Source: Pseudomonas sp. gcc21
GTDB lineage: Bacteria; Pseudomonadota; Gammaproteobacteria; Pseudomonadales; Pseudomonadaceae
DNA length: 64,000 nucleotides
Direction of reading: 5' to 3'
Assembly (NCBI RefSeq): GCF_012844345.1
Contig: NZ_CP051625.1
Coordinates: forward strand, 992,001-1,056,000
The position numbers were made by a program, and so were the translations under genes. This document shows, one piece after another, positions 1 to 64,000 of this stretch. How positions within the stretch are numbered: position 1 is the stretch's first letter; each line of letters starts with the position of its first letter. The notes below the pieces were generated by a model. It made no database searches, was not told where the DNA came from, and was given only the letters and a program-made list of their open reading frames with translations.

Positions 1-36
<36 letters not shown>

Positions 37-79
37 GTTTTATGTTGTGTTGGTTTCGCCAATGCAGCACACCCTCAGA

Positions 80-153
80 GGCCGGGTGGCAGAGTGGTCA
101 TGCAGCGGATTGCAAATCCGTCAACGCCGGTTCGATTCCGACCTCGGCCTCCA
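80..153 (+). tRNA. tRNA-Cys (GCA)
   Basis: A 74-nt tRNA with a seven-pair acceptor stem (GGCCGGG with CTCGGCC, one G-T pair), anticodon loop TTGCAAA with GCA at 112-114, T-loop GGTTCGATTCC and encoded CCA at 151-153. It lies 43 nt after tRNA-Gly and is probably co-transcribed with it. Confidence 0.97.
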
Positions 154-186
154 TTATTCAGTACCTGCTGGACTTAGTACCTGCTA

Positions 187-273
187 GCCCGGATGGCGAA
201 ACTGGTAGACGCAAGGGACTTAAAATCCCTCGGAGGCAACTCCGTGCCGGTTCGATTCCGGCTCCGGGCACCA
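187..273 (+). tRNA. tRNA-Leu (TAA)
   Basis: An 87-nt class II tRNA with a long variable arm. The acceptor stem is GCCCGGA paired with TCCGGGC, the anticodon loop CTTAAAA carries TAA at 221-223, and CCA is encoded at 271-273. It is the third member of the array. Confidence 0.97.
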
Positions 274-608
274 TTCCAGTAGCATCCTCCTATCCTGTCC
301 TATTTTCTTGTTCTTCGTCCCTTCGGTTACCGCTTACCCTGTTCAGTGCTGTCACCGCTTCATTGTCCGTCACGCCTCGGCAGCTCTAGCCTGCAGCTTT
401 TCTCGCATGCGACAAACGACCGCATTCTCTAGTCGATTGCTCGCGCTGCGATTTGATATCCGTCAAGGGTCAACTAACCTCTCGCTTGTAGCCTGAACCT
501 GAAGCTCGGAAGAGGGGGTTGGGTCTGATAGGCAGGCCGATTGTTCTCTCGACTGGGCACGTTCCGACTCTGCAGTGGCAGGGTCTCACCTGATCTGGGA
601 TCGAATCT
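274..608. other. intergenic region, nirK promoter side
   Basis: No credible gene is seen between the tRNA array and nirK. The only clear signal is the FNR/Dnr-type box at 453-466. No convincing tRNA-operon terminator was found. Confidence 0.6.
453..466 (+). promoter_or_regulatory. FNR/Dnr-type box upstream of nirK
   Basis: TTGAT-ATCC-GTCAA matches the FNR-family operator TTGAT-N4-ATCAA at nine of ten fixed positions. Its centre is about 150 nt before the nirK start, so a class II promoter would start near 500 and leave a leader of about 110 nt. Dnr is encoded in the window at 25796-26482. Confidence 0.8.
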
Positions 609-1997
609 ATGAGAACCTTCCTTCTCTATCTTTTTACCTTTTGCGGACTCGTCGGATTCGGCGCGCCTGCATTCGCTGACCACCCCGGCGATACTGCGGA
701 CGTCAAGTATGTGCCGGACGTTGTCTTTACCCTTCGAACCGATATAGCAGATGGCAAGCTGGTCTATGTCAGTGAAGCGGGTCCAACCAAGGGCCAGATC
801 AACCCAGAGATGCGGGTTGCCGAGGGCGCAGTGGTGCAGGTCAACGTCGTGAACGGCGATGGTGCCATCCATGATTTCGCGATTCCCGATTTCAGCGTGA
901 AATCCGATCAGATCGGCGGCAAGGGCTCGGCGACTGCAGTGGTGTTCCGTGCCAGCAAGAGCGGCACCTTCGAATACCTCTGCACGCTGCCAGGTCATAA
1001 GGCTGCGGGGATGTTCGGCAAGCTGATCGTAGGCGATCCGCAGGAAACCACCGCGAGCAACTTCCCAGATCTGTCAAAGAACCCAAGCGAAGTCGGTGAG
1101 CCGGTCGGTAATCGCGGACCGAAGGAAGTGACTTTTGAACTGGAGACCACTGAGGTCGAAGGTCGTCTGAGCGACGGTGCAAGCTATAAGTTCTGGACTT
1201 TCAACAATACTGTTCCGGGTCCGATGATGCGTGTACGGGTAGGCGATACCGTCAACATCAACATGAAGAACTCAATTGATAGCGCGCACATTCACTCAAT
1301 CGACCTGCATGCGGTAACTGGACCTGGCGGTGGTGCTGCGGTTACCCAGGCTGCACCCGGCCACAGCAAGAGCTTCTCGTTCAAGGCAATGGCGCCCGGC
1401 CTGTATGTTTACCACTGCGCTACGCCGATGGTGGCTCAGCACATCACCAATGGTATGTACGGCATGATTCTGGTCGAACCTGAAGGTGGTCTGTCTCCGG
1501 TTGATCGTGAGTACTATGTCATGCAGGGCGAGCTGTACACTGCACAGCGTCACGGTTCATCCGGTCTGCAGGAGTTTTCGCTGGACAAACTGCTCGACGA
1601 GCGTCCTGAGCACATGATGTTCAACGGCTCCATGGATGCGCTGTCTGCCACCCATAGCATGGAATCTGAAGTAGGCGAGACTGTACGGATCTTCTTCGGT
1701 GTGGGCGGCCCCAACCTGGTGTCCAGCTTCCACGTGATTGGCGAGATCTTTGACCGTGTATACGATCAGGCCTCACTGACCAGCCCTCCGCTGACCGATG
1801 TGCAAACCACACTGGTTCCTCCGGGCGGCGCCACCATGGTTGAGTTCGATACTGAATATCCAGGCAAGTACATTCTGGTGGACCACGCTCTGTCCCGCGC
1901 AGAAAAAGGTCTGGTCGGTATCCTGACTGTCAACGGTGAAGCTAACGCGGAGATTTTCGAAACCGAGGAGGCAGTAGACCACGCTAGCGGGCACTAA
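609..1997 (+). CDS. nirK: copper nitrite reductase with N-terminal cupredoxin domain
   Basis: Reduces nitrite to NO in the periplasm. Of the 462 residues, 1-23 look like a Sec signal peptide (cleavage after AFA). Residues about 30-142 form an extra cupredoxin domain with type 1 copper ligands H88, C125, H130 and M135 (C-x4-H-x4-M). The AniA/HdNIR-like two-domain core follows: type 1 copper ligands H229, C270, H278, M283; type 2 copper ligands H234, H269, H426; catalytic D232 and H375. Typical NirK is about 340-380 residues, so this is the long form known from Hyphomicrobium-type enzymes. A strong terminator follows directly, so the gene is probably monocistronic. All copper ligands are intact, so it should be active. 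Confidence 0.96.
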   Translation: MRTFLLYLFTFCGLVGFGAPAFADHPGDTADVKYVPDVVFTLRTDIADGKLVYVSEAGPTKGQINPEMRVAEGAVVQVNVVNGDGAIHDFAIPDFSVKSDQIGGKGSATAVVFRASKSGTFEYLCTLPGHKAAGMFGKLIVGDPQETTASNFPDLSKNPSEVGEPVGNRGPKEVTFELETTEVEGRLSDGASYKFWTFNNTVPGPMMRVRVGDTVNINMKNSIDSAHIHSIDLHAVTGPGGGAAVTQAAPGHSKSFSFKAMAPGLYVYHCATPMVAQHITNGMYGMILVEPEGGLSPVDREYYVMQGELYTAQRHGSSGLQEFSLDKLLDERPEHMMFNGSMDALSATHSMESEVGETVRIFFGVGGPNLVSSFHVIGEIFDRVYDQASLTSPPLTDVQTTLVPPGGATMVEFDTEYPGKYILVDHALSRAEKGLVGILTVNGEANAEIFETEEAVDHASGH

Positions 1998-2014
1998 CCA
2001 GCACCGCAGCCAAC

Positions 2015-2048
2015 ACGCCCCGGAACCCAGTGTTCCGGGGCGTTTTCG
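2015..2048 (+). terminator. terminator of nirK
   Basis: A perfect 12-bp stem (ACGCCCCGGAAC, 2015-2026, with its complement 2032-2043) and a 5-nt loop is followed by TTTTCG. It starts 17 nt after the nirK stop codon. Confidence 0.9.
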
Positions 2049-2111
2049 TTTGGGGCGCTAACTTTGCCGGTACTGCTCGTCCAGAAGTCGGATGCGGAGC
2101 GCCGTAAGTCC

Positions 2112-2125
2112 TTGAGCCAGATCAA
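2112..2125 (+). promoter_or_regulatory. FNR/Dnr-type box upstream of the DUF411 gene
   Basis: TTGAG-CCAG-ATCAA has one mismatch to TTGAT-N4-ATCAA. It lies 61 nt before the start at 2186 and after the nirK terminator, so it should drive the DUF411 gene and possibly the acyl-CoA dehydrogenase behind it. Confidence 0.75.
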
Positions 2126-2185
2126 GGATGCGGCACCTGAGCGGTGATTGAATGACCCTGTACTCATACAACCCGGGGACGTCCC

Positions 2186-2626
2186 ATGCTGCGAAACTTT
2201 ACTTCAGCACTTGTCGCGACTGCACTGCTCGGTACGGCTGCCACCGCCCAGGCAGCAATGCCCACCGACGCGACGCTTTACAAGAATCCTGACTGCACCT
2301 GTTGCGACGAATATGCGCGTCTCCTCGAAATCCGCGGTATACAGGTGACCATTGTTGACGACGCCAATATGGCCGAGATCAAACAGCAGGCGCGGCTGCC
2401 TTACGGGCTCGGCTCGTGCCACACCATGAAAATCGGCAACTATCATGTGGAAGGGCATGTGCCCTACGACGCCATAGCCGAGCTGTTCAAACAGCAGCCA
2501 GCCATCCACGGCATCACCTTGCCCGGGATGCCGCAGGGTAGCCCGGGCATGCCAGGACCGCAGCGTTCGCCCTTCGAGATTCAACAGTTTACCGATCAAC
2601 AGGCTGAGCCCTTCATGACGCTGTAA
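2186..2626 (+). CDS. DUF411 family periplasmic metal-binding protein
   Basis: A 146-residue protein with a Sec signal peptide (cleavage near AQA, residue 23). The mature part has the DUF411 signature: a cysteine cluster (NPDCTCCDEY, C37, C39, C40), then SCHT and VEGHVP, and a Met/Gly/Pro-rich tail with GMPQGSPGMPG. DUF411 proteins are often found next to copper-handling genes and are thought to bind metal; the exact role is not established. Its place beside a copper nitrite reductase, under its own FNR/Dnr-type box, suggests copper delivery or homeostasis during denitrification, which is inference. The ATG follows GGGGAC. Confidence 0.85.
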   Translation: MLRNFTSALVATALLGTAATAQAAMPTDATLYKNPDCTCCDEYARLLEIRGIQVTIVDDANMAEIKQQARLPYGLGSCHTMKIGNYHVEGHVPYDAIAELFKQQPAIHGITLPGMPQGSPGMPGPQRSPFEIQQFTDQQAEPFMTL

Positions 2627-2662
2627 CGCCAGCGCTGCATGGCACAAAACAAAGGAGCAATT

Positions 2663-3931
2663 ATGGATTTTGCATACAGTCCCGCCACCCAAACGCTGCG
2701 TCTCCAGGTGCGCGAGTTTCTTGACCAGCATATCGTGCCACGCCTGGGTCAATGGCAGAGTGAAGTCGCGGCAGGCCAGTTTCCTGTTTCGTTCATGGCC
2801 GACCTCAAAGCGCTGGCTCGTGAGGAGGGACTGTGGAATCTGTTTCTGCCGTCCTTGTGTGATGACGAGCCGGGTACGCGTCTGACCAATCTCGAATACG
2901 CGCCTTTGGCGGAAATCATGGGGAGGGTCAGCTGGGCTTCCGAGGTGTTCAATTGCAACGCGCCGGATACCGGCAACATGGAATTGCTGCATATGTTTGC
3001 GACGCCGGAACAGCGCGAACGTTGGCTGCAGCCACTGCTTGAAGGCGAAATACGTTCGGCGTTTGCCATGACCGAGCCGGATGTGGCCTCCTCGGACGCC
3101 AGCAATATCCAGACGTTGATCCGCCGCGATGGCGACGACTATGTGGTAAACGGGCGCAAATGGTTCATTACCAATGCCTCACACCCTGATTGCAAGTTCC
3201 TGATCGTGATGGGCAAGACTGATCCGGACGGAGAGCCGCGCAAACAGCAGAGCATGCTCATCGTGCCGTTCGATACCCCCGGCGTGGAGTTGGTACGCAA
3301 CATTCCTGTGATGCACCACGTCTCACCTGAGGGGCATAGCGAACTGGTATTCCGTAACGTGCGCGTGCCAGCAACCAATCTGTTGGGTAATGAAGGCGAC
3401 GGTTTCATGATGGCTCAGGCGCGGCTGGGGCCGGGCAGGGTGCACCATTGCATGCGCGCTATCGGTATGGCCGAGCTGGCGCTGGAACTGATGGTCGATC
3501 GCGCGCAGGAGCGTCGTACCTTCGGTCGTTATCTGCATCAGCACGGCAGTATTTCCGACTGGATTGCGCGTTCGCGTATGGAGATCGAACAGGCTCGCCT
3601 GCTGGTATTGAAAACGGCCTGGATGATTGACCAGAGCGGCGCGCGCGAGGCACGTCGGGAGATCGCCATGATCAAGGCCGTTGTACCCGCCATGCTCGGC
3701 AATGTAATCGATCGCGCTATGCAGGTATTCGGTGCCATGGGCTTGACCCCGGATACGCCCCTGGCCGATTTGTGGATCAGCTCCCGCGCACTACGCATCG
3801 CTGACGGGCCTGATGAAGTGCACCTGCGCAGCATTGCCCGGATGGAGATTGAGGCAGGTCAAGAGCGACGGGGTAGCAGCAGTGATTATCTGACCCCACC
3901 CGATGTGCTGCGCACTGACCACAAGCACTAA
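2663..3931 (+). CDS. acyl-CoA dehydrogenase family protein
   Basis: A 422-residue FAD flavoprotein of the ACAD11-like branch that oxidises an acyl-CoA to the enoyl-CoA. Visible are the FAD/substrate segment (AFAMTEPDVASSDASN, near 135-150), the middle motif GRKWFITNA, the C-terminal helical segment with TFGRYLHQHG, and the catalytic-region motif ADGPDEVHLRS near 385. The ATG at 2663 is preceded by AAAGGAGCAATT, better than the in-frame ATG at 2639, which has no ribosome site. It lies 36 nt after the DUF411 gene and may be co-transcribed. The substrate cannot be told from the sequence, and it has no obvious link to denitrification. Confidence 0.9.
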   Translation: MDFAYSPATQTLRLQVREFLDQHIVPRLGQWQSEVAAGQFPVSFMADLKALAREEGLWNLFLPSLCDDEPGTRLTNLEYAPLAEIMGRVSWASEVFNCNAPDTGNMELLHMFATPEQRERWLQPLLEGEIRSAFAMTEPDVASSDASNIQTLIRRDGDDYVVNGRKWFITNASHPDCKFLIVMGKTDPDGEPRKQQSMLIVPFDTPGVELVRNIPVMHHVSPEGHSELVFRNVRVPATNLLGNEGDGFMMAQARLGPGRVHHCMRAIGMAELALELMVDRAQERRTFGRYLHQHGSISDWIARSRMEIEQARLLVLKTAWMIDQSGAREARREIAMIKAVVPAMLGNVIDRAMQVFGAMGLTPDTPLADLWISSRALRIADGPDEVHLRSIARMEIEAGQERRGSSSDYLTPPDVLRTDHKH

Positions 3932-3978
3932 CCCGCACGGTGCTGACGGCGTTCCTGATGCCTGAGAGCACCGATGCA

Positions 3979-3992
3979 TTGACCATGATCAA
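3979..3992 (+). promoter_or_regulatory. FNR/Dnr-type box upstream of ubiUVT
   Basis: TTGAC-CATG-ATCAA, one mismatch to the consensus, lies 60 nt before the ubiU ATG. This spacing suits activation of ubiUVT under low oxygen or NO. Confidence 0.8.
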
Positions 3993-4051
3993 GGCCGGCT
4001 GGATCAGAAAAGCGCAAAGTGGCCCGCGATTCACACCACCAGGGAGCCACT

Positions 4052-5047
4052 ATGCAACTGGTCTGTCCAGCAGGCAGCCTGCCCGCGCTGAAATCAGCGC
4101 TGCGTCAGGGTGCTGACGCCATCTACACCGGTTTTCGCGACGACACCAACGCGCGCCATTTCGCCGGTCTCAATTTCACAGACAAACAACTGCAGAGCGG
4201 TGTTGATCTGGTCCGCCAGAAGGGGCGTCAGATCTATATCGCGGTCAATACCTATGCCTTGCCTGATGGGTGGGCACGCTGGCGCCGGGCTGTCGATCAC
4301 GCTGCGGATCTGGGCGTGGACGCCCTGATCGCGGCGGATCCTGGGGTTCTGGCCTATGCAACCAAACATCACCCCGGGCTTAACCTGCATCTGTCTGTGC
4401 AGGGCTCGGCAACCAACGCGGCCGCCTTGCAGTATTACCATGAACATTACGGCATTCGCCGGGCAGTACTGCCGAGAGTGCTCTCGTTGAATCAGGTGCG
4501 GCAGGTGGCAGAGGCCAGCCCGGTGCCGGTCGAAGTCTTCGCCTTTGGCAGTCTGTGCATCATGGCCGAAGGGCGCTGCCACTTATCCTCATACGTAACC
4601 GGCGAATCACCGAATCTCTGCGGCGTCTGCTCGCCCGCCAGCGCCGTGCGTTGGAACCAGGAAGATGAAGTACTGAGCTCACGCCTGAACGATGTGCTGA
4701 TAGACCGCTACGATGAGGGCGAGGCGGCGGGTTACCCGACCCTCTGCAAGGGCCGTTTCATGGTCAATGGCAAACGTTTTCATGCCCTCGAAGAACCCAC
4801 CAGCCTGAACACGCTGGATCTGATACCGCAACTGGCTGCCATCGGTGTAACGGCAGTGAAAATTGAAGGCCGCCAGCGCAGCCCTGCCTACGTTGAGCAG
4901 GTGACCGGCGTCTGGCGTCAGGCGTTGGACCGGTTCGCCGCCAATCCAAGGGCCTATTCGGTTGAACCCGCGTGGATGCAGGCACTCGATAAGGTTTCAG
5001 AAGGCAGTCAAACCACTCTGGGCGCTTATCACCGCGCCTGGCAGTAG
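4052..5047 (+). CDS. ubiU: UbiU, O2-independent ubiquinone hydroxylation protein (U32 family)
   Basis: A 331-residue U32-family protein. In E. coli, UbiU and UbiV form a 4Fe-4S heterodimer needed for ring hydroxylation of ubiquinone without O2. The four E. coli cluster cysteines (169, 176, 193, 232) sit at the same numbers here: C169 and C176 in SLCIMAEGRCHLSS, C193 in LCGVCSP, C232 in TLCKGRF. The family motif VKIEGRQRSPAYV is near the C-terminus. The ATG at 4052 follows AGGGAGCC; the in-frame ATG at 4019 would add 11 unconserved residues. First gene of ubiUVT, 11 nt before ubiV. Confidence 0.95.
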   Translation: MQLVCPAGSLPALKSALRQGADAIYTGFRDDTNARHFAGLNFTDKQLQSGVDLVRQKGRQIYIAVNTYALPDGWARWRRAVDHAADLGVDALIAADPGVLAYATKHHPGLNLHLSVQGSATNAAALQYYHEHYGIRRAVLPRVLSLNQVRQVAEASPVPVEVFAFGSLCIMAEGRCHLSSYVTGESPNLCGVCSPASAVRWNQEDEVLSSRLNDVLIDRYDEGEAAGYPTLCKGRFMVNGKRFHALEEPTSLNTLDLIPQLAAIGVTAVKIEGRQRSPAYVEQVTGVWRQALDRFAANPRAYSVEPAWMQALDKVSEGSQTTLGAYHRAWQ

Positions 5048-5058
5048 AGGGGAGAGCA

Positions 5059-5949
5059 ATGAAATTAACACTGGGACCTATCCTGTTTTACTGGACGCGG
5101 CAACAGATCATGGATTTTTATGCCGACGTTGCCAGCGAGCCACTGGACGTCATCTATATCGGTGAAACAGTCTGTTCAAAGCGTCGCGCATTGTCTCTGG
5201 ATGACTGGCTTGGGCTGGCGCGCGACCTGCGCAGCGAGAGCGGTGCGCAGGTCGTTGTATCAGGCCTGGCATTGATTGAAGCAGCGTCCGAACTCTCTGG
5301 CTTGCGGCGGCTATGCGACAACGGCGAGATCATGGTGGAAGCCAATGATATGGCCGCGGTGCACTACCTCACCAGCAAAGGCGTCGCGTTTGTTGGCGGC
5401 TCGTCACTCAACCTGTACAACGCGCTGGCGCTGCAGCAACTGACTGAGCAGGGCATGGTCCGCTGGGTGCCGCCGGTGGAATGTTCCGGCGAGCTGATTC
5501 AGGCCGTCATGCATCAGGCAGCTGATGAAGGGTTCGTCCTGCCCGAGATAGAAGTATTCGCCTGGGGCCATCTGCCGCTTGCCTATTCAGCGCGCTGTTT
5601 CACGGCTCGCGCAGAAAACAGACCCAAGGACGACTGCGGTTTTATCTGTCAGGAATATCCTGATGGTTTGTCCATGACGAGCCAGGAAGGCCAGCCTTTA
5701 TTCACGCTTAATGGCATCCAGACCATGTCCGCCGGGGTGAGCAACCTGCTCGCTGAGTATCCACGCATGCGCGACATGGGCATTGACGCCCTGCGTATCA
5801 GCCCCGCCTCAAACGGGACGCTGGATATCATTCGCACCTTTGACGAAGTCAGACGAGGTGCCGAGCCGCCGCTGGCAATCGATGGTTGCAACGGCTACTG
5901 GTACGGCCAGCCCGGTATGTTGAGAGTAGAGGAGGCCGGCTTATGCTGA
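5059..5949 (+). CDS. ubiV: UbiV, O2-independent ubiquinone hydroxylation protein (U32 family)
   Basis: The 296-residue partner of UbiU. The Fe-S cysteines known for E. coli UbiV (39, 180, 193, 197) are at identical positions: C39 in GETVCSKRR, C180 in SARCFTARAE, C193 and C197 in DDCGFICQEYP. The start follows GGGGAGAGCA. Its stop overlaps the ubiT ATG by 7 nt, a sign of translational coupling. With UbiU it lets the cell make ubiquinone for NO- and N2O-reducing respiration when O2 is absent. Confidence 0.95.
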   Translation: MKLTLGPILFYWTRQQIMDFYADVASEPLDVIYIGETVCSKRRALSLDDWLGLARDLRSESGAQVVVSGLALIEAASELSGLRRLCDNGEIMVEANDMAAVHYLTSKGVAFVGGSSLNLYNALALQQLTEQGMVRWVPPVECSGELIQAVMHQAADEGFVLPEIEVFAWGHLPLAYSARCFTARAENRPKDDCGFICQEYPDGLSMTSQEGQPLFTLNGIQTMSAGVSNLLAEYPRMRDMGIDALRISPASNGTLDIIRTFDEVRRGAEPPLAIDGCNGYWYGQPGMLRVEEAGLC

Positions 5950-6446
5950 ACCTTGCGAGTCTGGCATTGCGCGCAGGCGATCCCATCCTTCCATTGAGCC
6001 GGCACCTGCCTTTCGCTCTCCAGCGGCTGGTGATCGAAAAGACCATGGCCAGGATATTCGCCGAGCCGGTTGCCGACGGTGATTTTGACTGTCTACGCGG
6101 ACGCTGGTTACGCCTGGAGGTGACAGATCTGGGTCTGGCCTGGAACGTAACCCGCACGGATAAGGGCCTGCGCCTGGATAGAACCGCTCCCTCGGATCTG
6201 TGCATTCGCGGGAACTGGCGCGAATTCCTGTTACTGGCCAGCCGTCAGGAGGACCCTGATACCTTGTTCTTCCGGCGTCGGCTGATCATTGAAGGCGATA
6301 CCGAACTGGGTTTGGAAATAAAAAACCTGATGGACAGTCTGGACCCTGATCGTTTGCCGCCGCGGTTGTGGCAGCTGATTCAATGGTTGGGAGCCGGGGC
6401 GACAGGAATTGATCCGCATCAAGGAGTGCAGCAACCCAGCGCATGA
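5943..6446 (+). CDS. ubiT: UbiT, SCP2-domain lipid carrier of anaerobic ubiquinone synthesis
   Basis: A 167-residue protein with an SCP2 sterol-carrier fold (about residues 45-135, including LCIRGNWREFLLLASRQEDPD and the segment LIIEGDTELGLEIKNLMD typical of UbiT/UbiJ). E. coli UbiT binds ubiquinone precursors and replaces UbiJ under anaerobiosis. The ATG at 5943 is inside the last codons of ubiV; an upstream in-frame ATG at 5886 is far inside ubiV and is rejected. Third gene of the ubiUVT operon. Confidence 0.92.
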   Translation: MLNLASLALRAGDPILPLSRHLPFALQRLVIEKTMARIFAEPVADGDFDCLRGRWLRLEVTDLGLAWNVTRTDKGLRLDRTAPSDLCIRGNWREFLLLASRQEDPDTLFFRRRLIIEGDTELGLEIKNLMDSLDPDRLPPRLWQLIQWLGAGATGIDPHQGVQQPSA

Positions 6447-6470
6447 CAATTGGCCCCTGGAGGTGTGCCA

Positions 6471-6857
6471 ATGAGTAATGCAAAAGATTCCCCACTTATC
6501 TATTCCTGTTCGGGCTGCTCCAACGTGGCGCAGCTCGCCAATACGCTCGCCCTGCGGATTGACCGTGCCGGTATTGCCGAAATGTCCTGCATCGCCGGCG
6601 TCGGTGGCAAGGTTGCGCCCCTGGTCAAGACTGCGCAATCAGGCCGCCAGATTATCGCGGTGGACGGCTGCAAGCTGCAGTGTGCCAAAGCCTGCCTGAA
6701 CAATGTCGGCGTGACACCCGATATCCATGTCACCCTGAGCGACTATGGCGTACGCAAACGCTTCGGTGAGGACTGCTCGCCGGAACAGGCCGACGAACTG
6801 GAGACACAGATCGTGGAGCTGATCCATAGCCGTTCTGTCCAGGATGAAGCGATCTAG
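6471..6857 (+). CDS. DGC-domain putative zinc-binding protein
   Basis: A 128-residue protein of the DGC family, named for the Asp-Gly-Cys motif seen here in AVDGCKLQCAKACL. Further conserved cysteines are in SCSGCSNVAQ and SCIAGVGG, giving a likely metal site of about five cysteines. The function of the family is unknown. The ATG at 6471 is preceded by GGAGGTGTGCCA. It is 24 nt after ubiT, so it probably belongs to the same transcript and may serve anaerobic metabolism, which is inference only. Confidence 0.85.
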   Translation: MSNAKDSPLIYSCSGCSNVAQLANTLALRIDRAGIAEMSCIAGVGGKVAPLVKTAQSGRQIIAVDGCKLQCAKACLNNVGVTPDIHVTLSDYGVRKRFGEDCSPEQADELETQIVELIHSRSVQDEAI

Positions 6858-6985
6858 TCTGATCGGGCGGGGGCTGATCCGAAGGTTAACTGTGCTGCGC
6901 TGATGAATTCGCGCCGGGCGGAGCACGAACTCGTTCCCTCTTTGGAAAAGAGCACGGACTCTTGACCCTTGCGAATCAGGCTGGA

Positions 6986-7180
6986 GAAAGCACGGACCGG
7001 TCCCCCCTTTGAAAAAGGGGCCGGGGAGATTCGAATTTGCAGTTGCTGTGGCGACGATATTGAAGCCACCCGCCCGCCAGCTGCCAGGATTGCGCAAGAC
7101 GCCGTAAACCCGTCCCTGGGGGCTTGGTGAAAATATCCCTATTTTCAACACTTGCTCCACCCCGACAGTCGGCCGGCTTG
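6986..7180 (+). repeat. dispersed repeat family 1, copy A
   Basis: Begins near AAAGCACGGACCGG, includes CCCCCCTTTGAAAAAGGGG and GATTCGAATTTGCAG, then a core from CAAGACGCCGT to CAACACTTGCT. The core ends in a hairpin GAAAAT-ATCCCT-ATTTTC. It is a direct repeat of copy B about 270 nt downstream. Confidence 0.85.
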
Positions 7181-7256
7181 GTCGGGCCTCCGTATGGCGG
7201 TGAATTTCAACTGTATCCGCATCATTGATATCAGCAAACGTGCGCATCAGGCGGGA

Positions 7257-7470
7257 CGAAGCACAGACTGGTTCCCCCTTTGAAAAAGGGGGCTAGGGGG
7301 ATTCGAATTTGCAGTGGTTGCGACGGCGATGCTGCGACGGCGATATTGGAGCCATCCGCCCGCCAACGGCCAGGATTGCGCAAGACGCCGTCAACCCGTC
7401 CCTGGGGGCTTGATGAAAACATCCCTGTTTTCAACACTTGCTTCACCCTGACAGTCGGCGGGCTCGATCA
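7257..7470 (+). repeat. dispersed repeat family 1, copy B
   Basis: Same order of blocks as copy A: GCACAGACTGGTT, CCCCCTTTGAAAAAGGGGG, GATTCGAATTTGCAG, then the core. The core hairpin reads GAAAAC-ATCCCT-GTTTTC, so the closing base pair differs from copy A on both arms. Confidence 0.85.
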
Positions 7471-7690
7471 GGTATGGATGCGGCTGAGAGAACGAAACGG
7501 ATGTTGAGATTAGCTGGCAACTCGAATCTCCTAGGCGGAGTGAGGCGACAGGGTTGCGCTGACCGTTTGATGACAGGGATGTCATCACCGAGCTTACAGG
7601 GATGTACTTGCAGCGTGTCAGCGCGGCCCTGTCGGCTCGCGGAAGCAGGCTCAGTGCTTTCGGTGAGCAGGTTTAATCGGCTGCTACTCT

Positions 7691-7717
7691 GGCGTAGCGC
7701 AGGCGCGCTACACCCCC
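7691..7717 (-). repeat. short palindromic repeat family 2, copy 1
   Basis: GTAGCGC-AGGC-GCGCTAC hairpin followed by ACCCCC. The reverse complement of the whole unit recurs at 24584-24613 and, degenerated, at 24433-24452. Confidence 0.75.
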
Positions 7718-7747
7718 GGGAGGGACAAGCGCAGGTGCTCTCATCCT

Positions 7748-8401
7748 CTACGCCAGATTCTGCTCTACCACCCAAACCGCTGCTTCAGTACGCGAGCGCA
7801 TGCCGAGTTTGTTCAACACCCGTTTGACATGCACTTTCACTGTGCCTTCGCTGATATCCAGTTCCCGGGCAATCATCTTGTTGCTTTGGCCCTTGGCGAT
7901 CTGGCGCAATACGTCCCGCTCCCGTCGGGTAAGGTGAGCCTGTGGTTCCGGGGCTTCAGCTTCGGGCCGGCTGCGAATGGCATCGGCCAACACCATGGTC
8001 AGTTCGGCGCTGAGCGCCAGCTTGCCGAGTGCGGCGAGGCGTATCTGTTCGACCAGCTGTTCTGCGTCCATATCCTTGAGCAAATAACCGTCAGCACCGC
8101 TGCGCAGCGCTTCGAGCACGTCGTCGTGATCGTCGGATACGGTAAAGAAGATGATGCGGGCATCAATCTGCTCGAGTCGCATCTGGCGCAGAATCTCGAG
8201 CCCACCCATGCCCGGCATGTTCAGATCAAGCAAAATCAGGTCAGGCTCGAGTTCGTGGGCAAGGCGGATGGCGTCCACGCCATTGCCGGCTTCCCCGGCC
8301 GGATCGAGATCAGGCTCCATGGCCAGCAGGTCACGCAGACCGCGGCGCATCATGGGGTGGTCGTCCACTAGCAGAATTCGGATGTTCTCTGTTTCATTCA
8401 T
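7748..8401 (-). CDS. narL: NarL-type response regulator
   Basis: A two-component regulator of about 217 residues. The N-terminal receiver domain has the acidic pocket (VDDHP), the phospho-acceptor Asp in LILLDLNMPGMGG, and the conserved Lys in LLKDMD. A C-terminal LuxR/NarL helix-turn-helix follows (LTRRERDVLRQIAKGQSNKMIAREL, then SEGTVKVHVKRVLNKL). It is the partner of NarX, whose gene ends inside its start region. The ATG at 8401 is chosen; a TTG two codons upstream (8407) sits closer to AAGGA and is a real alternative. It should respond to nitrate/nitrite and link it to denitrification genes. Confidence 0.92.
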   Translation of the reverse strand: MNETENIRILLVDDHPMMRRGLRDLLAMEPDLDPAGEAGNGVDAIRLAHELEPDLILLDLNMPGMGGLEILRQMRLEQIDARIIFFTVSDDHDDVLEALRSGADGYLLKDMDAEQLVEQIRLAALGKLALSAELTMVLADAIRSRPEAEAPEPQAHLTRRERDVLRQIAKGQSNKMIARELDISEGTVKVHVKRVLNKLGMRSRTEAAVWVVEQNLA

Positions 8402-10271
8402 GTGCAACGTATTCCTTCAGGACTACGGTTCGATAATCAGGCGGGAAGTTCACCGTTATCCGGGTTCCGCCAGTTTGTTTTCTGAGAATATTTAGCGTAC
8501 CGCCGAGGCTGCTGGCGCGTTCGCGCAGGATGCTCAGCCCGTAGTGACCCTCAGGGGAGGTGGTTTCGGCGATCCCGATCCCGTCGTCCTCGACTGATAC
8601 CGACACGGTTCCTTGCCCATCCTGCTTCAGCTGAATGCCGCACTGATCTGCCTGGGCATGCTTGATGACGTTGCTCAGTGCCTCACGGGCAATCTGCAGA
8701 CAGTGGATCTCTTCATTGGGTGAAAGCGGGCAATGATCCAGCTGGTAGTCCAGCGCGATCTCCACGCCGGAGTTACGGCTGAACTCCTTGACGGTGGCCT
8801 GCAGCGCCGGTTTCAGGCCCGGCTCGTTAACCTGTATACGAAAGGTGGTTAGCAGCTCACGCAGTTGGCGGTAGGCTGCAGCGAGCCCTTGTTCGATCTG
8901 CTCGTGCGTTTCAGCCAGCTCGCTCGGTCCGCAGCCTTTTTCGACCTGCCGTTTGAGCCTGGCCAATTGCAATTTCTGTGCAGACAGCGCTTGTGCGAGG
9001 GAATCGTGTAGCTCCCTGGCGATCACGGCACGCTCTTCCATCAATGCAAGACGCGCCTGCTGTTGACCGATATTGGCCAGGCTCATGGACGCTGCGTACA
9101 AGTCGGCGAGCGTAATCAGCACCTGCTCCTGCCAGGGCTTGAGCGGTTCGCCGTCTACTTGCTCGACGCGTAAACTGCCCAGATGAGTCCGGCCTGAGTG
9201 CAGTTCGAAACTGACCAGCCGATCCAGGCATTCCAGCTCAGAATCCTTCAGGTCCGCCGGACACTCGGCGCAGCTGGATAATTTGCAGTAGTGCGGCGGC
9301 TCGCTACCTTCGGAGCTAACCGCGGCGTAGTTACCACCCCCTGCGCCATTGTTCAGGCAAAGCGATACCGGACCGCAGCCGAGCGCTTCCCGCACGGCCG
9401 CGAGTGAGCGAGCCATCATGCGCACAGGGTCCTCAGGCTGGTTGTAAAGCATTCGGGCGCTCTCGAAGAGCAGGTGCAGCGCGGCGTTGGTGTGGGTCAG
9501 TTCCGCAGTTTTGTCTTTGACCTTGGTTTCCATGTCCGCATACAGACCGGCGAGTTCTTCGTTCATTTTATTGAAGGTGCTGGCGAGCAGGTCCAGTTCT
9601 GTTCCGCTGCCCGGTCTGATTCGGCCACTGAAGTCACCGCGGCTGACTTGATGGGCGAGGGCGGAGAGCTGGCGCAAGGGGGCGGCAAGGTGTTTTCGCA
9701 GATCAAATATAAGGACGCAGGTACTCAGCAGGATGACCAGGAGCGTACCCAACTGCACGCGTTGTATCAGCGCCAGATTGTGTTCAGATCGCCGCTGCAG
9801 AGTGGCGACAATCCCATTCAACAGGTCGACGAATACCGAAGCTTGCTCCCTCAACGGTTGTACCTGGGGCGCCTCGCCAACGAGTAGTGGGCGCATCTTG
9901 CGTTGCCACTGATCGACCACAGCCGTATGCAAGGCGGGCAGGGCAGAGTCGCGGTGGCGCTCCAATGCAGCTCGCAGGCTCGGAGACTCAAGAGTCGTCT
10001 GCATTTTCTCGACATAAACTTGCAGGCCTTCAGGATCGGCTTCCGCGGTCGCTGCGAGTCGCCAGGCTTGCATGCGCAGGCTGCCGGCTACGTTGATTGC
10101 TTCGGCGTCTCCCTCCAGCGCGTTGGTCACATAGCTGTTCCCGAGTATGCCCAGCAGGGTGATGCAGATGATGGTGGCGCAGGCGATGATCGCTCTGGAT
10201 ACGATGGAATGACGATGTTTCGTGTCGGCAGTCCCGGTTACGTCAGCAGATTGGGTGGTGTTTTCGGTCAT
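8394..10271 (-). CDS. narX: NarX-type nitrate/nitrite sensor histidine kinase
   Basis: A 625-residue inner-membrane kinase. Order: TM1 (about 27-50); periplasmic helical sensor with the NarX P-box (AGSLRMQAWRLA); TM2 (about 170-190); HAMP; signalling helix; a central GAF-like module with a cysteine cluster (CKLSSCAECPADLKDSELEC); HisKA_3 dimer domain with phospho-acceptor His in ARELHDSLAQAL; HATPase_c with VEDDGIGI and GHYGLSILRERA. The P-box is the known nitrate-binding helix of NarX. It overlaps narL by 8 nt. It sits directly behind norF instead of beside a nitrate reductase operon. Confidence 0.93.
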   Translation of the reverse strand: MTENTTQSADVTGTADTKHRHSIVSRAIIACATIICITLLGILGNSYVTNALEGDAEAINVAGSLRMQAWRLAATAEADPEGLQVYVEKMQTTLESPSLRAALERHRDSALPALHTAVVDQWQRKMRPLLVGEAPQVQPLREQASVFVDLLNGIVATLQRRSEHNLALIQRVQLGTLLVILLSTCVLIFDLRKHLAAPLRQLSALAHQVSRGDFSGRIRPGSGTELDLLASTFNKMNEELAGLYADMETKVKDKTAELTHTNAALHLLFESARMLYNQPEDPVRMMARSLAAVREALGCGPVSLCLNNGAGGGNYAAVSSEGSEPPHYCKLSSCAECPADLKDSELECLDRLVSFELHSGRTHLGSLRVEQVDGEPLKPWQEQVLITLADLYAASMSLANIGQQQARLALMEERAVIARELHDSLAQALSAQKLQLARLKRQVEKGCGPSELAETHEQIEQGLAAAYRQLRELLTTFRIQVNEPGLKPALQATVKEFSRNSGVEIALDYQLDHCPLSPNEEIHCLQIAREALSNVIKHAQADQCGIQLKQDGQGTVSVSVEDDGIGIAETTSPEGHYGLSILRERASSLGGTLNILRKQTGGTRITVNFPPDYRTVVLKEYVAHE

Positions 10272-10335
10272 GACTTATCTTGCGCGATTGGGCGACGGCT
10301 GAACACAGGCAATCACAGCTTCGCATGCGATACCT

Positions 10336-10575
10336 TTACAGAAACATCGCCATACTGGCGAGAATGATCACCAGCCAGCCGCTGACGATAGCGCGGAACA
10401 ACTTCGGACCCTGAGCCAGTCCCATGAAATGGTCAATCAACCATTGGCCCTTGATCGCGCTGAGGAGAATGATTGCCCATAGCAGCCAACTCCCTTCGGT
10501 GTAGTGCCCCAACCACCAGCCCAGCGCGGTGAGACCGAGCAGTGCCAGCCAGCTGTACGTCAGTTTAGTCGTCAT
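10336..10575 (-). CDS. norF: NorF, small membrane protein of the NO reductase operon
   Basis: A 79-residue protein with about three membrane helices (GWWLGHY.., WLLWAIILLSAIKGQWLIDHFMG, and a C-terminal LVIILASMAMFL). The segment SAIKGQWLIDHFMGL is typical of prokaryotic cytochrome oxidase subunit IV/NorF proteins. It lies 7 nt after norE. NorE and NorF are not part of the purified cNOR but improve its activity in Paracoccus and Pseudomonas. Confidence 0.85.
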   Translation of the reverse strand: MTTKLTYSWLALLGLTALGWWLGHYTEGSWLLWAIILLSAIKGQWLIDHFMGLAQGPKLFRAIVSGWLVIILASMAMFL

Positions 10576-10582
10576 GCGTACC

Positions 10583-11191
10583 TCACGGCAGTATATAAAG
10601 CAGGGGAAACAGCATCAGCCATACCAGATCCACCATGTGCCAGTAACTGGCAGCCGAGTCCGCTGCCATTCGCCGCGCTCCAGGCGTTTGATACACGCCG
10701 CGCTGCCAGCGCCGGGCGACTACGAGCAGGATCACCATCCCCAGTAACACGTGCATCATGTGAAAGAAGGTGGTGAAAAAGTAGAAGAAGTAGAAGGTGT
10801 CAGTGCGCAGGTTGTACCCCGCGCTGAACAGCTGAACGTATTCAACAGTCTTGATCACGACGTAGATAACGCCGCTGCCCGCGCCGGCATAGAACCATCG
10901 CGGCAAGCTCGACAACCGCCCCGCACGCATATCGGCGACACCGCGAGCCACCCAGTAGCTTCCGGTGAGCAGCGCCAGCGTGTTGATCAGCCCCGCTTGG
11001 GGATGCAGCGTTGCCACACCGGCGCTGAACATTTCGGGCCAGGTGCCGCGGGCAAACGCCATCCCGCCCAGCAATAGAGCGAAAACCGCCAGTTCGGCGA
11101 AAATGAAGAACCACATCGCCAGATCGCCGGGTATCTCCGCTTCCGTTACTTCGGCACCCAAGGGCAAATTTATTCGTTCGCGTGCGTTCAT
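10583..11191 (-). CDS. norE: NorE, cytochrome c oxidase subunit III-like protein
   Basis: A 202-residue membrane protein with about five helices of the CoxC/NorE family. Typical motifs are PGDLAMWFFIFAELAVFALL near the N-terminus, the TFFHMMHVLLGMVILL helix, and SYWHMVDLVWLMLFPLLYI at the end. Its ATG overlaps the norD stop (ATGA). It is thought to help assemble or stabilise NO reductase. Confidence 0.93.
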   Translation of the reverse strand: MNARERINLPLGAEVTEAEIPGDLAMWFFIFAELAVFALLLGGMAFARGTWPEMFSAGVATLHPQAGLINTLALLTGSYWVARGVADMRAGRLSSLPRWFYAGAGSGVIYVVIKTVEYVQLFSAGYNLRTDTFYFFYFFTTFFHMMHVLLGMVILLVVARRWQRGVYQTPGARRMAADSAASYWHMVDLVWLMLFPLLYILP

Positions 11192-13026
11192 GGCGTGCGT
11201 CCGGTCAGCAGGAGATACAACTGCGGCAGGAGTGCAGGCAGGTCAGCGGCTTTTTGCAACAGATGGAATCGCTGTGGGCCGAACAGATAGGGCAGGTAAT
11301 CCGCCGCCTCGTGATCGATGGTCACACAGAAGGGTTCGAGGCCGGCACGGCGCGCCTCGATCAGGGCATGGCGGGTATCTTCCATACCATAACGCCCTTC
11401 ATACAGGTCCAGATCGTTTGGTTTTCCATCAGTCAGCAGCAGCAACAGGCGCTGCTCGGCGGGCTGTTCCTTGAGAATTTCCGTTGCCTGACGGATCGCC
11501 GCGCCCATGCGCGTGTAATACCCAGGGCGTAACGCCTGAATGCGGCCGTGTATTGGCGCGCCCCAGGGCTCGGCGAAGTTCTTGATCAGACTGAAACGCA
11601 CGTGGTCACGTCGACGCGAGGAGAATCCATACATCGCGAAGGAGTCATCGCCTGCGTCCAGTGCTTCGCCCAGCAGTTCCAGGCTGTCGCGCACGACGTC
11701 GATCACCTGATGCTGGTTATCGGCATAGGCTTCGGTGGACAAGGAAAGGTCAGCCAGCACCAGACAGGCAAGATCACGCTGTTGCGGCGATTGCTGACGC
11801 CATAACGCCGGCTGGGCGTTGGCTTCGCCGCGCCGGCGAGCGGTAGCGAAATGGATGCAGGCCTCCATATCCAGCAGGGGGCCAGTAGCCTGACGCTTGT
11901 TCCAGCCTTGCTGCGGGCGCAGCGCTTCAAAGCGGCGGCGCAGCTCACCGGCAAGTGGCTGCAAGCGCGACGGCAAGGTGCAGGGCACGGCATCCTTCGG
12001 CAGCATCGGGATAACCTTGCAGTGCCGGGCTACCAGCTGCTCCTTGCGCCAGTCCCATTCGGGTAACAGGCAGCCGGCGCCGAGCGGGATGTCGTCCTCG
12101 GCTGCGGAGGGCAGATCCAGATCCAGACGCAGACGGGACGCGCCGGCATCGCCGTGGCGTGACAGACTCAAATAATCGAGATCGTCGGCAACGCGGTCCG
12201 CATCATCGTCTTCGCTGTCGTCGACGGTGCGGTCCACCGGTACAAACTCGGACCAGGAGAACAGACTTTCAAGGCGGAACACGATTAGCCCGTCGCGCCC
12301 GTCTATGTCATCAACAAATTCGGCGCGCTTGCGGCCCTTGCCTTCCTTGGGTTTGGGCGCGCCAGAGCTGGTGCCGTCGTTGTCATCGGTACGCGACACG
12401 GCGGCCTGATCCTGATGCAGCGCCGGATACAGCCACAGCGGAACAGGCAGCGGATCGCCATCGGCTAGGGGCAGACTTCGCTGACTTCCAGGCTCGAGGA
12501 TGGCCGCCTGCAGACAGCGTTCACGACGAGCCTGCGCAGCGGAGAGCGTGTTCACAGAGGGGCGGATACGAACCAGTTCAGTCGCCAGCCGCTCATACAG
12601 CGACACCAAACCCGGAAAACGTTCCAGCGTGGCGGTAACCTGGGTCTGGTTCCATACCAGCCAGTCGCCTGTAGCGGGTGAGCCGCTCTGGCTGGCCAGA
12701 GCCACCAGCCATAGATACAGGTCATTGTTCAGTTCGGTGGTCGGGTAAGTCTGGATCACGGCGGGCAGACGTACACTGTCGTGATCGCGCCAGGCCATGG
12801 CGTACTGGCGACCGGTGCCGGCGATTTTTTCGAGCCAGTGACGCGGAGGTCGAAAGGTGCGCTCGGTGGCGGCTTTGATCACCAGGCCGGGGTCGCCGCC
12901 CAGCGCGCGAAACACCATGGCCAGGCGCGGGCCCTGATCTTCCAGTCGAACCTGGGCTTCGGGATAACTGGTACGCGCCAGGCGAGTCACCAGATTGTGC
13001 CAACGCATGCCTACGAGTTCTTCCAT
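11188..13026 (-). CDS. norD: NorD, VWA-domain NO reductase activation protein
   Basis: A 612-residue cytoplasmic protein. The C-terminal von Willebrand A domain (about 410-600) has a MIDAS motif DLSLST, a later conserved Thr/Gly region (YYTRMGAAIR), and LLLLLTDGKPNDLDLYEG. The middle is acidic and probably unstructured. NorD works with the AAA+ ATPase NorQ as a MoxR-VWA pair that inserts non-heme iron into NorB. Start ATG at 13026. A perfect hairpin lies between norB and this gene (13141-13164). Confidence 0.95.
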   Translation of the reverse strand: MEELVGMRWHNLVTRLARTSYPEAQVRLEDQGPRLAMVFRALGGDPGLVIKAATERTFRPPRHWLEKIAGTGRQYAMAWRDHDSVRLPAVIQTYPTTELNNDLYLWLVALASQSGSPATGDWLVWNQTQVTATLERFPGLVSLYERLATELVRIRPSVNTLSAAQARRERCLQAAILEPGSQRSLPLADGDPLPVPLWLYPALHQDQAAVSRTDDNDGTSSGAPKPKEGKGRKRAEFVDDIDGRDGLIVFRLESLFSWSEFVPVDRTVDDSEDDDADRVADDLDYLSLSRHGDAGASRLRLDLDLPSAAEDDIPLGAGCLLPEWDWRKEQLVARHCKVIPMLPKDAVPCTLPSRLQPLAGELRRRFEALRPQQGWNKRQATGPLLDMEACIHFATARRRGEANAQPALWRQQSPQQRDLACLVLADLSLSTEAYADNQHQVIDVVRDSLELLGEALDAGDDSFAMYGFSSRRRDHVRFSLIKNFAEPWGAPIHGRIQALRPGYYTRMGAAIRQATEILKEQPAEQRLLLLLTDGKPNDLDLYEGRYGMEDTRHALIEARRAGLEPFCVTIDHEAADYLPYLFGPQRFHLLQKAADLPALLPQLYLLLTGRTP

Positions 13027-13140
13027 CGTTCAGTCCTTCTCGATCGCAGGGAGGGGGTGCGGCAAGGCGCAGAGACTATTGATTTGGATGCTGGAGAGCA
13101 GTTGGTGCATGGATCTCTCCTTGGTGAATTCCGGAGGGAG

Positions 13141-13164
13141 ATGCCGGCAGGGGACTGCCGGCAT
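13141..13164 (-). other. hairpin between norB and norD
   Basis: ATGCCGGCAG-GGGA-CTGCCGGCAT, a perfect 10-bp stem with a 4-nt loop. There is no T-run after it on the minus strand, so it is more likely an mRNA-stabilising or processing structure than a full terminator. Confidence 0.7.
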
Positions 13165-13180
13165 GGTTTGGCTACAGGCT

Positions 13181-14666
<1,486 letters not shown>

Positions 14667-14667
<1 letters not shown>

Positions 14668-15113
14668 CAGCCTTCCTTGTTCGGCGGCCAGTCATTGGTA
14701 TCAATACGCGATGTCCAGATCAGGAACTCGGACAGGGCGCGTGTTTCTTCCTCGGTCAGGTTGAATTGCGGCATCTTCCGGCGGCCGGGAACGCCGATCG
14801 GCTGCGCCTTCATCCAGGCGGAAAAGTAGGCATGAAAGGCTTCTTCGTTGCCCATGCCGCGACGGTCAAAGACGTTGCCCAGCTCGGGAGCGAAATAGGC
14901 GCCTTCACCCAGGAGTGAATGGCAGCCAACACAGTTGTTCTCTTCCCAGAGCTCCTTGCCGTGAGCGACCTCAGCGGTGAGCTGGTCGCGGTTCTCGCGC
15001 TCAGGAATCGCCACCACGGTGTCCACGGTCAGTCCGATAAACAGCAGCATGAAAAACATGCCGCCCCCGTAGTAGATATTTCGGGCCATGCCCTTGGTAA
15101 AACGCTCCGACAT
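14667..15113 (-). CDS. norC: nitric oxide reductase cytochrome c subunit NorC
   Basis: A 148-residue protein with one N-terminal membrane anchor (YYGGGMFFMLLFIGLTVDTV) and a periplasmic monoheme cytochrome c domain. The heme motif is CVGCH followed by SLLGEGAYFAPEL, and the likely Met ligand is in RRKMPQF. It delivers electrons to NorB. Size and layout are those of ordinary NorC, in contrast to the 277-residue paralogue at 30913-31746. Confidence 0.97.
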
Positions 15114-15201
15114 GATTATTTCCTCATCGTGTTAGTAGTTCTGAAGCTGTGGCAGATCAGACTCGGGAATCCTCTGAATAACTACGTTCTTCAGAAGCTC
15201 C

Positions 15202-16068
15202 TCAGGCGCTGGTTTTCAGTTGTTGTAAGGTTGTCGCAGGGTGGGTGTTCGCCCCGAAGTGCGCCTTGACCACGTCAAGGATGGCGGCCTGAGTGGTCGG
15301 GTCGTCACTCAGCGGCTGCGCCAGGCAGGCTTCGCAGGCGGCGACGGGATCAAGGCCGGCACGCATCAGGCGAGCGGTATGTATGAGTAGTCGGGTAGAA
15401 GGCGCTTCCTCCAGGTCATGTGTGCCGAGATGGCGTAAGGCATTGCACAGCTGAACCAGCCGTGTTGCCAGAGCAACTTCGATGCCGGCTTCGCGAACCA
15501 GAATGTCGATTTCTGCAGCTGCTTCGGGGTAGTCAAAGGTCATCGCCACGAACCGTTGGCGAGTGCTCGGCTTGAGTCCTTTCAACAGGTTGCGGTAACC
15601 GGGGTTGTAGGACACCACCAGCATGAAGCCGGGGGCAGCTTCGAGGCACTCGCCAGTCGCATCCAGCGGCAGAATGCGGCGGTCATCAGCAAGCGGGTGC
15701 AGGACTACCGTGGTGTCCTTGCGCGCTTCGATAATCTCGTCCAGATAGCAGATGGCGCCTTCACGTACTGCGCGGGTCAGAGGGCCGTCCTGCCAATAGG
15801 TGCCGTCAGTTCCAATGAGGTGCCGGCCGACGAGGTCCGCGGTGGTCAGGTCGTCATGGCAGGCCACTGTGTACAGCTTGCGCCCCAGACGTTCGGCCAT
15901 GTGTTGAACGAAGCGGGTCTTGCCGCAACCGGTGGGACCCTTGATGAGCACCGGGAGTTGATGCCGGGCGGCCTGTTCAAATAGTTCGGTTTCATTACCT
16001 GTGGCCCGGTAGTAGATGCCGTTGTGCTCGGGCTGATGGAGTGCACTGGTGCTTGCAAGATCGTTCAT
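15202..16068 (-). CDS. norQ: NorQ/NirQ MoxR-type AAA+ ATPase
   Basis: A 288-residue AAA+ ATPase of the CbbQ/NirQ/NorQ group. Walker A is GPTGCGKTR, Walker B is AICYLDEI, sensor 1 region is VVSYNPGY, and sensor 2/arginine region follows LKPSTRQRFVA. With NorD it activates NorB by FeB insertion. Here it leads the operon, in front of norC. Its promoter region has a sigma-54 element (16147-16162) and GT-N7-AC sites upstream. Confidence 0.95.
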   Translation of the reverse strand: MNDLASTSALHQPEHNGIYYRATGNETELFEQAARHQLPVLIKGPTGCGKTRFVQHMAERLGRKLYTVACHDDLTTADLVGRHLIGTDGTYWQDGPLTRAVREGAICYLDEIIEARKDTTVVLHPLADDRRILPLDATGECLEAAPGFMLVVSYNPGYRNLLKGLKPSTRQRFVAMTFDYPEAAAEIDILVREAGIEVALATRLVQLCNALRHLGTHDLEEAPSTRLLIHTARLMRAGLDPVAACEACLAQPLSDDPTTQAAILDVVKAHFGANTHPATTLQQLKTSA

Positions 16069-16146
16069 ACGTTTCGTCCTGATCTGGATCCTGCTCGAAA
16101 GGTAGTTAAGCCGTCGAAGCGGATCGGATGCCTGTGCAGGACTAAT

Positions 16147-16162
16147 AGCAAGTGCTATGCCA
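16147..16162 (-). promoter_or_regulatory. sigma-54 promoter of the norQ operon
   Basis: On the minus strand TGGCATAGCACTTGCT matches the -24/-12 consensus TGGCAC-N5-TTGCW with one mismatch. Transcription would begin about 65 nt before the norQ ATG. The dnrN promoter at 34332-34347 has the same 16-nt layout. Confidence 0.75.
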
Positions 16163-16203
16163 GTTTATAAGTCACTGTTCTATAAAGAGAAAGTAGGCGT
16201 GCA

Positions 16204-16260
16204 AGTATTTTCGACCCGGCTGCGGCGTGGTAATAATCACCATTAGTGGTGAGATGTACC
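16204..16260 (-). promoter_or_regulatory. three NorR-type enhancer sites upstream of norQ
   Basis: Three GT-N7-AC sites lie at 16204-16216 (AGT-N7-ACC), 16229-16241 (GGT-N7-ACC) and 16248-16260 (GGT-N7-ACC). Centres are 25 and 19 nt apart and the nearest is 48 nt from the edge of the sigma-54 element. NorR is known to bind three GT-N7-AC sites. The NorR homologue is encoded at 34448-35986. Confidence 0.72.
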
Positions 16261-16531
16261 GTTTCGTTTGCGGCAGCGACCAATAGCACTGTCTGCGTCA
16301 ATAGGTAGGAAGGGGTATGGCAGTTGTTCGGCCGGTTGTTCACCATGACCCGACATGGGTGGAGAAAACTTCGGCTGGTTCCGCCTCACGCCTGCGACAT
16401 GGGGTCGCGGGGCTCTCTGGTCAATCGCGCTGATCTCGATGATTGACTCCAATCTGCCGCTATATTCATCGATAAGTCACCAATTAGCAGCAAACGTTCA
16501 AGTTCGTTATCGCTACGGTAGAGGATGCAAA

Positions 16532-16545
16532 TTGACGCTGATCAA
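16532..16545 (+). promoter_or_regulatory. FNR/Dnr-type box upstream of nosR
   Basis: TTGAC-GCTG-ATCAA, one mismatch to consensus, 74 nt before the nosR ATG. It should activate the nos operon through Dnr or Anr. Confidence 0.85.
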
Positions 16546-16619
16546 ATCCGCAGCTTGAATGGATCTCTACACTTGCCGCAAACCCTAAAGCCTCCCCTTT
16601 ATTTCCGGAGTTTTGCTAG

Positions 16620-18779
16620 ATGAACAACCCAATCAATGTCTCATGGGTATGCAGAGCAATCATCTGCCTCATCCTGGGGTTGGGGGCGTTTCAGACGGCT
16701 GCAGCACAGGTTTATGCAGACCTGATTCAGCAGCGGATTGAGACCGCGCTGCCCAAAGTTGACACTATTTCCGAGCCTGAGGGTGAGTACGACGTTCGCA
16801 CCCTGTATGCCGGCGAAGAGGTTGTGGGTTATGCCTACGAGAGTATCAATGTCACCAACATTCCTGCCTATTCCGGCAAACCTATCAATGTTCATGTGAT
16901 TATCGATCCGCGAGGCGTGATTCAGGATGCCTATGTGCTGGAGCACCACGAACCCATCCTGCTGATTGGTATTCCCGAGCAGAAGCTGCACGACTTCACC
17001 GCCAAATACGACGGCATTTCGGTTAACCAGCGTGTGGTGGTGGGGCGTTCGCGTGACGAAAACGCCGTCACTGTGGACGCGGTAAGCGGAGCAACGGTGA
17101 CCGTCATGGTGGTCAGCGAAATTGTCATGGGGTCAGCTCATACCGTCGCGGTATCGCTGGGTCTGGTTGATGCCGCCAGTGCAACGGGGACCAAGCCGGC
17201 CACCGTGCGCGATGATGTGTATCAGGAGGCGGACTGGGCGACCCTTACCGGGAACGGCGCGATTCGCCGTCTGCATCTCACCCACGGCGAGATCGACGAA
17301 GCCTTTCGGGGGACCGAAGCAGAAGGCATAGACGAAGCTGCACCGGAGCAGGTCGACACGACTTTCATCGACATGTATGCCGCGCATCTCAACCCGCCGA
17401 CCATTGGCCGCAACCTGTTGGGCGACAACCAGTACCGGTTCCTGATGGAAGACCTTGAACCGGGCGAGCACGCCATTGCCGTGATGGGCCGGGGTGACTA
17501 CTCCTACAAAGGGTCTGGCTATGTGCGCGGCGGCATCTTCGATCGGGTGCAGCTGCGCCAGTTCGGCGAGATGATCAGTTTCCGCGATATGGACCACGAG
17601 CGGCTATCTGACGTCTTCGCTGCAGGCATGCCTGACTTTGATGAAATGTCGATTTTCATCGTGCGCGAGAATCATCGCTTCGATCCCGGTACACCCTGGT
17701 CGCTGGAGTTGCTGGTACGCCGCCAAACCGGGCCGGTAAGCAGTGTATTTACCAGTTTCGAACTGCCATATCAGCTGCCTGAAGAGTACATCGAACGGCC
17801 GCCGCTCACAGAGTCGGAACTGGCGGCGATCGAAGAAGCCAACCGTCCGATGTGGGTCAATATCTGGTATCAGCAGAGCTGGCAGATCGGCGTCGTGGTC
17901 ACTGCGCTGCTGGTGCTGCTTGGCATCCTGTTCTTCCAGGACAAGCTGACCAAACACCCGACTTTCCTGCACTGGCTACGCCGCGGGTATCTGATATTCA
18001 CCGTCACATTCCTCGGTTGGTATCTGCTGGGACAGCTGTCTGTCGTCAACGTGCTGACCTTCGTGCATGCCGTATTCGAAGACTTTCGCTGGGAGCTGTT
18101 CCTGTCCGACCCAATCATTTTCATCCTGTGGGTCTTCACCGCCGCCAGCATTCTGTTGTGGGGTCGGGGCGTTTTCTGCGGTTGGTTATGTCCCTTCGGT
18201 GCGCTGCAGGAGCTGATCAATGAAGCCGCGCGCAAGTTGAAAGTGCCCCAGTACGAGCTACCCTTTGCTGTACATGAGCGTCTGTGGGCGATCAAGTACA
18301 TAGTGCTCATGGTGCTCTTTGCCATTTCGCTGGAATCCATGGCTGTCGCAGAACGTGCGGCCGAGGTCGAGCCGTTCAAGACGGCGATTACTCTGAGGTT
18401 CGATCGCCAATGGTGGTTTGTACTCTATGCGGTGATTCTGCTGGTGATCAGTATTTTCACGCGCAAGGTCTACTGCCGATACATTTGCCCACTCGGCGCC
18501 GCCCTGGCTATTCCATCGAAGTTCCGCCTGTTTGACTGGCTCAAGCGCCGTAAGGAATGTGGCGACCCGTGCCAGCTGTGCGCCAAGGAGTGTGAGATCC
18601 AGGCTATTCATCCGGACGGACATATCAACCACAACGAATGTCATTACTGCCTGGATTGCCAGATGACCTACCACAATGACGAAAAATGTCCGCCGTTGAT
18701 TCTCAAGAACAAGCGGGCTCGCAAAGGCAAGAAGGAGCCTGTTCCCGAGCTGATTCCGGTACATGTGGTTGAACCTTGA
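16620..18779 (+). CDS. nosR: NosR, membrane flavo-iron-sulfur protein for N2O reduction
   Basis: 719 residues. A Sec signal (about 1-29) leads to a periplasmic FMN-binding domain whose covalent flavin site is the Thr of SGATVT. Five or so membrane helices follow (about 420-640), with cytoplasm-facing CxxxCP motifs (CGWLCPFG and CRYICPLG). A C-terminal polyferredoxin part has CGDPCQLCAKEC and CHYCLDC. NosR passes electrons from the quinone pool to NosZ and is needed for nosZ expression and maturation. First gene of nosRZ(DFYL). Confidence 0.97.
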   Translation: MNNPINVSWVCRAIICLILGLGAFQTAAAQVYADLIQQRIETALPKVDTISEPEGEYDVRTLYAGEEVVGYAYESINVTNIPAYSGKPINVHVIIDPRGVIQDAYVLEHHEPILLIGIPEQKLHDFTAKYDGISVNQRVVVGRSRDENAVTVDAVSGATVTVMVVSEIVMGSAHTVAVSLGLVDAASATGTKPATVRDDVYQEADWATLTGNGAIRRLHLTHGEIDEAFRGTEAEGIDEAAPEQVDTTFIDMYAAHLNPPTIGRNLLGDNQYRFLMEDLEPGEHAIAVMGRGDYSYKGSGYVRGGIFDRVQLRQFGEMISFRDMDHERLSDVFAAGMPDFDEMSIFIVRENHRFDPGTPWSLELLVRRQTGPVSSVFTSFELPYQLPEEYIERPPLTESELAAIEEANRPMWVNIWYQQSWQIGVVVTALLVLLGILFFQDKLTKHPTFLHWLRRGYLIFTVTFLGWYLLGQLSVVNVLTFVHAVFEDFRWELFLSDPIIFILWVFTAASILLWGRGVFCGWLCPFGALQELINEAARKLKVPQYELPFAVHERLWAIKYIVLMVLFAISLESMAVAERAAEVEPFKTAITLRFDRQWWFVLYAVILLVISIFTRKVYCRYICPLGAALAIPSKFRLFDWLKRRKECGDPCQLCAKECEIQAIHPDGHINHNECHYCLDCQMTYHNDEKCPPLILKNKRARKGKKEPVPELIPVHVVEP

Positions 18780-18847
18780 ACTAACACTTGAACCAAACGT
18801 TGTACATCCGAGTTTGTAGACTAAAGCTGTATCCAAGGAGCCGAAAG

Positions 18848-20749
18848 ATGAGTGACAAAGAGAAGAACACCGAAGTACTCGAAGCCAAGGGACTAAGCCG
18901 CCGGGGCTTTCTCGGTGCCAGCGCCATGACGGGGGCAGCGGTCGTGGGTGCGACTGCGCTTGGCAGCTCCATCATGAGCCGCGAGGCCTTTGCTCAGGCA
19001 GCCAAGGAGGCCAAGTCCAAGACTCACGTGGGCCCGGGTGAGCTGGATGATTACTACGGTTTCTGGAGCGGCGGACATCAGGGTGAGGTTCGGGTGATGG
19101 GCGTTCCATCCATGCGCGAATTGATGCGCATCCCGGTATTCAACATCGATTCCGCGACAGGCTGGGGCCTGACCAATGAAAGTAAGCGGATCATGGGCGA
19201 CAGTGCCAAGTTCCTGAATGGCGACTGCCATCACCCGCATATCTCCATGACTGATGGCAAGTACGACGGTAAGTATCTGTTTATCAACGACAAGGCTAAC
19301 AGTCGCGTCGCCCGTATTCGTCTGGATATCATGAAGACGGACAAGATCACCACGATCCCCAACGTCCAGTCGATCCATGGTCTGCGCCTGCAGAAAGTGC
19401 CGCACACCAAGTACGTTTTCGCCAACGCCGAGTTCATCATTCCGCATCCGAACGACGGAACGAGCTTTGATCTCACTGGGGAAAACGCCTACACCATGTT
19501 CAACGTGATCGATGCCGAGAGCATGGAAGTGGCCTTCCAGGTGATCGTCGACGGTAACCTGGACAATACTGACGCGGACTACACCGGCAAATATGCGGCG
19601 TCTACCTGCTACAACTCAGAAAAAGCCACCGATCTGGGCGGTATGATGCGCGAAGAGCGTGACTGGGTAGTGGTGTTCAATATCCCGCGCATAGAAAAAG
19701 CCGTTGCAGATGGCAAATTCAGCACGCTGGGTGATTCCAAGGTACCGGTTGTTGACGGCCGAGCCGGCTCTGAGCTGACGCGTTATATCCCGGTTCCGAA
19801 GAACCCCCACGGTTGCAACACCTCTCCGGATGGCAAGTATTTCATTGCCGCCGGCAAGCTGTCCCCGACGGTCACCATGATCGCCATTGACCGGCTTGAC
19901 GATCTGTTTGCCGATAAGTTTGATGACCCGCGGGAAGTGGTTGCAGCCGAAGTCGAACTGGGCCTCGGACCGCTGCATACCACCTTTGATGGTCGTGGCA
20001 ATGGCTATACCACGCTGTTCATCGACAGCCAGATCGTCAAGTGGAACATGGAAGAAGCCGTCCGCGCCTATAACGGCGAAGACGTCAACTACATCAAGCA
20101 GAAGCTGGACGTGCATTACCAGCCGGGTCACACCCACGCCTCGCTGACCGAAACGTCTGAAGCCGACGGCAAGTGGCTGGTGGTACTGAGCAAGTTTGCC
20201 AAGGACCGCTTCCTGCCGACCGGCCCGTTGCACCCTGAAAATGATCAGCTGATCGATATTTCCGGCGATGAAATGAAGCTGGTCCACGACGGCCCGGCTT
20301 TTGCGGAGCCGCATGACTGCATCATGGCGCGTCGTGATCAGATCCGCACCAAGAAGGTCTGGGACCGCGACGACCCGTTCTTTGCTGAAACAGTGAAGAT
20401 GGCCGAGAAGGACGGCATCAACCTGACAGCCGACAATAAGGTCATCCGCGACGGCAACAAGGTACGTGTTTACATGACCTCCTTTGCCCCCGCCTATGGG
20501 GTTACCGAATTCACCGTCAAGCAAGGCGATGAGGTGACTGTTACGGTTACCAACATCGACCAGATCGAAGATGTTACCCACGGCTTCGTCATGGTGAACC
20601 ACGGTGTGAGCATGGAGATCAGTCCGCAGCAGACCTCTTCCATTACCTTCACTGCCGACAAGCCCGGTCTGTTCTGGTATTACTGCAGCTGGTTCTGTCA
20701 CGCATTGCACATGGAAATGTGCGGACGGATGATGGTCGAACCTGCCTGA
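18848..20749 (+). CDS. nosZ: nitrous oxide reductase NosZ (clade I)
   Basis: A 633-residue periplasmic enzyme reducing N2O to N2. A Tat signal (SRRGFLGAS, about residues 17-45) marks clade I. The seven-bladed propeller carries the CuZ histidines, including the first pair in GDCHHPHIS. The C-terminal cupredoxin domain has the CuA ligands in [14 protein letters not shown]. The ATG at 18848 follows AAGGAGCCGAAAG; an in-frame start at 18788 would place extra residues before the Tat signal and is rejected. A terminator follows at 20775. Confidence 0.98.
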
Positions 20750-20774
20750 TAGCGCCGCTATCAGCACGACTCAG

Positions 20775-20802
20775 CAGCCCGGCTATCCGCCGGGCTGTTT
20801 TT
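20775..20802 (+). terminator. terminator between nosZ and nosD
   Basis: CAGCCCGGC-TATCC-GCCGGGCTG, a perfect 9-bp stem followed by TTTTTC. It lies 26 nt after nosZ and would lower nosDFYL expression relative to nosZ, or require a separate nosD promoter, which I do not see. Confidence 0.88.
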
Positions 20803-20829
20803 CGATAGCATCCGAAGAAGGTAAAAGCA

Positions 20830-22134
20830 GTGCCGAATAAACCGGCGAGAGCGGTTTCATGCCTCAGTGCCATGTGTGTATTACTGTATTTTTCCGGAGC
20901 GGTTCAGGCGGCTCCGCAGAACATCACTGATCTGCCACTGTCTGCCGACGGTGACAATCGTTGGCTTCTCCCGGAAGGGGAATATCAGGGCCAGTTTCTC
21001 ATCGACCAGCCCATTCATCTGCGCTGCGAAGAGGGCGCAATACTGAACGGGCAGGGCCAGGGACATGTCGTTGAGATAAGCGCGCCAGACGTTACCCTTG
21101 AAAACTGCACGCTAGTGGATTGGGGACAGAATCTGACTGAACTGGATGCTGGCATCTTCCTGCATCCGGAGGCCGACCGGGCGACATTGCAAGGCAACCG
21201 CCTGCGCGGCCCGGGTTTCGGAATCTGGATCGATCAGACCAGTGACGTACGCGTGATTGGCAACGATGTTCAGGGCGATAAGGGTATTCGCTCGCAAAAC
21301 CGAGGGAACGGCATACACCTGTTCAGCACCAAGGGCGCCCGAGTAATCGACAACCAGGTGCGCCACACCCGGGACGGCGTGTATATCGGCAACTCAAACG
21401 GTAATCAGATTGAGGGCAATACGCTCGAAGACCTGCGTTATGGCGTGCACTACATGTTTTCCCACGACAACACCGTCATTGGCAATACCACGCGCAACAC
21501 CCGCACCGGTTATGCGCTGATGCAGAGCCGTCAGCTGACCGTTACCGGCAACCGGTCCGAGCACGATCAGAACTACGGCATTCTGATGAACTACATCACC
21601 TACTCGACGATAAGTGACAACTTTGTCTCCTACGCCCATCAAGGCGACACGGGCGATACCATGATCTCGGGAGCCGAGGGGAAGGCGTTGTTCATCTATA
21701 ATTCGCTGTTCAATACGATAGAAAATAACCACTTCGAAAACAGCGGCTTAGGTATACATCTTACGGCTGGTTCTGAGGATAACAAGATCAGCCGCAACGC
21801 CTTTTTGGCAAACCAGCAACAAGTGAAATACGTGGCGACACGCACCCAGGAATGGTCGGTCGATGGCCAGGGTAACTACTGGAGCGATTACCTGGGTTGG
21901 GATCGCGACAACGACGGGATTGGCGATGTGTCCTATGAACCAAACGACAACATTGACCGCCTGCTTTGGCTCTATCCCCAGGTGCGCTTGCTGATGAACA
22001 GCCCGGCCATCGAACTGTTGCGCTGGGTGCAACGCGTTTTCCCGGTCACCAAATCGCCGGGCGTGCAGGACAGTCATCCGCTCATGAAGCTACCGGCGGA
22101 CAGTCCGGCACTGGCTCAGGAAACCACCCGATGA
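20830..22134 (+). CDS. nosD: NosD, periplasmic beta-helix protein for CuZ assembly
   Basis: A 434-residue protein with a signal peptide (cleavage after VQA, near 27) and a right-handed beta-helix made of NosD/CASH repeats (for example [36 protein letters not shown]). It works with the ABC complex NosFY in supplying sulfur/copper for the CuZ site of NosZ. The start is a GTG at 20830, after GAAGGT. The stop overlaps the nosF ATG (ATGA). Confidence 0.94.
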
Positions 22135-23042
22135 ATGCAGTTGAAATCCAGAATCTCACCCAGCGCTACGGCGCCATGACCGTGCTCGAGCAATTGGACC
22201 TCACGCTGGGCGAGGGTGAAGTGCTTGGCTTGTTCGGGCACAACGGTGCAGGCAAGACCACTACCATGAAGCTCATACTCGGCTTGCTCAACGCTACTGA
22301 AGGTCAGGTGCGGGTGCTGGGCCGCGAGCCGAACGATCCGCAGGTGCGTCGTACCCTGGGCTACCTTCCCGAAAACGTGACCTTCTACGGGCAGCTCAGC
22401 GGCAGGGAAACGCTGCGTCACTTTGCGCGCTTGAAAGATGCCGCACCCAGCCAGACAGACCAGTTGCTGGAGCAGGTCGGACTGAGTCATGCAGCGGACC
22501 GCAGAGTGCGTACCTATTCAAAAGGCATGCGTCAGCGTCTCGGGCTGGCCCAGGCCTTGCTCGGCGAGCCCCGTCTGCTGCTGCTTGATGAGCCCACGGT
22601 GGGGCTGGATCCGGTTGCGACTGAAGATCTGTACAGCCTGATTGACGGGCTCCGCCAGCAAGGTTGCAGTGTCATTCTGTGTTCGCACGTATTGCCGGGT
22701 GTCGAGCGGCATATCGACCGCGGGGCCATCCTTGCCAGTGGGCGCTTGCAAGCGGTCGGTACGCTGGCAAGCTTGCGCCACGAAGCGGAACTGCCGGAGC
22801 GCATTCGCGTCAGCGGCGTGATCGACCGTGAGTCGTGGATGCAACGCTGGAATGCAGCAGGGCACCGCGCCACGCCGCTCGGCAATGATGGCATCGAAGT
22901 CGTAGCGCGTGGCGACCAGAAGCTTGATCTGCTCCGGCAGCTGCTTGCGGGCGAAAAACTGACCGACATCGAAATCCACCAGCCATCGCTTACCGATCTT
23001 TACCGCCACTACATGGACAAGGCAAACGGAGTACCGGCATGA
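22131..23042 (+). CDS. nosF: NosF, ABC transporter ATP-binding protein
   Basis: A 303-residue ABC ATPase. Walker A is [10 protein letters not shown], the signature is [10 protein letters not shown], Walker B is [13 protein letters not shown], and the H-loop is [10 protein letters not shown]. It forms NosDFY with NosD and NosY. The ATG at 22131 overlaps the end of nosD; longer in-frame readings run through nosD and are not real. Its stop overlaps the nosY ATG. Confidence 0.96.
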
Positions 23043-23869
23043 ACCAGATATGGAATATTGCGCGCAAGGAGTTGAGCGACGGCCTGCGCAATCGCTGGTT
23101 GCTGGCGATCAGTCTGGTATTCGCGCTTCTGGCCGTCGGCATCGCCTGGTTTGGCGCCGCCGCCTCCGGCCAGGTCGGCTTTACGTCCATTCCCGCTACC
23201 ATCGCCAGCCTCGCCAGTCTCGCAACCTTTCTCATGCCGCTTATCGCCTTGATGCTCGCCTATGACGCGATCGTCGGTGAAGAGGAGAGCGGAACCCTGA
23301 TGCTGCTGCTGACCTATCCTCTTGGTCGCGGACAGATATTACTGGGCAAGTTTTTCGGTCATGGGCTGATTCTTGCGTTGGCCACCTTGATTGGCTTCGG
23401 ATGCGCGGCATTGGCCATCGCAGCGCTGGTCGAGGATGTCGAGCTGAGTCTGCTGGTATGGGCATTCGGTCGGTTCATGATCTCATCGACACTGCTGGGT
23501 TGGGTATTTCTGGCACTGGCCTATGTGCTGAGCAGCCTGGCCCGGGAAAAGTCCACCGCCGCCGGTCTGGCGCTTGGGCTATGGTTCCTGTTCGTACTGG
23601 TATTCGATCTCGCTTTGCTGGCGGTGCTGGTTATCAGCGAGGGCAAGTTCAATCCGGACCTGCTTCCCTGGCTGCTCCTGTTCAACCCAACCGATATCTA
23701 CCGCCTGATCAACCTGTCTGGCTTTGATGTCGGCAGCAGCGCCGTCGGCGTATTGACACTGGGCGATGATTTACCTGTATCAGGCTGGCTGTTGTGGGGA
23801 TGCCTGGTTGTGTGGGTGAGTATTTCGCTGTTATTGGCCTATTGGTTGTTTCGTCGACGGGTCGTGTGA
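23039..23869 (+). CDS. nosY: NosY, ABC transporter permease
   Basis: A 276-residue integral membrane protein with six helices. The N-terminal [16 protein letters not shown] and the segment [30 protein letters not shown] are typical of NosY/ABC-2 permeases. It is the membrane partner of NosF, overlapping it by 4 nt. Confidence 0.95.
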
Positions 23870-23885
23870 CCCTAAGGATTTCAGA

Positions 23886-24422
23886 ATGATGAACTATCTT
23901 CACGGACGCAGCGCGCGCCTGGCTGCAATCACTCTGCTGAGTCTGGGCCTGCTGGCCTGTGGCAAGCAGGAAGAAGACGACGTAGCACGCGAGCCGGTGG
24001 CCTTCCATGAGGAAGACTCATGCCACGTTTGCGGAATGGTGATCAGCGAATTTGAAGGCCCGAAAGGACAGAGCGTCGGCAACGAAGGCGTACGCAAATT
24101 CTGCTCAACCGCAGAGATGCTCGGCTGGTGGCTGCAGCCAGAAAACCGCATCAGTGACGTTTCGTTGTTTGTTCACGATATGGGGCAGAGCGAGTGGAGC
24201 GCGCCCGATGATGCTCACCTGGTGGATGCGAAACAGGCTTACTACGTAATCGATATTCCGCTACAGGGTGCTATGGGCGCGACGCTGGCCAGTTTCGCCG
24301 ATGAATCTGCTGCGCAGGCTCTGGCACACGAGCATGGCGGGCGCGTATTGCGTTTTGAGGATATCGATCAGGACGTATTGCAGCAGGCCGCTTCCACCCA
24401 GCACGGGCAATCCATGCACTGA
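23886..24422 (+). CDS. nosL: NosL, copper chaperone lipoprotein
   Basis: A 178-residue outer-membrane-type lipoprotein with lipobox LLAC (Cys25). The Cu(I)-binding motif is SCHVCGMVISEF, followed by the family motif KFCSTAEMLGWWL. NosL delivers copper to NosZ. Start 23886 follows TAAGGATTTCAG; the next codon (23889) is also ATG. It is the last gene of the nos operon; no nosX/apbE or tatE follows here, so NosR flavinylation must use a gene elsewhere. Confidence 0.95.
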   Translation: MMNYLHGRSARLAAITLLSLGLLACGKQEEDDVAREPVAFHEEDSCHVCGMVISEFEGPKGQSVGNEGVRKFCSTAEMLGWWLQPENRISDVSLFVHDMGQSEWSAPDDAHLVDAKQAYYVIDIPLQGAMGATLASFADESAAQALAHEHGGRVLRFEDIDQDVLQQAASTQHGQSMH

Positions 24423-24432
24423 TGCAACCTGG

Positions 24433-24452
24433 AGGTGTAGCGCGCCTGCGTG
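24433..24452 (+). repeat. short palindromic repeat family 2, copy 2 (degenerate)
   Basis: AGGTGTAGCGCGCCTGCGTG, directly after nosL. It matches the unit at 24584-24613, but the second arm of the palindrome is lost. Confidence 0.65.
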
Positions 24453-24583
24453 CCAGGTCTGCAGCAACGCCAAACCCGCCAGACGAGTCCGGATGCATGG
24501 CTTAGCCAACCAACCCCGTCGGCGAGCAGGCGCTCACCAACCCCAGGAAACCCAGTCTTCGGGGCCGTGTTCTGACCGCGAAC

Positions 24584-24613
24584 CCTGGGGGTGTAGCGCG
24601 CCTGCGCTACGCC
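24584..24613 (+). repeat. short palindromic repeat family 2, copy 3
   Basis: GGGGGTGTAGCGCGCCTGCG followed by CTACGCC. It is the exact reverse complement of 7691-7717. With copy 2 it fills the 256-nt gap between nosL and the convergent His-rich gene and may act as a bidirectional stop. Confidence 0.75.
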
Positions 24614-24678
24614 AAGGTCAAGCAGCGTATGGATCGCTAAGCCAATCCATGCGTATAGCTTTGCAGCCGCACCGCGAA

Positions 24679-25182
24679 TCAATGGCTGAGCTTCTCGAAG
24701 CCCGCATCGTCGAAATAGGTAGCGTAGTTATTCAACGCCCCCACCATTCGAATTGCTCCAAAACGCTGCGCCTGATCCGCTACTTCTCCCTGCATTACCT
24801 TGGCGGCGGTCATCAGATCCGCAATGACCAGATGCAACTGCGCGTCTGCTTCGCCCTCCAGTTCGCAATGTTCGATCATATAGCTCACCTGTTCAGTCAC
24901 GCTGCTTGCGAGTGCCTGGTAGCGTTCGCCCTCAAGCGTGTCCTGGTGAATCTCCGGCATCAACGGGCGAATGTCGTTTCTCAGAATGCCCATGGCCTTG
25001 CGCAGCGGGGCGTCGGTTTCCCATTGGCTGCCGTCGTTCAACTGCATGGCGTGCTCGCCCATGCCATGTGCCTGGTGCGCTTCGTGTCCGTGCGCATGGT
25101 CATGGGTTTCGGCATGAGTGATACCGAGCGGTGCTACCGCAAAGGCGGTTGCCAGACATAAGCCTAAAATCTTGCTGGACAT
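24679..25182 (-). CDS. His-rich periplasmic helical protein
   Basis: 167 residues. A signal peptide (cleavage after THA, residue 24) is followed by a His-rich stretch (ETHDHAHGHEAHQAHGMGEH) and then a mostly alpha-helical part (about 55-165), as in four-helix-bundle periplasmic metal or heme proteins. I do not recognise the family. A perfect FNR/Dnr box 47 nt before the start (25229-25242) shows it belongs to the anaerobic/NO regulon, and the gene lies between nosL and dnr. Copper or other metal buffering for NosZ and NirK is a reasonable guess, not shown. Confidence 0.8.
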   Translation of the reverse strand: MSSKILGLCLATAFAVAPLGITHAETHDHAHGHEAHQAHGMGEHAMQLNDGSQWETDAPLRKAMGILRNDIRPLMPEIHQDTLEGERYQALASSVTEQVSYMIEHCELEGEADAQLHLVIADLMTAAKVMQGEVADQAQRFGAIRMVGALNNYATYFDDAGFEKLSH

Positions 25183-25228
25183 GTAGATGTACTCCTTGGT
25201 TTGAACGGGAACGAATTTTTTCGTTTTC

Positions 25229-25242
25229 TTGATCTATATCAA
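25229..25242 (-). promoter_or_regulatory. FNR/Dnr-type box (perfect) upstream of the His-rich gene
   Basis: TTGAT-CTAT-ATCAA is a perfect match to the consensus. The centre is about 54 nt before the start at 25182, so a class II start site would leave a leader of only about 10-15 nt. Confidence 0.9.
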
Positions 25243-25382
25243 AGCAAGCTTCATGCCGAACGCTATGTAATTGATTCTGCAGTATATTTAATGGTGTGGG
25301 TGGAATGCACCATTCTGTAACAGGGTCATTTAAACCGTGAGGGTATTCGCAACCCGGCTGCAGGGGGAGAATGGACCAGCGG

Positions 25383-25742
25383 TCAGCTTTCCGGGCGCGT
25401 CCAGAGCCAGATGGCGACGCACAGCAGAAAAGCTGGCAGCAACCAGCGGACAAGGTCGGGGGCAGGAAGTAACCAGATCATGACCACACTGCTCAACATC
25501 AGCAACGAGGCCATCCATTTGGCCTTGCGCGGTACTGCGCGGTCATTGCGCCAGTCGCGGATCACCGGGCCATAGCGCTCATGGGCGAGCAGGCGTGCTT
25601 CCAGGGCGGGCCATCCTCGGGCACCAGCCCAGGCGGCGACTAACAGAAATGGCGTCGTAGGCAGGCCCGGCAAGACGATGCCCAGCGCACCCAGTCCGAG
25701 GCTGATCGAAGCCAGGGTGCGCCATAGTACTTGCCTGAACAT
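25383..25742 (-). CDS. DUF454 (YbaN) family inner-membrane protein
   Basis: A 119-residue membrane protein with the DUF454 pattern: GLGALGIVLPGLPTTPFLLVAAW, then the cytoplasmic part ERYGPVIRDWRNDRAVPRKAKW and two C-terminal helices. The family function is unknown; E. coli YbaN is the reference member. It is 53 nt after dnr on the same strand and could be co-transcribed with it. Confidence 0.9.
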   Translation of the reverse strand: MFRQVLWRTLASISLGLGALGIVLPGLPTTPFLLVAAWAGARGWPALEARLLAHERYGPVIRDWRNDRAVPRKAKWMASLLMLSSVVMIWLLPAPDLVRWLLPAFLLCVAIWLWTRPES

Positions 25743-25795
25743 GATTCAGTTTCCTGCTGAATACTCAGCGTTGAGTGCTAATCGAGCACAACGTC

Positions 25796-26482
25796 TCAGG
25801 CGAACTCGGCCAAGAGCTTGCTGACGCTGGGAATCTGGATATGACGGCCCTGGCTGCCTATCAGCCCAAGGTCCCGCAGCGTTGCCATGGCACGCGACAA
25901 GGTTTCGGGTTTGATCGACAGACGTGCAGCGATCAAGCCTTTGGGCAGGCCCAGATCCAGCTCAACGGTATCGTCGGAGCGATCCTTGATCTGGCTGACC
26001 AGGTACAGCGCGAAGCGCTGCGTGGCATTCTGCAGGGTCAGGTTTTCCAGCTCATCGAGACGCTGATGCAGACGCACGCTCAAATGTCCGAGCAATCGCA
26101 GACAGGTTTGCGGATTGCTCTCCAGACTGCGCAACATGAGTTTGTTCGAGAAACCCGCCAGCTGCACGGGCTGTAATGCTTCGGCACAAACAGGATAGAC
26201 CGGACGTTGCATGAACATCACGGCTTCAGCGAAAGTGTGGCCTGCTTGAATCACCTCGACGACCTTTTCCTTTCCATCAGGTGAGATGCGGAACAACTTA
26301 ACAGCACCTTCAAGCACCAGAAAGAATCGATCGGCCGGATCACCCTGACGCAGAATCAGCGCCTGGGCCGGGTATTCCCGGTAGACGGTCTCGGCCAGCA
26401 TTTCAGCCTGAACCTCTGCGGGAAATGACGAAAGCATTGGATGCTGAAGGACTCGATGATGATGTTGCGCAGGCAATTGCAT
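25796..26482 (-). CDS. dnr: Dnr, Crp/Fnr-type NO-responsive regulator
   Basis: 228 residues: an N-terminal cyclic-nucleotide-like sensor domain (about 15-125), a dimer helix, and a C-terminal helix-turn-helix (LIAARLSIKPETLSRAMATL). The E-x2-SR recognition pattern predicts binding to TTGAT half-sites. It lacks the N-terminal Fe-S cysteines of Anr/FNR, so it is Dnr, the heme-based NO sensor of pseudomonads. The boxes upstream of nirK, the DUF411 gene, ubiU, nosR, the His-rich gene and ccoN are likely targets. Its own promoter has a perfect box (26524-26537), usually bound by Anr or Dnr itself. Confidence 0.93.
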   Translation of the reverse strand: MQLPAQHHHRVLQHPMLSSFPAEVQAEMLAETVYREYPAQALILRQGDPADRFFLVLEGAVKLFRISPDGKEKVVEVIQAGHTFAEAVMFMQRPVYPVCAEALQPVQLAGFSNKLMLRSLESNPQTCLRLLGHLSVRLHQRLDELENLTLQNATQRFALYLVSQIKDRSDDTVELDLGLPKGLIAARLSIKPETLSRAMATLRDLGLIGSQGRHIQIPSVSKLLAEFA

Positions 26483-26523
26483 GGGCTGAATTCGCGTTTG
26501 GATGTGCGTGGGAGGGTAAGCAC

Positions 26524-26537
26524 TTGATCTACATCAA
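26524..26537 (-). promoter_or_regulatory. FNR/Dnr-type box (perfect) upstream of dnr
   Basis: TTGAT-CTAC-ATCAA is a perfect match, 42 nt before the dnr start. It implies control of dnr by Anr, autoregulation, or both. Confidence 0.9.
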
Positions 26538-26632
26538 GCCATGCCTCTTTCTGGGTAGATGATAGCCGAGGCTGCCGATGGCTTCTACCGCGCGCCTGAT
26601 TGGGCTGGATCCGGTCGCTGGTCAGGCTACTA

Positions 26633-28672
26633 CTAGATGAGCAATCGCCTGATCCATTCCAGCAGTACGGCGGGTAGACGCTGAGGGGAGGGCAGCAGCG
26701 CATAGCGATTGGCGCCGAACACCTTGGGCAAATAGGCTGCAGCCTGTCTGTCGATTGTCAGGCAGAAGGGGAAAATCCCCTGCAGGGAGGCCTCGTTAAC
26801 GGCCTGGCGCATATCTTCAACCCCGTACTGTCCTTCGTAATCGTCGATGTCGTTAGGCTTGCCGTCAGACAGCAGGATCAGCAGGCGATGCTCGGCGGCT
26901 TGGCGCATCAGGCCGCTGGTGGCGTGGCGCAGGGCTGCACCGGCGCGGGTGTAGTGTTCCGGCTCCAGGGCTGAAATGCGAAGGGCTACGGCGTTGCTGT
27001 AGCGCTCGTCGAAACCCTTGAGTTCACGTACGGTGACGCCGCCCGGGCCCTCTCCGGAAAACGCCTGGACAGAGTAGGGCTCACCCAGACTCTCCAATGC
27101 CATGCATACCAGGAGGACGGCTTCGCGCTCCACATCAATGATGCGTCTGTTGCCCGACACCCAACCATCGGTTGACCCGCTGACGTCGATCAGCAAGGTA
27201 ATCGCGACGTTTCGGCGGATGGCGCGGCGGGTCTGGTAGAGCGCGTCGGAGCGTGGAAGCCCGGCCCGAAAGTCTGCGTGATTTTCCAGATAGGCGTCCA
27301 GATCGATATCGTCGCCGTCCTGCCTGCGGCGCAATAACACCGGCTCTGCACGGAGCATCTCGAAGTGGCGGCGAATGGAGTCCAGCATCGGACGATGCTT
27401 TCTGAGTGTCTCATCAACCCATTCCTGTGGGCCGGCCACCGCATCAAGCAGCCGCACAGTAGCGCCGGGATCACGATAAGTGCTGCTGCGATAGTCCCAT
27501 TCCGGATAGCGAATCCGGTTGCCGCGGGGATCACTGCGTCCTGCTACGCGGCGGGCGCGCTCCTCGGGCGGATCATCAGTTAGCAGTACTTCCTTGGGCC
27601 TGCCCGGGGTAGAGATCAGTCGGGCCTCCGGAAGTTCGGAGACGAGCTCGCCGTACTCGGCGGCGCTGGCTGCGTCGTCCAGATCAACCGGGCGTTTGAG
27701 GCCCATGGGGTCTTCCGCATGTTCGTGTCCCCCCTCAGGATGAACCATCCAGGGACCCGGGCCTGAGTCATCGTCCTCATCTTCCTTGGCTTCCCGTATT
27801 GTCGGTCGACGCTCCAGCCGGGCGCTGCGCGGGGCTGCGGGGTCATCGTCCGCCTCGTCGGTTGCGCCCACAGCGGGCCCCGCCTTGTTATCTGTTTCGG
27901 CCTGGGCGGGCTTGAGTGCACCGGTCCAGCAATCCGGGTAAAGCGGACGCAGACCCAGCAGCCGCACGGATTGCTCATCTGGCGCAAATTCAGGTGCCAG
28001 GCGGAAGGCCAGCTGCAGCGACTGTTCCGCCGTGGCGCAGAGCAGATCTGCCGGCGGATCACCACAGCGCCGCTCGAGTAGCCGACGCAGGAATACTTCA
28101 AGTTTCTGGCGCGGCGCAGAGAACCCTTCCAGCTCGGGCCGGTTCTGCAGAGCCTGCTGCCGGGCAGCATCAAGTGCGCCGCGCATGCCGGGCAGCAGTC
28201 GGTTCAGATCCTCATCGGCATTCATTGCCTCGAGGAGCAAATACAGGTCACGTACCAGTGGTTTCATCTCCGGCGAGACGAGCGTGGCGCTTGCACGCTG
28301 AATGCGCATCGCCTGCTGCAGCGCGAGCACGCGGTACCAGGACGATCCCTGTGCCACGTCGGGCGTGCCCGCATCACGGGGTAGCCAGATGCTGCAGCCG
28401 TCCGTTGCCGGGACGGCCGCGCGGGTCCGCGGCGCAGGATCGCGTCTGAACAGAAGCGTCAGCAGCGTTGGACGTGCTCCCGTTTGCGCGGCGCGGATCG
28501 GATAGCGATTGCCAAATACGCCGGTACACAGCAGATCGAGGCGGCTGGCTACATCGTCCAGCGCCACCAGCACAGGGCCCGGAGGCGGAGGGCGATACCG
28601 GCGCCAGAGATTGCGGGTGAAAATCGTGGCGTAGCGTGCGGCGTCGGTGATTACGTCTTCAGCTTCGGCCAT
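26633..28672 (-). CDS. norD: NorD paralogue (second nor operon)
   Basis: A 679-residue VWA protein, longer than the norD at 11188-13026. The C-terminal VWA domain (about 490-675) has the MIDAS motif DVSGSTDGW, YTRAGAALRH and LLILLSDGKPNDIDDYEG. The middle (about 280-330) is very acidic. It is the last gene of the second nor operon, 6 nt after norQ. Its MIDAS is the common DxSGS form while the first NorD has DLSLST, so the two pairs are clearly diverged. Confidence 0.92.
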   Translation of the reverse strand: MAEAEDVITDAARYATIFTRNLWRRYRPPPPGPVLVALDDVASRLDLLCTGVFGNRYPIRAAQTGARPTLLTLLFRRDPAPRTRAAVPATDGCSIWLPRDAGTPDVAQGSSWYRVLALQQAMRIQRASATLVSPEMKPLVRDLYLLLEAMNADEDLNRLLPGMRGALDAARQQALQNRPELEGFSAPRQKLEVFLRRLLERRCGDPPADLLCATAEQSLQLAFRLAPEFAPDEQSVRLLGLRPLYPDCWTGALKPAQAETDNKAGPAVGATDEADDDPAAPRSARLERRPTIREAKEDEDDDSGPGPWMVHPEGGHEHAEDPMGLKRPVDLDDAASAAEYGELVSELPEARLISTPGRPKEVLLTDDPPEERARRVAGRSDPRGNRIRYPEWDYRSSTYRDPGATVRLLDAVAGPQEWVDETLRKHRPMLDSIRRHFEMLRAEPVLLRRRQDGDDIDLDAYLENHADFRAGLPRSDALYQTRRAIRRNVAITLLIDVSGSTDGWVSGNRRIIDVEREAVLLVCMALESLGEPYSVQAFSGEGPGGVTVRELKGFDERYSNAVALRISALEPEHYTRAGAALRHATSGLMRQAAEHRLLILLSDGKPNDIDDYEGQYGVEDMRQAVNEASLQGIFPFCLTIDRQAAAYLPKVFGANRYALLPSPQRLPAVLLEWIRRLLI

Positions 28673-28678
28673 GATTAC

Positions 28679-29482
28679 TCAGACAAAGGTAGCGTCGACA
28701 AGGTCTCGCATCGCGGCGACCAGGGACTCGTCGTCGGACAGGGGGGATATCACCGCTGCGTAGCACGCCGTACGCGGCGGGATGCCGGTGGCAATAAGAT
28801 TGGCCGCCGCGATCAACAGGCGCGTGCTCGGCACCTCGGCCAGTCCGTGATCGCGTAGCTCGCGCAGGCGCAGCGCGAGGGCAACCAATGCGTGGGCGGT
28901 GGGCTCATCTATAGCGCCCTCGGTGACGACGATCCGGGCCTCCTGCTCAGGTGGCGGAAAGTCGAGATCCATCGCAACAAAACGCTGGCGGGTACTCGGC
29001 TTGAGATCCTTCAACATGCGCTGGTAGCCCGGGTTATAGGACACCACCAACTGAAAACCGGGCGCAGCTACAAGCTGTTCACCAGTCTTGTCCAGCGGCA
29101 GGATACGACGGTGGTCGGTGAGCGAGTGCAGTATCACCACAGTGTCCTGACGCGCTTCGACCACTTCATCGAGATAGCAGATGGCGCCTTCGCGGACGGC
29201 GCGTGTAAGCGGACCGTCCTGCCAGACAGTGTCGTTGGCTCGAATCAGAAAGCGGCCAACCAGGTCGCTGGCGGTCAGATCGTCATGGCACTGGACAGTG
29301 ACCAGAGGCCGCCCCAGTTTCCAGGCCATGTGCTCGACGAAACGGGTCTTGCCGCAACCCGTCGGTCCTTTCAGCATGACTGCCAGGTTGCGCGCATGGG
29401 ACTGCTCGAACAATTCTACTTCAGCTCCGCTAGGGATATAGAAGGGCGCCTCCCCCTGCTGCGGAGGCGCTTGTGTGGACAT
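28679..29482 (-). CDS. norQ: NorQ paralogue, MoxR-type AAA+ ATPase (second nor operon)
   Basis: A AAA+ ATPase of about 267 residues. Walker A GPTGCGKTR, Walker B AICYLDEV, VVSYNPGYQR and LKPSTRQRFVAMDLDFP are all present, and it aligns along its length with the norQ at 15202. The ATG at 29482 is used; a TTG at 29491, overlapping the norB stop, is the alternative. It should pair with the NorD at 26633 to mature the second NorB. Confidence 0.93.
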   Translation of the reverse strand: MSTQAPPQQGEAPFYIPSGAEVELFEQSHARNLAVMLKGPTGCGKTRFVEHMAWKLGRPLVTVQCHDDLTASDLVGRFLIRANDTVWQDGPLTRAVREGAICYLDEVVEARQDTVVILHSLTDHRRILPLDKTGEQLVAAPGFQLVVSYNPGYQRMLKDLKPSTRQRFVAMDLDFPPPEQEARIVVTEGAIDEPTAHALVALALRLRELRDHGLAEVPSTRLLIAAANLIATGIPPRTACYAAVISPLSDDESLVAAMRDLVDATFV

Positions 29483-29487
29483 CACAG

Positions 29488-30873
29488 TCAAACCCGGGAC
29501 CTCGCATCATCAGTGACCGGTTCGCGCGGCGATACCTGTTCCGTATCGTCCGAGATCATCAGGCGCGGCGGGAACCGGAAGAAGTCGTAGATGAACAAGC
29601 CTACCCCGGTCACGAAAATCGACGCTGTGGCAATCAGCATGAGGAAATGAACCTGGATCTTCAGCTGCGCATCCAGATAGCCCATGCCCATTACCCGTTC
29701 AAGATAGACCTGGCCAATACCTGCGGTGGCGAAGGACAGGGTCATGCCGAACATACCTGCCAGCTGCAGCCAGAACGCCCAGTAGCCTATGGTGGTGCCT
29801 CCTTCAGGACGACCTCGGGTAAGCGCCGGTAGCGCGTAGCTGATCATCGCCAGGTTGATCATCACGTAGGCACCGTAGAACGCAGCGTGGCCATGCATGG
29901 CGGTAATCAATGTGCCATGGGTCCATTTGTTGATGCCTGGCCAAGTGTGCGCAAGGCCGAGCAGACCCGCGCCGAACAGGGTAAATACAGCACTGCCCAC
30001 CGCCCAGTGCAGCGCGAGAGCGTTGGGGTGCGCCATGCCTGAGCGGCGGATCGCACCGTAGGCCATGATCGCCATGCCAACCAGTGCGGCTGGCTCAAGA
30101 GCACTGAAGAAACCGCCGAGGGGCAACCAATACGTCGGCACGCCAACCCAGTAATAGTGGTGAGCAGTACCCAGAATACCCGCGATGAATACCAGTGCGA
30201 CGATCACATACAGCCACTTTTCCATGACCTCACGATCCGCGCCGGACAGGCGGATCAACAGATAGGCGAGGAACGAGCCCATGATCATCATCCAGACGCC
30301 TTCCACCCACAGGTGGATGGTCCACCAGCGATAAAAGATCGACACGGTGTAGTTTTCGTAGTGGAGCAAGGCCGGAATGAACAGGACGGCAGAACTGACC
30401 AGACCGAGTAACAACACCCCTTCGGTAGTGGTAAAGCGGCCGGACTTCTTGATGGTCATACCGATGTTGTAGAGGAATATCCCCATGCACAGCACGATAA
30501 CCAGTTTCTGCGGTAAGGGTTGTTCCAGCAACTTATTACCGGTGCCGTAACGGAACAGGTAACCGATGATCGCGGTGACGCCCATCAGCACCCAGAGTAT
30601 CAGTTGAATATAGGCCAGCTTGACGCTGTGCAATTCGCGTCTTGATTCCTCGGGCACCAACCAATAGGTACCGCCCATGAACGCGGCAAGCACCCAAACA
30701 ATCAGCAGGTTGGTATGGATAACCTTGGTCACATCAAAAGGCAGGACGTATAACAGCGGATCCGGTCCAAGATATTTGGTGGCCGATAACAGGCCGAATA
30801 CCATCTGCAATCCGAACAGCCCCATCGATACTGCAAAGTACCAATAGGCAACCGACTGGGATTTATAGCGCAT
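29488..30873 (-). CDS. norB: divergent NorB paralogue, NO reductase large subunit
   Basis: A 461-residue heme-copper oxidase superfamily protein, 12 helices. All heme and FeB histidines are kept: H53, H187, H238, H239, H327, H329. Of the three active-site glutamates, the equivalents of P. aeruginosa E211 (E191) and E280 (E260) are kept, but the E215 equivalent is Met195 ([10 protein letters not shown]). It also lacks about 10 residues of the first periplasmic loop of the other NorB. It is probably an active cNOR-type enzyme with altered proton supply near FeB. Its gene is 39 nt after a fused diheme norC. Confidence 0.93.
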   Translation of the reverse strand: MRYKSQSVAYWYFAVSMGLFGLQMVFGLLSATKYLGPDPLLYVLPFDVTKVIHTNLLIVWVLAAFMGGTYWLVPEESRRELHSVKLAYIQLILWVLMGVTAIIGYLFRYGTGNKLLEQPLPQKLVIVLCMGIFLYNIGMTIKKSGRFTTTEGVLLLGLVSSAVLFIPALLHYENYTVSIFYRWWTIHLWVEGVWMMIMGSFLAYLLIRLSGADREVMEKWLYVIVALVFIAGILGTAHHYYWVGVPTYWLPLGGFFSALEPAALVGMAIMAYGAIRRSGMAHPNALALHWAVGSAVFTLFGAGLLGLAHTWPGINKWTHGTLITAMHGHAAFYGAYVMINLAMISYALPALTRGRPEGGTTIGYWAFWLQLAGMFGMTLSFATAGIGQVYLERVMGMGYLDAQLKIQVHFLMLIATASIFVTGVGLFIYDFFRFPPRLMISDDTEQVSPREPVTDDARSRV

Positions 30874-30912
30874 GATTGTTCTCCGTCAACTTTTTCTGGC
30901 GCGCGGCGCGAT

Positions 30913-31746
30913 TCATCTGAGCGAGGTCAGATAGGCCACCAGGTGGTCTATTTGTTCATCGGTCAGGCTTTCCGGATAAGTAGTTGGCATGAACGACACG
31001 CCGTCCGCCGAAAACATGCTGCCCGGTACCAGGTGTGCGCTGGGACTGACAATCGACTCACGGATATAGGCTTCGACGTCAGCCGCTTCGCCGCCGTAAT
31101 CGCCGGAGGCGAGCAGCTCTTCGGTACGACCTACCAGGCCAGCCATCGAGGGTCCGGCCATGGTCACGCCCGGCGCGGTGGAATGACAGGCGTTACAGGA
31201 GGGCACGGCCGAGTTGAACAGCTTTTCTCCCAATGCCCGCGGATCGGATCCGCTTTCCACCGGCGTAACGCTGGGGTCAGTCGTGACATCCGCTCCAGGC
31301 GTATGTTGCGCGAGACTGTTGGTCACCAGAATCGGACGGGGTGGCCAGCCCTGGTTGTCAACATTCGCGACCCAGTCGAGAAAAATGATCAGGTCGTTGA
31401 TCTCTTCTTCGCTGAGATCCTGTTTGGGCATGAGCCGACGATGGATTTCTTCATCATAGAAATTGGACGGATCACGCATATAGGCTTTCAGATACGCCTC
31501 GCCCCTATGCTGCGTAATCTTGGTGAGATCCGGCGCGTAATAGGCGCCTTCACCAAACAGGGTATGACAGTTGATACAGTTATATTTATGCCATACATCC
31601 TTGCCGTGAGTAACCTGAGGCGTAATCGTATCCGCGTTGGTAAGTTCTGGAAATTGCCGGTGGCTGTCGACCGTGAGGATCAGAAATACCAGAGCCGAAA
31701 TCGCCGTGGAGGCTATAGCGAATATTCTGGTTTGTCTTTTATTCAT
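30913..31746 (-). CDS. norC: diheme NorC-type cytochrome c subunit
   Basis: 277 residues, nearly twice a normal NorC. One N-terminal membrane anchor (about 8-26) is followed by a NorC domain with heme motif CINCH (57-61), TLFGEGAYYAPDL and Met in RRLMPKQ, then a linker (about 140-165) and a second class I cytochrome c domain with CNACH (184-188) and a likely Met ligand in VSFMPTTYP. The extra domain probably takes electrons from a soluble donor and passes them to the NorC heme. Fusion of a cytochrome domain to NorC is unusual in pseudomonads as far as I know. Confidence 0.92.
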   Translation of the reverse strand: MNKRQTRIFAIASTAISALVFLILTVDSHRQFPELTNADTITPQVTHGKDVWHKYNCINCHTLFGEGAYYAPDLTKITQHRGEAYLKAYMRDPSNFYDEEIHRRLMPKQDLSEEEINDLIIFLDWVANVDNQGWPPRPILVTNSLAQHTPGADVTTDPSVTPVESGSDPRALGEKLFNSAVPSCNACHSTAPGVTMAGPSMAGLVGRTEELLASGDYGGEAADVEAYIRESIVSPSAHLVPGSMFSADGVSFMPTTYPESLTDEQIDHLVAYLTSLR

Positions 31747-31786
31747 TTTTTTCAGTCCGCCAGATTGTCAAAAGAATTCCCGAAAC

Positions 31787-31906
31787 TCATACGGAAATGC
31801 CGTTCCAGTATTTGATTGACATGAATGCGGCATAACCAATGGCAACCACCATAAAAAACAGTACGGCAATGCCGATAATTTTCATGGAGCTGACTAAGCG
31901 TTGCAT
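31787..31906 (-). CDS. 39-aa single-helix membrane protein heading the second nor operon
   Basis: A short frame, ATG at 31906 to TGA at 31787, just upstream of the diheme norC. It encodes a basic N-terminus (MQRLVSSMK), one hydrophobic helix (IIGIAVLFFMVVAIGYAAFM) and a short tail SIKYWNGISV. A GGGGGTCCT stretch lies just before the ATG. Size and layout resemble small extra subunits of heme-copper oxidases (such as CcoQ), but there is no sequence match I can name. A third subunit or assembly factor of the second NO reductase is inferred. Confidence 0.65.
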   Translation of the reverse strand: MQRLVSSMKIIGIAVLFFMVVAIGYAAFMSIKYWNGISV

Positions 31907-32124
31907 AGGACCCCCGGCGCTTTAGTTTAATCACGTGCTTTAGTGATAGCAGCGAACCGGCATAGGGGCAAATCTGGACGGGGAAATAAAGGGGTATTGA
32001 TCGGCATGCGACGTGCAGGTTAGAGGGGTCTCTGGCAAGACCGAACGCGCCGGATAATCCGGCGCATGAGGCGTGTCGGCTGCGATCCAGCGGGCGGCGG
32101 GAACCCCGACGCCCGCGGGCACGT

Positions 32125-33300
32125 CTAGCCCGGTCGACCGTCTGGACGCGGCTTACACAGCAGTGGCGCGTAGTACCAGAGATAGAGCGCGAATGCGATG
32201 CTCCAGCATAGTACCGCGAGCCAGAATCCGGCCAGAGCAGACCATTCGATCAGCCAGACCCGTGCCGGAACCGCCACGCTGAGGAGAATGAACGCAAGGT
32301 TCATGTAGCCAGGCGGTTGCAGCGGCCGGCCAGTATGCCCGAGTGTTACGCGGGCCAGCATGGCGAGGATCAGGCCGGACATTCCGCCAATGGCAAGCAG
32401 GTGCGTCGCCTGGCTCAAGCCGATTTCGAAACCCGAATGCCACATCGCCATGGCCAGCAGCGCCGCGGCCATCCAGGCGTAGGCTACGTGTAATGACCAC
32501 AGCAGGGGCACCCGCCATATGCCCGGATTGTACCAACGCACCAGGCGGGCGATCTGTCCCGCAGCCACCAGAAGGTATAGCGGTATCTGCCAGGCACTGG
32601 AAGCCAGCCCCCAGCCGCCCAGCATCAGAACGGCGATGAGAACGCTACCCACCAGAAGTGCCGTATCCAGCCAGGGCAGGGCAGGCGAAGCCGCGGGTAA
32701 GTTCAGACCACGCTGGGTAAAGAACGGGATCACCCGACCGCCAATGACCGACATGAGCGCAGCCACCAGCCATAGGGCGCCGAACACGCCGCGCCGCTGC
32801 AGCGAATCATCCCCGGTCTGGATGCCGATCATCGAACAGAGGTTGCACAGCGCGAGCAGCCCGATGACCAACAGAATCGGGAAATTTCGATACTGACGCA
32901 CCTTCCACAGGTTCAAGCCAAAGGCCACGGCAACCGCAGGGAGGAACACCAGTTCCAATGGCAGCAGAAGCCACATAGGCGTGTTCAGCAGCCAGGCCAG
33001 GCGAGCTGCCAGCCATAATCCTGCCAATAGCGCCAGAGGCTTGCCACTCAGTCCGGGCACGCCTGTCCAGTTCTGCACGGCGGTCAACAGGAACCCGGCG
33101 ATGATCGCGACTGAAAAGCCGAACAACATCTCGTGCCGATGCCAGGCCAACCAGCCCCCCGCGGGCTGCCAGTCCGGGAGATATCCCAGGAAAGCGGCAA
33201 TCCACAGCGGAATGGCAAATAGGGCATACGCAGCGCCGGTCAGGAAGAACGGTCGGAAGCTCAACCCGAACAGGGCGATCGGTCTGCTACTGCTTTGCAT
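32125..33300 (-). CDS. nnrS: NnrS family heme-copper membrane protein
   Basis: A 391-residue protein with about 12 membrane helices. Conserved NnrS features are GLSFRPFFLTGAAYALFAIPLW, AWHRHEMLFGFSVAIIAGFLLTA, GGRVIPFFTQRGL, and MARVTLGHTGRPL. NnrS proteins bind heme and copper and protect cells from NO stress, acting on iron-nitrosyl species. The gene lies between the second nor operon and dnrN, in a block of NO-handling genes. The ATG at 33300 follows AGAGAAAATT, a weak ribosome site. Confidence 0.94.
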   Translation of the reverse strand: MQSSSRPIALFGLSFRPFFLTGAAYALFAIPLWIAAFLGYLPDWQPAGGWLAWHRHEMLFGFSVAIIAGFLLTAVQNWTGVPGLSGKPLALLAGLWLAARLAWLLNTPMWLLLPLELVFLPAVAVAFGLNLWKVRQYRNFPILLVIGLLALCNLCSMIGIQTGDDSLQRRGVFGALWLVAALMSVIGGRVIPFFTQRGLNLPAASPALPWLDTALLVGSVLIAVLMLGGWGLASSAWQIPLYLLVAAGQIARLVRWYNPGIWRVPLLWSLHVAYAWMAAALLAMAMWHSGFEIGLSQATHLLAIGGMSGLILAMLARVTLGHTGRPLQPPGYMNLAFILLSVAVPARVWLIEWSALAGFWLAVLCWSIAFALYLWYYAPLLCKPRPDGRPG

Positions 33301-33573
33301 AATTTTCTCTCTTGCTCATAGGACATGCGTTCCCTTGGCAGACATCAACAGGTCCAGACATTGCGCTGGCGAAGCCGGGCTGCCTTACCCTGCCGCTGAG
33401 TGCGCTGGCCGGTGTCTTGCTTGCACCTGGCCCGGCCATAGCCGTTCTCGCCTTCTGGCCGGCCGCTGTGCCTGCCGCTATGGCCACTGTAGACGAGACC
33501 GGCTGTAAAGCGATCAACCAGCCGCTGCCCGAAGGGCCGTGACGAGTCGGTACTACCGCTCATGGGCCCGTCC

Positions 33574-34287
33574 TTATTTGCCAGAGCAGACAGAGCAGCA
33601 GCTATTTGCGGGCTCGTCGGCGATACGTGGGCTGAAAGTGAACAGAATGTTGTTTTCCAGATGGATGTGCTGCATCAGATCCTGACGGAATTCATCAAGC
33701 CCCCGATACAGCGCTTGCCAGGTGTTGCATGCGCCCGCAGGGGGAGTAATGTCGTTGGTCAGTCTCATCAATTCTTCCAGCGACTCTCCATGCTGATCAT
33801 GTTCAAAGCGCATGACCGTGACGGGCCCTGCCGCTGCGCTGTGTTGGCCTTCAATAAGCATCGGAAACAGGATTTTTTCCTCTTTCAACATGTGGCTCTC
33901 AAGTTCCTGCTGCATGTTATCGAGGTGGTCGGCCAATCCGTTCGGGCAGTCCGGGCGCTGCCCATGGACCTGTTCGACGCGCCGAGCCAATCTGATAAGT
34001 TCCGGGAGCTGTTCCCTGTGCGTATCGTGGTAGCGCTCAAGAATGTGCTCAATCAATGCCGAGGGTGAAGCCTGACGCCAATCGGTATCGGTCGTGCTAC
34101 CTGTCTGGAGATGGCTCAGCTCGTCGCTGACGGCTTGGGCGCTGATCTGCTTGCGGTTGGCTGCTTCGGCCAGGGTAACGTGCCCGTTGCAACAGAAATC
34201 GAGCCGGTGCGAATGAAATACGCGCGTTGCGCCGGGAATGGAGCGGGCCAGATCGCCCAGCGGAGTGTTCAGGTAGTCAGGTGTCAT
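33574..34287 (-). CDS. dnrN: DnrN/ScdA/YtfE di-iron protein for iron-sulfur repair
   Basis: A 237-residue protein of the RIC family. The N-terminal ScdA_N domain (LGDLARSIPGATRVFHSHRLDFCCNGH) precedes a hemerythrin-like four-helix bundle with di-iron ligands in HILERYHDTHREQLPEL, ESHMLKEEKILFP, MRFEHDQHGE and HIHLENNILF. A Cys-rich tail (CCSVCSGK) ends it. It repairs Fe-S clusters and handles iron-nitrosyl damage. The ATG at 34287 starts at the domain edge; earlier in-frame codons fall upstream of the sigma-54 promoter. It is under that promoter (34332-34347), divergent from norR. Confidence 0.93.
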   Translation of the reverse strand: MTPDYLNTPLGDLARSIPGATRVFHSHRLDFCCNGHVTLAEAANRKQISAQAVSDELSHLQTGSTTDTDWRQASPSALIEHILERYHDTHREQLPELIRLARRVEQVHGQRPDCPNGLADHLDNMQQELESHMLKEEKILFPMLIEGQHSAAAGPVTVMRFEHDQHGESLEELMRLTNDITPPAGACNTWQALYRGLDEFRQDLMQHIHLENNILFTFSPRIADEPANSCCSVCSGK

Positions 34288-34331
34288 GGCGGATATCTCG
34301 ATAGGAGGATGGTTCGTTGCCCAATAGACCG

Positions 34332-34347
34332 AGCAAGCCTTGTGCCA
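34332..34347 (-). promoter_or_regulatory. sigma-54 promoter of dnrN
   Basis: On the minus strand TGGCACAAGGCTTGCT matches TGGCAC-N5-TTGCW fully. It is 45 nt upstream of the dnrN ATG and, with the element before norQ, is one of two such promoters found. Confidence 0.85.
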
Positions 34348-34387
34348 GGTTTCAAGCATTTGAATTTCAATGGAAATTAGTATAAAA

Positions 34388-34446
34388 GGGTCGCTTGTAC
34401 CCACTTCCTGGAGGGTAATAAAGCCCTTCTAATGGTTAATTGAACC
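34388..34446. promoter_or_regulatory. NorR-type sites between dnrN and norR
   Basis: GGT-N7-ACC at 34389-34401 and 34434-34446, with a degenerate GGT-N7-CCC at 34414-34426. Centres are 25 and 20 nt apart, and the nearest is 48 nt from the sigma-54 element of dnrN, as before norQ. The outermost site ends just before the norR ATG (34448), so NorR probably also represses itself. Confidence 0.78.
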
Positions 34447-34447
34447 C

Positions 34448-35986
34448 ATGATTGAACCCTTGATATTGCCTGATCTGGTAGCTGAGCTGCCTGCAGCGGT
34501 GCGCATGCAGCGGCTGGTCCATGTCCTGCGCGAACATTTCCAGTGTGGCGCCGTGGTGTTGCTGCAGCGATCCGAAGATTGTCTCAAGCCCCTGGCCGCT
34601 GCGGGGCTGGTTCAGGAGGCGCTCGGACGGCGCTTCGAGATCGCCAGTCATCCACGCCTGGCGGCACTGATATCGAGGAAGGAGCCCACCTGGTTCGACC
34701 CTGACAGCCCGTTACCCGACCCCTACGATGGCCTGCTGGACAGTTCACCTGGCGAGCCGCTGCCCGTGCACGATTGCATGGGCGTCAGTCTGTATGGTGA
34801 AGGGCGCCTATGGGGCGCATTGACCATGGATGCGCTGCGCGCCGGCACCTTTGACGAGGCGGCGCGGCGCGAATTGCAGGCAATGATTCCATTGATCGAA
34901 GCCTGCGTGCGGGTCACGCGACTGGAACAGGAAAACCGCACGCTACGGCTTTCCCGGACCGGCGAGCAGCCTGGGCTGCCGGCAATTGACGAGCACGTGC
35001 TCGGCCATAGTCCGATTGTCACCGGGCTGCTTGAAGAGCTGAGCGTGGTTGCCGATTCCGAACTCCCGGTGTTGTTGTCAGGGGAAACCGGTGTGGGCAA
35101 GGAATTGTTCGCACGCTGGGTGCATAGCAATTCTCGCCGCGCCGACAAGCCGCTGATCCACGTGAACTGCGCAGCCTTGCCGGAGACTTTGGCGGAAAGT
35201 GAACTGTTCGGCCACGTGAAGGGCGCATTCTCCGGTGCGATGACCGATCGGGGAGGACGCTTCGACGCAGCGCATGGCGGGACCATACTGCTCGATGAAG
35301 TGGGTGAGTTGCCGCTGTCGATTCAGGCCAAGCTACTGCGTACGTTGCAAAATGGTGAGATACAACGAATCGGGGCAGACAAACCGATCAAGGTCGATGT
35401 GCGGATCATTGCTGCCACCAACCGAAAGCTGGCTGAGTCGGTGGCGGCAGGGGATTTCCGCGCCGATCTTTATCATCGCTTGTCGGTTTACCCGGTGCCG
35501 ATCCCGCCTTTGCGCGATCGGGGCAATGACATCCTGTTGTTGGCCGGGCACTTTCTTGAACTGAACCGCATCCGTCTGGGCGTGCGCAGTCTGCGCCTCT
35601 CTCCTGAAGCAGAGCAGGCGCTGCTCGGATACCAGTGGCCGGGCAATGTTCGCGAACTCGAACATGTCATCAGCCGCGCCGCGCTGAAGGCGCTTGGCCG
35701 GAATGGCTCACGCCAGGGGATCATCAGCCTTGAAGCGGCGCATCTGGATATTGCGTCCGCTGCTCCGGCCAATGAGCCGGTCGCGGCTTCCCTTTCCGCT
35801 ACGCCAGGTGATGGCGCAGGTGAGCTGGCGAGCCTCAGGCAATTCACCGATGCCTGTCAGCGCCAACATCTGCGCGCGGCGTTGGAGCGGGCCAACGACA
35901 ACTGGGCCGCTGCCGCGCGGATGCTTGATATCGACCCCAGCAACCTGCACAAGCTGGCTAAGCGTCTGGGCCTCAAGGCGAGCTGA
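34448..35986 (+). CDS. norR: NorR-type NO-sensing sigma-54 activator
   Basis: 512 residues. An N-terminal GAF domain (about 10-165) has the NorR motif HDCMGVSLYGEGRLWGALTMD, with C110 aligning with E. coli NorR C113 near the NO-binding iron. The AAA+ domain (about 190-425) has Walker A GETGVGKE, the sigma-54 contact loop ESELFGHVKGAFSGA, Walker B GTILLDEVGELP and R-fingers. A Fis-type helix-turn-helix ends it (NWAAAARMLDIDPSNLHKLAKRL). The usual GAFTGA reads GAFSGA here. Divergent from dnrN, with NorR sites between; the norQ operon is a second probable target. Confidence 0.94.
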   Translation: MIEPLILPDLVAELPAAVRMQRLVHVLREHFQCGAVVLLQRSEDCLKPLAAAGLVQEALGRRFEIASHPRLAALISRKEPTWFDPDSPLPDPYDGLLDSSPGEPLPVHDCMGVSLYGEGRLWGALTMDALRAGTFDEAARRELQAMIPLIEACVRVTRLEQENRTLRLSRTGEQPGLPAIDEHVLGHSPIVTGLLEELSVVADSELPVLLSGETGVGKELFARWVHSNSRRADKPLIHVNCAALPETLAESELFGHVKGAFSGAMTDRGGRFDAAHGGTILLDEVGELPLSIQAKLLRTLQNGEIQRIGADKPIKVDVRIIAATNRKLAESVAAGDFRADLYHRLSVYPVPIPPLRDRGNDILLLAGHFLELNRIRLGVRSLRLSPEAEQALLGYQWPGNVRELEHVISRAALKALGRNGSRQGIISLEAAHLDIASAAPANEPVAASLSATPGDGAGELASLRQFTDACQRQHLRAALERANDNWAAAARMLDIDPSNLHKLAKRLGLKAS

Positions 35987-36121
35987 GCGCAGCCTGACCC
36001 CCGGCGGTGTGCGACTGCCGGTGGGACATGGCGTGCAGGTCAATCCTGCCGCCTACGCCTTTCCTCCTGTTCAGGGGCTGACTGAGCATCCCCTCATAGC
36101 ACCGATGTGCTTTGGCGCGAC

Positions 36122-36135
36122 TTGATCGAAATCAA
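36122..36135 (+). promoter_or_regulatory. FNR/Dnr-type box (perfect) upstream of ccoN
   Basis: TTGAT-CGAA-ATCAA is a perfect match, 118 nt before the ccoN ATG. The surrounding sequence is AT-rich and promoter-like. Confidence 0.88.
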
Positions 36136-36252
36136 ATTATATTGAACTCAACCACAATTTTTATTCGTTTGCGGTGAATCATTCCAACGCCGACAATATC
36201 CGCCTTTCCGAAGCAGCGCTCAGCTGTATGTAAATATTTTCCAGGGAGATTT

Positions 36253-37689
36253 ATGAGCCGTCCAGCCGAGCCAACCGCGACGTATAACTACCATGTGGTA
36301 CGCCAGTTCACCATCGCAACGCTGTTGTGGGGTGTGATTGGTATGGCGACCGGTGTGTTTATCGCCGCTCAGCTGGTTTGGCCCGCCCTTAACTTTGACC
36401 TGCCCTGGATCAGCTTTGGTCGCCTGCGGCCCATCCACACCAATCTGGTGATCTTTGCTTTCGGCGGCGGGGCGCTGTTCGCTACATCGTTCTACGTCGT
36501 GCAGCGCACCAGCCGGGTCCGACTGATATCTGACCGGCTGGCTCAGTTCGTGTTCTGGGGTTGGCAGCTGGCGCTGGTGGCGATCATAGCCACCTATCTG
36601 CTGGGTTACACAGCGAGCAAGGAATACGCTGAGATGATCTGGCCGATTGCAACCTGGATGACACTGGTCTGGATTGCCTACGCCTGGCTGTTTTTTCGCA
36701 CCATTGCACGGCGTACGGTCAAGCATATTTATGTCGGCAACTGGTTTTACGGCGCATTCATCATCGTCACCGGCATGGTTCATGTGATCAATCACATCTC
36801 GATACCGATATCGTTGATGGAGGCGTACCCGGTCTATGCCGGCGCGACCGATGCGATGATCCAGTGGTGGTACGGGCACAGCGTGGTCGGCTTTATTCTT
36901 TCGGTCGGTTTTCTGGGAATGATGTACTACTTTGTGCCGAAGCGAGCAGAGCGGCCAATCTACTCCTATCGTCTGTCGATCGTGCATTTCTGGGCCATCA
37001 TTGCCTTGTACATCTGGGCAGGCCCGCACCATCTGCATTACACAGCATTGCCGGACTGGGCCCAGTCTCTGGGCATGGTGATGTCGATCATACTGCTTGC
37101 ACCGAGCTGGGGTGGGATGATCAACGGCATGATGACCCTGTCTGGCGCCTGGCATAAACTGCGCACTGATCCGGTCCTGCGGTTCCTGGTGGTCGCGCTG
37201 GCGTTCTACGGTATGTCCACGTTTGAAGGGCCGATGATGGCTATCAAGACGGTGAATGCACTGTCCCATTACACCGACTGGACTATTGGTCACGTGCACG
37301 CCGGCGCACTCGGATGGGTGGCAATGATCAGTATCGGCACCATCTATCACATGCTTCCGCAGCTGTACGGCAGGAAGGAGATGTACAGCGTAGGATTGAT
37401 CAATGCGCATTTCTGGATGGCGACTATTGGCACCGTGCTGTATATCGTCGCTATGTGGGTGAACGGCATTACCCAGGGGCTCATGTGGCGGGCCGTGAAT
37501 GTAGACGGCACCTTGACGTATTCCTTCGTTGAAGCGCTCTCGGCCAGCCATCCCGGTTACGTGGTGCGCTTGATCGGCGGCGGCACCTTCGCTGCAGGCA
37601 TGTTGCTGATGGCGGTTAATTGCTGGCTGACCATTCGCCAGCCGAAATCAGCGCAGGAGCCGGTGCAGACTTTGCAAGGCGTCAGCTGA
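36253..37689 (+). CDS. ccoN: orphan CcoN, cbb3-type oxidase catalytic subunit
   Basis: A 478-residue, 12-helix heme-copper oxidase subunit. Visible ligands and motifs are [14 protein letters not shown] (low-spin heme His), [13 protein letters not shown] (CuB His region with the Tyr-free cbb3 pattern), [13 protein letters not shown] (CuB His pair), and [13 protein letters not shown] (heme b3 and low-spin heme His). No ccoO, ccoP or ccoQ follows, so it must use subunits encoded elsewhere, like the orphan CcoN3/CcoN4 of P. aeruginosa. A perfect FNR/Dnr box precedes it. The ATG follows CAGGGAGATTT. Confidence 0.94.
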
Positions 37690-37829
37690 TGGCCGTCATG
37701 ACATTGCGCAGGAACCGTTCGAGCGATTTTCGGTCGCTTATCTGAATGCCTGATCAGTACTCTTTTTGATCTGTACGGACTGGCTGCTTGCGACCTAATC
37801 GCCTGCGGCCGGCCCGTTTCTGGAGTCCC

Positions 37830-38960
37830 ATGTTGCAACAATTCTTTCTGCTGTCCGCGCGCGTTGTCGGTTGGCTACCGCAAGCGGTGACAACCCGGCC
37901 CGGCGAATGGCTACGATTATCCGTCGGCCTGGTGCTGTCGCTTGGAGTCAGCGCCTGGCTCTGCCAGTTCCTGTTCGGTCATGGCATCGCTGTCGCATTG
38001 ACCGGCCCGCTGGCCGCGTCCGCCATCCTGCTGCTCGCCGTTCCATCCGGTGCTCTGGCTCAGCCGTGGTCGTTGCTCGGTAGCTATCTTGTAGCGCTGG
38101 CAGTTGCTTCGGTACTGGCTGCGGCATTCGGCGCAAGCATTGAAGTCGCGTGTCTGGCTGCGGGGTTGGCGTTGCTGTTGATGTTCCCGCTACGCTGTCT
38201 GCATCCGCCGGGCGGCGCCATGGCAATGGTACTGGTGTTAGCCGGAAATTGGATCCAAGGCTCGGGTTGGGCGCTGATTCTACCGGTGATGACCGTTGCG
38301 CTCAGTCTGTTGGTGTGCGCGCGGGTGTTCAACCATCTGACCGGCACCAAACACAAAGCAACCGAGCCAATCAATACCCATCACACAATGGATCCGGTCG
38401 CTGAGCGAAGAGTCGGCATCAATGATGAGGACCTGGATAGCGCCCTGGATGAATTCGGCGAATTCGTCGATATCAACCGGGAAGATCTGCAACAGATTGT
38501 GCGCAACACCGAGCGTTCGGCGATGCGCAGACATATGCGCGACACCTGCGCCGCTCAGATAATGTCTCGCGACGTGCTATCGGTGACGCCGGACACAAGT
38601 GTATTGCAAACGCTGCAGATGCTGCGCCACCACCATGTCAAAACCGTACCGGTGATAGACCAGAAAGGGGTGCTGGTAGGTATTGTCAGCCTGGGTGATC
38701 TGATGGGCCAGGTCGATGCCTCGCCCGGCAGACTGTTTGCCGCACGGATGAAGATCTGGCGCGAGCAGCCGGTAAGCAAATGGATGACCAGCCCGGTGAT
38801 CAGCGCAGACAGCCAGATGCACATCGTTGACATGATTCCGTTGATGTCCCGCCACGGGCTGCATTCTCTGCCGATCATGGACGACGGCAAGTTGGTGGGA
38901 CTGGTCACTCAGACCGACCTGATTGCAGCGTTGCATCAGGATCTGCTGATGCATCTTTGA
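37830..38960 (+). CDS. HPP-family membrane protein with two CBS domains
   Basis: A 376-residue protein. The N-terminal HPP domain (about 1-175) has four or five helices and the name-giving motif LHPPGGAMAMVLVLAG. A linker is followed by a CBS pair (about 240-375) with MSRDVLSVTPDTSVLQTLQML and SKWMTSPVISADSQMHIVDMI. Bacterial HPP proteins have been linked to nitrite transport in cyanobacteria and plants; here, close to denitrification genes, a nitrite/anion role gated by nucleotides is possible but unproven. The ATG at 37830 follows TGGAGTCCC; an upstream TTG is less likely. Confidence 0.9.
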   Translation: MLQQFFLLSARVVGWLPQAVTTRPGEWLRLSVGLVLSLGVSAWLCQFLFGHGIAVALTGPLAASAILLLAVPSGALAQPWSLLGSYLVALAVASVLAAAFGASIEVACLAAGLALLLMFPLRCLHPPGGAMAMVLVLAGNWIQGSGWALILPVMTVALSLLVCARVFNHLTGTKHKATEPINTHHTMDPVAERRVGINDEDLDSALDEFGEFVDINREDLQQIVRNTERSAMRRHMRDTCAAQIMSRDVLSVTPDTSVLQTLQMLRHHHVKTVPVIDQKGVLVGIVSLGDLMGQVDASPGRLFAARMKIWREQPVSKWMTSPVISADSQMHIVDMIPLMSRHGLHSLPIMDDGKLVGLVTQTDLIAALHQDLLMHL

Positions 38961-38996
38961 AGGCTCGGAACTGAGTCCTCACGGAGCAGAGGGCGG

Positions 38997-39860
38997 CTAG
39001 AGCAGGGCGTCTCGCCGCCGGGACCAAGCCCGATTGCTGCTGGCGACCTCACGCAGCAGACTGAACGCCTGGTCCAGCGCCTCAGACTCTTGCCGGCGGG
39101 TATAGACCAGATAGGTTGGAAAACTGAACTCGGGCGCCTGCGGAACGCGTTCGAGCACGCCGTCGTCGAGATAGGGCTGAGCTACACGGGTGCGGAAGTA
39201 GCCTGAGCCACCGTTTTCGATGATGTATTGCAAGCCGAGCGGGCCGAGATTAAAGCTGACCGGCGCGCGAACGCGCTCTGGCAAGGCGGCATCATGCAGT
39301 CGCCGAAAACTCTCGCCCCAGTCGATATACACATAGGGCTCGGGTTTGGCTGGCAGACGCACCTGGATGAGCTTTTCCTCCAGTAACTCCTCCACCTGGA
39401 GTCCCGGCAGGTATTCGGGCTGGTAAACCAGCGCGGCATCCAGCGTGCCGTCTTCGACACGGCGCATCAATTGGTGAGTCTCGCCCATCTCCGCACGTAC
39501 CGTATGCGTTGGAATCCGCTCTCGCAACAACCCTACCCAGTCCAGCATCAGCGGATTGCACAGGCTTGGCTCTGCGCCGAGACTGAGTACGCTGCGATGT
39601 CCTTCTGGCAGGGGCAGATTGCGTTGCGCCGCATCCCAGGCCTGGACCATCTGATTGGCGTGCACAACAAATATCTCGCCTTCAGCGGTCAGTTTGGCAC
39701 CGGAACGATTGCGAATGAACAAGGTGCAGTTGAGCTGGGCTTCGAGGGACTGGATGCGCGCGGTCACGGCCGCCTGGGTCAAATGTAGACGCTCCGCCGC
39801 AGCGATGAAGCTACCGCCGCGAATGATCTCCAGGAAAGTACGTGCCAGTGCTGTGTCCAC
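38997..39860 (-). CDS. LysR-family transcriptional regulator
   Basis: 287 residues with an N-terminal winged helix-turn-helix (TFLEIIRGGSFIAAAERLHLTQAAVTARIQSLEAQL) and a periplasmic-binding-like effector domain (about 90-280). The target is unknown. Neighbours are a small membrane protein upstream on the same strand and the HPP-CBS gene, which is convergent. Confidence 0.93.
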   Translation of the reverse strand: MDTALARTFLEIIRGGSFIAAAERLHLTQAAVTARIQSLEAQLNCTLFIRNRSGAKLTAEGEIFVVHANQMVQAWDAAQRNLPLPEGHRSVLSLGAEPSLCNPLMLDWVGLLRERIPTHTVRAEMGETHQLMRRVEDGTLDAALVYQPEYLPGLQVEELLEEKLIQVRLPAKPEPYVYIDWGESFRRLHDAALPERVRAPVSFNLGPLGLQYIIENGGSGYFRTRVAQPYLDDGVLERVPQAPEFSFPTYLVYTRRQESEALDQAFSLLREVASSNRAWSRRRDALL

Positions 39861-39904
39861 AGGGGATTCCGGTCAGTCGATAGGCTGCGATAAACGAATC
39901 TGCG

Positions 39905-40333
39905 CTACAGAGACCGGCTACGGACGGAGCCACACAGGTTGCAGCTGGACTCTGATGAGGTCAACGCTGATTGCGGTGCGTCGTGATCACAGGCCTCGCA
40001 TGGGTGGCTATCTGTCACCACCATTGGGTTCATCCGAAAAAACCTGAACAGCGCACGAAAGAGCCCAATCAAACCTGCGACTGTGGTGAACGCAGCGAGG
40101 ATAAAGGCGAGTTTCTGAACTGGGTCCGAAGCGGCCACAGCGCTGCCGGCGTGTTCTGTATCAGTGCCCAGTAGCAGCATGCCGGCCGAGCCGGATACGG
40201 TCAGAAGAATGGGGGCAGTGAATACCTGAACACACTGCTGAAGTCTGAATTGATTGATAACGGAGCCCGCCTCGGTTACTTGCCGAGCCGATAATAACAC
40301 AGGATTTTCGGCCAGGCCCGCGCAGAAACTCAC
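39905..40333 (-). CDS. hypothetical membrane protein with C-terminal cysteine pairs
   Basis: 142 residues from a GTG at 40333. Two likely membrane helices (VFTAPILLTVSGSAGMLLLG and KLAFILAAFTTVAGLIGLF) are followed by a tail with CEAC and CNLC, which might bind metal. I do not recognise the family, and no ribosome site precedes the GTG, so the start is uncertain. No better frame covers this stretch. Confidence 0.5.
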   Translation of the reverse strand: MSFCAGLAENPVLLSARQVTEAGSVINQFRLQQCVQVFTAPILLTVSGSAGMLLLGTDTEHAGSAVAASDPVQKLAFILAAFTTVAGLIGLFRALFRFFRMNPMVVTDSHPCEACDHDAPQSALTSSESSCNLCGSVRSRSL

Positions 40334-40406
40334 CTGTTCGGGTGGAAGTTATTACCGCGGAGGCAGCCTCGAATCGCCCGTTCCAGAGCCTTAGGTGCGG
40401 TGCATG

Positions 40407-41276
40407 TCAGCCGCGCGCATCGCGCCACCGAGGCCAATGCGCATTCACCCAGAGGGATATTCCGATGATTGACCCGCCGATCAGCAGCCGCTGAATATCC
40501 GCCTCCTGATTCCACACAAGCAGATTGACCACCAATCCGGCAGGAATCAGCGCGTTGTTCATGATTCCCAATGTGCCGGCGTCAACCTGCGTCGCGCCAC
40601 GGTTCCAGAAAAAGAATCCAAGGCCCGAAGCGGCTAGCCCCAGCCAACCCAGAACGCCCCATTGGACCGAGCTGTGCGGCAGCTTTTGCGCATCGCCCAG
40701 TAGAAACCAGGCGGGCAAGGCAACGATCAGGGCGCCAATGAAAAAGAAACCGAAGCCGTTCCATTGCTGACGCACGTCGACCTGATGGTGCCGCACAAGG
40801 TGAGCATAGCCAATCTGCCCGGCAGCGAAAGCCATGTTGGCCAGCTGCAGCAACAGGAATCCGCGAATATAACTGTCGCTCAGCCCGTCATAGCGGATGA
40901 CCGCCGCGCCCAGCACCGCGATCAGCGTTGCCACTACCGGGCCGATGCTGAAACGGCGTTTGAGTAGATTGTCTGCCAGGGCGACATAGAGGGGAGTGAA
41001 GATAGTGAAGAGCAGTACTTCGGGGACGCTCAGCAGTTCGAACGAAAGATACAAACAGATGTAGGTGACGCCAAACTGCAAGGCGCCGACCACCAGCAAT
41101 CCGGGAATCATGCCCCGGGGCAGGCGCGCCGGGCGTAACAAGGGCAGGAACAACAACCCTGCCAGGACGATCCGCGTCAGCACCGAGAAATAGCTGTCGA
41201 CCTGGCCGGCCAGATACTCGCCGATCAGACTAAAGGAAACCGCCCAAAGCAGCGTGACGGCAATCAGGTGGAACAT
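40407..41276 (-). CDS. EamA/DMT-superfamily transporter
   Basis: A 289-residue protein with ten membrane helices in two EamA repeats (about 1-135 and 145-285). Typical features are LTRIVLAGLLFLPLL, the helix after LLKRRFS, and the second-repeat GLAASGLGFFFWNRGATQVDAG. It exports or imports small metabolites; the substrate cannot be read from the sequence. Confidence 0.92.
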   Translation of the reverse strand: MFHLIAVTLLWAVSFSLIGEYLAGQVDSYFSVLTRIVLAGLLFLPLLRPARLPRGMIPGLLVVGALQFGVTYICLYLSFELLSVPEVLLFTIFTPLYVALADNLLKRRFSIGPVVATLIAVLGAAVIRYDGLSDSYIRGFLLLQLANMAFAAGQIGYAHLVRHHQVDVRQQWNGFGFFFIGALIVALPAWFLLGDAQKLPHSSVQWGVLGWLGLAASGLGFFFWNRGATQVDAGTLGIMNNALIPAGLVVNLLVWNQEADIQRLLIGGSIIGISLWVNAHWPRWRDARG

Positions 41277-41455
41277 GCGGTTTTACTCCATTGGCACCTC
41301 CAGCAGGTGCGGGCCGCATGGTAATCGCTCGCCGCGCCGGCGACAAATGCGGTGGCTCTGTCACGGCCATTTCGGTGCGTTTCGGGTCGATCTGGCCGAA
41401 CTACCAGCGTCGGGCGTCGTCTCAACTTCAACCACTCTGAAACGGGGACGAATAT

Positions 41456-42385
41456 ATGGCGATCTTGAACACCGGCAACATCGGTTGGGGCACTCTGGCC
41501 AAGCGCACCCTCAAGGAGTTCGGCGCGGATGATATGTCGTCGTACTCTGCGGCATTGGCATATCAGGCACTGTTTTCGATCTTTCCTTTTATTCTGTTTC
41601 TCATGGCAATGCTTGGTTTCCTGCACCTGCCGCAATTTTTTGACTGGTTGCGTACCCAGGCGACAACGGTATTGCCGGAAACGGCAACGGAGCAGATAAA
41701 CCCGGTGATTGATCAGCTGCAGTCGCAGGACGGCGGGCTGCTCTCGTTCGGTATTCTGATAGCCCTTTGGACGTCATCAGCCGGTATGCGTTCTTTGATG
41801 AACGCCATGAACAAGGCCTACGACGTGACCGAGGCGCGTCCCACCTGGAAGGTATTCCTGCTTTCTATTGTCTACACCATCGGCATCGCCATCGTATTAC
41901 TGGTCGTGGCTGCCTTGATGATCATGGGGCCGCAGGTGATGGAGTGGCTTGCCTCGCAGGTGGGGCTGCAGGATATCGTTGTCACCGTCTGGACCTGGGC
42001 GCGTTGGCCCGTCGCAATATTCCTGATGATGCTGGTCGTTGCGCTTCTCTATTACATTGCTCCCAACGTGGAACAGAGTTTCCGGTTTATCACGCCGGGT
42101 TCGGTCGTTGCCGTTATCGTGTGGATTGCCGCCTCATTGGCCTTCGGTTATTACGTGCAGAACTTCGGAAACTATGATGCGACCTACGGGAGTATCGGTG
42201 CGGTCATCGTATTGATGCTGTTCTTTTATATATCCGCTGCGGTGCTGCTGCTTGGCGCGGAAATCAATGCGGTAATCGAGCATTCCGCGAATGAAGGCAA
42301 AAACAAGGGGGACAAGAAATTGGATTCCAGTGACCAGGCGTCCGGTTCTAGCGGCCGGGCATCCGATTCCGGTGCGAGGCTATAA
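41456..42385 (+). CDS. YihY/BrkB (UPF0761) family inner-membrane protein
   Basis: A 309-residue protein with six membrane helices. Family motifs include SSYSAALAYQALFSIFPFILFL, WTSSAGMRSLMNAMNKAYDV, and YGSIGAVIVLMLFFYISAAVLLLGAEINAVIEH. The C-terminal tail is Ser- and Asp-rich. Earlier called ribonuclease BN by mistake; the real function is not known. A strong bidirectional terminator follows at 42431. Confidence 0.93.
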   Translation: MAILNTGNIGWGTLAKRTLKEFGADDMSSYSAALAYQALFSIFPFILFLMAMLGFLHLPQFFDWLRTQATTVLPETATEQINPVIDQLQSQDGGLLSFGILIALWTSSAGMRSLMNAMNKAYDVTEARPTWKVFLLSIVYTIGIAIVLLVVAALMIMGPQVMEWLASQVGLQDIVVTVWTWARWPVAIFLMMLVVALLYYIAPNVEQSFRFITPGSVVAVIVWIAASLAFGYYVQNFGNYDATYGSIGAVIVLMLFFYISAAVLLLGAEINAVIEHSANEGKNKGDKKLDSSDQASGSSGRASDSGARL

Positions 42386-42430
42386 CGGGTCGTTACCGGT
42401 TGATAGAGTGATCAAATCTTTCTTGAAATA

Positions 42431-42470
42431 AAAAAACCGTCCACCTCCTGATCGGGGTGGACGGTTTTTT
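42431..42470. terminator. bidirectional terminator between yihY-like gene and ompA-like gene
   Basis: AAAAAACCGTCCACC (42431-42445) and its complement (42456-42470) form a perfect 15-bp stem with T-runs on both strands. It serves both convergent genes. Confidence 0.95.
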
Positions 42471-42485
42471 ATCGGCAAGACCAGG

Positions 42486-43256
42486 CTAGCGTGACGGCAC
42501 CTCTCGTTCGTCGTGGGAAATAGTGACTTCAACCCTGCGGTTCATGGCGCGAGAGGCGGGACTATCGTTGCCGGAGACCGGATGCGCTTTGCCCAGGCCG
42601 ACCGTGTCGATACGGCTCGGCTCGACGCCTTCACGCACCAGGGCATGGCGCACCGAGTCGGCGCGCGCCTGCGACAGTTCAAGATTGTACGCGTCCGAAC
42701 CGGTGTTATCGGTAAAACCTTCTACCAGGATCTTGCGCTGCGGATTGTCTTTCAGGAAGTCTGCCAACGTGCGGATGGTTGTATTGGCAGCGGGTTTCAG
42801 GTCTGCCTTGTTCACATCAAACAATACGCTCTCAAAGGTCACTACTGAGCCACGCTCGGTATCCTTGGCATTGAGTTGTTCACGCAGCTGCTCGATTTCC
42901 TGGTCGCGGGCCTGGAGCCGCGTTCGTGCGCGTTCTTCCGGCAGGCGTTCAAAGGCTTCCTCGGCCGTACGCAGCACGATGGTCTGACGCGCCAGCTCGG
43001 CTTGGCGGTCGGCCAGATAGGACAGATGGTCTACCTTGCTTTGATCTGCACCTTTATTGAGCGCCTTTTCAGCTTCTTCCAGTTTTGTCACCGCATCCTG
43101 AGTTTCGATTGCGGCGTACTGCCGGGCATCCGGATGATTCTGCAGATCCGATACATTCTGCTGGGCTTGTTCGAAGTTGGGGTTAGTCTGGGTCGCACAC
43201 GCCGTCACCAGCAGACTTACGGCGAAGCAGGCGGGTAGAGCGAGGTAGTTACGCAT
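42486..43256 (-). CDS. OmpA-family lipoprotein with DUF4398 region
   Basis: A 256-residue lipoprotein (lipobox LVTAC, Cys19). The N-terminal half is a helical DUF4398-like coiled coil (about 45-135); the C-terminal half is an OmpA peptidoglycan-binding domain (about 140-250) with LFDVNKADLKP, VEGFTDNTGSDAYNLELSQARADSV and NRRVEVTI. It tethers the outer membrane to peptidoglycan. It lies behind a smaller DUF4398 lipoprotein gene and is probably co-transcribed with it. Confidence 0.94.
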   Translation of the reverse strand: MRNYLALPACFAVSLLVTACATQTNPNFEQAQQNVSDLQNHPDARQYAAIETQDAVTKLEEAEKALNKGADQSKVDHLSYLADRQAELARQTIVLRTAEEAFERLPEERARTRLQARDQEIEQLREQLNAKDTERGSVVTFESVLFDVNKADLKPAANTTIRTLADFLKDNPQRKILVEGFTDNTGSDAYNLELSQARADSVRHALVREGVEPSRIDTVGLGKAHPVSGNDSPASRAMNRRVEVTISHDEREVPSR

Positions 43257-43294
43257 AAAGCTACTCCTTGCAAAGCAAACAAATGGGCCGGGGT

Positions 43295-43684
43295 TCAGTT
43301 GTTGCTGCGCAGGCTTTCTTCGCGCAACTCATTGGTGCCTTCCTCTGCCTGACGCAGGGTATAACGCGCTTTTTCCGCCCGCGCTTTGCGCTCGGCTACC
43401 CGCGCATCCCATTCGGCCTGTTCAGCCAGGCGTCTGGCCTTGTCGTATTGCTCGTCAAGGTTGGCCTGCTCGGCCTCGGAAAGTTTTTCCCTTGCCTTGC
43501 GCAGCTCTACCGGCGCGTATTCAGCACCCTCGGCAGTATCCGCGTCGGTGACTGCCTGCTTGGCGACGGCGAGTTGCGTAGTGGGTGGTGGGGTGCCAGC
43601 ACACCCTGCTAGGGTTACCGCGGCACCAAGCGTTATCGCAGCGAGCAGCCGTTTGGGGGCATGCGAAAAGAAATGATCAGACAT
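43295..43684 (-). CDS. DUF4398 domain lipoprotein
   Basis: 129 residues. A lipobox (TLAGC, Cys near 27) is followed by a charged helical region (KAREKLSEAEQANLDEQYDKARRLAEQAEWDA broken by short turns), the DUF4398 type. It is the partner of the OmpA-like gene 38 nt downstream. The ATG at 43684 follows GGAGTTGGGACT; an in-frame start seven codons earlier is less well placed. Confidence 0.88.
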   Translation of the reverse strand: MSDHFFSHAPKRLLAAITLGAAVTLAGCAGTPPPTTQLAVAKQAVTDADTAEGAEYAPVELRKAREKLSEAEQANLDEQYDKARRLAEQAEWDARVAERKARAEKARYTLRQAEEGTNELREESLRSNN

Positions 43685-43984
43685 AGTCCCAACTCCAGAA
43701 TTCAAGGTCTGCTGACCTTGCGGTTACGGATATACGAACTACGTCTCCGTTACTGGCTGCACCTGATGCAGAGCCTGAAGAAGTGCGGGCTTGTGCGCTG
43801 TGGTTGACCAGAATGGAGATTTCGCAGTTCCGGTACATACGCATCTTCGACAACGCATAGTCGGCTACTGTTCAGTTCATGCGTTCCGTTAAGCGTCGGC
43901 ACAAGGGCTCTACACAGCGCAAAGGGTGTCTCGTCCCACCAATTGATCAGGTATGCTGACGCTTTTGCACAGCGGGAACAGAGC

Positions 43985-45349
43985 ATGACGCAATACGATT
44001 TTGACCTTTTTGTTATCGGTGCGGGTTCCGGCGGGGTTAGGGCTAGCCGCATGGCGGCAGCGCTGGGCGCGCGGGTTGGCGTAGCGGAGGACCTCTATCT
44101 GGGCGGCACCTGCGTAAACGTCGGCTGCGTGCCCAAAAAGCTGTTTGCCTACGCCGCACATTTCGCCGAGGACTTCGAAGACGCAGCCGGTTATGGCTGG
44201 GATCTGCAGAAGGCCGGGTTTACCTGGAGCCGTCTGCTGGAGAACAAGAACGCTGAGATCACCCGTCTCAACGGTATCTACCGTAACCTGCTGATCTCCG
44301 CAGGCGTGACCCTGGTCGACGGGCGAGCACGTTTCGTCGACTCGCATACGGTGATCGTTGGCGACACCACTTATAGCGCTGAACGCATTCTGATCGCCAC
44401 GGGTGGCTGGCCGCATATTCCTGAATTCCCCGGTAACGAGCATGTCATCAGTTCCAATGATGTGTTCTTCCTCAAGGAGCTGCCGCGGCGGACCCTTGTG
44501 GTTGGCGGGGGCTACATCGCCGTAGAGTTCGCCAGCATCTTCCACGGCCTCGGCTGCGAAACCAGCTTGCTGTACCGTGGCGATCTGTTCCTGCGGGGCT
44601 TCGATAAGGACGTGCGCGAGCATATGGCTCACACGTTCGAAGCCAAGGAGCTGGATGTGCGGTTCAATGCCGATGTGGCGCGAATCGACCGCCAGGAGGA
44701 CGGCACTCTGAATGTCGTGCTCAAGAATGGTGAGACGCTGGAGACCGATCTGGTGCTCTATGCAACCGGGCGACGTCCGAATCTGGCTGGGCTGGGCTTG
44801 GAAAACACCCAGGTAACCCTCGATGACAAAGGGTTTGTAGCGGTCGATGAGCTCTATCAGACACATGATCCAGCCGTATTCGCCATCGGCGACGTCACCG
44901 ATACCATACAGCTGACACCGGTGGCCCTGGCTGAAGGCATGGCGCTCGCCAGGCGTCTCTACAAACCGGATGAATACGTCCCGGTCGATTACGAGAATAT
45001 CGCCACAGCAGTGTTCTGCATCCCTAACATCGCCACGCTCGGCATGACCGAAGAGCAGGCCAGGGCAGGGGGGCATCGTCTCAAAGTGTACGAAAGCCGC
45101 TTCCGCGCCATGCGCAACACCCTTGCCGGGCGCGGCGAGCAAAGCTTCATGAAGCTCATCGTCGACAAGGATAGCGACCGCATACTGGGTATTCATATGG
45201 TCGGCCCGGATGCGGGCGAGATCGTCCAGGGTCTCGCGGTCGCGGTGAAGGCGGGCGCGACCAAGGCGGTATTCGATGCAACGCTCGGGATTCATCCGAC
45301 GGCTGCAGAAGAGTTCGTCACCATGCGTACCCCGAGCCGGGAAGACTAG
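43985..45349 (+). CDS. gor: glutathione-disulfide reductase
   Basis: A 454-residue cytosolic flavoprotein that reduces oxidised glutathione with NADPH. Features in order: FAD-binding GAGSGGVRA; redox-active disulfide [18 protein letters not shown] fold [15 protein letters not shown] motif AIGDVTDT; dimer-interface catalytic His-Glu in HPTAAEEFV. The ATG at 43985 begins the family N-terminus; an earlier start at 43943 is not needed. Confidence 0.96.
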
Positions 45350-45449
45350 ACTGAGTCAAAGTGCGTCGACAGTTTGTTCGCGGCAGGTCTTGACTGCCGC
45401 CTGGAGCTAGGCGCTTTTGGCGGCTTAACTGACCCGTGGAGCCAGACTG

Positions 45450-46070
45450 ATGACGTGGTTCTATGCATTTGATCTGTTTGGGGTCGCGGTTTTCGCTATC
45501 ACCGGCGCGCTCATGGCCGGTAGAAAGTCGATGGATTTGCTGGGCGTGCTGGTCATTGCGATCATTACGGCGCTGGGCGGCGGCACCCTGCGTGATGTCA
45601 TTCTCGATCGCCATCCGGTGGTCTGGATCCGTGATGATGTTTACATTCTCGTGGCAATCGTAGCGGCGCTCGGCACGGTAGCGTGGGTGCGCCTGACTCG
45701 ACCCATCCACGAAACGGGTCTGTTGGTCGCCGACGCCTTTGGTCTCGCCGTGTTCACGGTAATCGGTACGCAGATCGCAATGGCAACGAACGCCCCCTTG
45801 AGCGCCGCGGTGATCATGGGGGTCATGACCGGCGTAGCGGGCGGCGTGATGCGCGATATCATCTGCAACGAAATCCCGTTGATTTTCCATAAGGAAATCT
45901 ATGCCACCGCAAGCCTCATAGGTTCCCTGCTCTACATCATGCTTGTGCCTATGGACTTGCCGCCCGGGCTCGAAGTCGCACTGGCGATGCTTGCTGTCCT
46001 GCTGATCAGGCTGGCCGCCATCCGCTGGCAGCTGCAATTACCGCAATTTCATCTGCTCGATCGTGACTGA
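45450..46070 (+). CDS. TRIC/UPF0126 (YadS-like) membrane protein
   Basis: A 206-residue protein with seven helices made of two inverted UPF0126 repeats: ALGGGTLRDVILDRHPVVWI and its second copy GVAGGVMRDIICNEIPLIFHKE. Bacterial members are related to TRIC cation channels, and some have been proposed to carry glycine. It stands alone; no operon partner is seen. Confidence 0.92.
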   Translation: MTWFYAFDLFGVAVFAITGALMAGRKSMDLLGVLVIAIITALGGGTLRDVILDRHPVVWIRDDVYILVAIVAALGTVAWVRLTRPIHETGLLVADAFGLAVFTVIGTQIAMATNAPLSAAVIMGVMTGVAGGVMRDIICNEIPLIFHKEIYATASLIGSLLYIMLVPMDLPPGLEVALAMLAVLLIRLAAIRWQLQLPQFHLLDRD

Positions 46071-46094
46071 TTGGGCAACCAGCCAGATCGCTGC

Positions 46095-46589
46095 TCAGCG
46101 AGCATGGTCGTGTACGGGTTCGGTGGGCTTGTCCTTCTTGACCGGCGCCTCTTTATGTACCGCCACTTCAACTTCCACGGTTCCAGCCTGCTCAAAACGC
46201 AACGTCATGGGAAACTTCTCACCGTCAACCAGCGGCTGTTGAAGGTTGATCAACATGATGTGATAACCGCCTGGCTCCAGCGCAAGGCTTTCACCTGCAT
46301 CGATGGTCAAGTCAGCGGCTTTCTGCATCTTCATCAGGCCTTCGGCATCGACGTGTTCATGCATCTCTGCAGACTCAGCCGCAGGTGTCTCGATACCGAG
46401 CAGACGGTCCCCCGTCTCGCCGTTGTTATCGATCCGGAAATACGCCGCACCCGTGGTAGCGGTAGGCGGCATGGCGCGGGCCCAGGGATGATCGATAAAC
46501 AGGCTTTCAGCTTGATAATCGTGGGCTACGGCGGTTCCGGCTACACACGCGGCAGCAACAAGGGGCAGGATGTATTTATTCAGATTCAC
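46095..46589 (-). CDS. PCu(A)C-type periplasmic copper chaperone
   Basis: A 164-residue protein with a signal peptide (cleavage after AVA) and the PCu(A)C Cu(I) site: first His/Met in AEMHEHVDAEGLMKM, second in GGYHIML. Such proteins deliver copper to CuA and other respiratory copper sites, so it could serve NosZ, NirK or oxidases. The GTG at 46589 is preceded by GGAGTCACCC; the ATG at 46607 has no ribosome site. The His-rich tail (VHDHAR) may also bind metal. Confidence 0.9.
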   Translation of the reverse strand: MNLNKYILPLVAAACVAGTAVAHDYQAESLFIDHPWARAMPPTATTGAAYFRIDNNGETGDRLLGIETPAAESAEMHEHVDAEGLMKMQKAADLTIDAGESLALEPGGYHIMLINLQQPLVDGEKFPMTLRFEQAGTVEVEVAVHKEAPVKKDKPTEPVHDHAR

Positions 46590-46898
46590 GGGTGACTCCG
46601 GCAGCATGGGTGATTATTTCAGAGTAGCGGGCCCGACGGCTGCTGCCCAGTAGGTGCGACCTAATGAAGCTGCTCAGAACTATTCACGTCGACAAATGGG
46701 CGAGGGCTGCAATTGATTTAGGATAGTGGCATATTGATATGTGACTCAGGTTCCAGCCCTGTGCACCCGATCAGTGAATTGTGATTGAGTTGACCTAAAA
46801 GCACAATCGGGCGACTTCTAGCCCGCCAGCAAATACCGCAAACTCCTTAGCAAGTGCCCGCCAGGAGTCTGTGATGCAACACAGTGGATGAGCAATTG

Positions 46899-47231
46899 AT
46901 GAACGAAAGACGAAAACTGGAGCGTCACAGAGTGAGCAGCAGCCTTGAGGTCTATGATCTGAATACCGGTGATCTGTTGGGTCGAGTTGTCGATCTGCAC
47001 ATCGAAGGTCTTATGTTGTTAAGCGAAAAACCGATTGAGATGTTCAAGTCTTACGCGCTGCAGGTGAACCTGCCAATGACGCTCAATGGCATTACTGAAT
47101 TCATGCTGGACGCAGAGAGTAAATGGCGTCGCGAGAGCATCGCAGGCGGTCAGTACTGGACTGGCCTGCAGTTCACCCACCTGCCTGAAGACTCCCGCCA
47201 CTGTATCGAAAAGATGGTCGCCAGCCGTTAA
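46899..47231 (+). CDS. PilZ-domain protein
   Basis: A single-domain protein of 110 residues with the c-di-GMP binding start ERRKLERHRV and the second motif region VVDLHIEGLMLLS, in which the usual D/N-x-S-x-x-G reads D-x-H-x-x-G. It may thus bind c-di-GMP weakly. The ATG at 46899 is chosen; a GTG at 46884 is possible. The target is unknown. Confidence 0.85.
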   Translation: MNERRKLERHRVSSSLEVYDLNTGDLLGRVVDLHIEGLMLLSEKPIEMFKSYALQVNLPMTLNGITEFMLDAESKWRRESIAGGQYWTGLQFTHLPEDSRHCIEKMVASR

Positions 47232-47422
47232 CGTCACCCCAACCCTTGCATGTAGACTGTTTCGGTGCTGTCCGCAGCACCGATCCCGTTCCGGTTTATC
47301 CGAGCCTTGTTTCATCACCAGAACATGCCATCCCATTCGCACAAAATGATAATCGTTCTCATTGACATAGATGATTGAGCCGCTAGTATCTGTGGACATC
47401 CAAACGTTTACGGAGACACTCC
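47232..47422. other. intergenic region holding a Fur-type promoter
   Basis: No gene seen. A Fur-like box and a good sigma-70 promoter lie at 47345-47389, leading into a 46-aa frame. Confidence 0.6.
47345..47389 (+). promoter_or_regulatory. Fur box over a sigma-70 promoter
   Basis: AATGATAATCGTTCTCATT (47345-47363) fits the Fur operator type (GATAAT-like hexamers in inverted order). It touches a -35 TTGACA (47362-47367), which is 16 nt from a -10 TAGTAT (47384-47389). Iron-replete Fur would block this promoter. Confidence 0.75.
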
Positions 47423-47563
47423 ATGGCAGCAGCAACACAGATGGCAGGTTCCTGTCGCCTCCTTCGCCAAGCCTGGCGCGCCCTGCAGCAACAAGGCTCG
47501 ATTCCCACCCATACCGGCGGAGATCATCGTGATGGCTCCAGTCGTGATACGCGCGAGCGCTGA
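47423..47563 (+). CDS. small Fur-controlled hypothetical protein (46 aa)
   Basis: The ATG at 47423 follows CGGAGACACTCC and lies 34 nt after the -10 box of the Fur-type promoter. The product has a helical basic start (CRLLRQAWRALQQQG) and a polar tail with GGDHRDGSSRDTRER. I do not recognise the family. Promoter, ribosome site and frame line up, which supports a real iron-starvation gene; an iron-responsive small RNA is the alternative. Confidence 0.6.
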   Translation: MAAATQMAGSCRLLRQAWRALQQQGSIPTHTGGDHRDGSSRDTRER

Positions 47564-47702
47564 GTCGGCCTTCGCGGTCACGGACAAGCGCAGGGGCGGG
47601 CGAGGGCAGCTCCGCAAGCGATTGCCGATAGCACCGTTGCCTTTGAACTAACAATCGCATCCTTTGCCATACAGATACGACAACCTGGAATTGGAGACTT
47701 GT

Positions 47703-47918
47703 ATGTCAGATCACGTATACAAAAGAGTGGAAATAGTTGGTTCCTCCACGACGAGCATCGACGACGCCATCCGCACAGCTATCGCTCAGTGCAGCAAGAC
47801 CGTTCAGAACGTGGAATGGTTTGAGGTCCAGGAGACCCGGGGCCACGTTGAAAATGGCCAGGTGGCGCACTTCCAGGTGGTGCTCAAGGTAGGTTTCCGA
47901 ATCGACCCCAGCAAGTAA
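47703..47918 (+). CDS. dodecin, flavin-binding storage protein
   Basis: A 71-residue protein with the dodecin pattern: VYKRVEIVGSSTTSIDDAI, the flavin-stacking Trp in VEWFEVQETRG, and GQVAHFQVVLKVGFRID. Twelve copies form a hollow sphere that stores FMN/FAD or riboflavin derivatives. The ATG at 47703 follows TTGGAGACTTGT. Confidence 0.94.
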   Translation: MSDHVYKRVEIVGSSTTSIDDAIRTAIAQCSKTVQNVEWFEVQETRGHVENGQVAHFQVVLKVGFRIDPSK

Positions 47919-48178
47919 TTCCCTCGGCGGATTCAGGCGTCCCGTCGCGGGACGTCTGCACACCACATACCCTCACAGTGCTCGATCCTCCAGGCACTCG
48001 CGACAGACCCTCTTCCAGCGAAGCGTGTATCAGTGTGCGCGTGACGAAAGCCTGACGGCGCAGGCACCCGTTGTAGCGCAGCCAGGGAGGCCTTGCCCCG
48101 CTGCAACTTTCCAACGGGGCGCGAGTCACCAATAGGACACGGGCTCGACTGATCCCATCGTCTGCAGGAGGACCTCCC

Positions 48179-48601
48179 ATGCAAGTCAGCCAGGTAATGA
48201 CCTCACGGCCTGAGTTCACCGATGCGAATGTCAGTATCCAGGACGTTGCACAAAGGATGCTCGAGCAAGAGAGCGGCTTTGTGCCCATTGCGGATGATGA
48301 AAACTTGGTGGGTGTCATTACCGACCGCGACATGGCGCTGCGCACGCTTGCACAGGGCAAATCCGGAGACGACAAAATCAGCACCATCATGACCCGGGAT
48401 ATCCTGTTCTGCTACGAACAGGACGAGATAACCGAGGTGCTGCGCAAGATGCGTGAAAATCAGGTTCAGCGCCTGATAGTGCTGGATAATCCCAACGATA
48501 AGGACTTCATCGGCGTGGTATCACTCAGCGATATTGCCGATAAGTGCGACAGTGCCGAAATGGCCAAACGCATAGTGGAATGCTGCAAGCACTACCGCTA
48601 G
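48179..48601 (+). CDS. CBS-pair protein
   Basis: A 140-residue stand-alone CBS pair (Bateman module): MQVSQVMTSRPEFTDANVSI to GVITDRDMALR, then ISTIMTRDILFCYEQDEITEVL to GVVSLSDIADK. Such proteins bind adenine nucleotides and some are stress or hypoxia induced. The ATG follows GCAGGAGGACCTCCC, a very strong ribosome site. Confidence 0.92.
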   Translation: MQVSQVMTSRPEFTDANVSIQDVAQRMLEQESGFVPIADDENLVGVITDRDMALRTLAQGKSGDDKISTIMTRDILFCYEQDEITEVLRKMRENQVQRLIVLDNPNDKDFIGVVSLSDIADKCDSAEMAKRIVECCKHYR

Positions 48602-48644
48602 CGTATTGGTCCAGGCCTCAGATATTCAACTAAAAGGATCTTTC

Positions 48645-49514
48645 ATGAACGTAAAGGTGGCGGTCGCTTCAAAGGAAATCCGTGTGCTGCGCAACATACA
48701 CGGGCGCGAGTTTCTTGAAATCGATCATCCGGCGGTCCAGGCGCGAATATCTCTCGAAGGCGCTCATATCGTTTCCTGTGTTCCTGCCGGCGAAGAGCCG
48801 TTACTGTGGATGAGCCCGATCGATCCGGAAGAGCCAGGCAAACCGCTGCGCGGTGGGGTCCCCATATGCTGGCCGTGGTTCGCCGGTGAACGGCCAGGAC
48901 CAGCGCATGGCATAGCCCGCACCAGTCAATGGGTTCTCACCGACACTTACAGCGCGCCACATCTGTTGCGGCTCTTACTTGAACTCCCTGAAGATACGAT
49001 CCGCAAACAACTACCCGGGGAAGCATGGCGATTGCAGGCGGAGTTTGAATTAGGACAGAGCCTGTCGATCAACCTGATCACCACCAATCTGAGTGACAAA
49101 CCACAGGTATTAAGCCAGGCATTGCACAGCTATTTACCTGTACACAGCATTCATTCCACCCAGCTCTGGGGGCTTGAAGGCGCCTCATATGTCGATCAGG
49201 TAACAGGCGTGGCATCCAACACCCAGCACGGTGCGGTAACCTTTACAGGCGAGGTGGATCGTATCTATTACGACCATCGGTCACCCATTCAGCTCGAAGG
49301 TGCCGAGGATCAGCGAGTCATTGTTGCGCGAGACGGCAGTCAATCGGTGGTGGTCTGGAATCCCTGGATCGATAAAAGTACCCGACTAAGCCAGTTTCCA
49401 GATGACGGTTATCTCGGGATGGTCTGCATTGAGGCCGCCAACGCGGGACCGGACGCGCGCATCCTCGAACCAGGCGAAACGCATACCCTGAGCACCGAGA
49501 TCAAACGCATCTAA
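48645..49514 (+). CDS. D-hexose-6-phosphate mutarotase (YeaD-type)
   Basis: A 289-residue aldose-1-epimerase-like protein. Family motifs are PLRGGVPICWPWFAG, HGIARTSQWVL and, near the C-terminus, VVWNPWIDKS and CIEAANAG. It interconverts the anomers of glucose-6-phosphate and related sugars. The ATG at 48645 follows AAAAGGATCTTTC. Confidence 0.93.
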   Translation: MNVKVAVASKEIRVLRNIHGREFLEIDHPAVQARISLEGAHIVSCVPAGEEPLLWMSPIDPEEPGKPLRGGVPICWPWFAGERPGPAHGIARTSQWVLTDTYSAPHLLRLLLELPEDTIRKQLPGEAWRLQAEFELGQSLSINLITTNLSDKPQVLSQALHSYLPVHSIHSTQLWGLEGASYVDQVTGVASNTQHGAVTFTGEVDRIYYDHRSPIQLEGAEDQRVIVARDGSQSVVVWNPWIDKSTRLSQFPDDGYLGMVCIEAANAGPDARILEPGETHTLSTEIKRI

Positions 49515-49552
49515 GCGGATAGGGCGCAGATTGAGCGGGAGAGGGCGGAGAT

Positions 49553-50149
49553 ATGGCTAGCGACCTCACGACAATGCAAGAGCTTCTGGACCGCATAGTC
49601 CAGGCCGAGGACAAATCTGAAGGACAGCGAACTTCACTCGGATCAATCCTTGAAACCATCGGTCCCCGCGCTTTCGGCCCCTTATTGCTTTTGGCCGGCC
49701 TGATAACACTGGTGCCGGTGATTGGCGGCATTCCTGGCGTACCTACCGTCATGGGGGTCATGGTAGTACTGACCGCAGGTCAGCTATTGTTTGGACGTGA
49801 ACAGTTCTGGTTGCCCAAGATTCTGCTGAACCGCTCGATCAGTCGGGACAAGCTCGACAAGGCCGTAAAGCGGACCCGGCCCGCTGCACGGTTCGTAGAT
49901 CGAGTTTTCAAGCCTCGACTGGAGGTCCTGGTCAAAGGGCCCGGGCTGTACATGATCGCGATTGCCTGCGTGCTGATCTCCCTGGCGCTGCCGGCTATGG
50001 AGCTGGTACCGTTCAGCGCGCTGAGTGCCGGCGCGGCATTGGCAATATTCGGCATCGCCTTGATAGCCCGGGACGGGCTACTTGCACTGATCGCCATGAT
50101 TGTCACGCTGGTCACACTTGGATTGGTGACGTCGTACTTTTTCTCTTGA
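49553..50149 (+). CDS. ExoD family membrane protein
   Basis: A 198-residue exopolysaccharide synthesis ExoD-type protein with four or five helices: GPRAFGPLLLLAGLITLVPVIGGIPGVPTVMGVMVVLTAGQLLFGRE, FVDRVFKPRLEVL and GALAI-type ends. ExoD was named in Rhizobium for a role in exopolysaccharide and alkali tolerance; the mechanism is unknown. The start follows GGCGGAGAT. Confidence 0.92.
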   Translation: MASDLTTMQELLDRIVQAEDKSEGQRTSLGSILETIGPRAFGPLLLLAGLITLVPVIGGIPGVPTVMGVMVVLTAGQLLFGREQFWLPKILLNRSISRDKLDKAVKRTRPAARFVDRVFKPRLEVLVKGPGLYMIAIACVLISLALPAMELVPFSALSAGAALAIFGIALIARDGLLALIAMIVTLVTLGLVTSYFFS

Positions 50150-50960
50150 GCGTGGTTTGTGAGCATGGTTTGCGTGCGGGACGTTCACCAAAGACTTAAT
50201 ACGAGCAGGCGTGGGAGGTTTGATTGACCCGTGAATGCTTTGCTTGGCTTTGTTGGAATCCTTGCATTAAACAATCAACAGCAGGGAATAGACGACAGGT
50301 ACTGTCCCGAGCGTTCTGGAAATATCAAGCGTTGTTCTAATAATCCTACCACGTGATTTAACATAATATAGATTATACGAACCTATCGGTGAGCGATGCG
50401 AGTGTTAAGGGGGGGCTTTCAAATCAGTGTGGATCAGAACAGCCTGCCAGCCGATCGCAACCTAAAAGCGCTCAATGGACCTCTTGAACGCTGCATCGCG
50501 CTTTACATGCTCCGATGAGCGCCACCGTCAGCAGATTATGCATGCGGTAGCTAGCGAATCCGAATTCAGGCCCTGGCTCGGTGCCTGGTCTCACAGCTTG
50601 AACCATGATTCCCTCGAGCATTTGTACTCACACTGTCATCCAGCGGACCTCAACGAGGATTCGAGCAGCTCTCGGTCTTGGCTACAACACAATCCAATTT
50701 GCCAATGCCGAACCCGCTTGCCACGCTGGAGCTGAAACTAATGGCGTTCCTGCTTCAGGACGATCTTAAAGCTGCCGCACAGCGCGCGCTTCCAAAGTCT
50801 GCGGTACTTATCCCGCCGTTTAGCCCAGGGCTGACCCCAGGACCTCCCTTAATTTTTATACTCTTCACTTACTAACCCAGTATTCATGGCCTGTATCCAA
50901 CCAGAAACAAGCATCCTGGTTTAAACCCTCCGGCAAACCGAATCCCGTTCAAGCGCGCTG

Positions 50961-51050
50961 GTTGGCCGTATGGAGCAAGTGTTGAAAACAGGGATGTTTT
51001 CGCCAAGCCCCCAGGGATGGGTTCACAGCGTCTTGGGCCATACGGCCAAC
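50961..51050 (-). repeat. dispersed repeat family 1, copy C, with terminal inverted repeats
   Basis: On the minus strand the core from CAAGACGCTGT to CAACACTTGCT matches copies A and B at 6986 and 7257, including the GAAAAC-ATCCCT-GTTTTC hairpin. The core is flanked by a perfect 13-bp inverted repeat, GTTGGCCGTATGG (50961-50973) and CCATACGGCCAAC (51038-51050). Confidence 0.85.
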
Positions 51051-51149
51051 CGGTGGGCGACCAGCGCCAAACTTTCAGCAACAACGAGCCCATATCAGCC
51101 AACAAACCCATGACAGCTTCAATAGAGCCATCGAGTGCTATCTCAATCC

Positions 51150-51191
51150 ATATGCAATATCCGATAACAGCTAGACCCGGATATTGCATAT
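51150..51191. repeat. 14-bp perfect inverted repeat upstream of the recombinase
   Basis: ATATGCAATATCCG (51150-51163) and CGGATATTGCATAT (51178-51191) separated by 14 nt, ending 61 nt before the recombinase ATG. It could be an operator, a recombination site or a terminator-like hairpin. Confidence 0.85.
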
Positions 51192-51252
51192 GCGTCTGCT
51201 AAGGCCCAGACTAGAGCCTTTTTTAGTCATCACACAAGCCAAACTCTCGCTA

Positions 51253-52545
51253 ATGCCAAACTCTCCATCGCCAGTATTCGAAACCTACGACCGGTTTCTT
51301 GAACTGAACTTCAGCCAGGTCAGCGAAGAACTGCCTGCCGTACAGGCCTATCTGGCAGGCTTTCCCGATGAAGTCCGCGCTGTCGAGGGTTATTCGGCTG
51401 TACGTGGATTTCTGAAATCCTATTCGGGTAACGCCACGACCTATACCTCGTACCGTACCCATGTCGAGCGCTTGCTGCTCTGGACGCTGCTCATCGCGCG
51501 TAAGCCGTTATTGGAGCTCCGGCGCAGGGATGCCGAAGCCTTCATGGAATTCTGCCTCAGACCGCCTGCTGATTGGGTTGGCCCCATGGTCAAATCTCGA
51601 TTTTTACGTATTGGTGGCCGCAGAAAACTCGATTCTGATCGCTATGAGGTCAATCAGGCCTGGCGCCCCTTCAGTGTTACCGTGCCAAAGCGCAACCGCC
51701 TGATGACAGACGCAAACAGTCAGGAGCTGGCCAGTCGGCCCTACAAAATGTCCCAGGGCTCGGTCGCTCAGGTATTTGCCGTGTGTGGCAGCTTTTTCCA
51801 ACACGCCATCGATGAGGGTCTTACCGAAGTTAACCCTTTCCGGGCCGTTAAACAGAAATCCATCTATAAACAGCGCAATACCCTGGATGTGGCTGGCCGG
51901 TCGCTGACGCCGCTGCAATGGAACTACGTTATCGAAGTGGCGGAGCAGATGGCGGATGAGGATGAAACCCACGAGCGAACGCTGTTTATTCTGACCACCC
52001 TCTTCTCTATGTATCTGCGCGTGTCCGATCTGGTCGGCCGTGACAACTGGGAGCCAACGATGGGCGATTTCCGGCGGGATACCGCAGGTAACTGGTGGTT
52101 CCACGTGGTGGGCAAAGGCAACAAGGCGGCGAAAATCAGCGTGCGTGACGATTTCATCGAGAACTACCTCGCGCGCTATCGCCGACATCTCGGCTTGCCT
52201 GCCCTGCCCTCACCACACGAAAACCAACCACTGTTATCAACACTAAAGGGACGCGGAGGACTTTCAGATCGGCATTTGCGGCTGTTATTGCAGCAGGTGT
52301 TCGACCGCACGCTGGAAAGAATGATCGCCGAAGGCTGGACCGATGACGAGGTGGATCATCTACGTTCAGCCTCCTTGCATTGGTTGAGGCATACCTCCGC
52401 CACCTTTGATGCGCCGCGCCGGGACATGAAGGACTTGCAGGCCGATCTCAGACATAACAGCCTCAGCACCACCCAGAACACCTATTACAACTCGCTGGAC
52501 GAGCAACGCGCACATTCGGTCAAGAATCTCCGCATCAAGGACTAA
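51253..52545 (+). CDS. tyrosine-type site-specific recombinase
   Basis: About 430 residues. An N-terminal SAM-like core-binding region (about 50-100, with TTYTSYRTHVERLLLWTL) precedes the catalytic domain (about 215-420). Catalytic residues: Arg in YLRVSDLVG, Lys in VVGKGNKAAK, H-x-x-R in HWLRHTSAT, His in LRHNSLSTTQ and Tyr in TQNTYYN. The pentad appears complete, so it should be active. No excisionase, phage or plasmid genes are near it. The ATG at 51253 has no good ribosome site; starts up to 51184 in the same frame cannot be excluded. Confidence 0.88.
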   Translation: MPNSPSPVFETYDRFLELNFSQVSEELPAVQAYLAGFPDEVRAVEGYSAVRGFLKSYSGNATTYTSYRTHVERLLLWTLLIARKPLLELRRRDAEAFMEFCLRPPADWVGPMVKSRFLRIGGRRKLDSDRYEVNQAWRPFSVTVPKRNRLMTDANSQELASRPYKMSQGSVAQVFAVCGSFFQHAIDEGLTEVNPFRAVKQKSIYKQRNTLDVAGRSLTPLQWNYVIEVAEQMADEDETHERTLFILTTLFSMYLRVSDLVGRDNWEPTMGDFRRDTAGNWWFHVVGKGNKAAKISVRDDFIENYLARYRRHLGLPALPSPHENQPLLSTLKGRGGLSDRHLRLLLQQVFDRTLERMIAEGWTDDEVDHLRSASLHWLRHTSATFDAPRRDMKDLQADLRHNSLSTTQNTYYNSLDEQRAHSVKNLRIKD

Positions 52546-52737
52546 TTTCGTAGCGCCCCACCTGCACATCATAAGCAACCCTTCAGAGCACGCAGCGCTG
52601 CCGTGCGCTGCAGCCGGTTATGGCATTCCCGGGAACTGCCCGCTTGATATCCCTGTCGGTTCAGATAGCAGATTCATTTCTTCGTCTGGAGCGCCTGCGT
52701 TTTGGAACACCAGAGTGAGTATTTACGCCAGACCGCG

Positions 52738-54153
52738 ATGAGCGGCGACCAAAGCATGCCTGAACATATGCAAATGATGGAACGGCGTCGGCTGGCGACG
52801 CTCTGGTGTCACTTTGCAAACATGATACTGGGCGTATGGCTGGCAAGTTCTCCATTCATCTTCGGTTATCTGTCTATCCAACCAGACGATTTTGATCTGG
52901 CACGGCTGGCATCTGAGCGCGTCCTGCCGGACGTTGCCACCCGCGCCATGCTCATGACATGGAATGATGTGATCAGTGGCCTGCTTATCGTTGTGCTGTC
53001 GGTTCTCTCACTGAAGCGCATGAGCTGGGCATTCTGGGCCAACACAACGATTGGTCTCTGGCTGATGTTCGCCCCGCTGGTGTTCTGGACGCCGTCTCCG
53101 GCCAGTTACAGCAATGCACTGCTGGTTGGTGGCCTGGTTATAGCCTTCTCCACGCTCATACCCATGATGCCAGGCATGAGCATGTCAGGCATGATGCAGA
53201 AAGCCTCGGTGCCTCCGGGATGGGACTATAACCCCTCTACCTGGCTACAACGCCTGCCCATTGCAGCACTAGCGGTGATTGGTATTCTCCTGGCGCGATA
53301 TCTCGCAAGCTATCAGCTTGGCCATACCAGCTCTGCCTGGGATCCCTTTTTCGGCAATGGGACCGAGACGATCATTACCTCCGACATGTCGCGTGCCTGG
53401 CCTGTGTCTGATGCAGGCATCGGCGTCATGGCCTATATGATCGAGTTGCTGATGGCGGTCATGGGCGATGCGCGGCGCTGGCGCACCATGCCGTGGATGG
53501 TGGCAGCGTTCGGGGTGGTGGTCGTGCCGCTGGGGGCCGTAAGTATATTCTTTATCATCGCTCAGCCTATATTCATCAACACCTGGTGTGCCCTATGTCT
53601 GCTGCAGGCGTTGGCCATGCTGGTAATGATGCCCTATGCCCTGGATGAGCTGATCGCAATGGGCCAGTTTCTCAAGGATGCCCGCCGACGTGGCAAACCG
53701 TTCTGGAAGACGTTTTTCATGGGCGGCGCGATGGACGGAGCGCGGCAGGACGATACGCCTGAATTCGAAGGCGCGTTATCGGAGATGGCTCTCAAAGGTT
53801 TTCGCGGCGTCAATCTGCCGGCCGGGCTCGCGGCGTTATGTGTCCTCGGCGTTGCCCTCATGTGCACCCGATTGTTGTTCGGAACGTCCGGTGAAATGGC
53901 CAACAGCGATCATCTCATGGGGTCGCTGTTGATCACTGTATCGGTGTTGGCCATGGCCGAAGTAGCCCGCCCGCTGCGGATACTCAATCTGCCTATCGGT
54001 TTCTGGTTGCTGGTGGCGCCCTGGCTGCTCGGAGGCGCTTCATTAACTGCCTCAATAGCCAGCGTTGTGGCAGGCCTGCTGATTATCGGCCTGAGCATTG
54101 CGCAGGGCCCGATCAGACACCGCTACGCAGGCTGGAATACGTTATTGCGTTGA
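52738..54153 (+). CDS. VKOR-domain membrane protein with SPW repeats
   Basis: About 471 residues and 11-12 helices. SPW-type repeats flank the protein (LGVWLASSPFIFG, IGLWLMFAPLVFW, IGFWLLVAPWLLG), and a vitamin K epoxide reductase-like module sits in the middle (about 220-310) with the redox CxxC in INTWCALCLLQA. VKOR homologues reoxidise a thiol-disulfide partner using quinone; the partner is not obvious here. The ATG at 52738 is chosen; a TTG at 52702 after TGGAG is possible. Confidence 0.82.
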   Translation: MSGDQSMPEHMQMMERRRLATLWCHFANMILGVWLASSPFIFGYLSIQPDDFDLARLASERVLPDVATRAMLMTWNDVISGLLIVVLSVLSLKRMSWAFWANTTIGLWLMFAPLVFWTPSPASYSNALLVGGLVIAFSTLIPMMPGMSMSGMMQKASVPPGWDYNPSTWLQRLPIAALAVIGILLARYLASYQLGHTSSAWDPFFGNGTETIITSDMSRAWPVSDAGIGVMAYMIELLMAVMGDARRWRTMPWMVAAFGVVVVPLGAVSIFFIIAQPIFINTWCALCLLQALAMLVMMPYALDELIAMGQFLKDARRRGKPFWKTFFMGGAMDGARQDDTPEFEGALSEMALKGFRGVNLPAGLAALCVLGVALMCTRLLFGTSGEMANSDHLMGSLLITVSVLAMAEVARPLRILNLPIGFWLLVAPWLLGGASLTASIASVVAGLLIIGLSIAQGPIRHRYAGWNTLLR

Positions 54154-54195
54154 GCGTCATTCGCTCGCTATCCAGGTATTGATAAAGGAAATGAT

Positions 54196-55197
54196 ATGAG
54201 CGATGAGCTGACCGTTGTGATCACTGGAAGCAACGCGGGGGTGGGACGCGCAGTTGCCCATGAGTTCGCCCGCGCGGGCTATCAGGTTGCTTTGCTTGCC
54301 CGTGGCGAGCAGGGGCTGGAAGATACGCGTGCCGAGTTGGAATCCATCGGTGCGCGTGCTCTGGCAATTGCGGTAGATGTGTCAGATGCAGCTGCGGTGG
54401 AAAGCGCGGCCGACCGGATCGAAGCCGAGCTCGGTCCGATCGATGTCTGGGTAAATGCTGCAATGGTCACAGTGTTCGGCAGCATTGCCGAATTACCCCC
54501 CGAGGAAATCCGGCGCGTCAGTGAAGTGACCTACCTCGGTTGCGTGCACGGCACCCAGGCGGCATTGCGGCGTATGCAACGGCGCGACCGCGGCACCATC
54601 GTTCAGGTTGGCTCCGCCCTCTCCTACCGCGCTATCCCCTTGCAGGCCCCTTATTGCGCAGCCAAGTTTGCCGTACGGGGTTTCACCGATGCGCTGCGTT
54701 GCGAATTGATTCACGACAAGAGCGCGATCAGGATCACCATGGTGCAACTTCCAGCGCATAACACGCCGCAATTCGACTGGGTCCGCAATCATATGCGCAA
54801 GCGGCCGCAACCCGTGCCGCCGATCCATACACCCGAGGTGGCTGCCCGGGCGATACTCCGTGCTGCCACGGATGCGCCGCGGGAATTGTGGCTGGGCAAG
54901 GCTTCGTTACAGGCGATCCTGGGCAGCATGGTCATGCCTGGGGTCCTCGACAGACTGATGTCCAGGCAGGCATGGGATGGTCAGCTGACGAATGAGAACG
55001 AGGATCCTGAGCGCGAGGACAATCTGTTTTCGCCGGTTACCGAGAAAGGGATACATCGCACGTCCGGTCGTTTCACCGGTGATGCGAAAGATCAGGCACT
55101 GGGTATGGGATCCGAAACCGTGCGCAAGCTACTGCTGGGCACGGTTGTGGTGGTCGCTTTTGCCAGCGGAGCAGTTATTGCCCTGCTGGCGGGTTAA
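54196..55197 (+). CDS. short-chain dehydrogenase with C-terminal membrane anchor
   Basis: A 333-residue protein. The SDR domain (about 1-250) has the nucleotide-binding TGSNAGVGRA, the NA.. segment WVNAAMVTVFG, and the catalytic Ser and Y-x-x-x-K (GSALSYRAIPLQAPYCAAK). A linker and one C-terminal helix (LLLGTVVVVAFASGAVIALLAG) follow. It lies 42 nt after the VKOR-SPW gene, likely in the same transcript. The substrate is unknown. Confidence 0.9.
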   Translation: MSDELTVVITGSNAGVGRAVAHEFARAGYQVALLARGEQGLEDTRAELESIGARALAIAVDVSDAAAVESAADRIEAELGPIDVWVNAAMVTVFGSIAELPPEEIRRVSEVTYLGCVHGTQAALRRMQRRDRGTIVQVGSALSYRAIPLQAPYCAAKFAVRGFTDALRCELIHDKSAIRITMVQLPAHNTPQFDWVRNHMRKRPQPVPPIHTPEVAARAILRAATDAPRELWLGKASLQAILGSMVMPGVLDRLMSRQAWDGQLTNENEDPEREDNLFSPVTEKGIHRTSGRFTGDAKDQALGMGSETVRKLLLGTVVVVAFASGAVIALLAG

Positions 55198-55256
55198 CGG
55201 CATCGGCTAAGCGACCAAGCCTGGTCACTGGGTGATGCAGCTAACCCACGCAGCGA

Positions 55257-55757
55257 TCAAGCCAGACTGTCGAGCGCAGCCTGATAGTTCGGTTCGCTGC
55301 CGATCTCTGCAACCAGCTCGCTATGTAGGACTTTGTCCTCTTCATCCAGCACCACGACTGCACGCGCAGTCAGCCCTGCCATCGGACCGTTTTCGATCGC
55401 TACGCCATAGGCCTGCAAAAACTCGCCGCCGCGCAGGGTCGAAAGCATGACCACGTTGTCCAGACCTTCTGCGCCGCAGAAACGCGCCTGGGCAAATGGC
55501 AGGTCCGCTGAAATACACAACACCACGGTATTATCCAGCTGGCTCGCCTGGCTGTTGAAATTGCGAACGGATGTGGCGCAGGTCGGTGTGTCAACGCTAG
55601 GGAAAATGTTCAGGATCTTGCGCTTGCCAGCGAAGCTGGACAGCGGCGTATCAGATAGATCCTTGGCCACCAGGCTAAACGCCGGCGCGCTGTCACCGGC
55701 TGCCGGAAATGTACCGCCAATGGTGATCGGATTGCCTTTCAATGTAACAGTGGACAT
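55257..55757 (-). CDS. tpx: thiol peroxidase
   Basis: A 166-residue atypical 2-Cys peroxiredoxin. The peroxidatic Cys is in [12 protein letters not shown] and the resolving Cys in [12 protein letters not shown]. It reduces peroxides with thioredoxin. The ATG at 55757 follows CAAGGAGCTCAC. Confidence 0.96.
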
Positions 55758-55886
55758 GTGAGCTCCTTGTTGTTGCCGGGCAGGTTGCACGGCCTGTAAA
55801 TGGGAATCACTGTAGCACGAGGGTCTGTCGCTGCGGCAGCGATGAACCGGAACCAGACCCTGGCATGTCTACCAGTATGCAGCCGC

Positions 55887-58800
55887 TCAAAAATCGATAC
55901 GGTAGAAGAAATCCAGCGAACTGGCAAAACCGCTAAGCGCTTCGAGATACAGCCGGCGTGTCAGCTCATACCGGATACCGACCTGACTGGCAGGCTCGAA
56001 AACCCCAACCCCATAGCGCAGGCTGAGCTTATCTGTCAGGTAACCCGCCGCCACCACCTGAGTAGCGTCACCCGTCCCCTCAGTATCGAGCTGGAAATTC
56101 TTGATGCCCAGACTGCCAGCAATGCTCTGCGCCATGGGGCCACTTCCAGCCATCCCCAGTGCAAGCGCGGCCTGTCCGAGCACATTAGAATCGCCGCCGT
56201 CGCTACCAAGCGGCCTTCCCAGAATCAGATAGGACAGCGCCTGCTCCTGAGCCATCGCCGGTTCGGAGAATATTTCTGACTGGGGCTGCTCCGCTGGCCC
56301 TGTCAGTCGCAGGCCGGCGGTAACGCCGTCGACCTCGCGGATGGCTTCGATATTAAGGTAAGGCTGGCTTATCGGGCCGGCAAACAAAAGCTGCGCGCGC
56401 CGGAGTCTGAGGCGCTGCCCGTAGCCGCGATAGCGCCCGTCAAGGATGTTCAGGTCGCCATTGGCAGTCATGGTCTCCTCAACCTGGATTTGCCCGCGTA
56501 GCCTGCCGGTCAGACCAAAGCCTGAGAAACGCAGCTGATCGCCGATAATCAGCTGCACGCTGGCGTCAATATCCAATGGAGCCTGCTCGGCGGCTGTCTG
56601 CTCTCCTACCACAACGGCATCAGGCGACAACCTGACAGCCTGAGGCGGTAATTCACGTACCGTGATGTCGCCTTCCGGAATGGCGATCTGGCCCAGCAGC
56701 TGCAGACGGTTATCGGCAAGACTGATCCTCAGGTCCGGACTCACCTGGAGGTCAGCATAGGGTTCCACAGTGACGGGCAATGCATTGCCGGTTATCGCCA
56801 ACGACAGGTCGAGCTCGGGCGCCCAGGCTATCTGCCCGTTGATGTTGCCCTGCCCCGCTTCACCGCTGCGCCAATTACCTGACAGGGTGGCGCTTTGCCC
56901 GGATATCTCGGCGCGCGCGTTCAGCTGCTCGAAGCTGACCGGCAGCTCCGGACCGCTGATTTCACCGTCCTCCAGATCGATAACGCCTGCTACCTCAGGT
57001 GCCAGCAATGTTCCGGCCAGATCTCCACTGCCGTTCAGCTGACCGCGTACCACTTCAACGTTGGGTAAAAAAGGACGAACAAAATCGAGCTTGAAACCGT
57101 CGAGCTGGTAGTTACCGGTGAGCTGCTGTTCACCCGCCGGATCCTGAATGTCAGCCTGAATCGCTAGCTGGCCAAGCGCTTCGCTCTGCAGTACGAAGTT
57201 GTTCCGCGCGCGCTGAGGATCGAGCTCCGACGTAAGTTCCAGTCGCGAATAAGGAAAGGCAACGGTCTGGTCCATGTCAGTAACCGACACCATCCCGTCA
57301 ATGCTGCTGATTCTTGCCTGGGCTGTTGGCTGTTCGCCGGCGGGCTGGGCGAACTCGACATCCGCGTTCAGCGTGCCGCTCCAGGAAAAATCTTCAGGCA
57401 GGAAATCTTCCAGCGACGTCAAGGGGAACGCATCCAGCGTCAAAGCCAGTTGCCGGTCTGGCATCAGTTGCTGGGGGCCTTCAAAGCACAGACGCGCCGA
57501 CTCATGTGTCCAGCAATGCGCCTGCAACGCGAGCTGACCCTCAGCCAGTTGGTATTCAATCGGAGCCCGGCCCTCTAGTCGCCAATCCAGACCGCTGGCT
57601 TCGATTTCACCGCGTACCAGGGCGCCTTGCCACAGGTCGTCAACCAGGCTGCCTTCAATTCGGCTGCGGATATCCACTACGCTGCGCTCCAGCGTGAGAT
57701 CCAGCGCATGGGCCGCGCGGTTACCCTGCAGTTGTACGTCCAGATCACCCAGACGGGTCTCGCCATTGCGCATGCGATCCGCGGTCAGGTTCAGCCGTCC
57801 GGGCATTTCTTCTGAAAAAGTCACTTCGCCGGTCAGGCTGAGCTGCCTCAGCTCCAGTTGCTCATAGCCGATCCGGCGTCCCTGGATATTGGCGTTCACC
57901 CGCGGGGCATCCAGCGAACCTGCTGCGTTTATATCGCCCGCAAGCTGCCCCGACAACCCCGGCCACAGGCTCTCCAGGGCGCGGAGATCGATATCGAGGT
58001 CCGCCGCTATCTCTTCGCCCCAGCGGCCCCCGCCGGCGATACGGTTCTCGCCCTGGGTTAGCAGTATGTCGGTGAAATCCCAGTTCTCGTCCTGCTTGGT
58101 TACAGCGCCGGACAGCCTCAACTCACGGTCACGCAAAGAGCCGTTCAGTTCCCAGTCGGCCACCAGCTCGAGCTGTTCATCTTCCAGGCTGCCGCGGCTG
58201 CTTATCGGACCGTTGAGGCTACCTGGCAGGTCTGCGACGAACACCCCCGGATCCAGTTCTTGCAACAACAGTTGGGCATCCCAGGCAACACCCTCGGTGA
58301 GATCGAGCGCCAGTTCGCCGTTGGCGCTTCCCGCGGAGGTTGTAACGACAAGGGGCGCAACGTTGATGCGGTCCGGGTCGCCGGCCACGGTCATCTGGAT
58401 ATCTGCACTATGCCCTGCAACGCCGGACAACGAAGCGCTCAGATCGCTACGAAAATCCATGCCTTGCAAGCTGGCGTCTACCTCTAACTGTTCTACAACG
58501 ATCTCGCCGATATCCTGCGGATATAGCCATTGCCAGGGAAACCGGTCTAGTTCAGCCTGTACCTCAGCCTCAAGCTCATCCTCCCAGGAGGCGGCGCCGG
58601 AGAGTGCGAGACGTCTGGCAGGCTCGTCGGCAACGCGGAGCTGAAGTTCCAGACCGGAAATGCCTGTGGCTCTGGCCAGAGCCTCCAGTTGCAATGCAAT
58701 CTCGCCGCCTTCGCCAGGCAGACTGCCCTGGCCCCGTATCGAATAGCCGGAATCGAGATTGCCCTGCGCGGTTACTGTCAGCGCTTGCAGCGTCAGGGTT

Positions 58801-59597
58801 TCGGGCAGCGTTGACAGCGCAAGGAAATCCTCGCTCTGCCACTCCACGGTAAGCGGCAGAGCAGGCTCCAGAGGGGCGACGCGCCCGGTCAGACGGCCAT
58901 TGATGTAGCCATCCGTGCGAAGATCAATCCGCAGATCCTCGGCACTGCCGCTGAGCCTGAGGTCGGCAGTGAGTTCGCGCCCATCCACAGGCGGCAAGTC
59001 GGCGACGGTTCGAATCATCAGTGGCCAGCCATCGGCCATACGCACTTCGCCGTCCAGCTTCCAGCTCAACTGCGGCCCCGCCCCGCTGAACTCACGTATA
59101 TAAAGTAACTGCTCGACCAACGCAGCGGTGAGGTATATATCGGTTAATAACGGCTCTTCCGCTCCCATCCAGATGCTGCCAATCGAAAGCCGCTGCAAAT
59201 CCAGCCCCAGTGGTAGATCAATATCCGGTAGTTCTATGGCCTGGTCGGTAGCGTGCTCATCTTCTTCGGCCGGTTGCGAGTCGATATGGATGCTGGCGAT
59301 GTCGATGAACTCGACGCAAAGCCGCCCACTTCCCAGGCAGCGAAACGTCCAGGAAGTGGCCAGGTCCTGGATAACTACCTGCAGGTTCTCGTCACGCCAC
59401 TCCAGGCGCTCGACTGCCCATCCGCCCCACAGATCGCCCGAAACATCGGTAAGCTGAAGACGAGGTTCGAACGCTTGGACCTGTTTGAACAACCAGCGAT
59501 TTACTCCATCGTTGGCAAGCAACAAGGCCAGCACCAAAGGAATGAGCGCCAGGATCAACAACCCGCGCAAAAATATCTTGGTGATGAACCAGATCAC
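55887..59597 (-). CDS. tamB: TamB, translocation/assembly module inner-membrane subunit
   Basis: A 1236-residue AsmA-like protein: one N-terminal signal anchor (ILALIPLVLALLLA), a very long beta-taco/groove of repeated strands, and a C-terminal DUF490/TamB domain (about 900-1236) ending ..FASSLDFFYRIDF. TamB spans the periplasm, helps TamA with outer-membrane protein insertion and carries phospholipid to the outer membrane. Its ATG overlaps the tamA stop by 4 nt. Confidence 0.95.
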   Translation of the reverse strand: MIWFITKIFLRGLLILALIPLVLALLLANDGVNRWLFKQVQAFEPRLQLTDVSGDLWGGWAVERLEWRDENLQVVIQDLATSWTFRCLGSGRLCVEFIDIASIHIDSQPAEEDEHATDQAIELPDIDLPLGLDLQRLSIGSIWMGAEEPLLTDIYLTAALVEQLLYIREFSGAGPQLSWKLDGEVRMADGWPLMIRTVADLPPVDGRELTADLRLSGSAEDLRIDLRTDGYINGRLTGRVAPLEPALPLTVEWQSEDFLALSTLPETLTLQALTVTAQGNLDSGYSIRGQGSLPGEGGEIALQLEALARATGISGLELQLRVADEPARRLALSGAASWEDELEAEVQAELDRFPWQWLYPQDIGEIVVEQLEVDASLQGMDFRSDLSASLSGVAGHSADIQMTVAGDPDRINVAPLVVTTSAGSANGELALDLTEGVAWDAQLLLQELDPGVFVADLPGSLNGPISSRGSLEDEQLELVADWELNGSLRDRELRLSGAVTKQDENWDFTDILLTQGENRIAGGGRWGEEIAADLDIDLRALESLWPGLSGQLAGDINAAGSLDAPRVNANIQGRRIGYEQLELRQLSLTGEVTFSEEMPGRLNLTADRMRNGETRLGDLDVQLQGNRAAHALDLTLERSVVDIRSRIEGSLVDDLWQGALVRGEIEASGLDWRLEGRAPIEYQLAEGQLALQAHCWTHESARLCFEGPQQLMPDRQLALTLDAFPLTSLEDFLPEDFSWSGTLNADVEFAQPAGEQPTAQARISSIDGMVSVTDMDQTVAFPYSRLELTSELDPQRARNNFVLQSEALGQLAIQADIQDPAGEQQLTGNYQLDGFKLDFVRPFLPNVEVVRGQLNGSGDLAGTLLAPEVAGVIDLEDGEISGPELPVSFEQLNARAEISGQSATLSGNWRSGEAGQGNINGQIAWAPELDLSLAITGNALPVTVEPYADLQVSPDLRISLADNRLQLLGQIAIPEGDITVRELPPQAVRLSPDAVVVGEQTAAEQAPLDIDASVQLIIGDQLRFSGFGLTGRLRGQIQVEETMTANGDLNILDGRYRGYGQRLRLRRAQLLFAGPISQPYLNIEAIREVDGVTAGLRLTGPAEQPQSEIFSEPAMAQEQALSYLILGRPLGSDGGDSNVLGQAALALGMAGSGPMAQSIAGSLGIKNFQLDTEGTGDATQVVAAGYLTDKLSLRYGVGVFEPASQVGIRYELTRRLYLEALSGFASSLDFFYRIDF

Positions 59598-61312
59598 AAC
59601 TCAGGTCCCATGGCGAAATGAATACGAAAACCCTGCTCCGAGTCGCTTACGGACTTGGCGAGGTCCAGTCGGATGGGGCCGATCGGCGATACCCAGCGAA
59701 TCCCGATCCCGACGCTGGTTTCCAGCGGATCTTCAAGCGAATCCACGGCGTTACCATGGTCGACGAACACCGCGCCGCGCCATTTATCAATGAATTCATA
59801 CTGATATTCGAGACTCCCCGCCACCAGATAGCGGCCGCCGATGTTGTCGCCCGTCTCGTCGACCGGCGACAGGGTGCGAAAATCATAGCCACGCACGCTC
59901 TGGTCACCGCCAGCAAAAAAGCGCAGCGAGGGCGGCACGCGCTCGAAGCTCTGGCTGGCAACAGCGCCAAGCTGCGCTCGACCTAACAGCCGGTGCCGGT
60001 CCTGCAGGGTGTAAAGGCCGCGCGCAGCGCCGGTCACACGCAGGAAATCGAAGTCGGAGATAAAGCCTTCTTTCGCGCCCTGAACCTCGAACGCAAGGCT
60101 ATAGCCCTGGCTCGGGTCCATGCCGCCATCGCTGTTGGTGCGATTGAAACCGAGACTCGGTATCAGCAAGGTGGCATCGCCTTCATCGTTGCCCACTTTG
60201 AAGCGTTCTTCTTCAAGGCGCAGACCTATGGCGCGTTCCCAGCCGTTCTTCAACCGCCGCTGGTGGAGCGCGCCAATTACGAAGTTTTCTGTCTCGACAT
60301 CTTCGATGTCTTCTTTCTGTACACCGGTGAAAAACCGCAGACTGGATGCCTGTGGCGGCGTCAGCGGAATCTGGTACCAGGTGGTGATCTGTTGCCTGGG
60401 CAGGGATAACTCGAGGTCCGCACCGCGGCTATGACCATGCTGGTTAAGCCAGTGTTGGGTCCAGTTGATACGCCCGCGGGCACCTACGTCGGTGGAATAG
60501 CCTCCACCGAAGCCGAGCGAGTGCGGCTTGCGTGCGCTCAGAGTCGCTTGCACAGGTATGACGCCGTTAACCGCCTGGGACGCGGGCGCGAGCACCTGCA
60601 CATTTTCGAAATAATCTGTCGATAACAGGTCGCGGTTGAATTCGGCCAACAGCTCCGAATCATAGGGCACACCACTGTCGAAGGTAACGATGCTGCGCAG
60701 CAGATCTTCAGTGAATGGCGTATCGGAGAACGTCACGTCCCCAAGCCGGTAGCGCTCACCCGAATCGTAAAGCAGCGAAATATCTGCCTGTTTCGCTTCT
60801 GCATCAATCAGCAAGCGGCTTTCAACGAAACGGCCAGAAAAATAACCATAACGCAAAGCCTGATTACTGATCAGTGATTTCGCGCTTTCGTAGTGTCCGT
60901 GATGCAGCTTGGCACCAGGGCTCAGCCTGGGACTGTCCGGTCGCCGAAACGCAGGCGTCCCTTGGCCAGGGCCGGTCACACGGATATCGACGTCCCGCAA
61001 ACGGACTGGCTCGCCGAGCGTTACGTTGAGTTCCAGGACAGGTGAGTCGTTGCTGCCGATAACGCGAGGACGCACACGCACATCGTAGTAACCGAGGGCC
61101 CTGGCCGCATCAATGGCTTGATCACGGCTATACCTGGCCTGGCGCCACATGTCTCGCCTGCTCTCGGCTTCAACGGGCCCTATGAACGCTTCGATGTTGT
61201 TTCGTACAGCGGTGTTGGCGGGTTCTACATTGACCCTCAGTTCTGCGTGTCCCGCGGTCGAAACCAGAAGCAGGCATGCAAGCAGGGACGCCGGGAATAA
61301 GGGTCGAACCAT
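59594..61312 (-). CDS. tamA: TamA, Omp85-family outer-membrane subunit
   Basis: A 572-residue protein with a signal peptide (cleavage after GHA), three POTRA domains (about 25-260) and a 16-strand barrel. The barrel includes the Omp85 motif in FFAGGDQSVRGYDFRTLSP and ends in ..RIHFAMGPEL. It pairs with TamB. The ATG at 61312 gives a normal signal peptide; an in-frame start at 61357 would spoil it. Confidence 0.95.
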   Translation of the reverse strand: MVRPLFPASLLACLLLVSTAGHAELRVNVEPANTAVRNNIEAFIGPVEAESRRDMWRQARYSRDQAIDAARALGYYDVRVRPRVIGSNDSPVLELNVTLGEPVRLRDVDIRVTGPGQGTPAFRRPDSPRLSPGAKLHHGHYESAKSLISNQALRYGYFSGRFVESRLLIDAEAKQADISLLYDSGERYRLGDVTFSDTPFTEDLLRSIVTFDSGVPYDSELLAEFNRDLLSTDYFENVQVLAPASQAVNGVIPVQATLSARKPHSLGFGGGYSTDVGARGRINWTQHWLNQHGHSRGADLELSLPRQQITTWYQIPLTPPQASSLRFFTGVQKEDIEDVETENFVIGALHQRRLKNGWERAIGLRLEEERFKVGNDEGDATLLIPSLGFNRTNSDGGMDPSQGYSLAFEVQGAKEGFISDFDFLRVTGAARGLYTLQDRHRLLGRAQLGAVASQSFERVPPSLRFFAGGDQSVRGYDFRTLSPVDETGDNIGGRYLVAGSLEYQYEFIDKWRGAVFVDHGNAVDSLEDPLETSVGIGIRWVSPIGPIRLDLAKSVSDSEQGFRIHFAMGPEL

Positions 61313-61468
61313 GATTTCGATTATCCAACAACTGAATGGCAGGAGGAATGCTAACATGCTGCCCCGTTCAATCGGACCGAAACCTGCGAAGCATCAGCTG
61401 CTGGCCTGTACGGTTGCTCTTGAAGCCTAACGAGCCGGGCCGGATTGCCTGTACTTATAGGACAAACG

Positions 61469-62284
61469 ATGAAAGTAGTTTCTTTTAATATCAATGGTAT
61501 ACGAGCAAGACCTCATCAATTAAAAGCGATTGTCGAGCGTCACGCTCCTGACGTTATCGGTTTGCAGGAAACCAAGGTAGACGATCCGATGTTTCCCCTG
61601 GCTGAAGTCGAAGCGTTGGGCTATCACGTGTTCTACCACGGCCAGAAAGGTCACTATGGTGTTGCGCTGCTGACTCGCGCGGAGCCCCTTTGGGTTGTCA
61701 AAGGCTTACCCACCGATGGCGAGGAGTCTCAACGCAGGATGATTTCCGCTGCGCTGACCTGTGCCGATGGCTCTGAAATGGTGGTTTTCAACGGTTACTT
61801 CCCTCAAGGTGAGAACCGTGATCACCCCGTCAAGTTCCCAGCCAAGACGCGTTTCTATGCGGATCTGCAGGCGCATATCGAGCAAAGCTTTACACCCGAA
61901 CAAAAGCTGGTGGTAATGGGGGATATAAACATCTCCCCGGAGGACTGTGATATCGGAATTGGTCCGGCAAATGCCCAGCGCTGGCTCCGCACCGGCAAAT
62001 GCAGCTTTCTGCCCGAAGAGCGCGCCTGGCTCCAACGACTCAAGGACTGGGGGTTGGTTGATACCTTCAGGCATATGAATCCGGACGTGAACGACAGGTT
62101 CAGCTGGTTCGACTACCGCAGCCGTGGTTTCGATGATACCCCGCGCCGCGGGTTGCGTATCGATGTGGTCATGGCGAGCAAAGCCCTGATTGGATTGTGC
62201 GTGGATACGGGCATTGACTATGACATCCGGTCGATGGAAAAGCCCTCCGACCACGCCCCGATATGGGCGACATTCGACTGTTGA
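61469..62284 (+). CDS. xthA: exodeoxyribonuclease III
   Basis: A 271-residue AP endonuclease/3'-5' exonuclease of the EEP family. Motifs: [22 protein letters not shown] (metal-binding Glu), [47 protein letters not shown] and [10 protein letters not shown] (catalytic Asp-His). Works in base excision repair. The ATG at 61469 begins the family N-terminus. Confidence 0.96.
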
Positions 62285-62308
62285 GCACCTGCACTCAGAA
62301 TTGCTGCT

Positions 62309-62355
62309 AAAAAAAGCCGGTACGCGGCTAGCTGACGCTAACCCCGTACCGGCTT
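62309..62355 (-). terminator. terminator of clpA
   Basis: AAGCCGGTACG (62314-62324) and CGTACCGGCTT (62345-62355) form a perfect 11-bp stem. On the minus strand it is followed by a run of seven T, so it ends clpA; the plus side, behind xthA, has no T-run. Confidence 0.85.
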
Positions 62356-62373
62356 CGTTCCGGCCTGCACCGC

Positions 62374-64000
62374 TCAGGCCATCTCTTCTTCCAGCACGTT
62401 CAGTATCAGCTCATCATCTCGCAAACTGACCTGAACAGTCCCGCCGTGCTCGGCAAGGTCTCCAAACAGGATCTGCTCGGCTAGAGGCCGCTTGATCTTG
62501 TCCTGAATCAGCCGCGCCATTGGGCGCGCCCCCATCAGCGGGTCATAACCGTGCTCGGCTAGCCACCTGCGTGCGTCTTCGTCTACTTCGATAACCACGT
62601 GCTTGTCTTCCAGCTGGGCCTGCAGCTCGGTAAGGAACTTATCGACCACCGAGGTAATGCTCTGATGACTCAGGCTGCCAAACTGGATGATTGCGTCCAG
62701 ACGGTTGCGAAACTCGGGGGTGAAAGTCTTCTTGATGACTTCCGAGGCATCGCTGGTGTGATCCTGGCGCGTAAAACCAATCGACGCACGGGACATGGAC
62801 TCAGCCCCGGCGTTGGTGGTCAACACGATGATCACATTACGGAAATCCGCTTTGCGTCCATTGTTGTCGGTCAAGGTACCGTGGTCCATTACCTGCAGCA
62901 GCAGGTTGAACACCTCCGGGTGCGCCTTCTCGATCTCATCCAGCAGCAGGACGCAGTGAGGCGTCTTGTTGATGGCTTCGGTAAGCAGGCCGCCCTGATC
63001 AAAGCCGACATAGCCAGGCGGTGCACCGATCAGCCGGGATACGGTATGCCGTTCCATATATTCCGACATATCGAACCGCACCAACTCGACACCAAGGCTC
63101 TTCGCCAACTGGCGGGTCACTTCGGTCTTGCCGACACCTGTCGGGCCAGAAAACAGGAATGAGCCCACGGGCTTGTCCGCCGACTTGAGACCGGCACGCG
63201 ATAACTTGATCGCGGTGGAAAGCGATTCGATCGCCGTATCCTGTCCGAAGACCACCAGTTTGAGATCCCGATCGAGGTTCTGCAGAAGCTCTTTATCAGT
63301 GGACGAAACGTGCTTGGGTGGTATCCGGGCGATCTTGGCGACAATCGCCTCGACTTCGGCCACGTCGATGCACTCGGGCCGCTCCTCGACCGCCTTCAAC
63401 CGCTGATAGGCACCTGCCTCATCGATCACGTCAATTGCCTTGTCGGGCATATGACGATCGTTGATATACCTCGACGCCAGTTCCGACGCAGCGCGCAGGG
63501 CCTCGTCGGTATAGCGGATGCCGTGATGTTCTTCGAACCGGCTTTTCAGGCCACGGAGGATCTGTACGGTATCTTCCACTGAAGGTTCAATAACGTCGAC
63601 CTTCTGGAAACGACGAGCCAGCGCACGGTCTTTCTCGAAGATGCCGCGGAATTCCTGGAACGTGGTCGAGCCGATACAGCGGATTTCACCGGAGGAAAGC
63701 ATCGGCTTGAGCAGATTGGACGCATCCATCACCCCGCCCGATGCTGCGCCTGCACCAATTATGGTGTGAATTTCATCAATAAAAAGAATAGCTTGCGGAC
63801 GCTTCTTCAGGGCCTTTAGCAGCGCTTTGAAGCGTTTCTCGAAGTCGCCGCGATATTTGGTACCGGCCAGCAGAGCACCCAGATCGAGTGAATACACCAC
63901 CGCTTCGGTCAGGATATCCGGGACTTCACCATCGACGATGCGCTTGGCCAGGCCCTCAGCAATAGCCGTCTTGCCCACCCCAGCCTCACCCACCAGCAGC
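62374..64000 (-). CDS. clpA: ClpA, AAA+ unfoldase of ClpAP (partial, cut by window end)
   Basis: The C-terminal 540 or so residues are present; the N-terminus lies past 64000. D1 Walker A (GEAGVGKTA), Walker B ([17 protein letters not shown]) and D2 Walker A (GPTGVGKTE) and B ([15 protein letters not shown]) are seen. The D2 segment has the ClpP-docking region near [11 protein letters not shown], and the typical tail domain with [28 protein letters not shown]. It feeds unfolded substrates to ClpP. Confidence 0.97.

Follow-up and report, generated by a model that had tools for sequence, protein, structure and literature searches.

A predicted NorR and sigma-54 promoter before the norQCBDEF operon of a probable Halopseudomonas species

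NorR is usually seen as a regulator of detoxification, and Dnr and NnrR as the activators of respiratory nitric oxide (NO) reductase. The operon described here raises the question of which of these regulators governs a c-type NO reductase (cNor). It lies in a window of 64,000 nucleotides, the whole stretch of DNA analysed, from a 3.98-Mb single-contig genome. The closest records to its NorQ come from Pseudomonas profundi, P. saliphila, Halopseudomonas yangmingensis and H. pelagia, and the genus of the window is taken to be Halopseudomonas. On the minus strand, the operon comprises norQ (15202..16068; AAA_5 and CbbQ_C domains), norC for the cytochrome c subunit (14667..15113), norB (13181..14584; a canonical cNor, 748.5 bits to 3o0r_B), norD (11188..13026; VWA domain), norE (10583..11191; COX3-like) and a probable norF of 79 amino acids (10336..10575), named from its size and place only. 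By gene content this is a cNor (NorCB) operon, NorB and NorC being accompanied by NorQ and NorD, and norQCBDEF is presumably read as a single transcript. The window also encodes nirK (609-1997; TIGR02376, 323.7 bits), narXL-like genes (10271 to 7748), nosR (start at 16620), a Crp/Fnr-type gene (26482..25796) and nnrS. The NirS-type family PF02239 had no match in this genome.

A NorR promoter is defined by three tandem GT-N7-AC inverted repeats in the accessible text of PMC1274295, and this arrangement is present before both norQ and dnrN. The norQ sigma-54 promoter TGGCATAGCACTTGCT occupies 16147..16162 on the minus strand (read 16162..16147). The array scan placed three predicted NorR sites upstream on the same strand, namely site 3 GGTCGAAAATACT (16204..16216; one outer base off), site 2 GGTGATTATTACC (16229..16241) and site 1 GGTACATCTCACC (16248..16260). 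Their centres are 25 and 19 nt apart, and 48 nt separate the nearest centre from the T of TGGC. The dnrN promoter TGGCACAAGGCTTGCT (34332..34347, minus strand, read 34347..34332) is served by a predicted site 3 GGTACAAGCGACC (34389..34401), a degenerate site 2 GGGCTTTATTACC (34414..34426) and a site 1 GGTTCAATTAACC (34434..34446), all on the minus strand, with spacings of 25 and 20 and again 48 nt to the promoter. The predicted site type at both promoters is GGT-N7-ACC, with four of the six sites perfect.

The scanner looked for three GGT-N7-ACC sites and a 16-nt sigma-54 element. It was set by hand, with a maximum of 45 and a threshold of 39, and its weights and spacing ranges were chosen after the norQ and dnrN arrays had both been read. 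Within the window it scored norQ at 44, a third array at 44 and dnrN at 43, the next, unrelated place reaching 34. The maxima of twenty first-order Markov sequences of 64 kb were 33-38, all below the three window arrays, and a chance origin of these arrays is rejected on that ground. A single GGT-N7-ACC was uninformative genome-wide (1380 matches vs 1126 for a reversed control), so that only the whole array informs.

The preliminary description had reported two promoters, three sites at each with one degenerate at dnrN, and the spacings given above; promoters, sites and figures were all located as claimed. Its view of the promoters as twins stands insofar as both are real, but the window holds three arrays. 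The common geometry on which it remarked is numerically right and is the ordinary NorR layout, as at norA of Cupriavidus necator (Ralstonia eutropha) on pHG1, where the array scores 43 with spacings of 19/26/46. A geometry peculiar to the norQ and dnrN promoters was rejected for this reason.

The third array, also on the minus strand, precedes a gene for a DnrO-like, periplasmic-looking protein of 167 amino acids (24679..25182), which has no Pfam match and one homologue named DnrO by a source. Its sigma-54 promoter CGGCATGAAGCTTGCT lies at 25243..25258 (25258 being its upstream end), and its predicted sites 3 (25299..25311), 2 (25324..25336) and 1 (25342..25354) are all perfect. A perfect Dnr/Fnr box TTGATCTATATCAA (25229..25242) lies between this promoter and the gene, and control of the DnrO-like gene by both NorR and Dnr is therefore suggested. 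Relatives of the gene in two other loci (L152 and L154) are likewise preceded by arrays. A profile, R1, was built from the sequences only of 30 arrays, the window's three belonging to the training set. Across the whole genome it returned dnrN (1.2e-15), norQ (5.6e-15) and the DnrO-like gene (4.5e-14). A weaker fourth candidate (C1:3624288-3624397, or L172 2789-2940; model positions 1-107 of 113; 9.6e-6, 27.7 bits) has a poor -12 and a gene for a small glycine-rich protein downstream. Two further, shorter matches had E near 0.5.

The likely activator of the norQ array is the NorR encoded beside dnrN. The dnrN/ytfE gene for iron-sulfur repair (33574..34287, minus strand; NF008221, 335 bits) adjoins norR (34448..35986, plus strand; NF003451, 690 bits), whose product, NorR-A, shares 62% identity and the helix SNLHKLAKRLG with the NorR of C. 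necator. The genome encodes two NorR proteins that pass the family cut-off, NorR-A and an hmp-linked paralogue (C1:1601263), and they are 51% identical. The paralogue has the helix GNFARLKKRLGI and faces TGT-N7-ACA sites, while NorR-A faces GGT sites. Among scored rows, the SNLHKLA-type NorR faced GGT arrays in 23/23, a count that takes in the window and C. necator, and L115 despite its poor promoter. The GNF-type faced TGT arrays in both of its scored rows, which are only two. Other NorR helices follow no simple rule, ANLHRLA of E. coli going with TGT-class sites and SNLIRTM of L227 with GGT-class sites; L127 is outside the scored set. Site 1 of dnrN ends 2 nt short of the norR ATG (34434-34448); given this closeness, NorR might also repress its own gene through the outermost dnrN site.

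The conservation of the norQ array was examined in Halopseudomonas. An RpoN domain was present in 37/37 genomes searched, NorR-A (at least 72% identity) in 20/37 and norQ1 in 17/37. All 17 are among the 20, a co-occurrence with a hypergeometric probability of 7e-8 when genomes are treated as independent despite kinship. The genus set consisted of 16 norQ regions, the window included; G029 was left out because its norQ is cut at the contig end, and L017-L020 and L022 were dropped as the same records as five genus regions. At threshold 39 an array was found in 16/16 regions, with the sigma-54 -24/-12 element kept in position downstream at NorR-like spacing. Distances of 18-20, 25-26 and 47-48 nt were constant within 1-2 nt. 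The information content of the 16 arrays was 1.88-1.94 bits in the GGT/ACC columns and 0.54-0.61 in the N7 cores, compared with 0.26 and 0.49 bits in the 20-nt flanks upstream and downstream, respectively. The norQ sites put forward in the preliminary description are retained across the genus in their GGT/ACC letters, the N7 cores having drifted, although regions from a single genus are not independent samples. Counting against the promoter, the -12 C is replaced by A or T in 9/16 genus norQ promoters; the window norQ retains it. In the NorR-A/dnrN region, 18 of the 19 relatives fetched pass the threshold, and L115 has three perfect sites and no clear sigma-54 element.

The distribution of Dnr boxes is the counterpart of this pattern. 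With the Dnr/Fnr consensus TTGAT-N4-ATCAA, as given in the accessible text of PMC1274295, boxes of the Dnr/Anr type with at most one mismatch occur at 11 places in the window, six of them before genes: nirK (453), nosR (16532), the DnrO-like gene (25229), the Crp/Fnr gene (26524), a second norC (31812) and ccoN (36122). The nosR box TTGACGCTGATCAA (16532..16545; one mismatch) is 75 nt before the nosR ATG. No box lies within 400 nt of norQ or norC, which would place the window's norQCBDEF operon outside the Dnr regulon, and the 400 nt upstream of norC also hold no array. Genus-wide, norC has a Dnr box (at most one mismatch, 400 nt) in 0/16 regions.

Elsewhere in the Pseudomonadaceae the picture is reversed. 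A NorB match was found in 140/398 family genomes; 123 of these lie beyond the genus, among them G367, which matched no better than the second cNor does. Twenty of the nor regions from beyond the genus were sampled. There norC had a perfect box in 20/20, 55-63 nt before the start, and an array in 0/20; norQ, in view in 14 of the regions, had a box (at most one mismatch) in 14/14 and an array in 0/14. The arrays of the genus, set against the Dnr boxes of the sampled family, indicate that the regulator of the cNor operon differs in Halopseudomonas. It has been reported that norCB of P. aeruginosa is Dnr-regulated (PMC12403760, accessible text), and the contrast with that species drawn in the preliminary description holds and is wider, extending to all the family members sampled. 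The R1 profile matched 168/398 family genomes, but most of the matches listed were not upstream of norB. Six of the 20 regions (L177-L179, L189-L191) have a dnrN with an array beside a NorR-A relative, and dnrN of L184, L185 and L187 has no array. Given these arrays outside the genus, the pairing of NorR-A with dnrN as its target looks older than the link to norQ. The genome of L189 has a second GGT array (3659; score 43) about 200 nt before a Dnr-like gene, so that dnr itself may be a NorR target in that genome.

These sequences are best read as putting norQCBDEF under NorR, with arrays in 16/16 regions, norC boxes in 0/16, NorR-A in all 17 norQ1 genomes and the array missing from Arhodomonas, where no NorR passes the family cut-off. 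It was weighed against several others. That Dnr or Anr is the chief regulator, acting through the 16532 box shared with nosR with the NorR array secondary, draws on the one-mismatch box in the norQ-nosR intergenic region. It also draws on 5/16 genus regions with a one-mismatch box within 400 nt of norQ; in four of them the box is 203-287 nt away, past the array, and in the fifth it falls within the array. Dual control of norQ may accordingly hold in some Halopseudomonas species. However, the intergenic box is over 450 nt from norQ, no other with at most two mismatches lies in that stretch, and the norC box is absent throughout the genus and universal in the sampled remainder of the family, so that this account is improbable. 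The array might be real but the target of a different enhancer-binding protein, for instance the hmp-linked paralogue, as both NorR proteins above the cut-off would control arrays of equal geometry. The paralogue's helix GNFARLKKRLGI and TGT-N7-ACA sites, against the C. necator-type helix and GGT sites of NorR-A, speak for the latter even with only two GNF rows scored, and a role for the paralogue is very improbable. A chance or non-functional resemblance could be argued from the sequence nature of the evidence and from the changed -12 in nine relatives; it is scarcely credible for an array that outscores every Markov maximum and whose conservation is confined to the motif letters. It is accordingly held as highly probable that 16147-16260 is the predicted NorR enhancer and sigma-54 promoter of norQCBDEF, within the explanation set out here as a whole.

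The origin of this operon was approached through wider taxa and a NorB tree. A class sample, 40 loci drawn from the best NorQ matches of a longer list, had a norC box (at most one mismatch) in 28 of the 36 regions in view and an array in 0/36 at norC and 0/40 at norQ. Sixteen of 80 loci in the NorQ record list were scanned, the remainder being mostly Campylobacterota. In a Methyloversatilis MAG norQ is preceded by a GGT array (42), and a NorR scoring over the cut-off is encoded. Arhodomonas shares the gene order but shows neither an array nor a NorR that passes the family cut-off. TGT-class arrays stand before norC in Marinobacter and in Marinobacterium, whose NorR is divergent; each scores 41 vs shuffle maxima of 34. 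Three TGT-like sites, at a wider spacing common to both, are present in two Shewanella (L036, L054; 36 and 35 vs shuffle maxima of 34 and 33), and Thalassomonas scores 35 vs 33; all three are below the threshold of 39. The tree contained 81 rows from 85 loci tried, L261 being too short and three loci lacking NorB. Methyloversatilis groups with the 16 genus rows (99/99), and Arhodomonas joins this clade (100/96). The next join (99/92) brings in Marinobacter, Marinobacterium, Shewanella, Thalassomonas, L273 and L094, and the 20 other Pseudomonadaceae form a clade of their own (100/99).

As Halopseudomonas NorB stands apart from the sampled family clade, lateral acquisition is likely, and norQCBDEF is probably a different cNor lineage, acquired with its NorR-type promoter, and not the family norCBD. 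A promoter exchange in situ, on the nor operon native to the family and without lateral transfer, was the initial assumption and was set aside when the tree pointed to another operon lineage. It takes some comfort from the fork at which the clade of other Pseudomonadaceae meets the NorR-type lineage, a fork that is not starred (94/88), but the groupings just described and a gene order that differs, with norQ first, make it unlikely. A broader reading is that a cNor lineage in Halopseudomonas, the Methyloversatilis MAG, Marinobacter, Marinobacterium, Shewanella and perhaps Thalassomonas is run by NorR and sigma-54 instead of Dnr or NnrR, and that Halopseudomonas replaced the family norCBD with it and wired it into a NorR-A regulon already holding dnrN. 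The chances of this are put at even, lowered because Shewanella and Thalassomonas score under the threshold. Neither array nor box was found at norC in L273 and L094, and the evidence for NorR control therefore does not extend to every member of the tree group. If the lineage reading were true, NO reductase would respond to NO itself and be uncoupled from the oxygen and nitrate hierarchy.

The GAF-iron and AAA+ steps of NorR action are established for E. coli. By analogy, NO from NirK or from outside would bind the iron in the GAF domain of NorR-A, and this binding would free the AAA+ domain. NorR-A on its three GGT-N7-ACC sites would then remodel the sigma-54 polymerase at the -24/-12 element and switch on norQCBDEF, that is, cNor and its assembly factors. 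NorR-A would also drive dnrN and the DnrO-like gene, with nirK and nosR carrying Dnr/Anr-type boxes, and the sigma-54 promoters of the NO-removing enzyme and of the repair protein DnrN would be opened by it. NorR binding, induction by NO, the identity of the acting paralogue and bending by IHF at norQ are putative. Boxes between enhancer and -24 were scored against the IHF consensus, WATCAANNNNTTR; such a box is not a strict requirement. The best box lay 4-6 nt before TGGC in 33 of the 39 array rows listed, with a mean of 8.1/9 vs 6.5 when shuffled. The dnrN promoter has 8/9 letters (34353..34365, minus strand), and the window norQ has the poorest box, 6/9 and placed elsewhere.

Switches of this type are known already; the novelty lies in the target of this one and in a regulator that differs within a single family. 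The norR-norAB system of C. necator likewise has three GGT-N7-ACC sites and a sigma-54 element, and its first target is a ytfE/norA gene, as dnrN/ytfE is here. Its NO reductase gene, annotated as a large single-subunit enzyme, follows norA in the same direction, whereas the window has a separate promoter and a distant cNor operon. The norR-norVW system of E. coli differs in its TGT-class sites, in a distance to the promoter of 61 nt vs 48, in its flavorubredoxin target and in a NorR 46% identical, vs 62% for that of C. necator.

A study by Rodionov in 2005 (PMC1274295) predicted NorR sites for norB in Shewanella putrefaciens and Ralstonia, and for hmp and dnrN in P. stutzeri. As in the window, NorR is there tied to NO reductase, and NorR sites accompany sigma-54 promoters at dnrN; the accessible part of the study contains no Halopseudomonas, norQCBDEF or within-family change of regulator. 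A review describes R. eutropha norA as NorR-regulated and P. stutzeri dnrN as DnrD-regulated (PMC9268430, accessible text). The Dnr-controlled norCBD genes of Pseudomonas (accessible parts of PMC12403760 and PMC8139620) encode a homologous cNor; in the present comparison they differ by a Dnr box, another gene order and another NorB clade. The review PMC8139620 puts NorR outside its scope. Work on Methylophaga nitratireducenticrescens (PMC5710167, PMC11526790), whose accessible text contains no site analysis, gives norR and cnorB1 locus tags that are near neighbours, reports a rise of both genes in anoxic cultures grown on nitrate, and treats NorR as the regulator of Nor. Titles and abstract openings, with most subscription papers and RegPrecise outside the search, gave no report of NorR control of a norCB or norQ operon in Halopseudomonas. 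With a regulator that differs within one family, the effect of NO-sensor choice on NO and N2O release becomes open to test, and nor regulation should not be transferred uncritically from Pseudomonas or Stutzerimonas to Halopseudomonas.

The window also contains a second, divergent cNor-type set (31746 to 26633) downstream of nnrS, with a two-haem NorC-like protein, a NorB-like protein, NorQ and NorD, and a one-mismatch Dnr box precedes its first gene. On a plasmid of Aquabacterium olei (L161), a set resembling it comes after norR-ytfE. Another NorR paralogue in the genus adjoins a nosR-like sequence, in view in four of nine loci (L142, L143, L148 and L149 of L141-L149).
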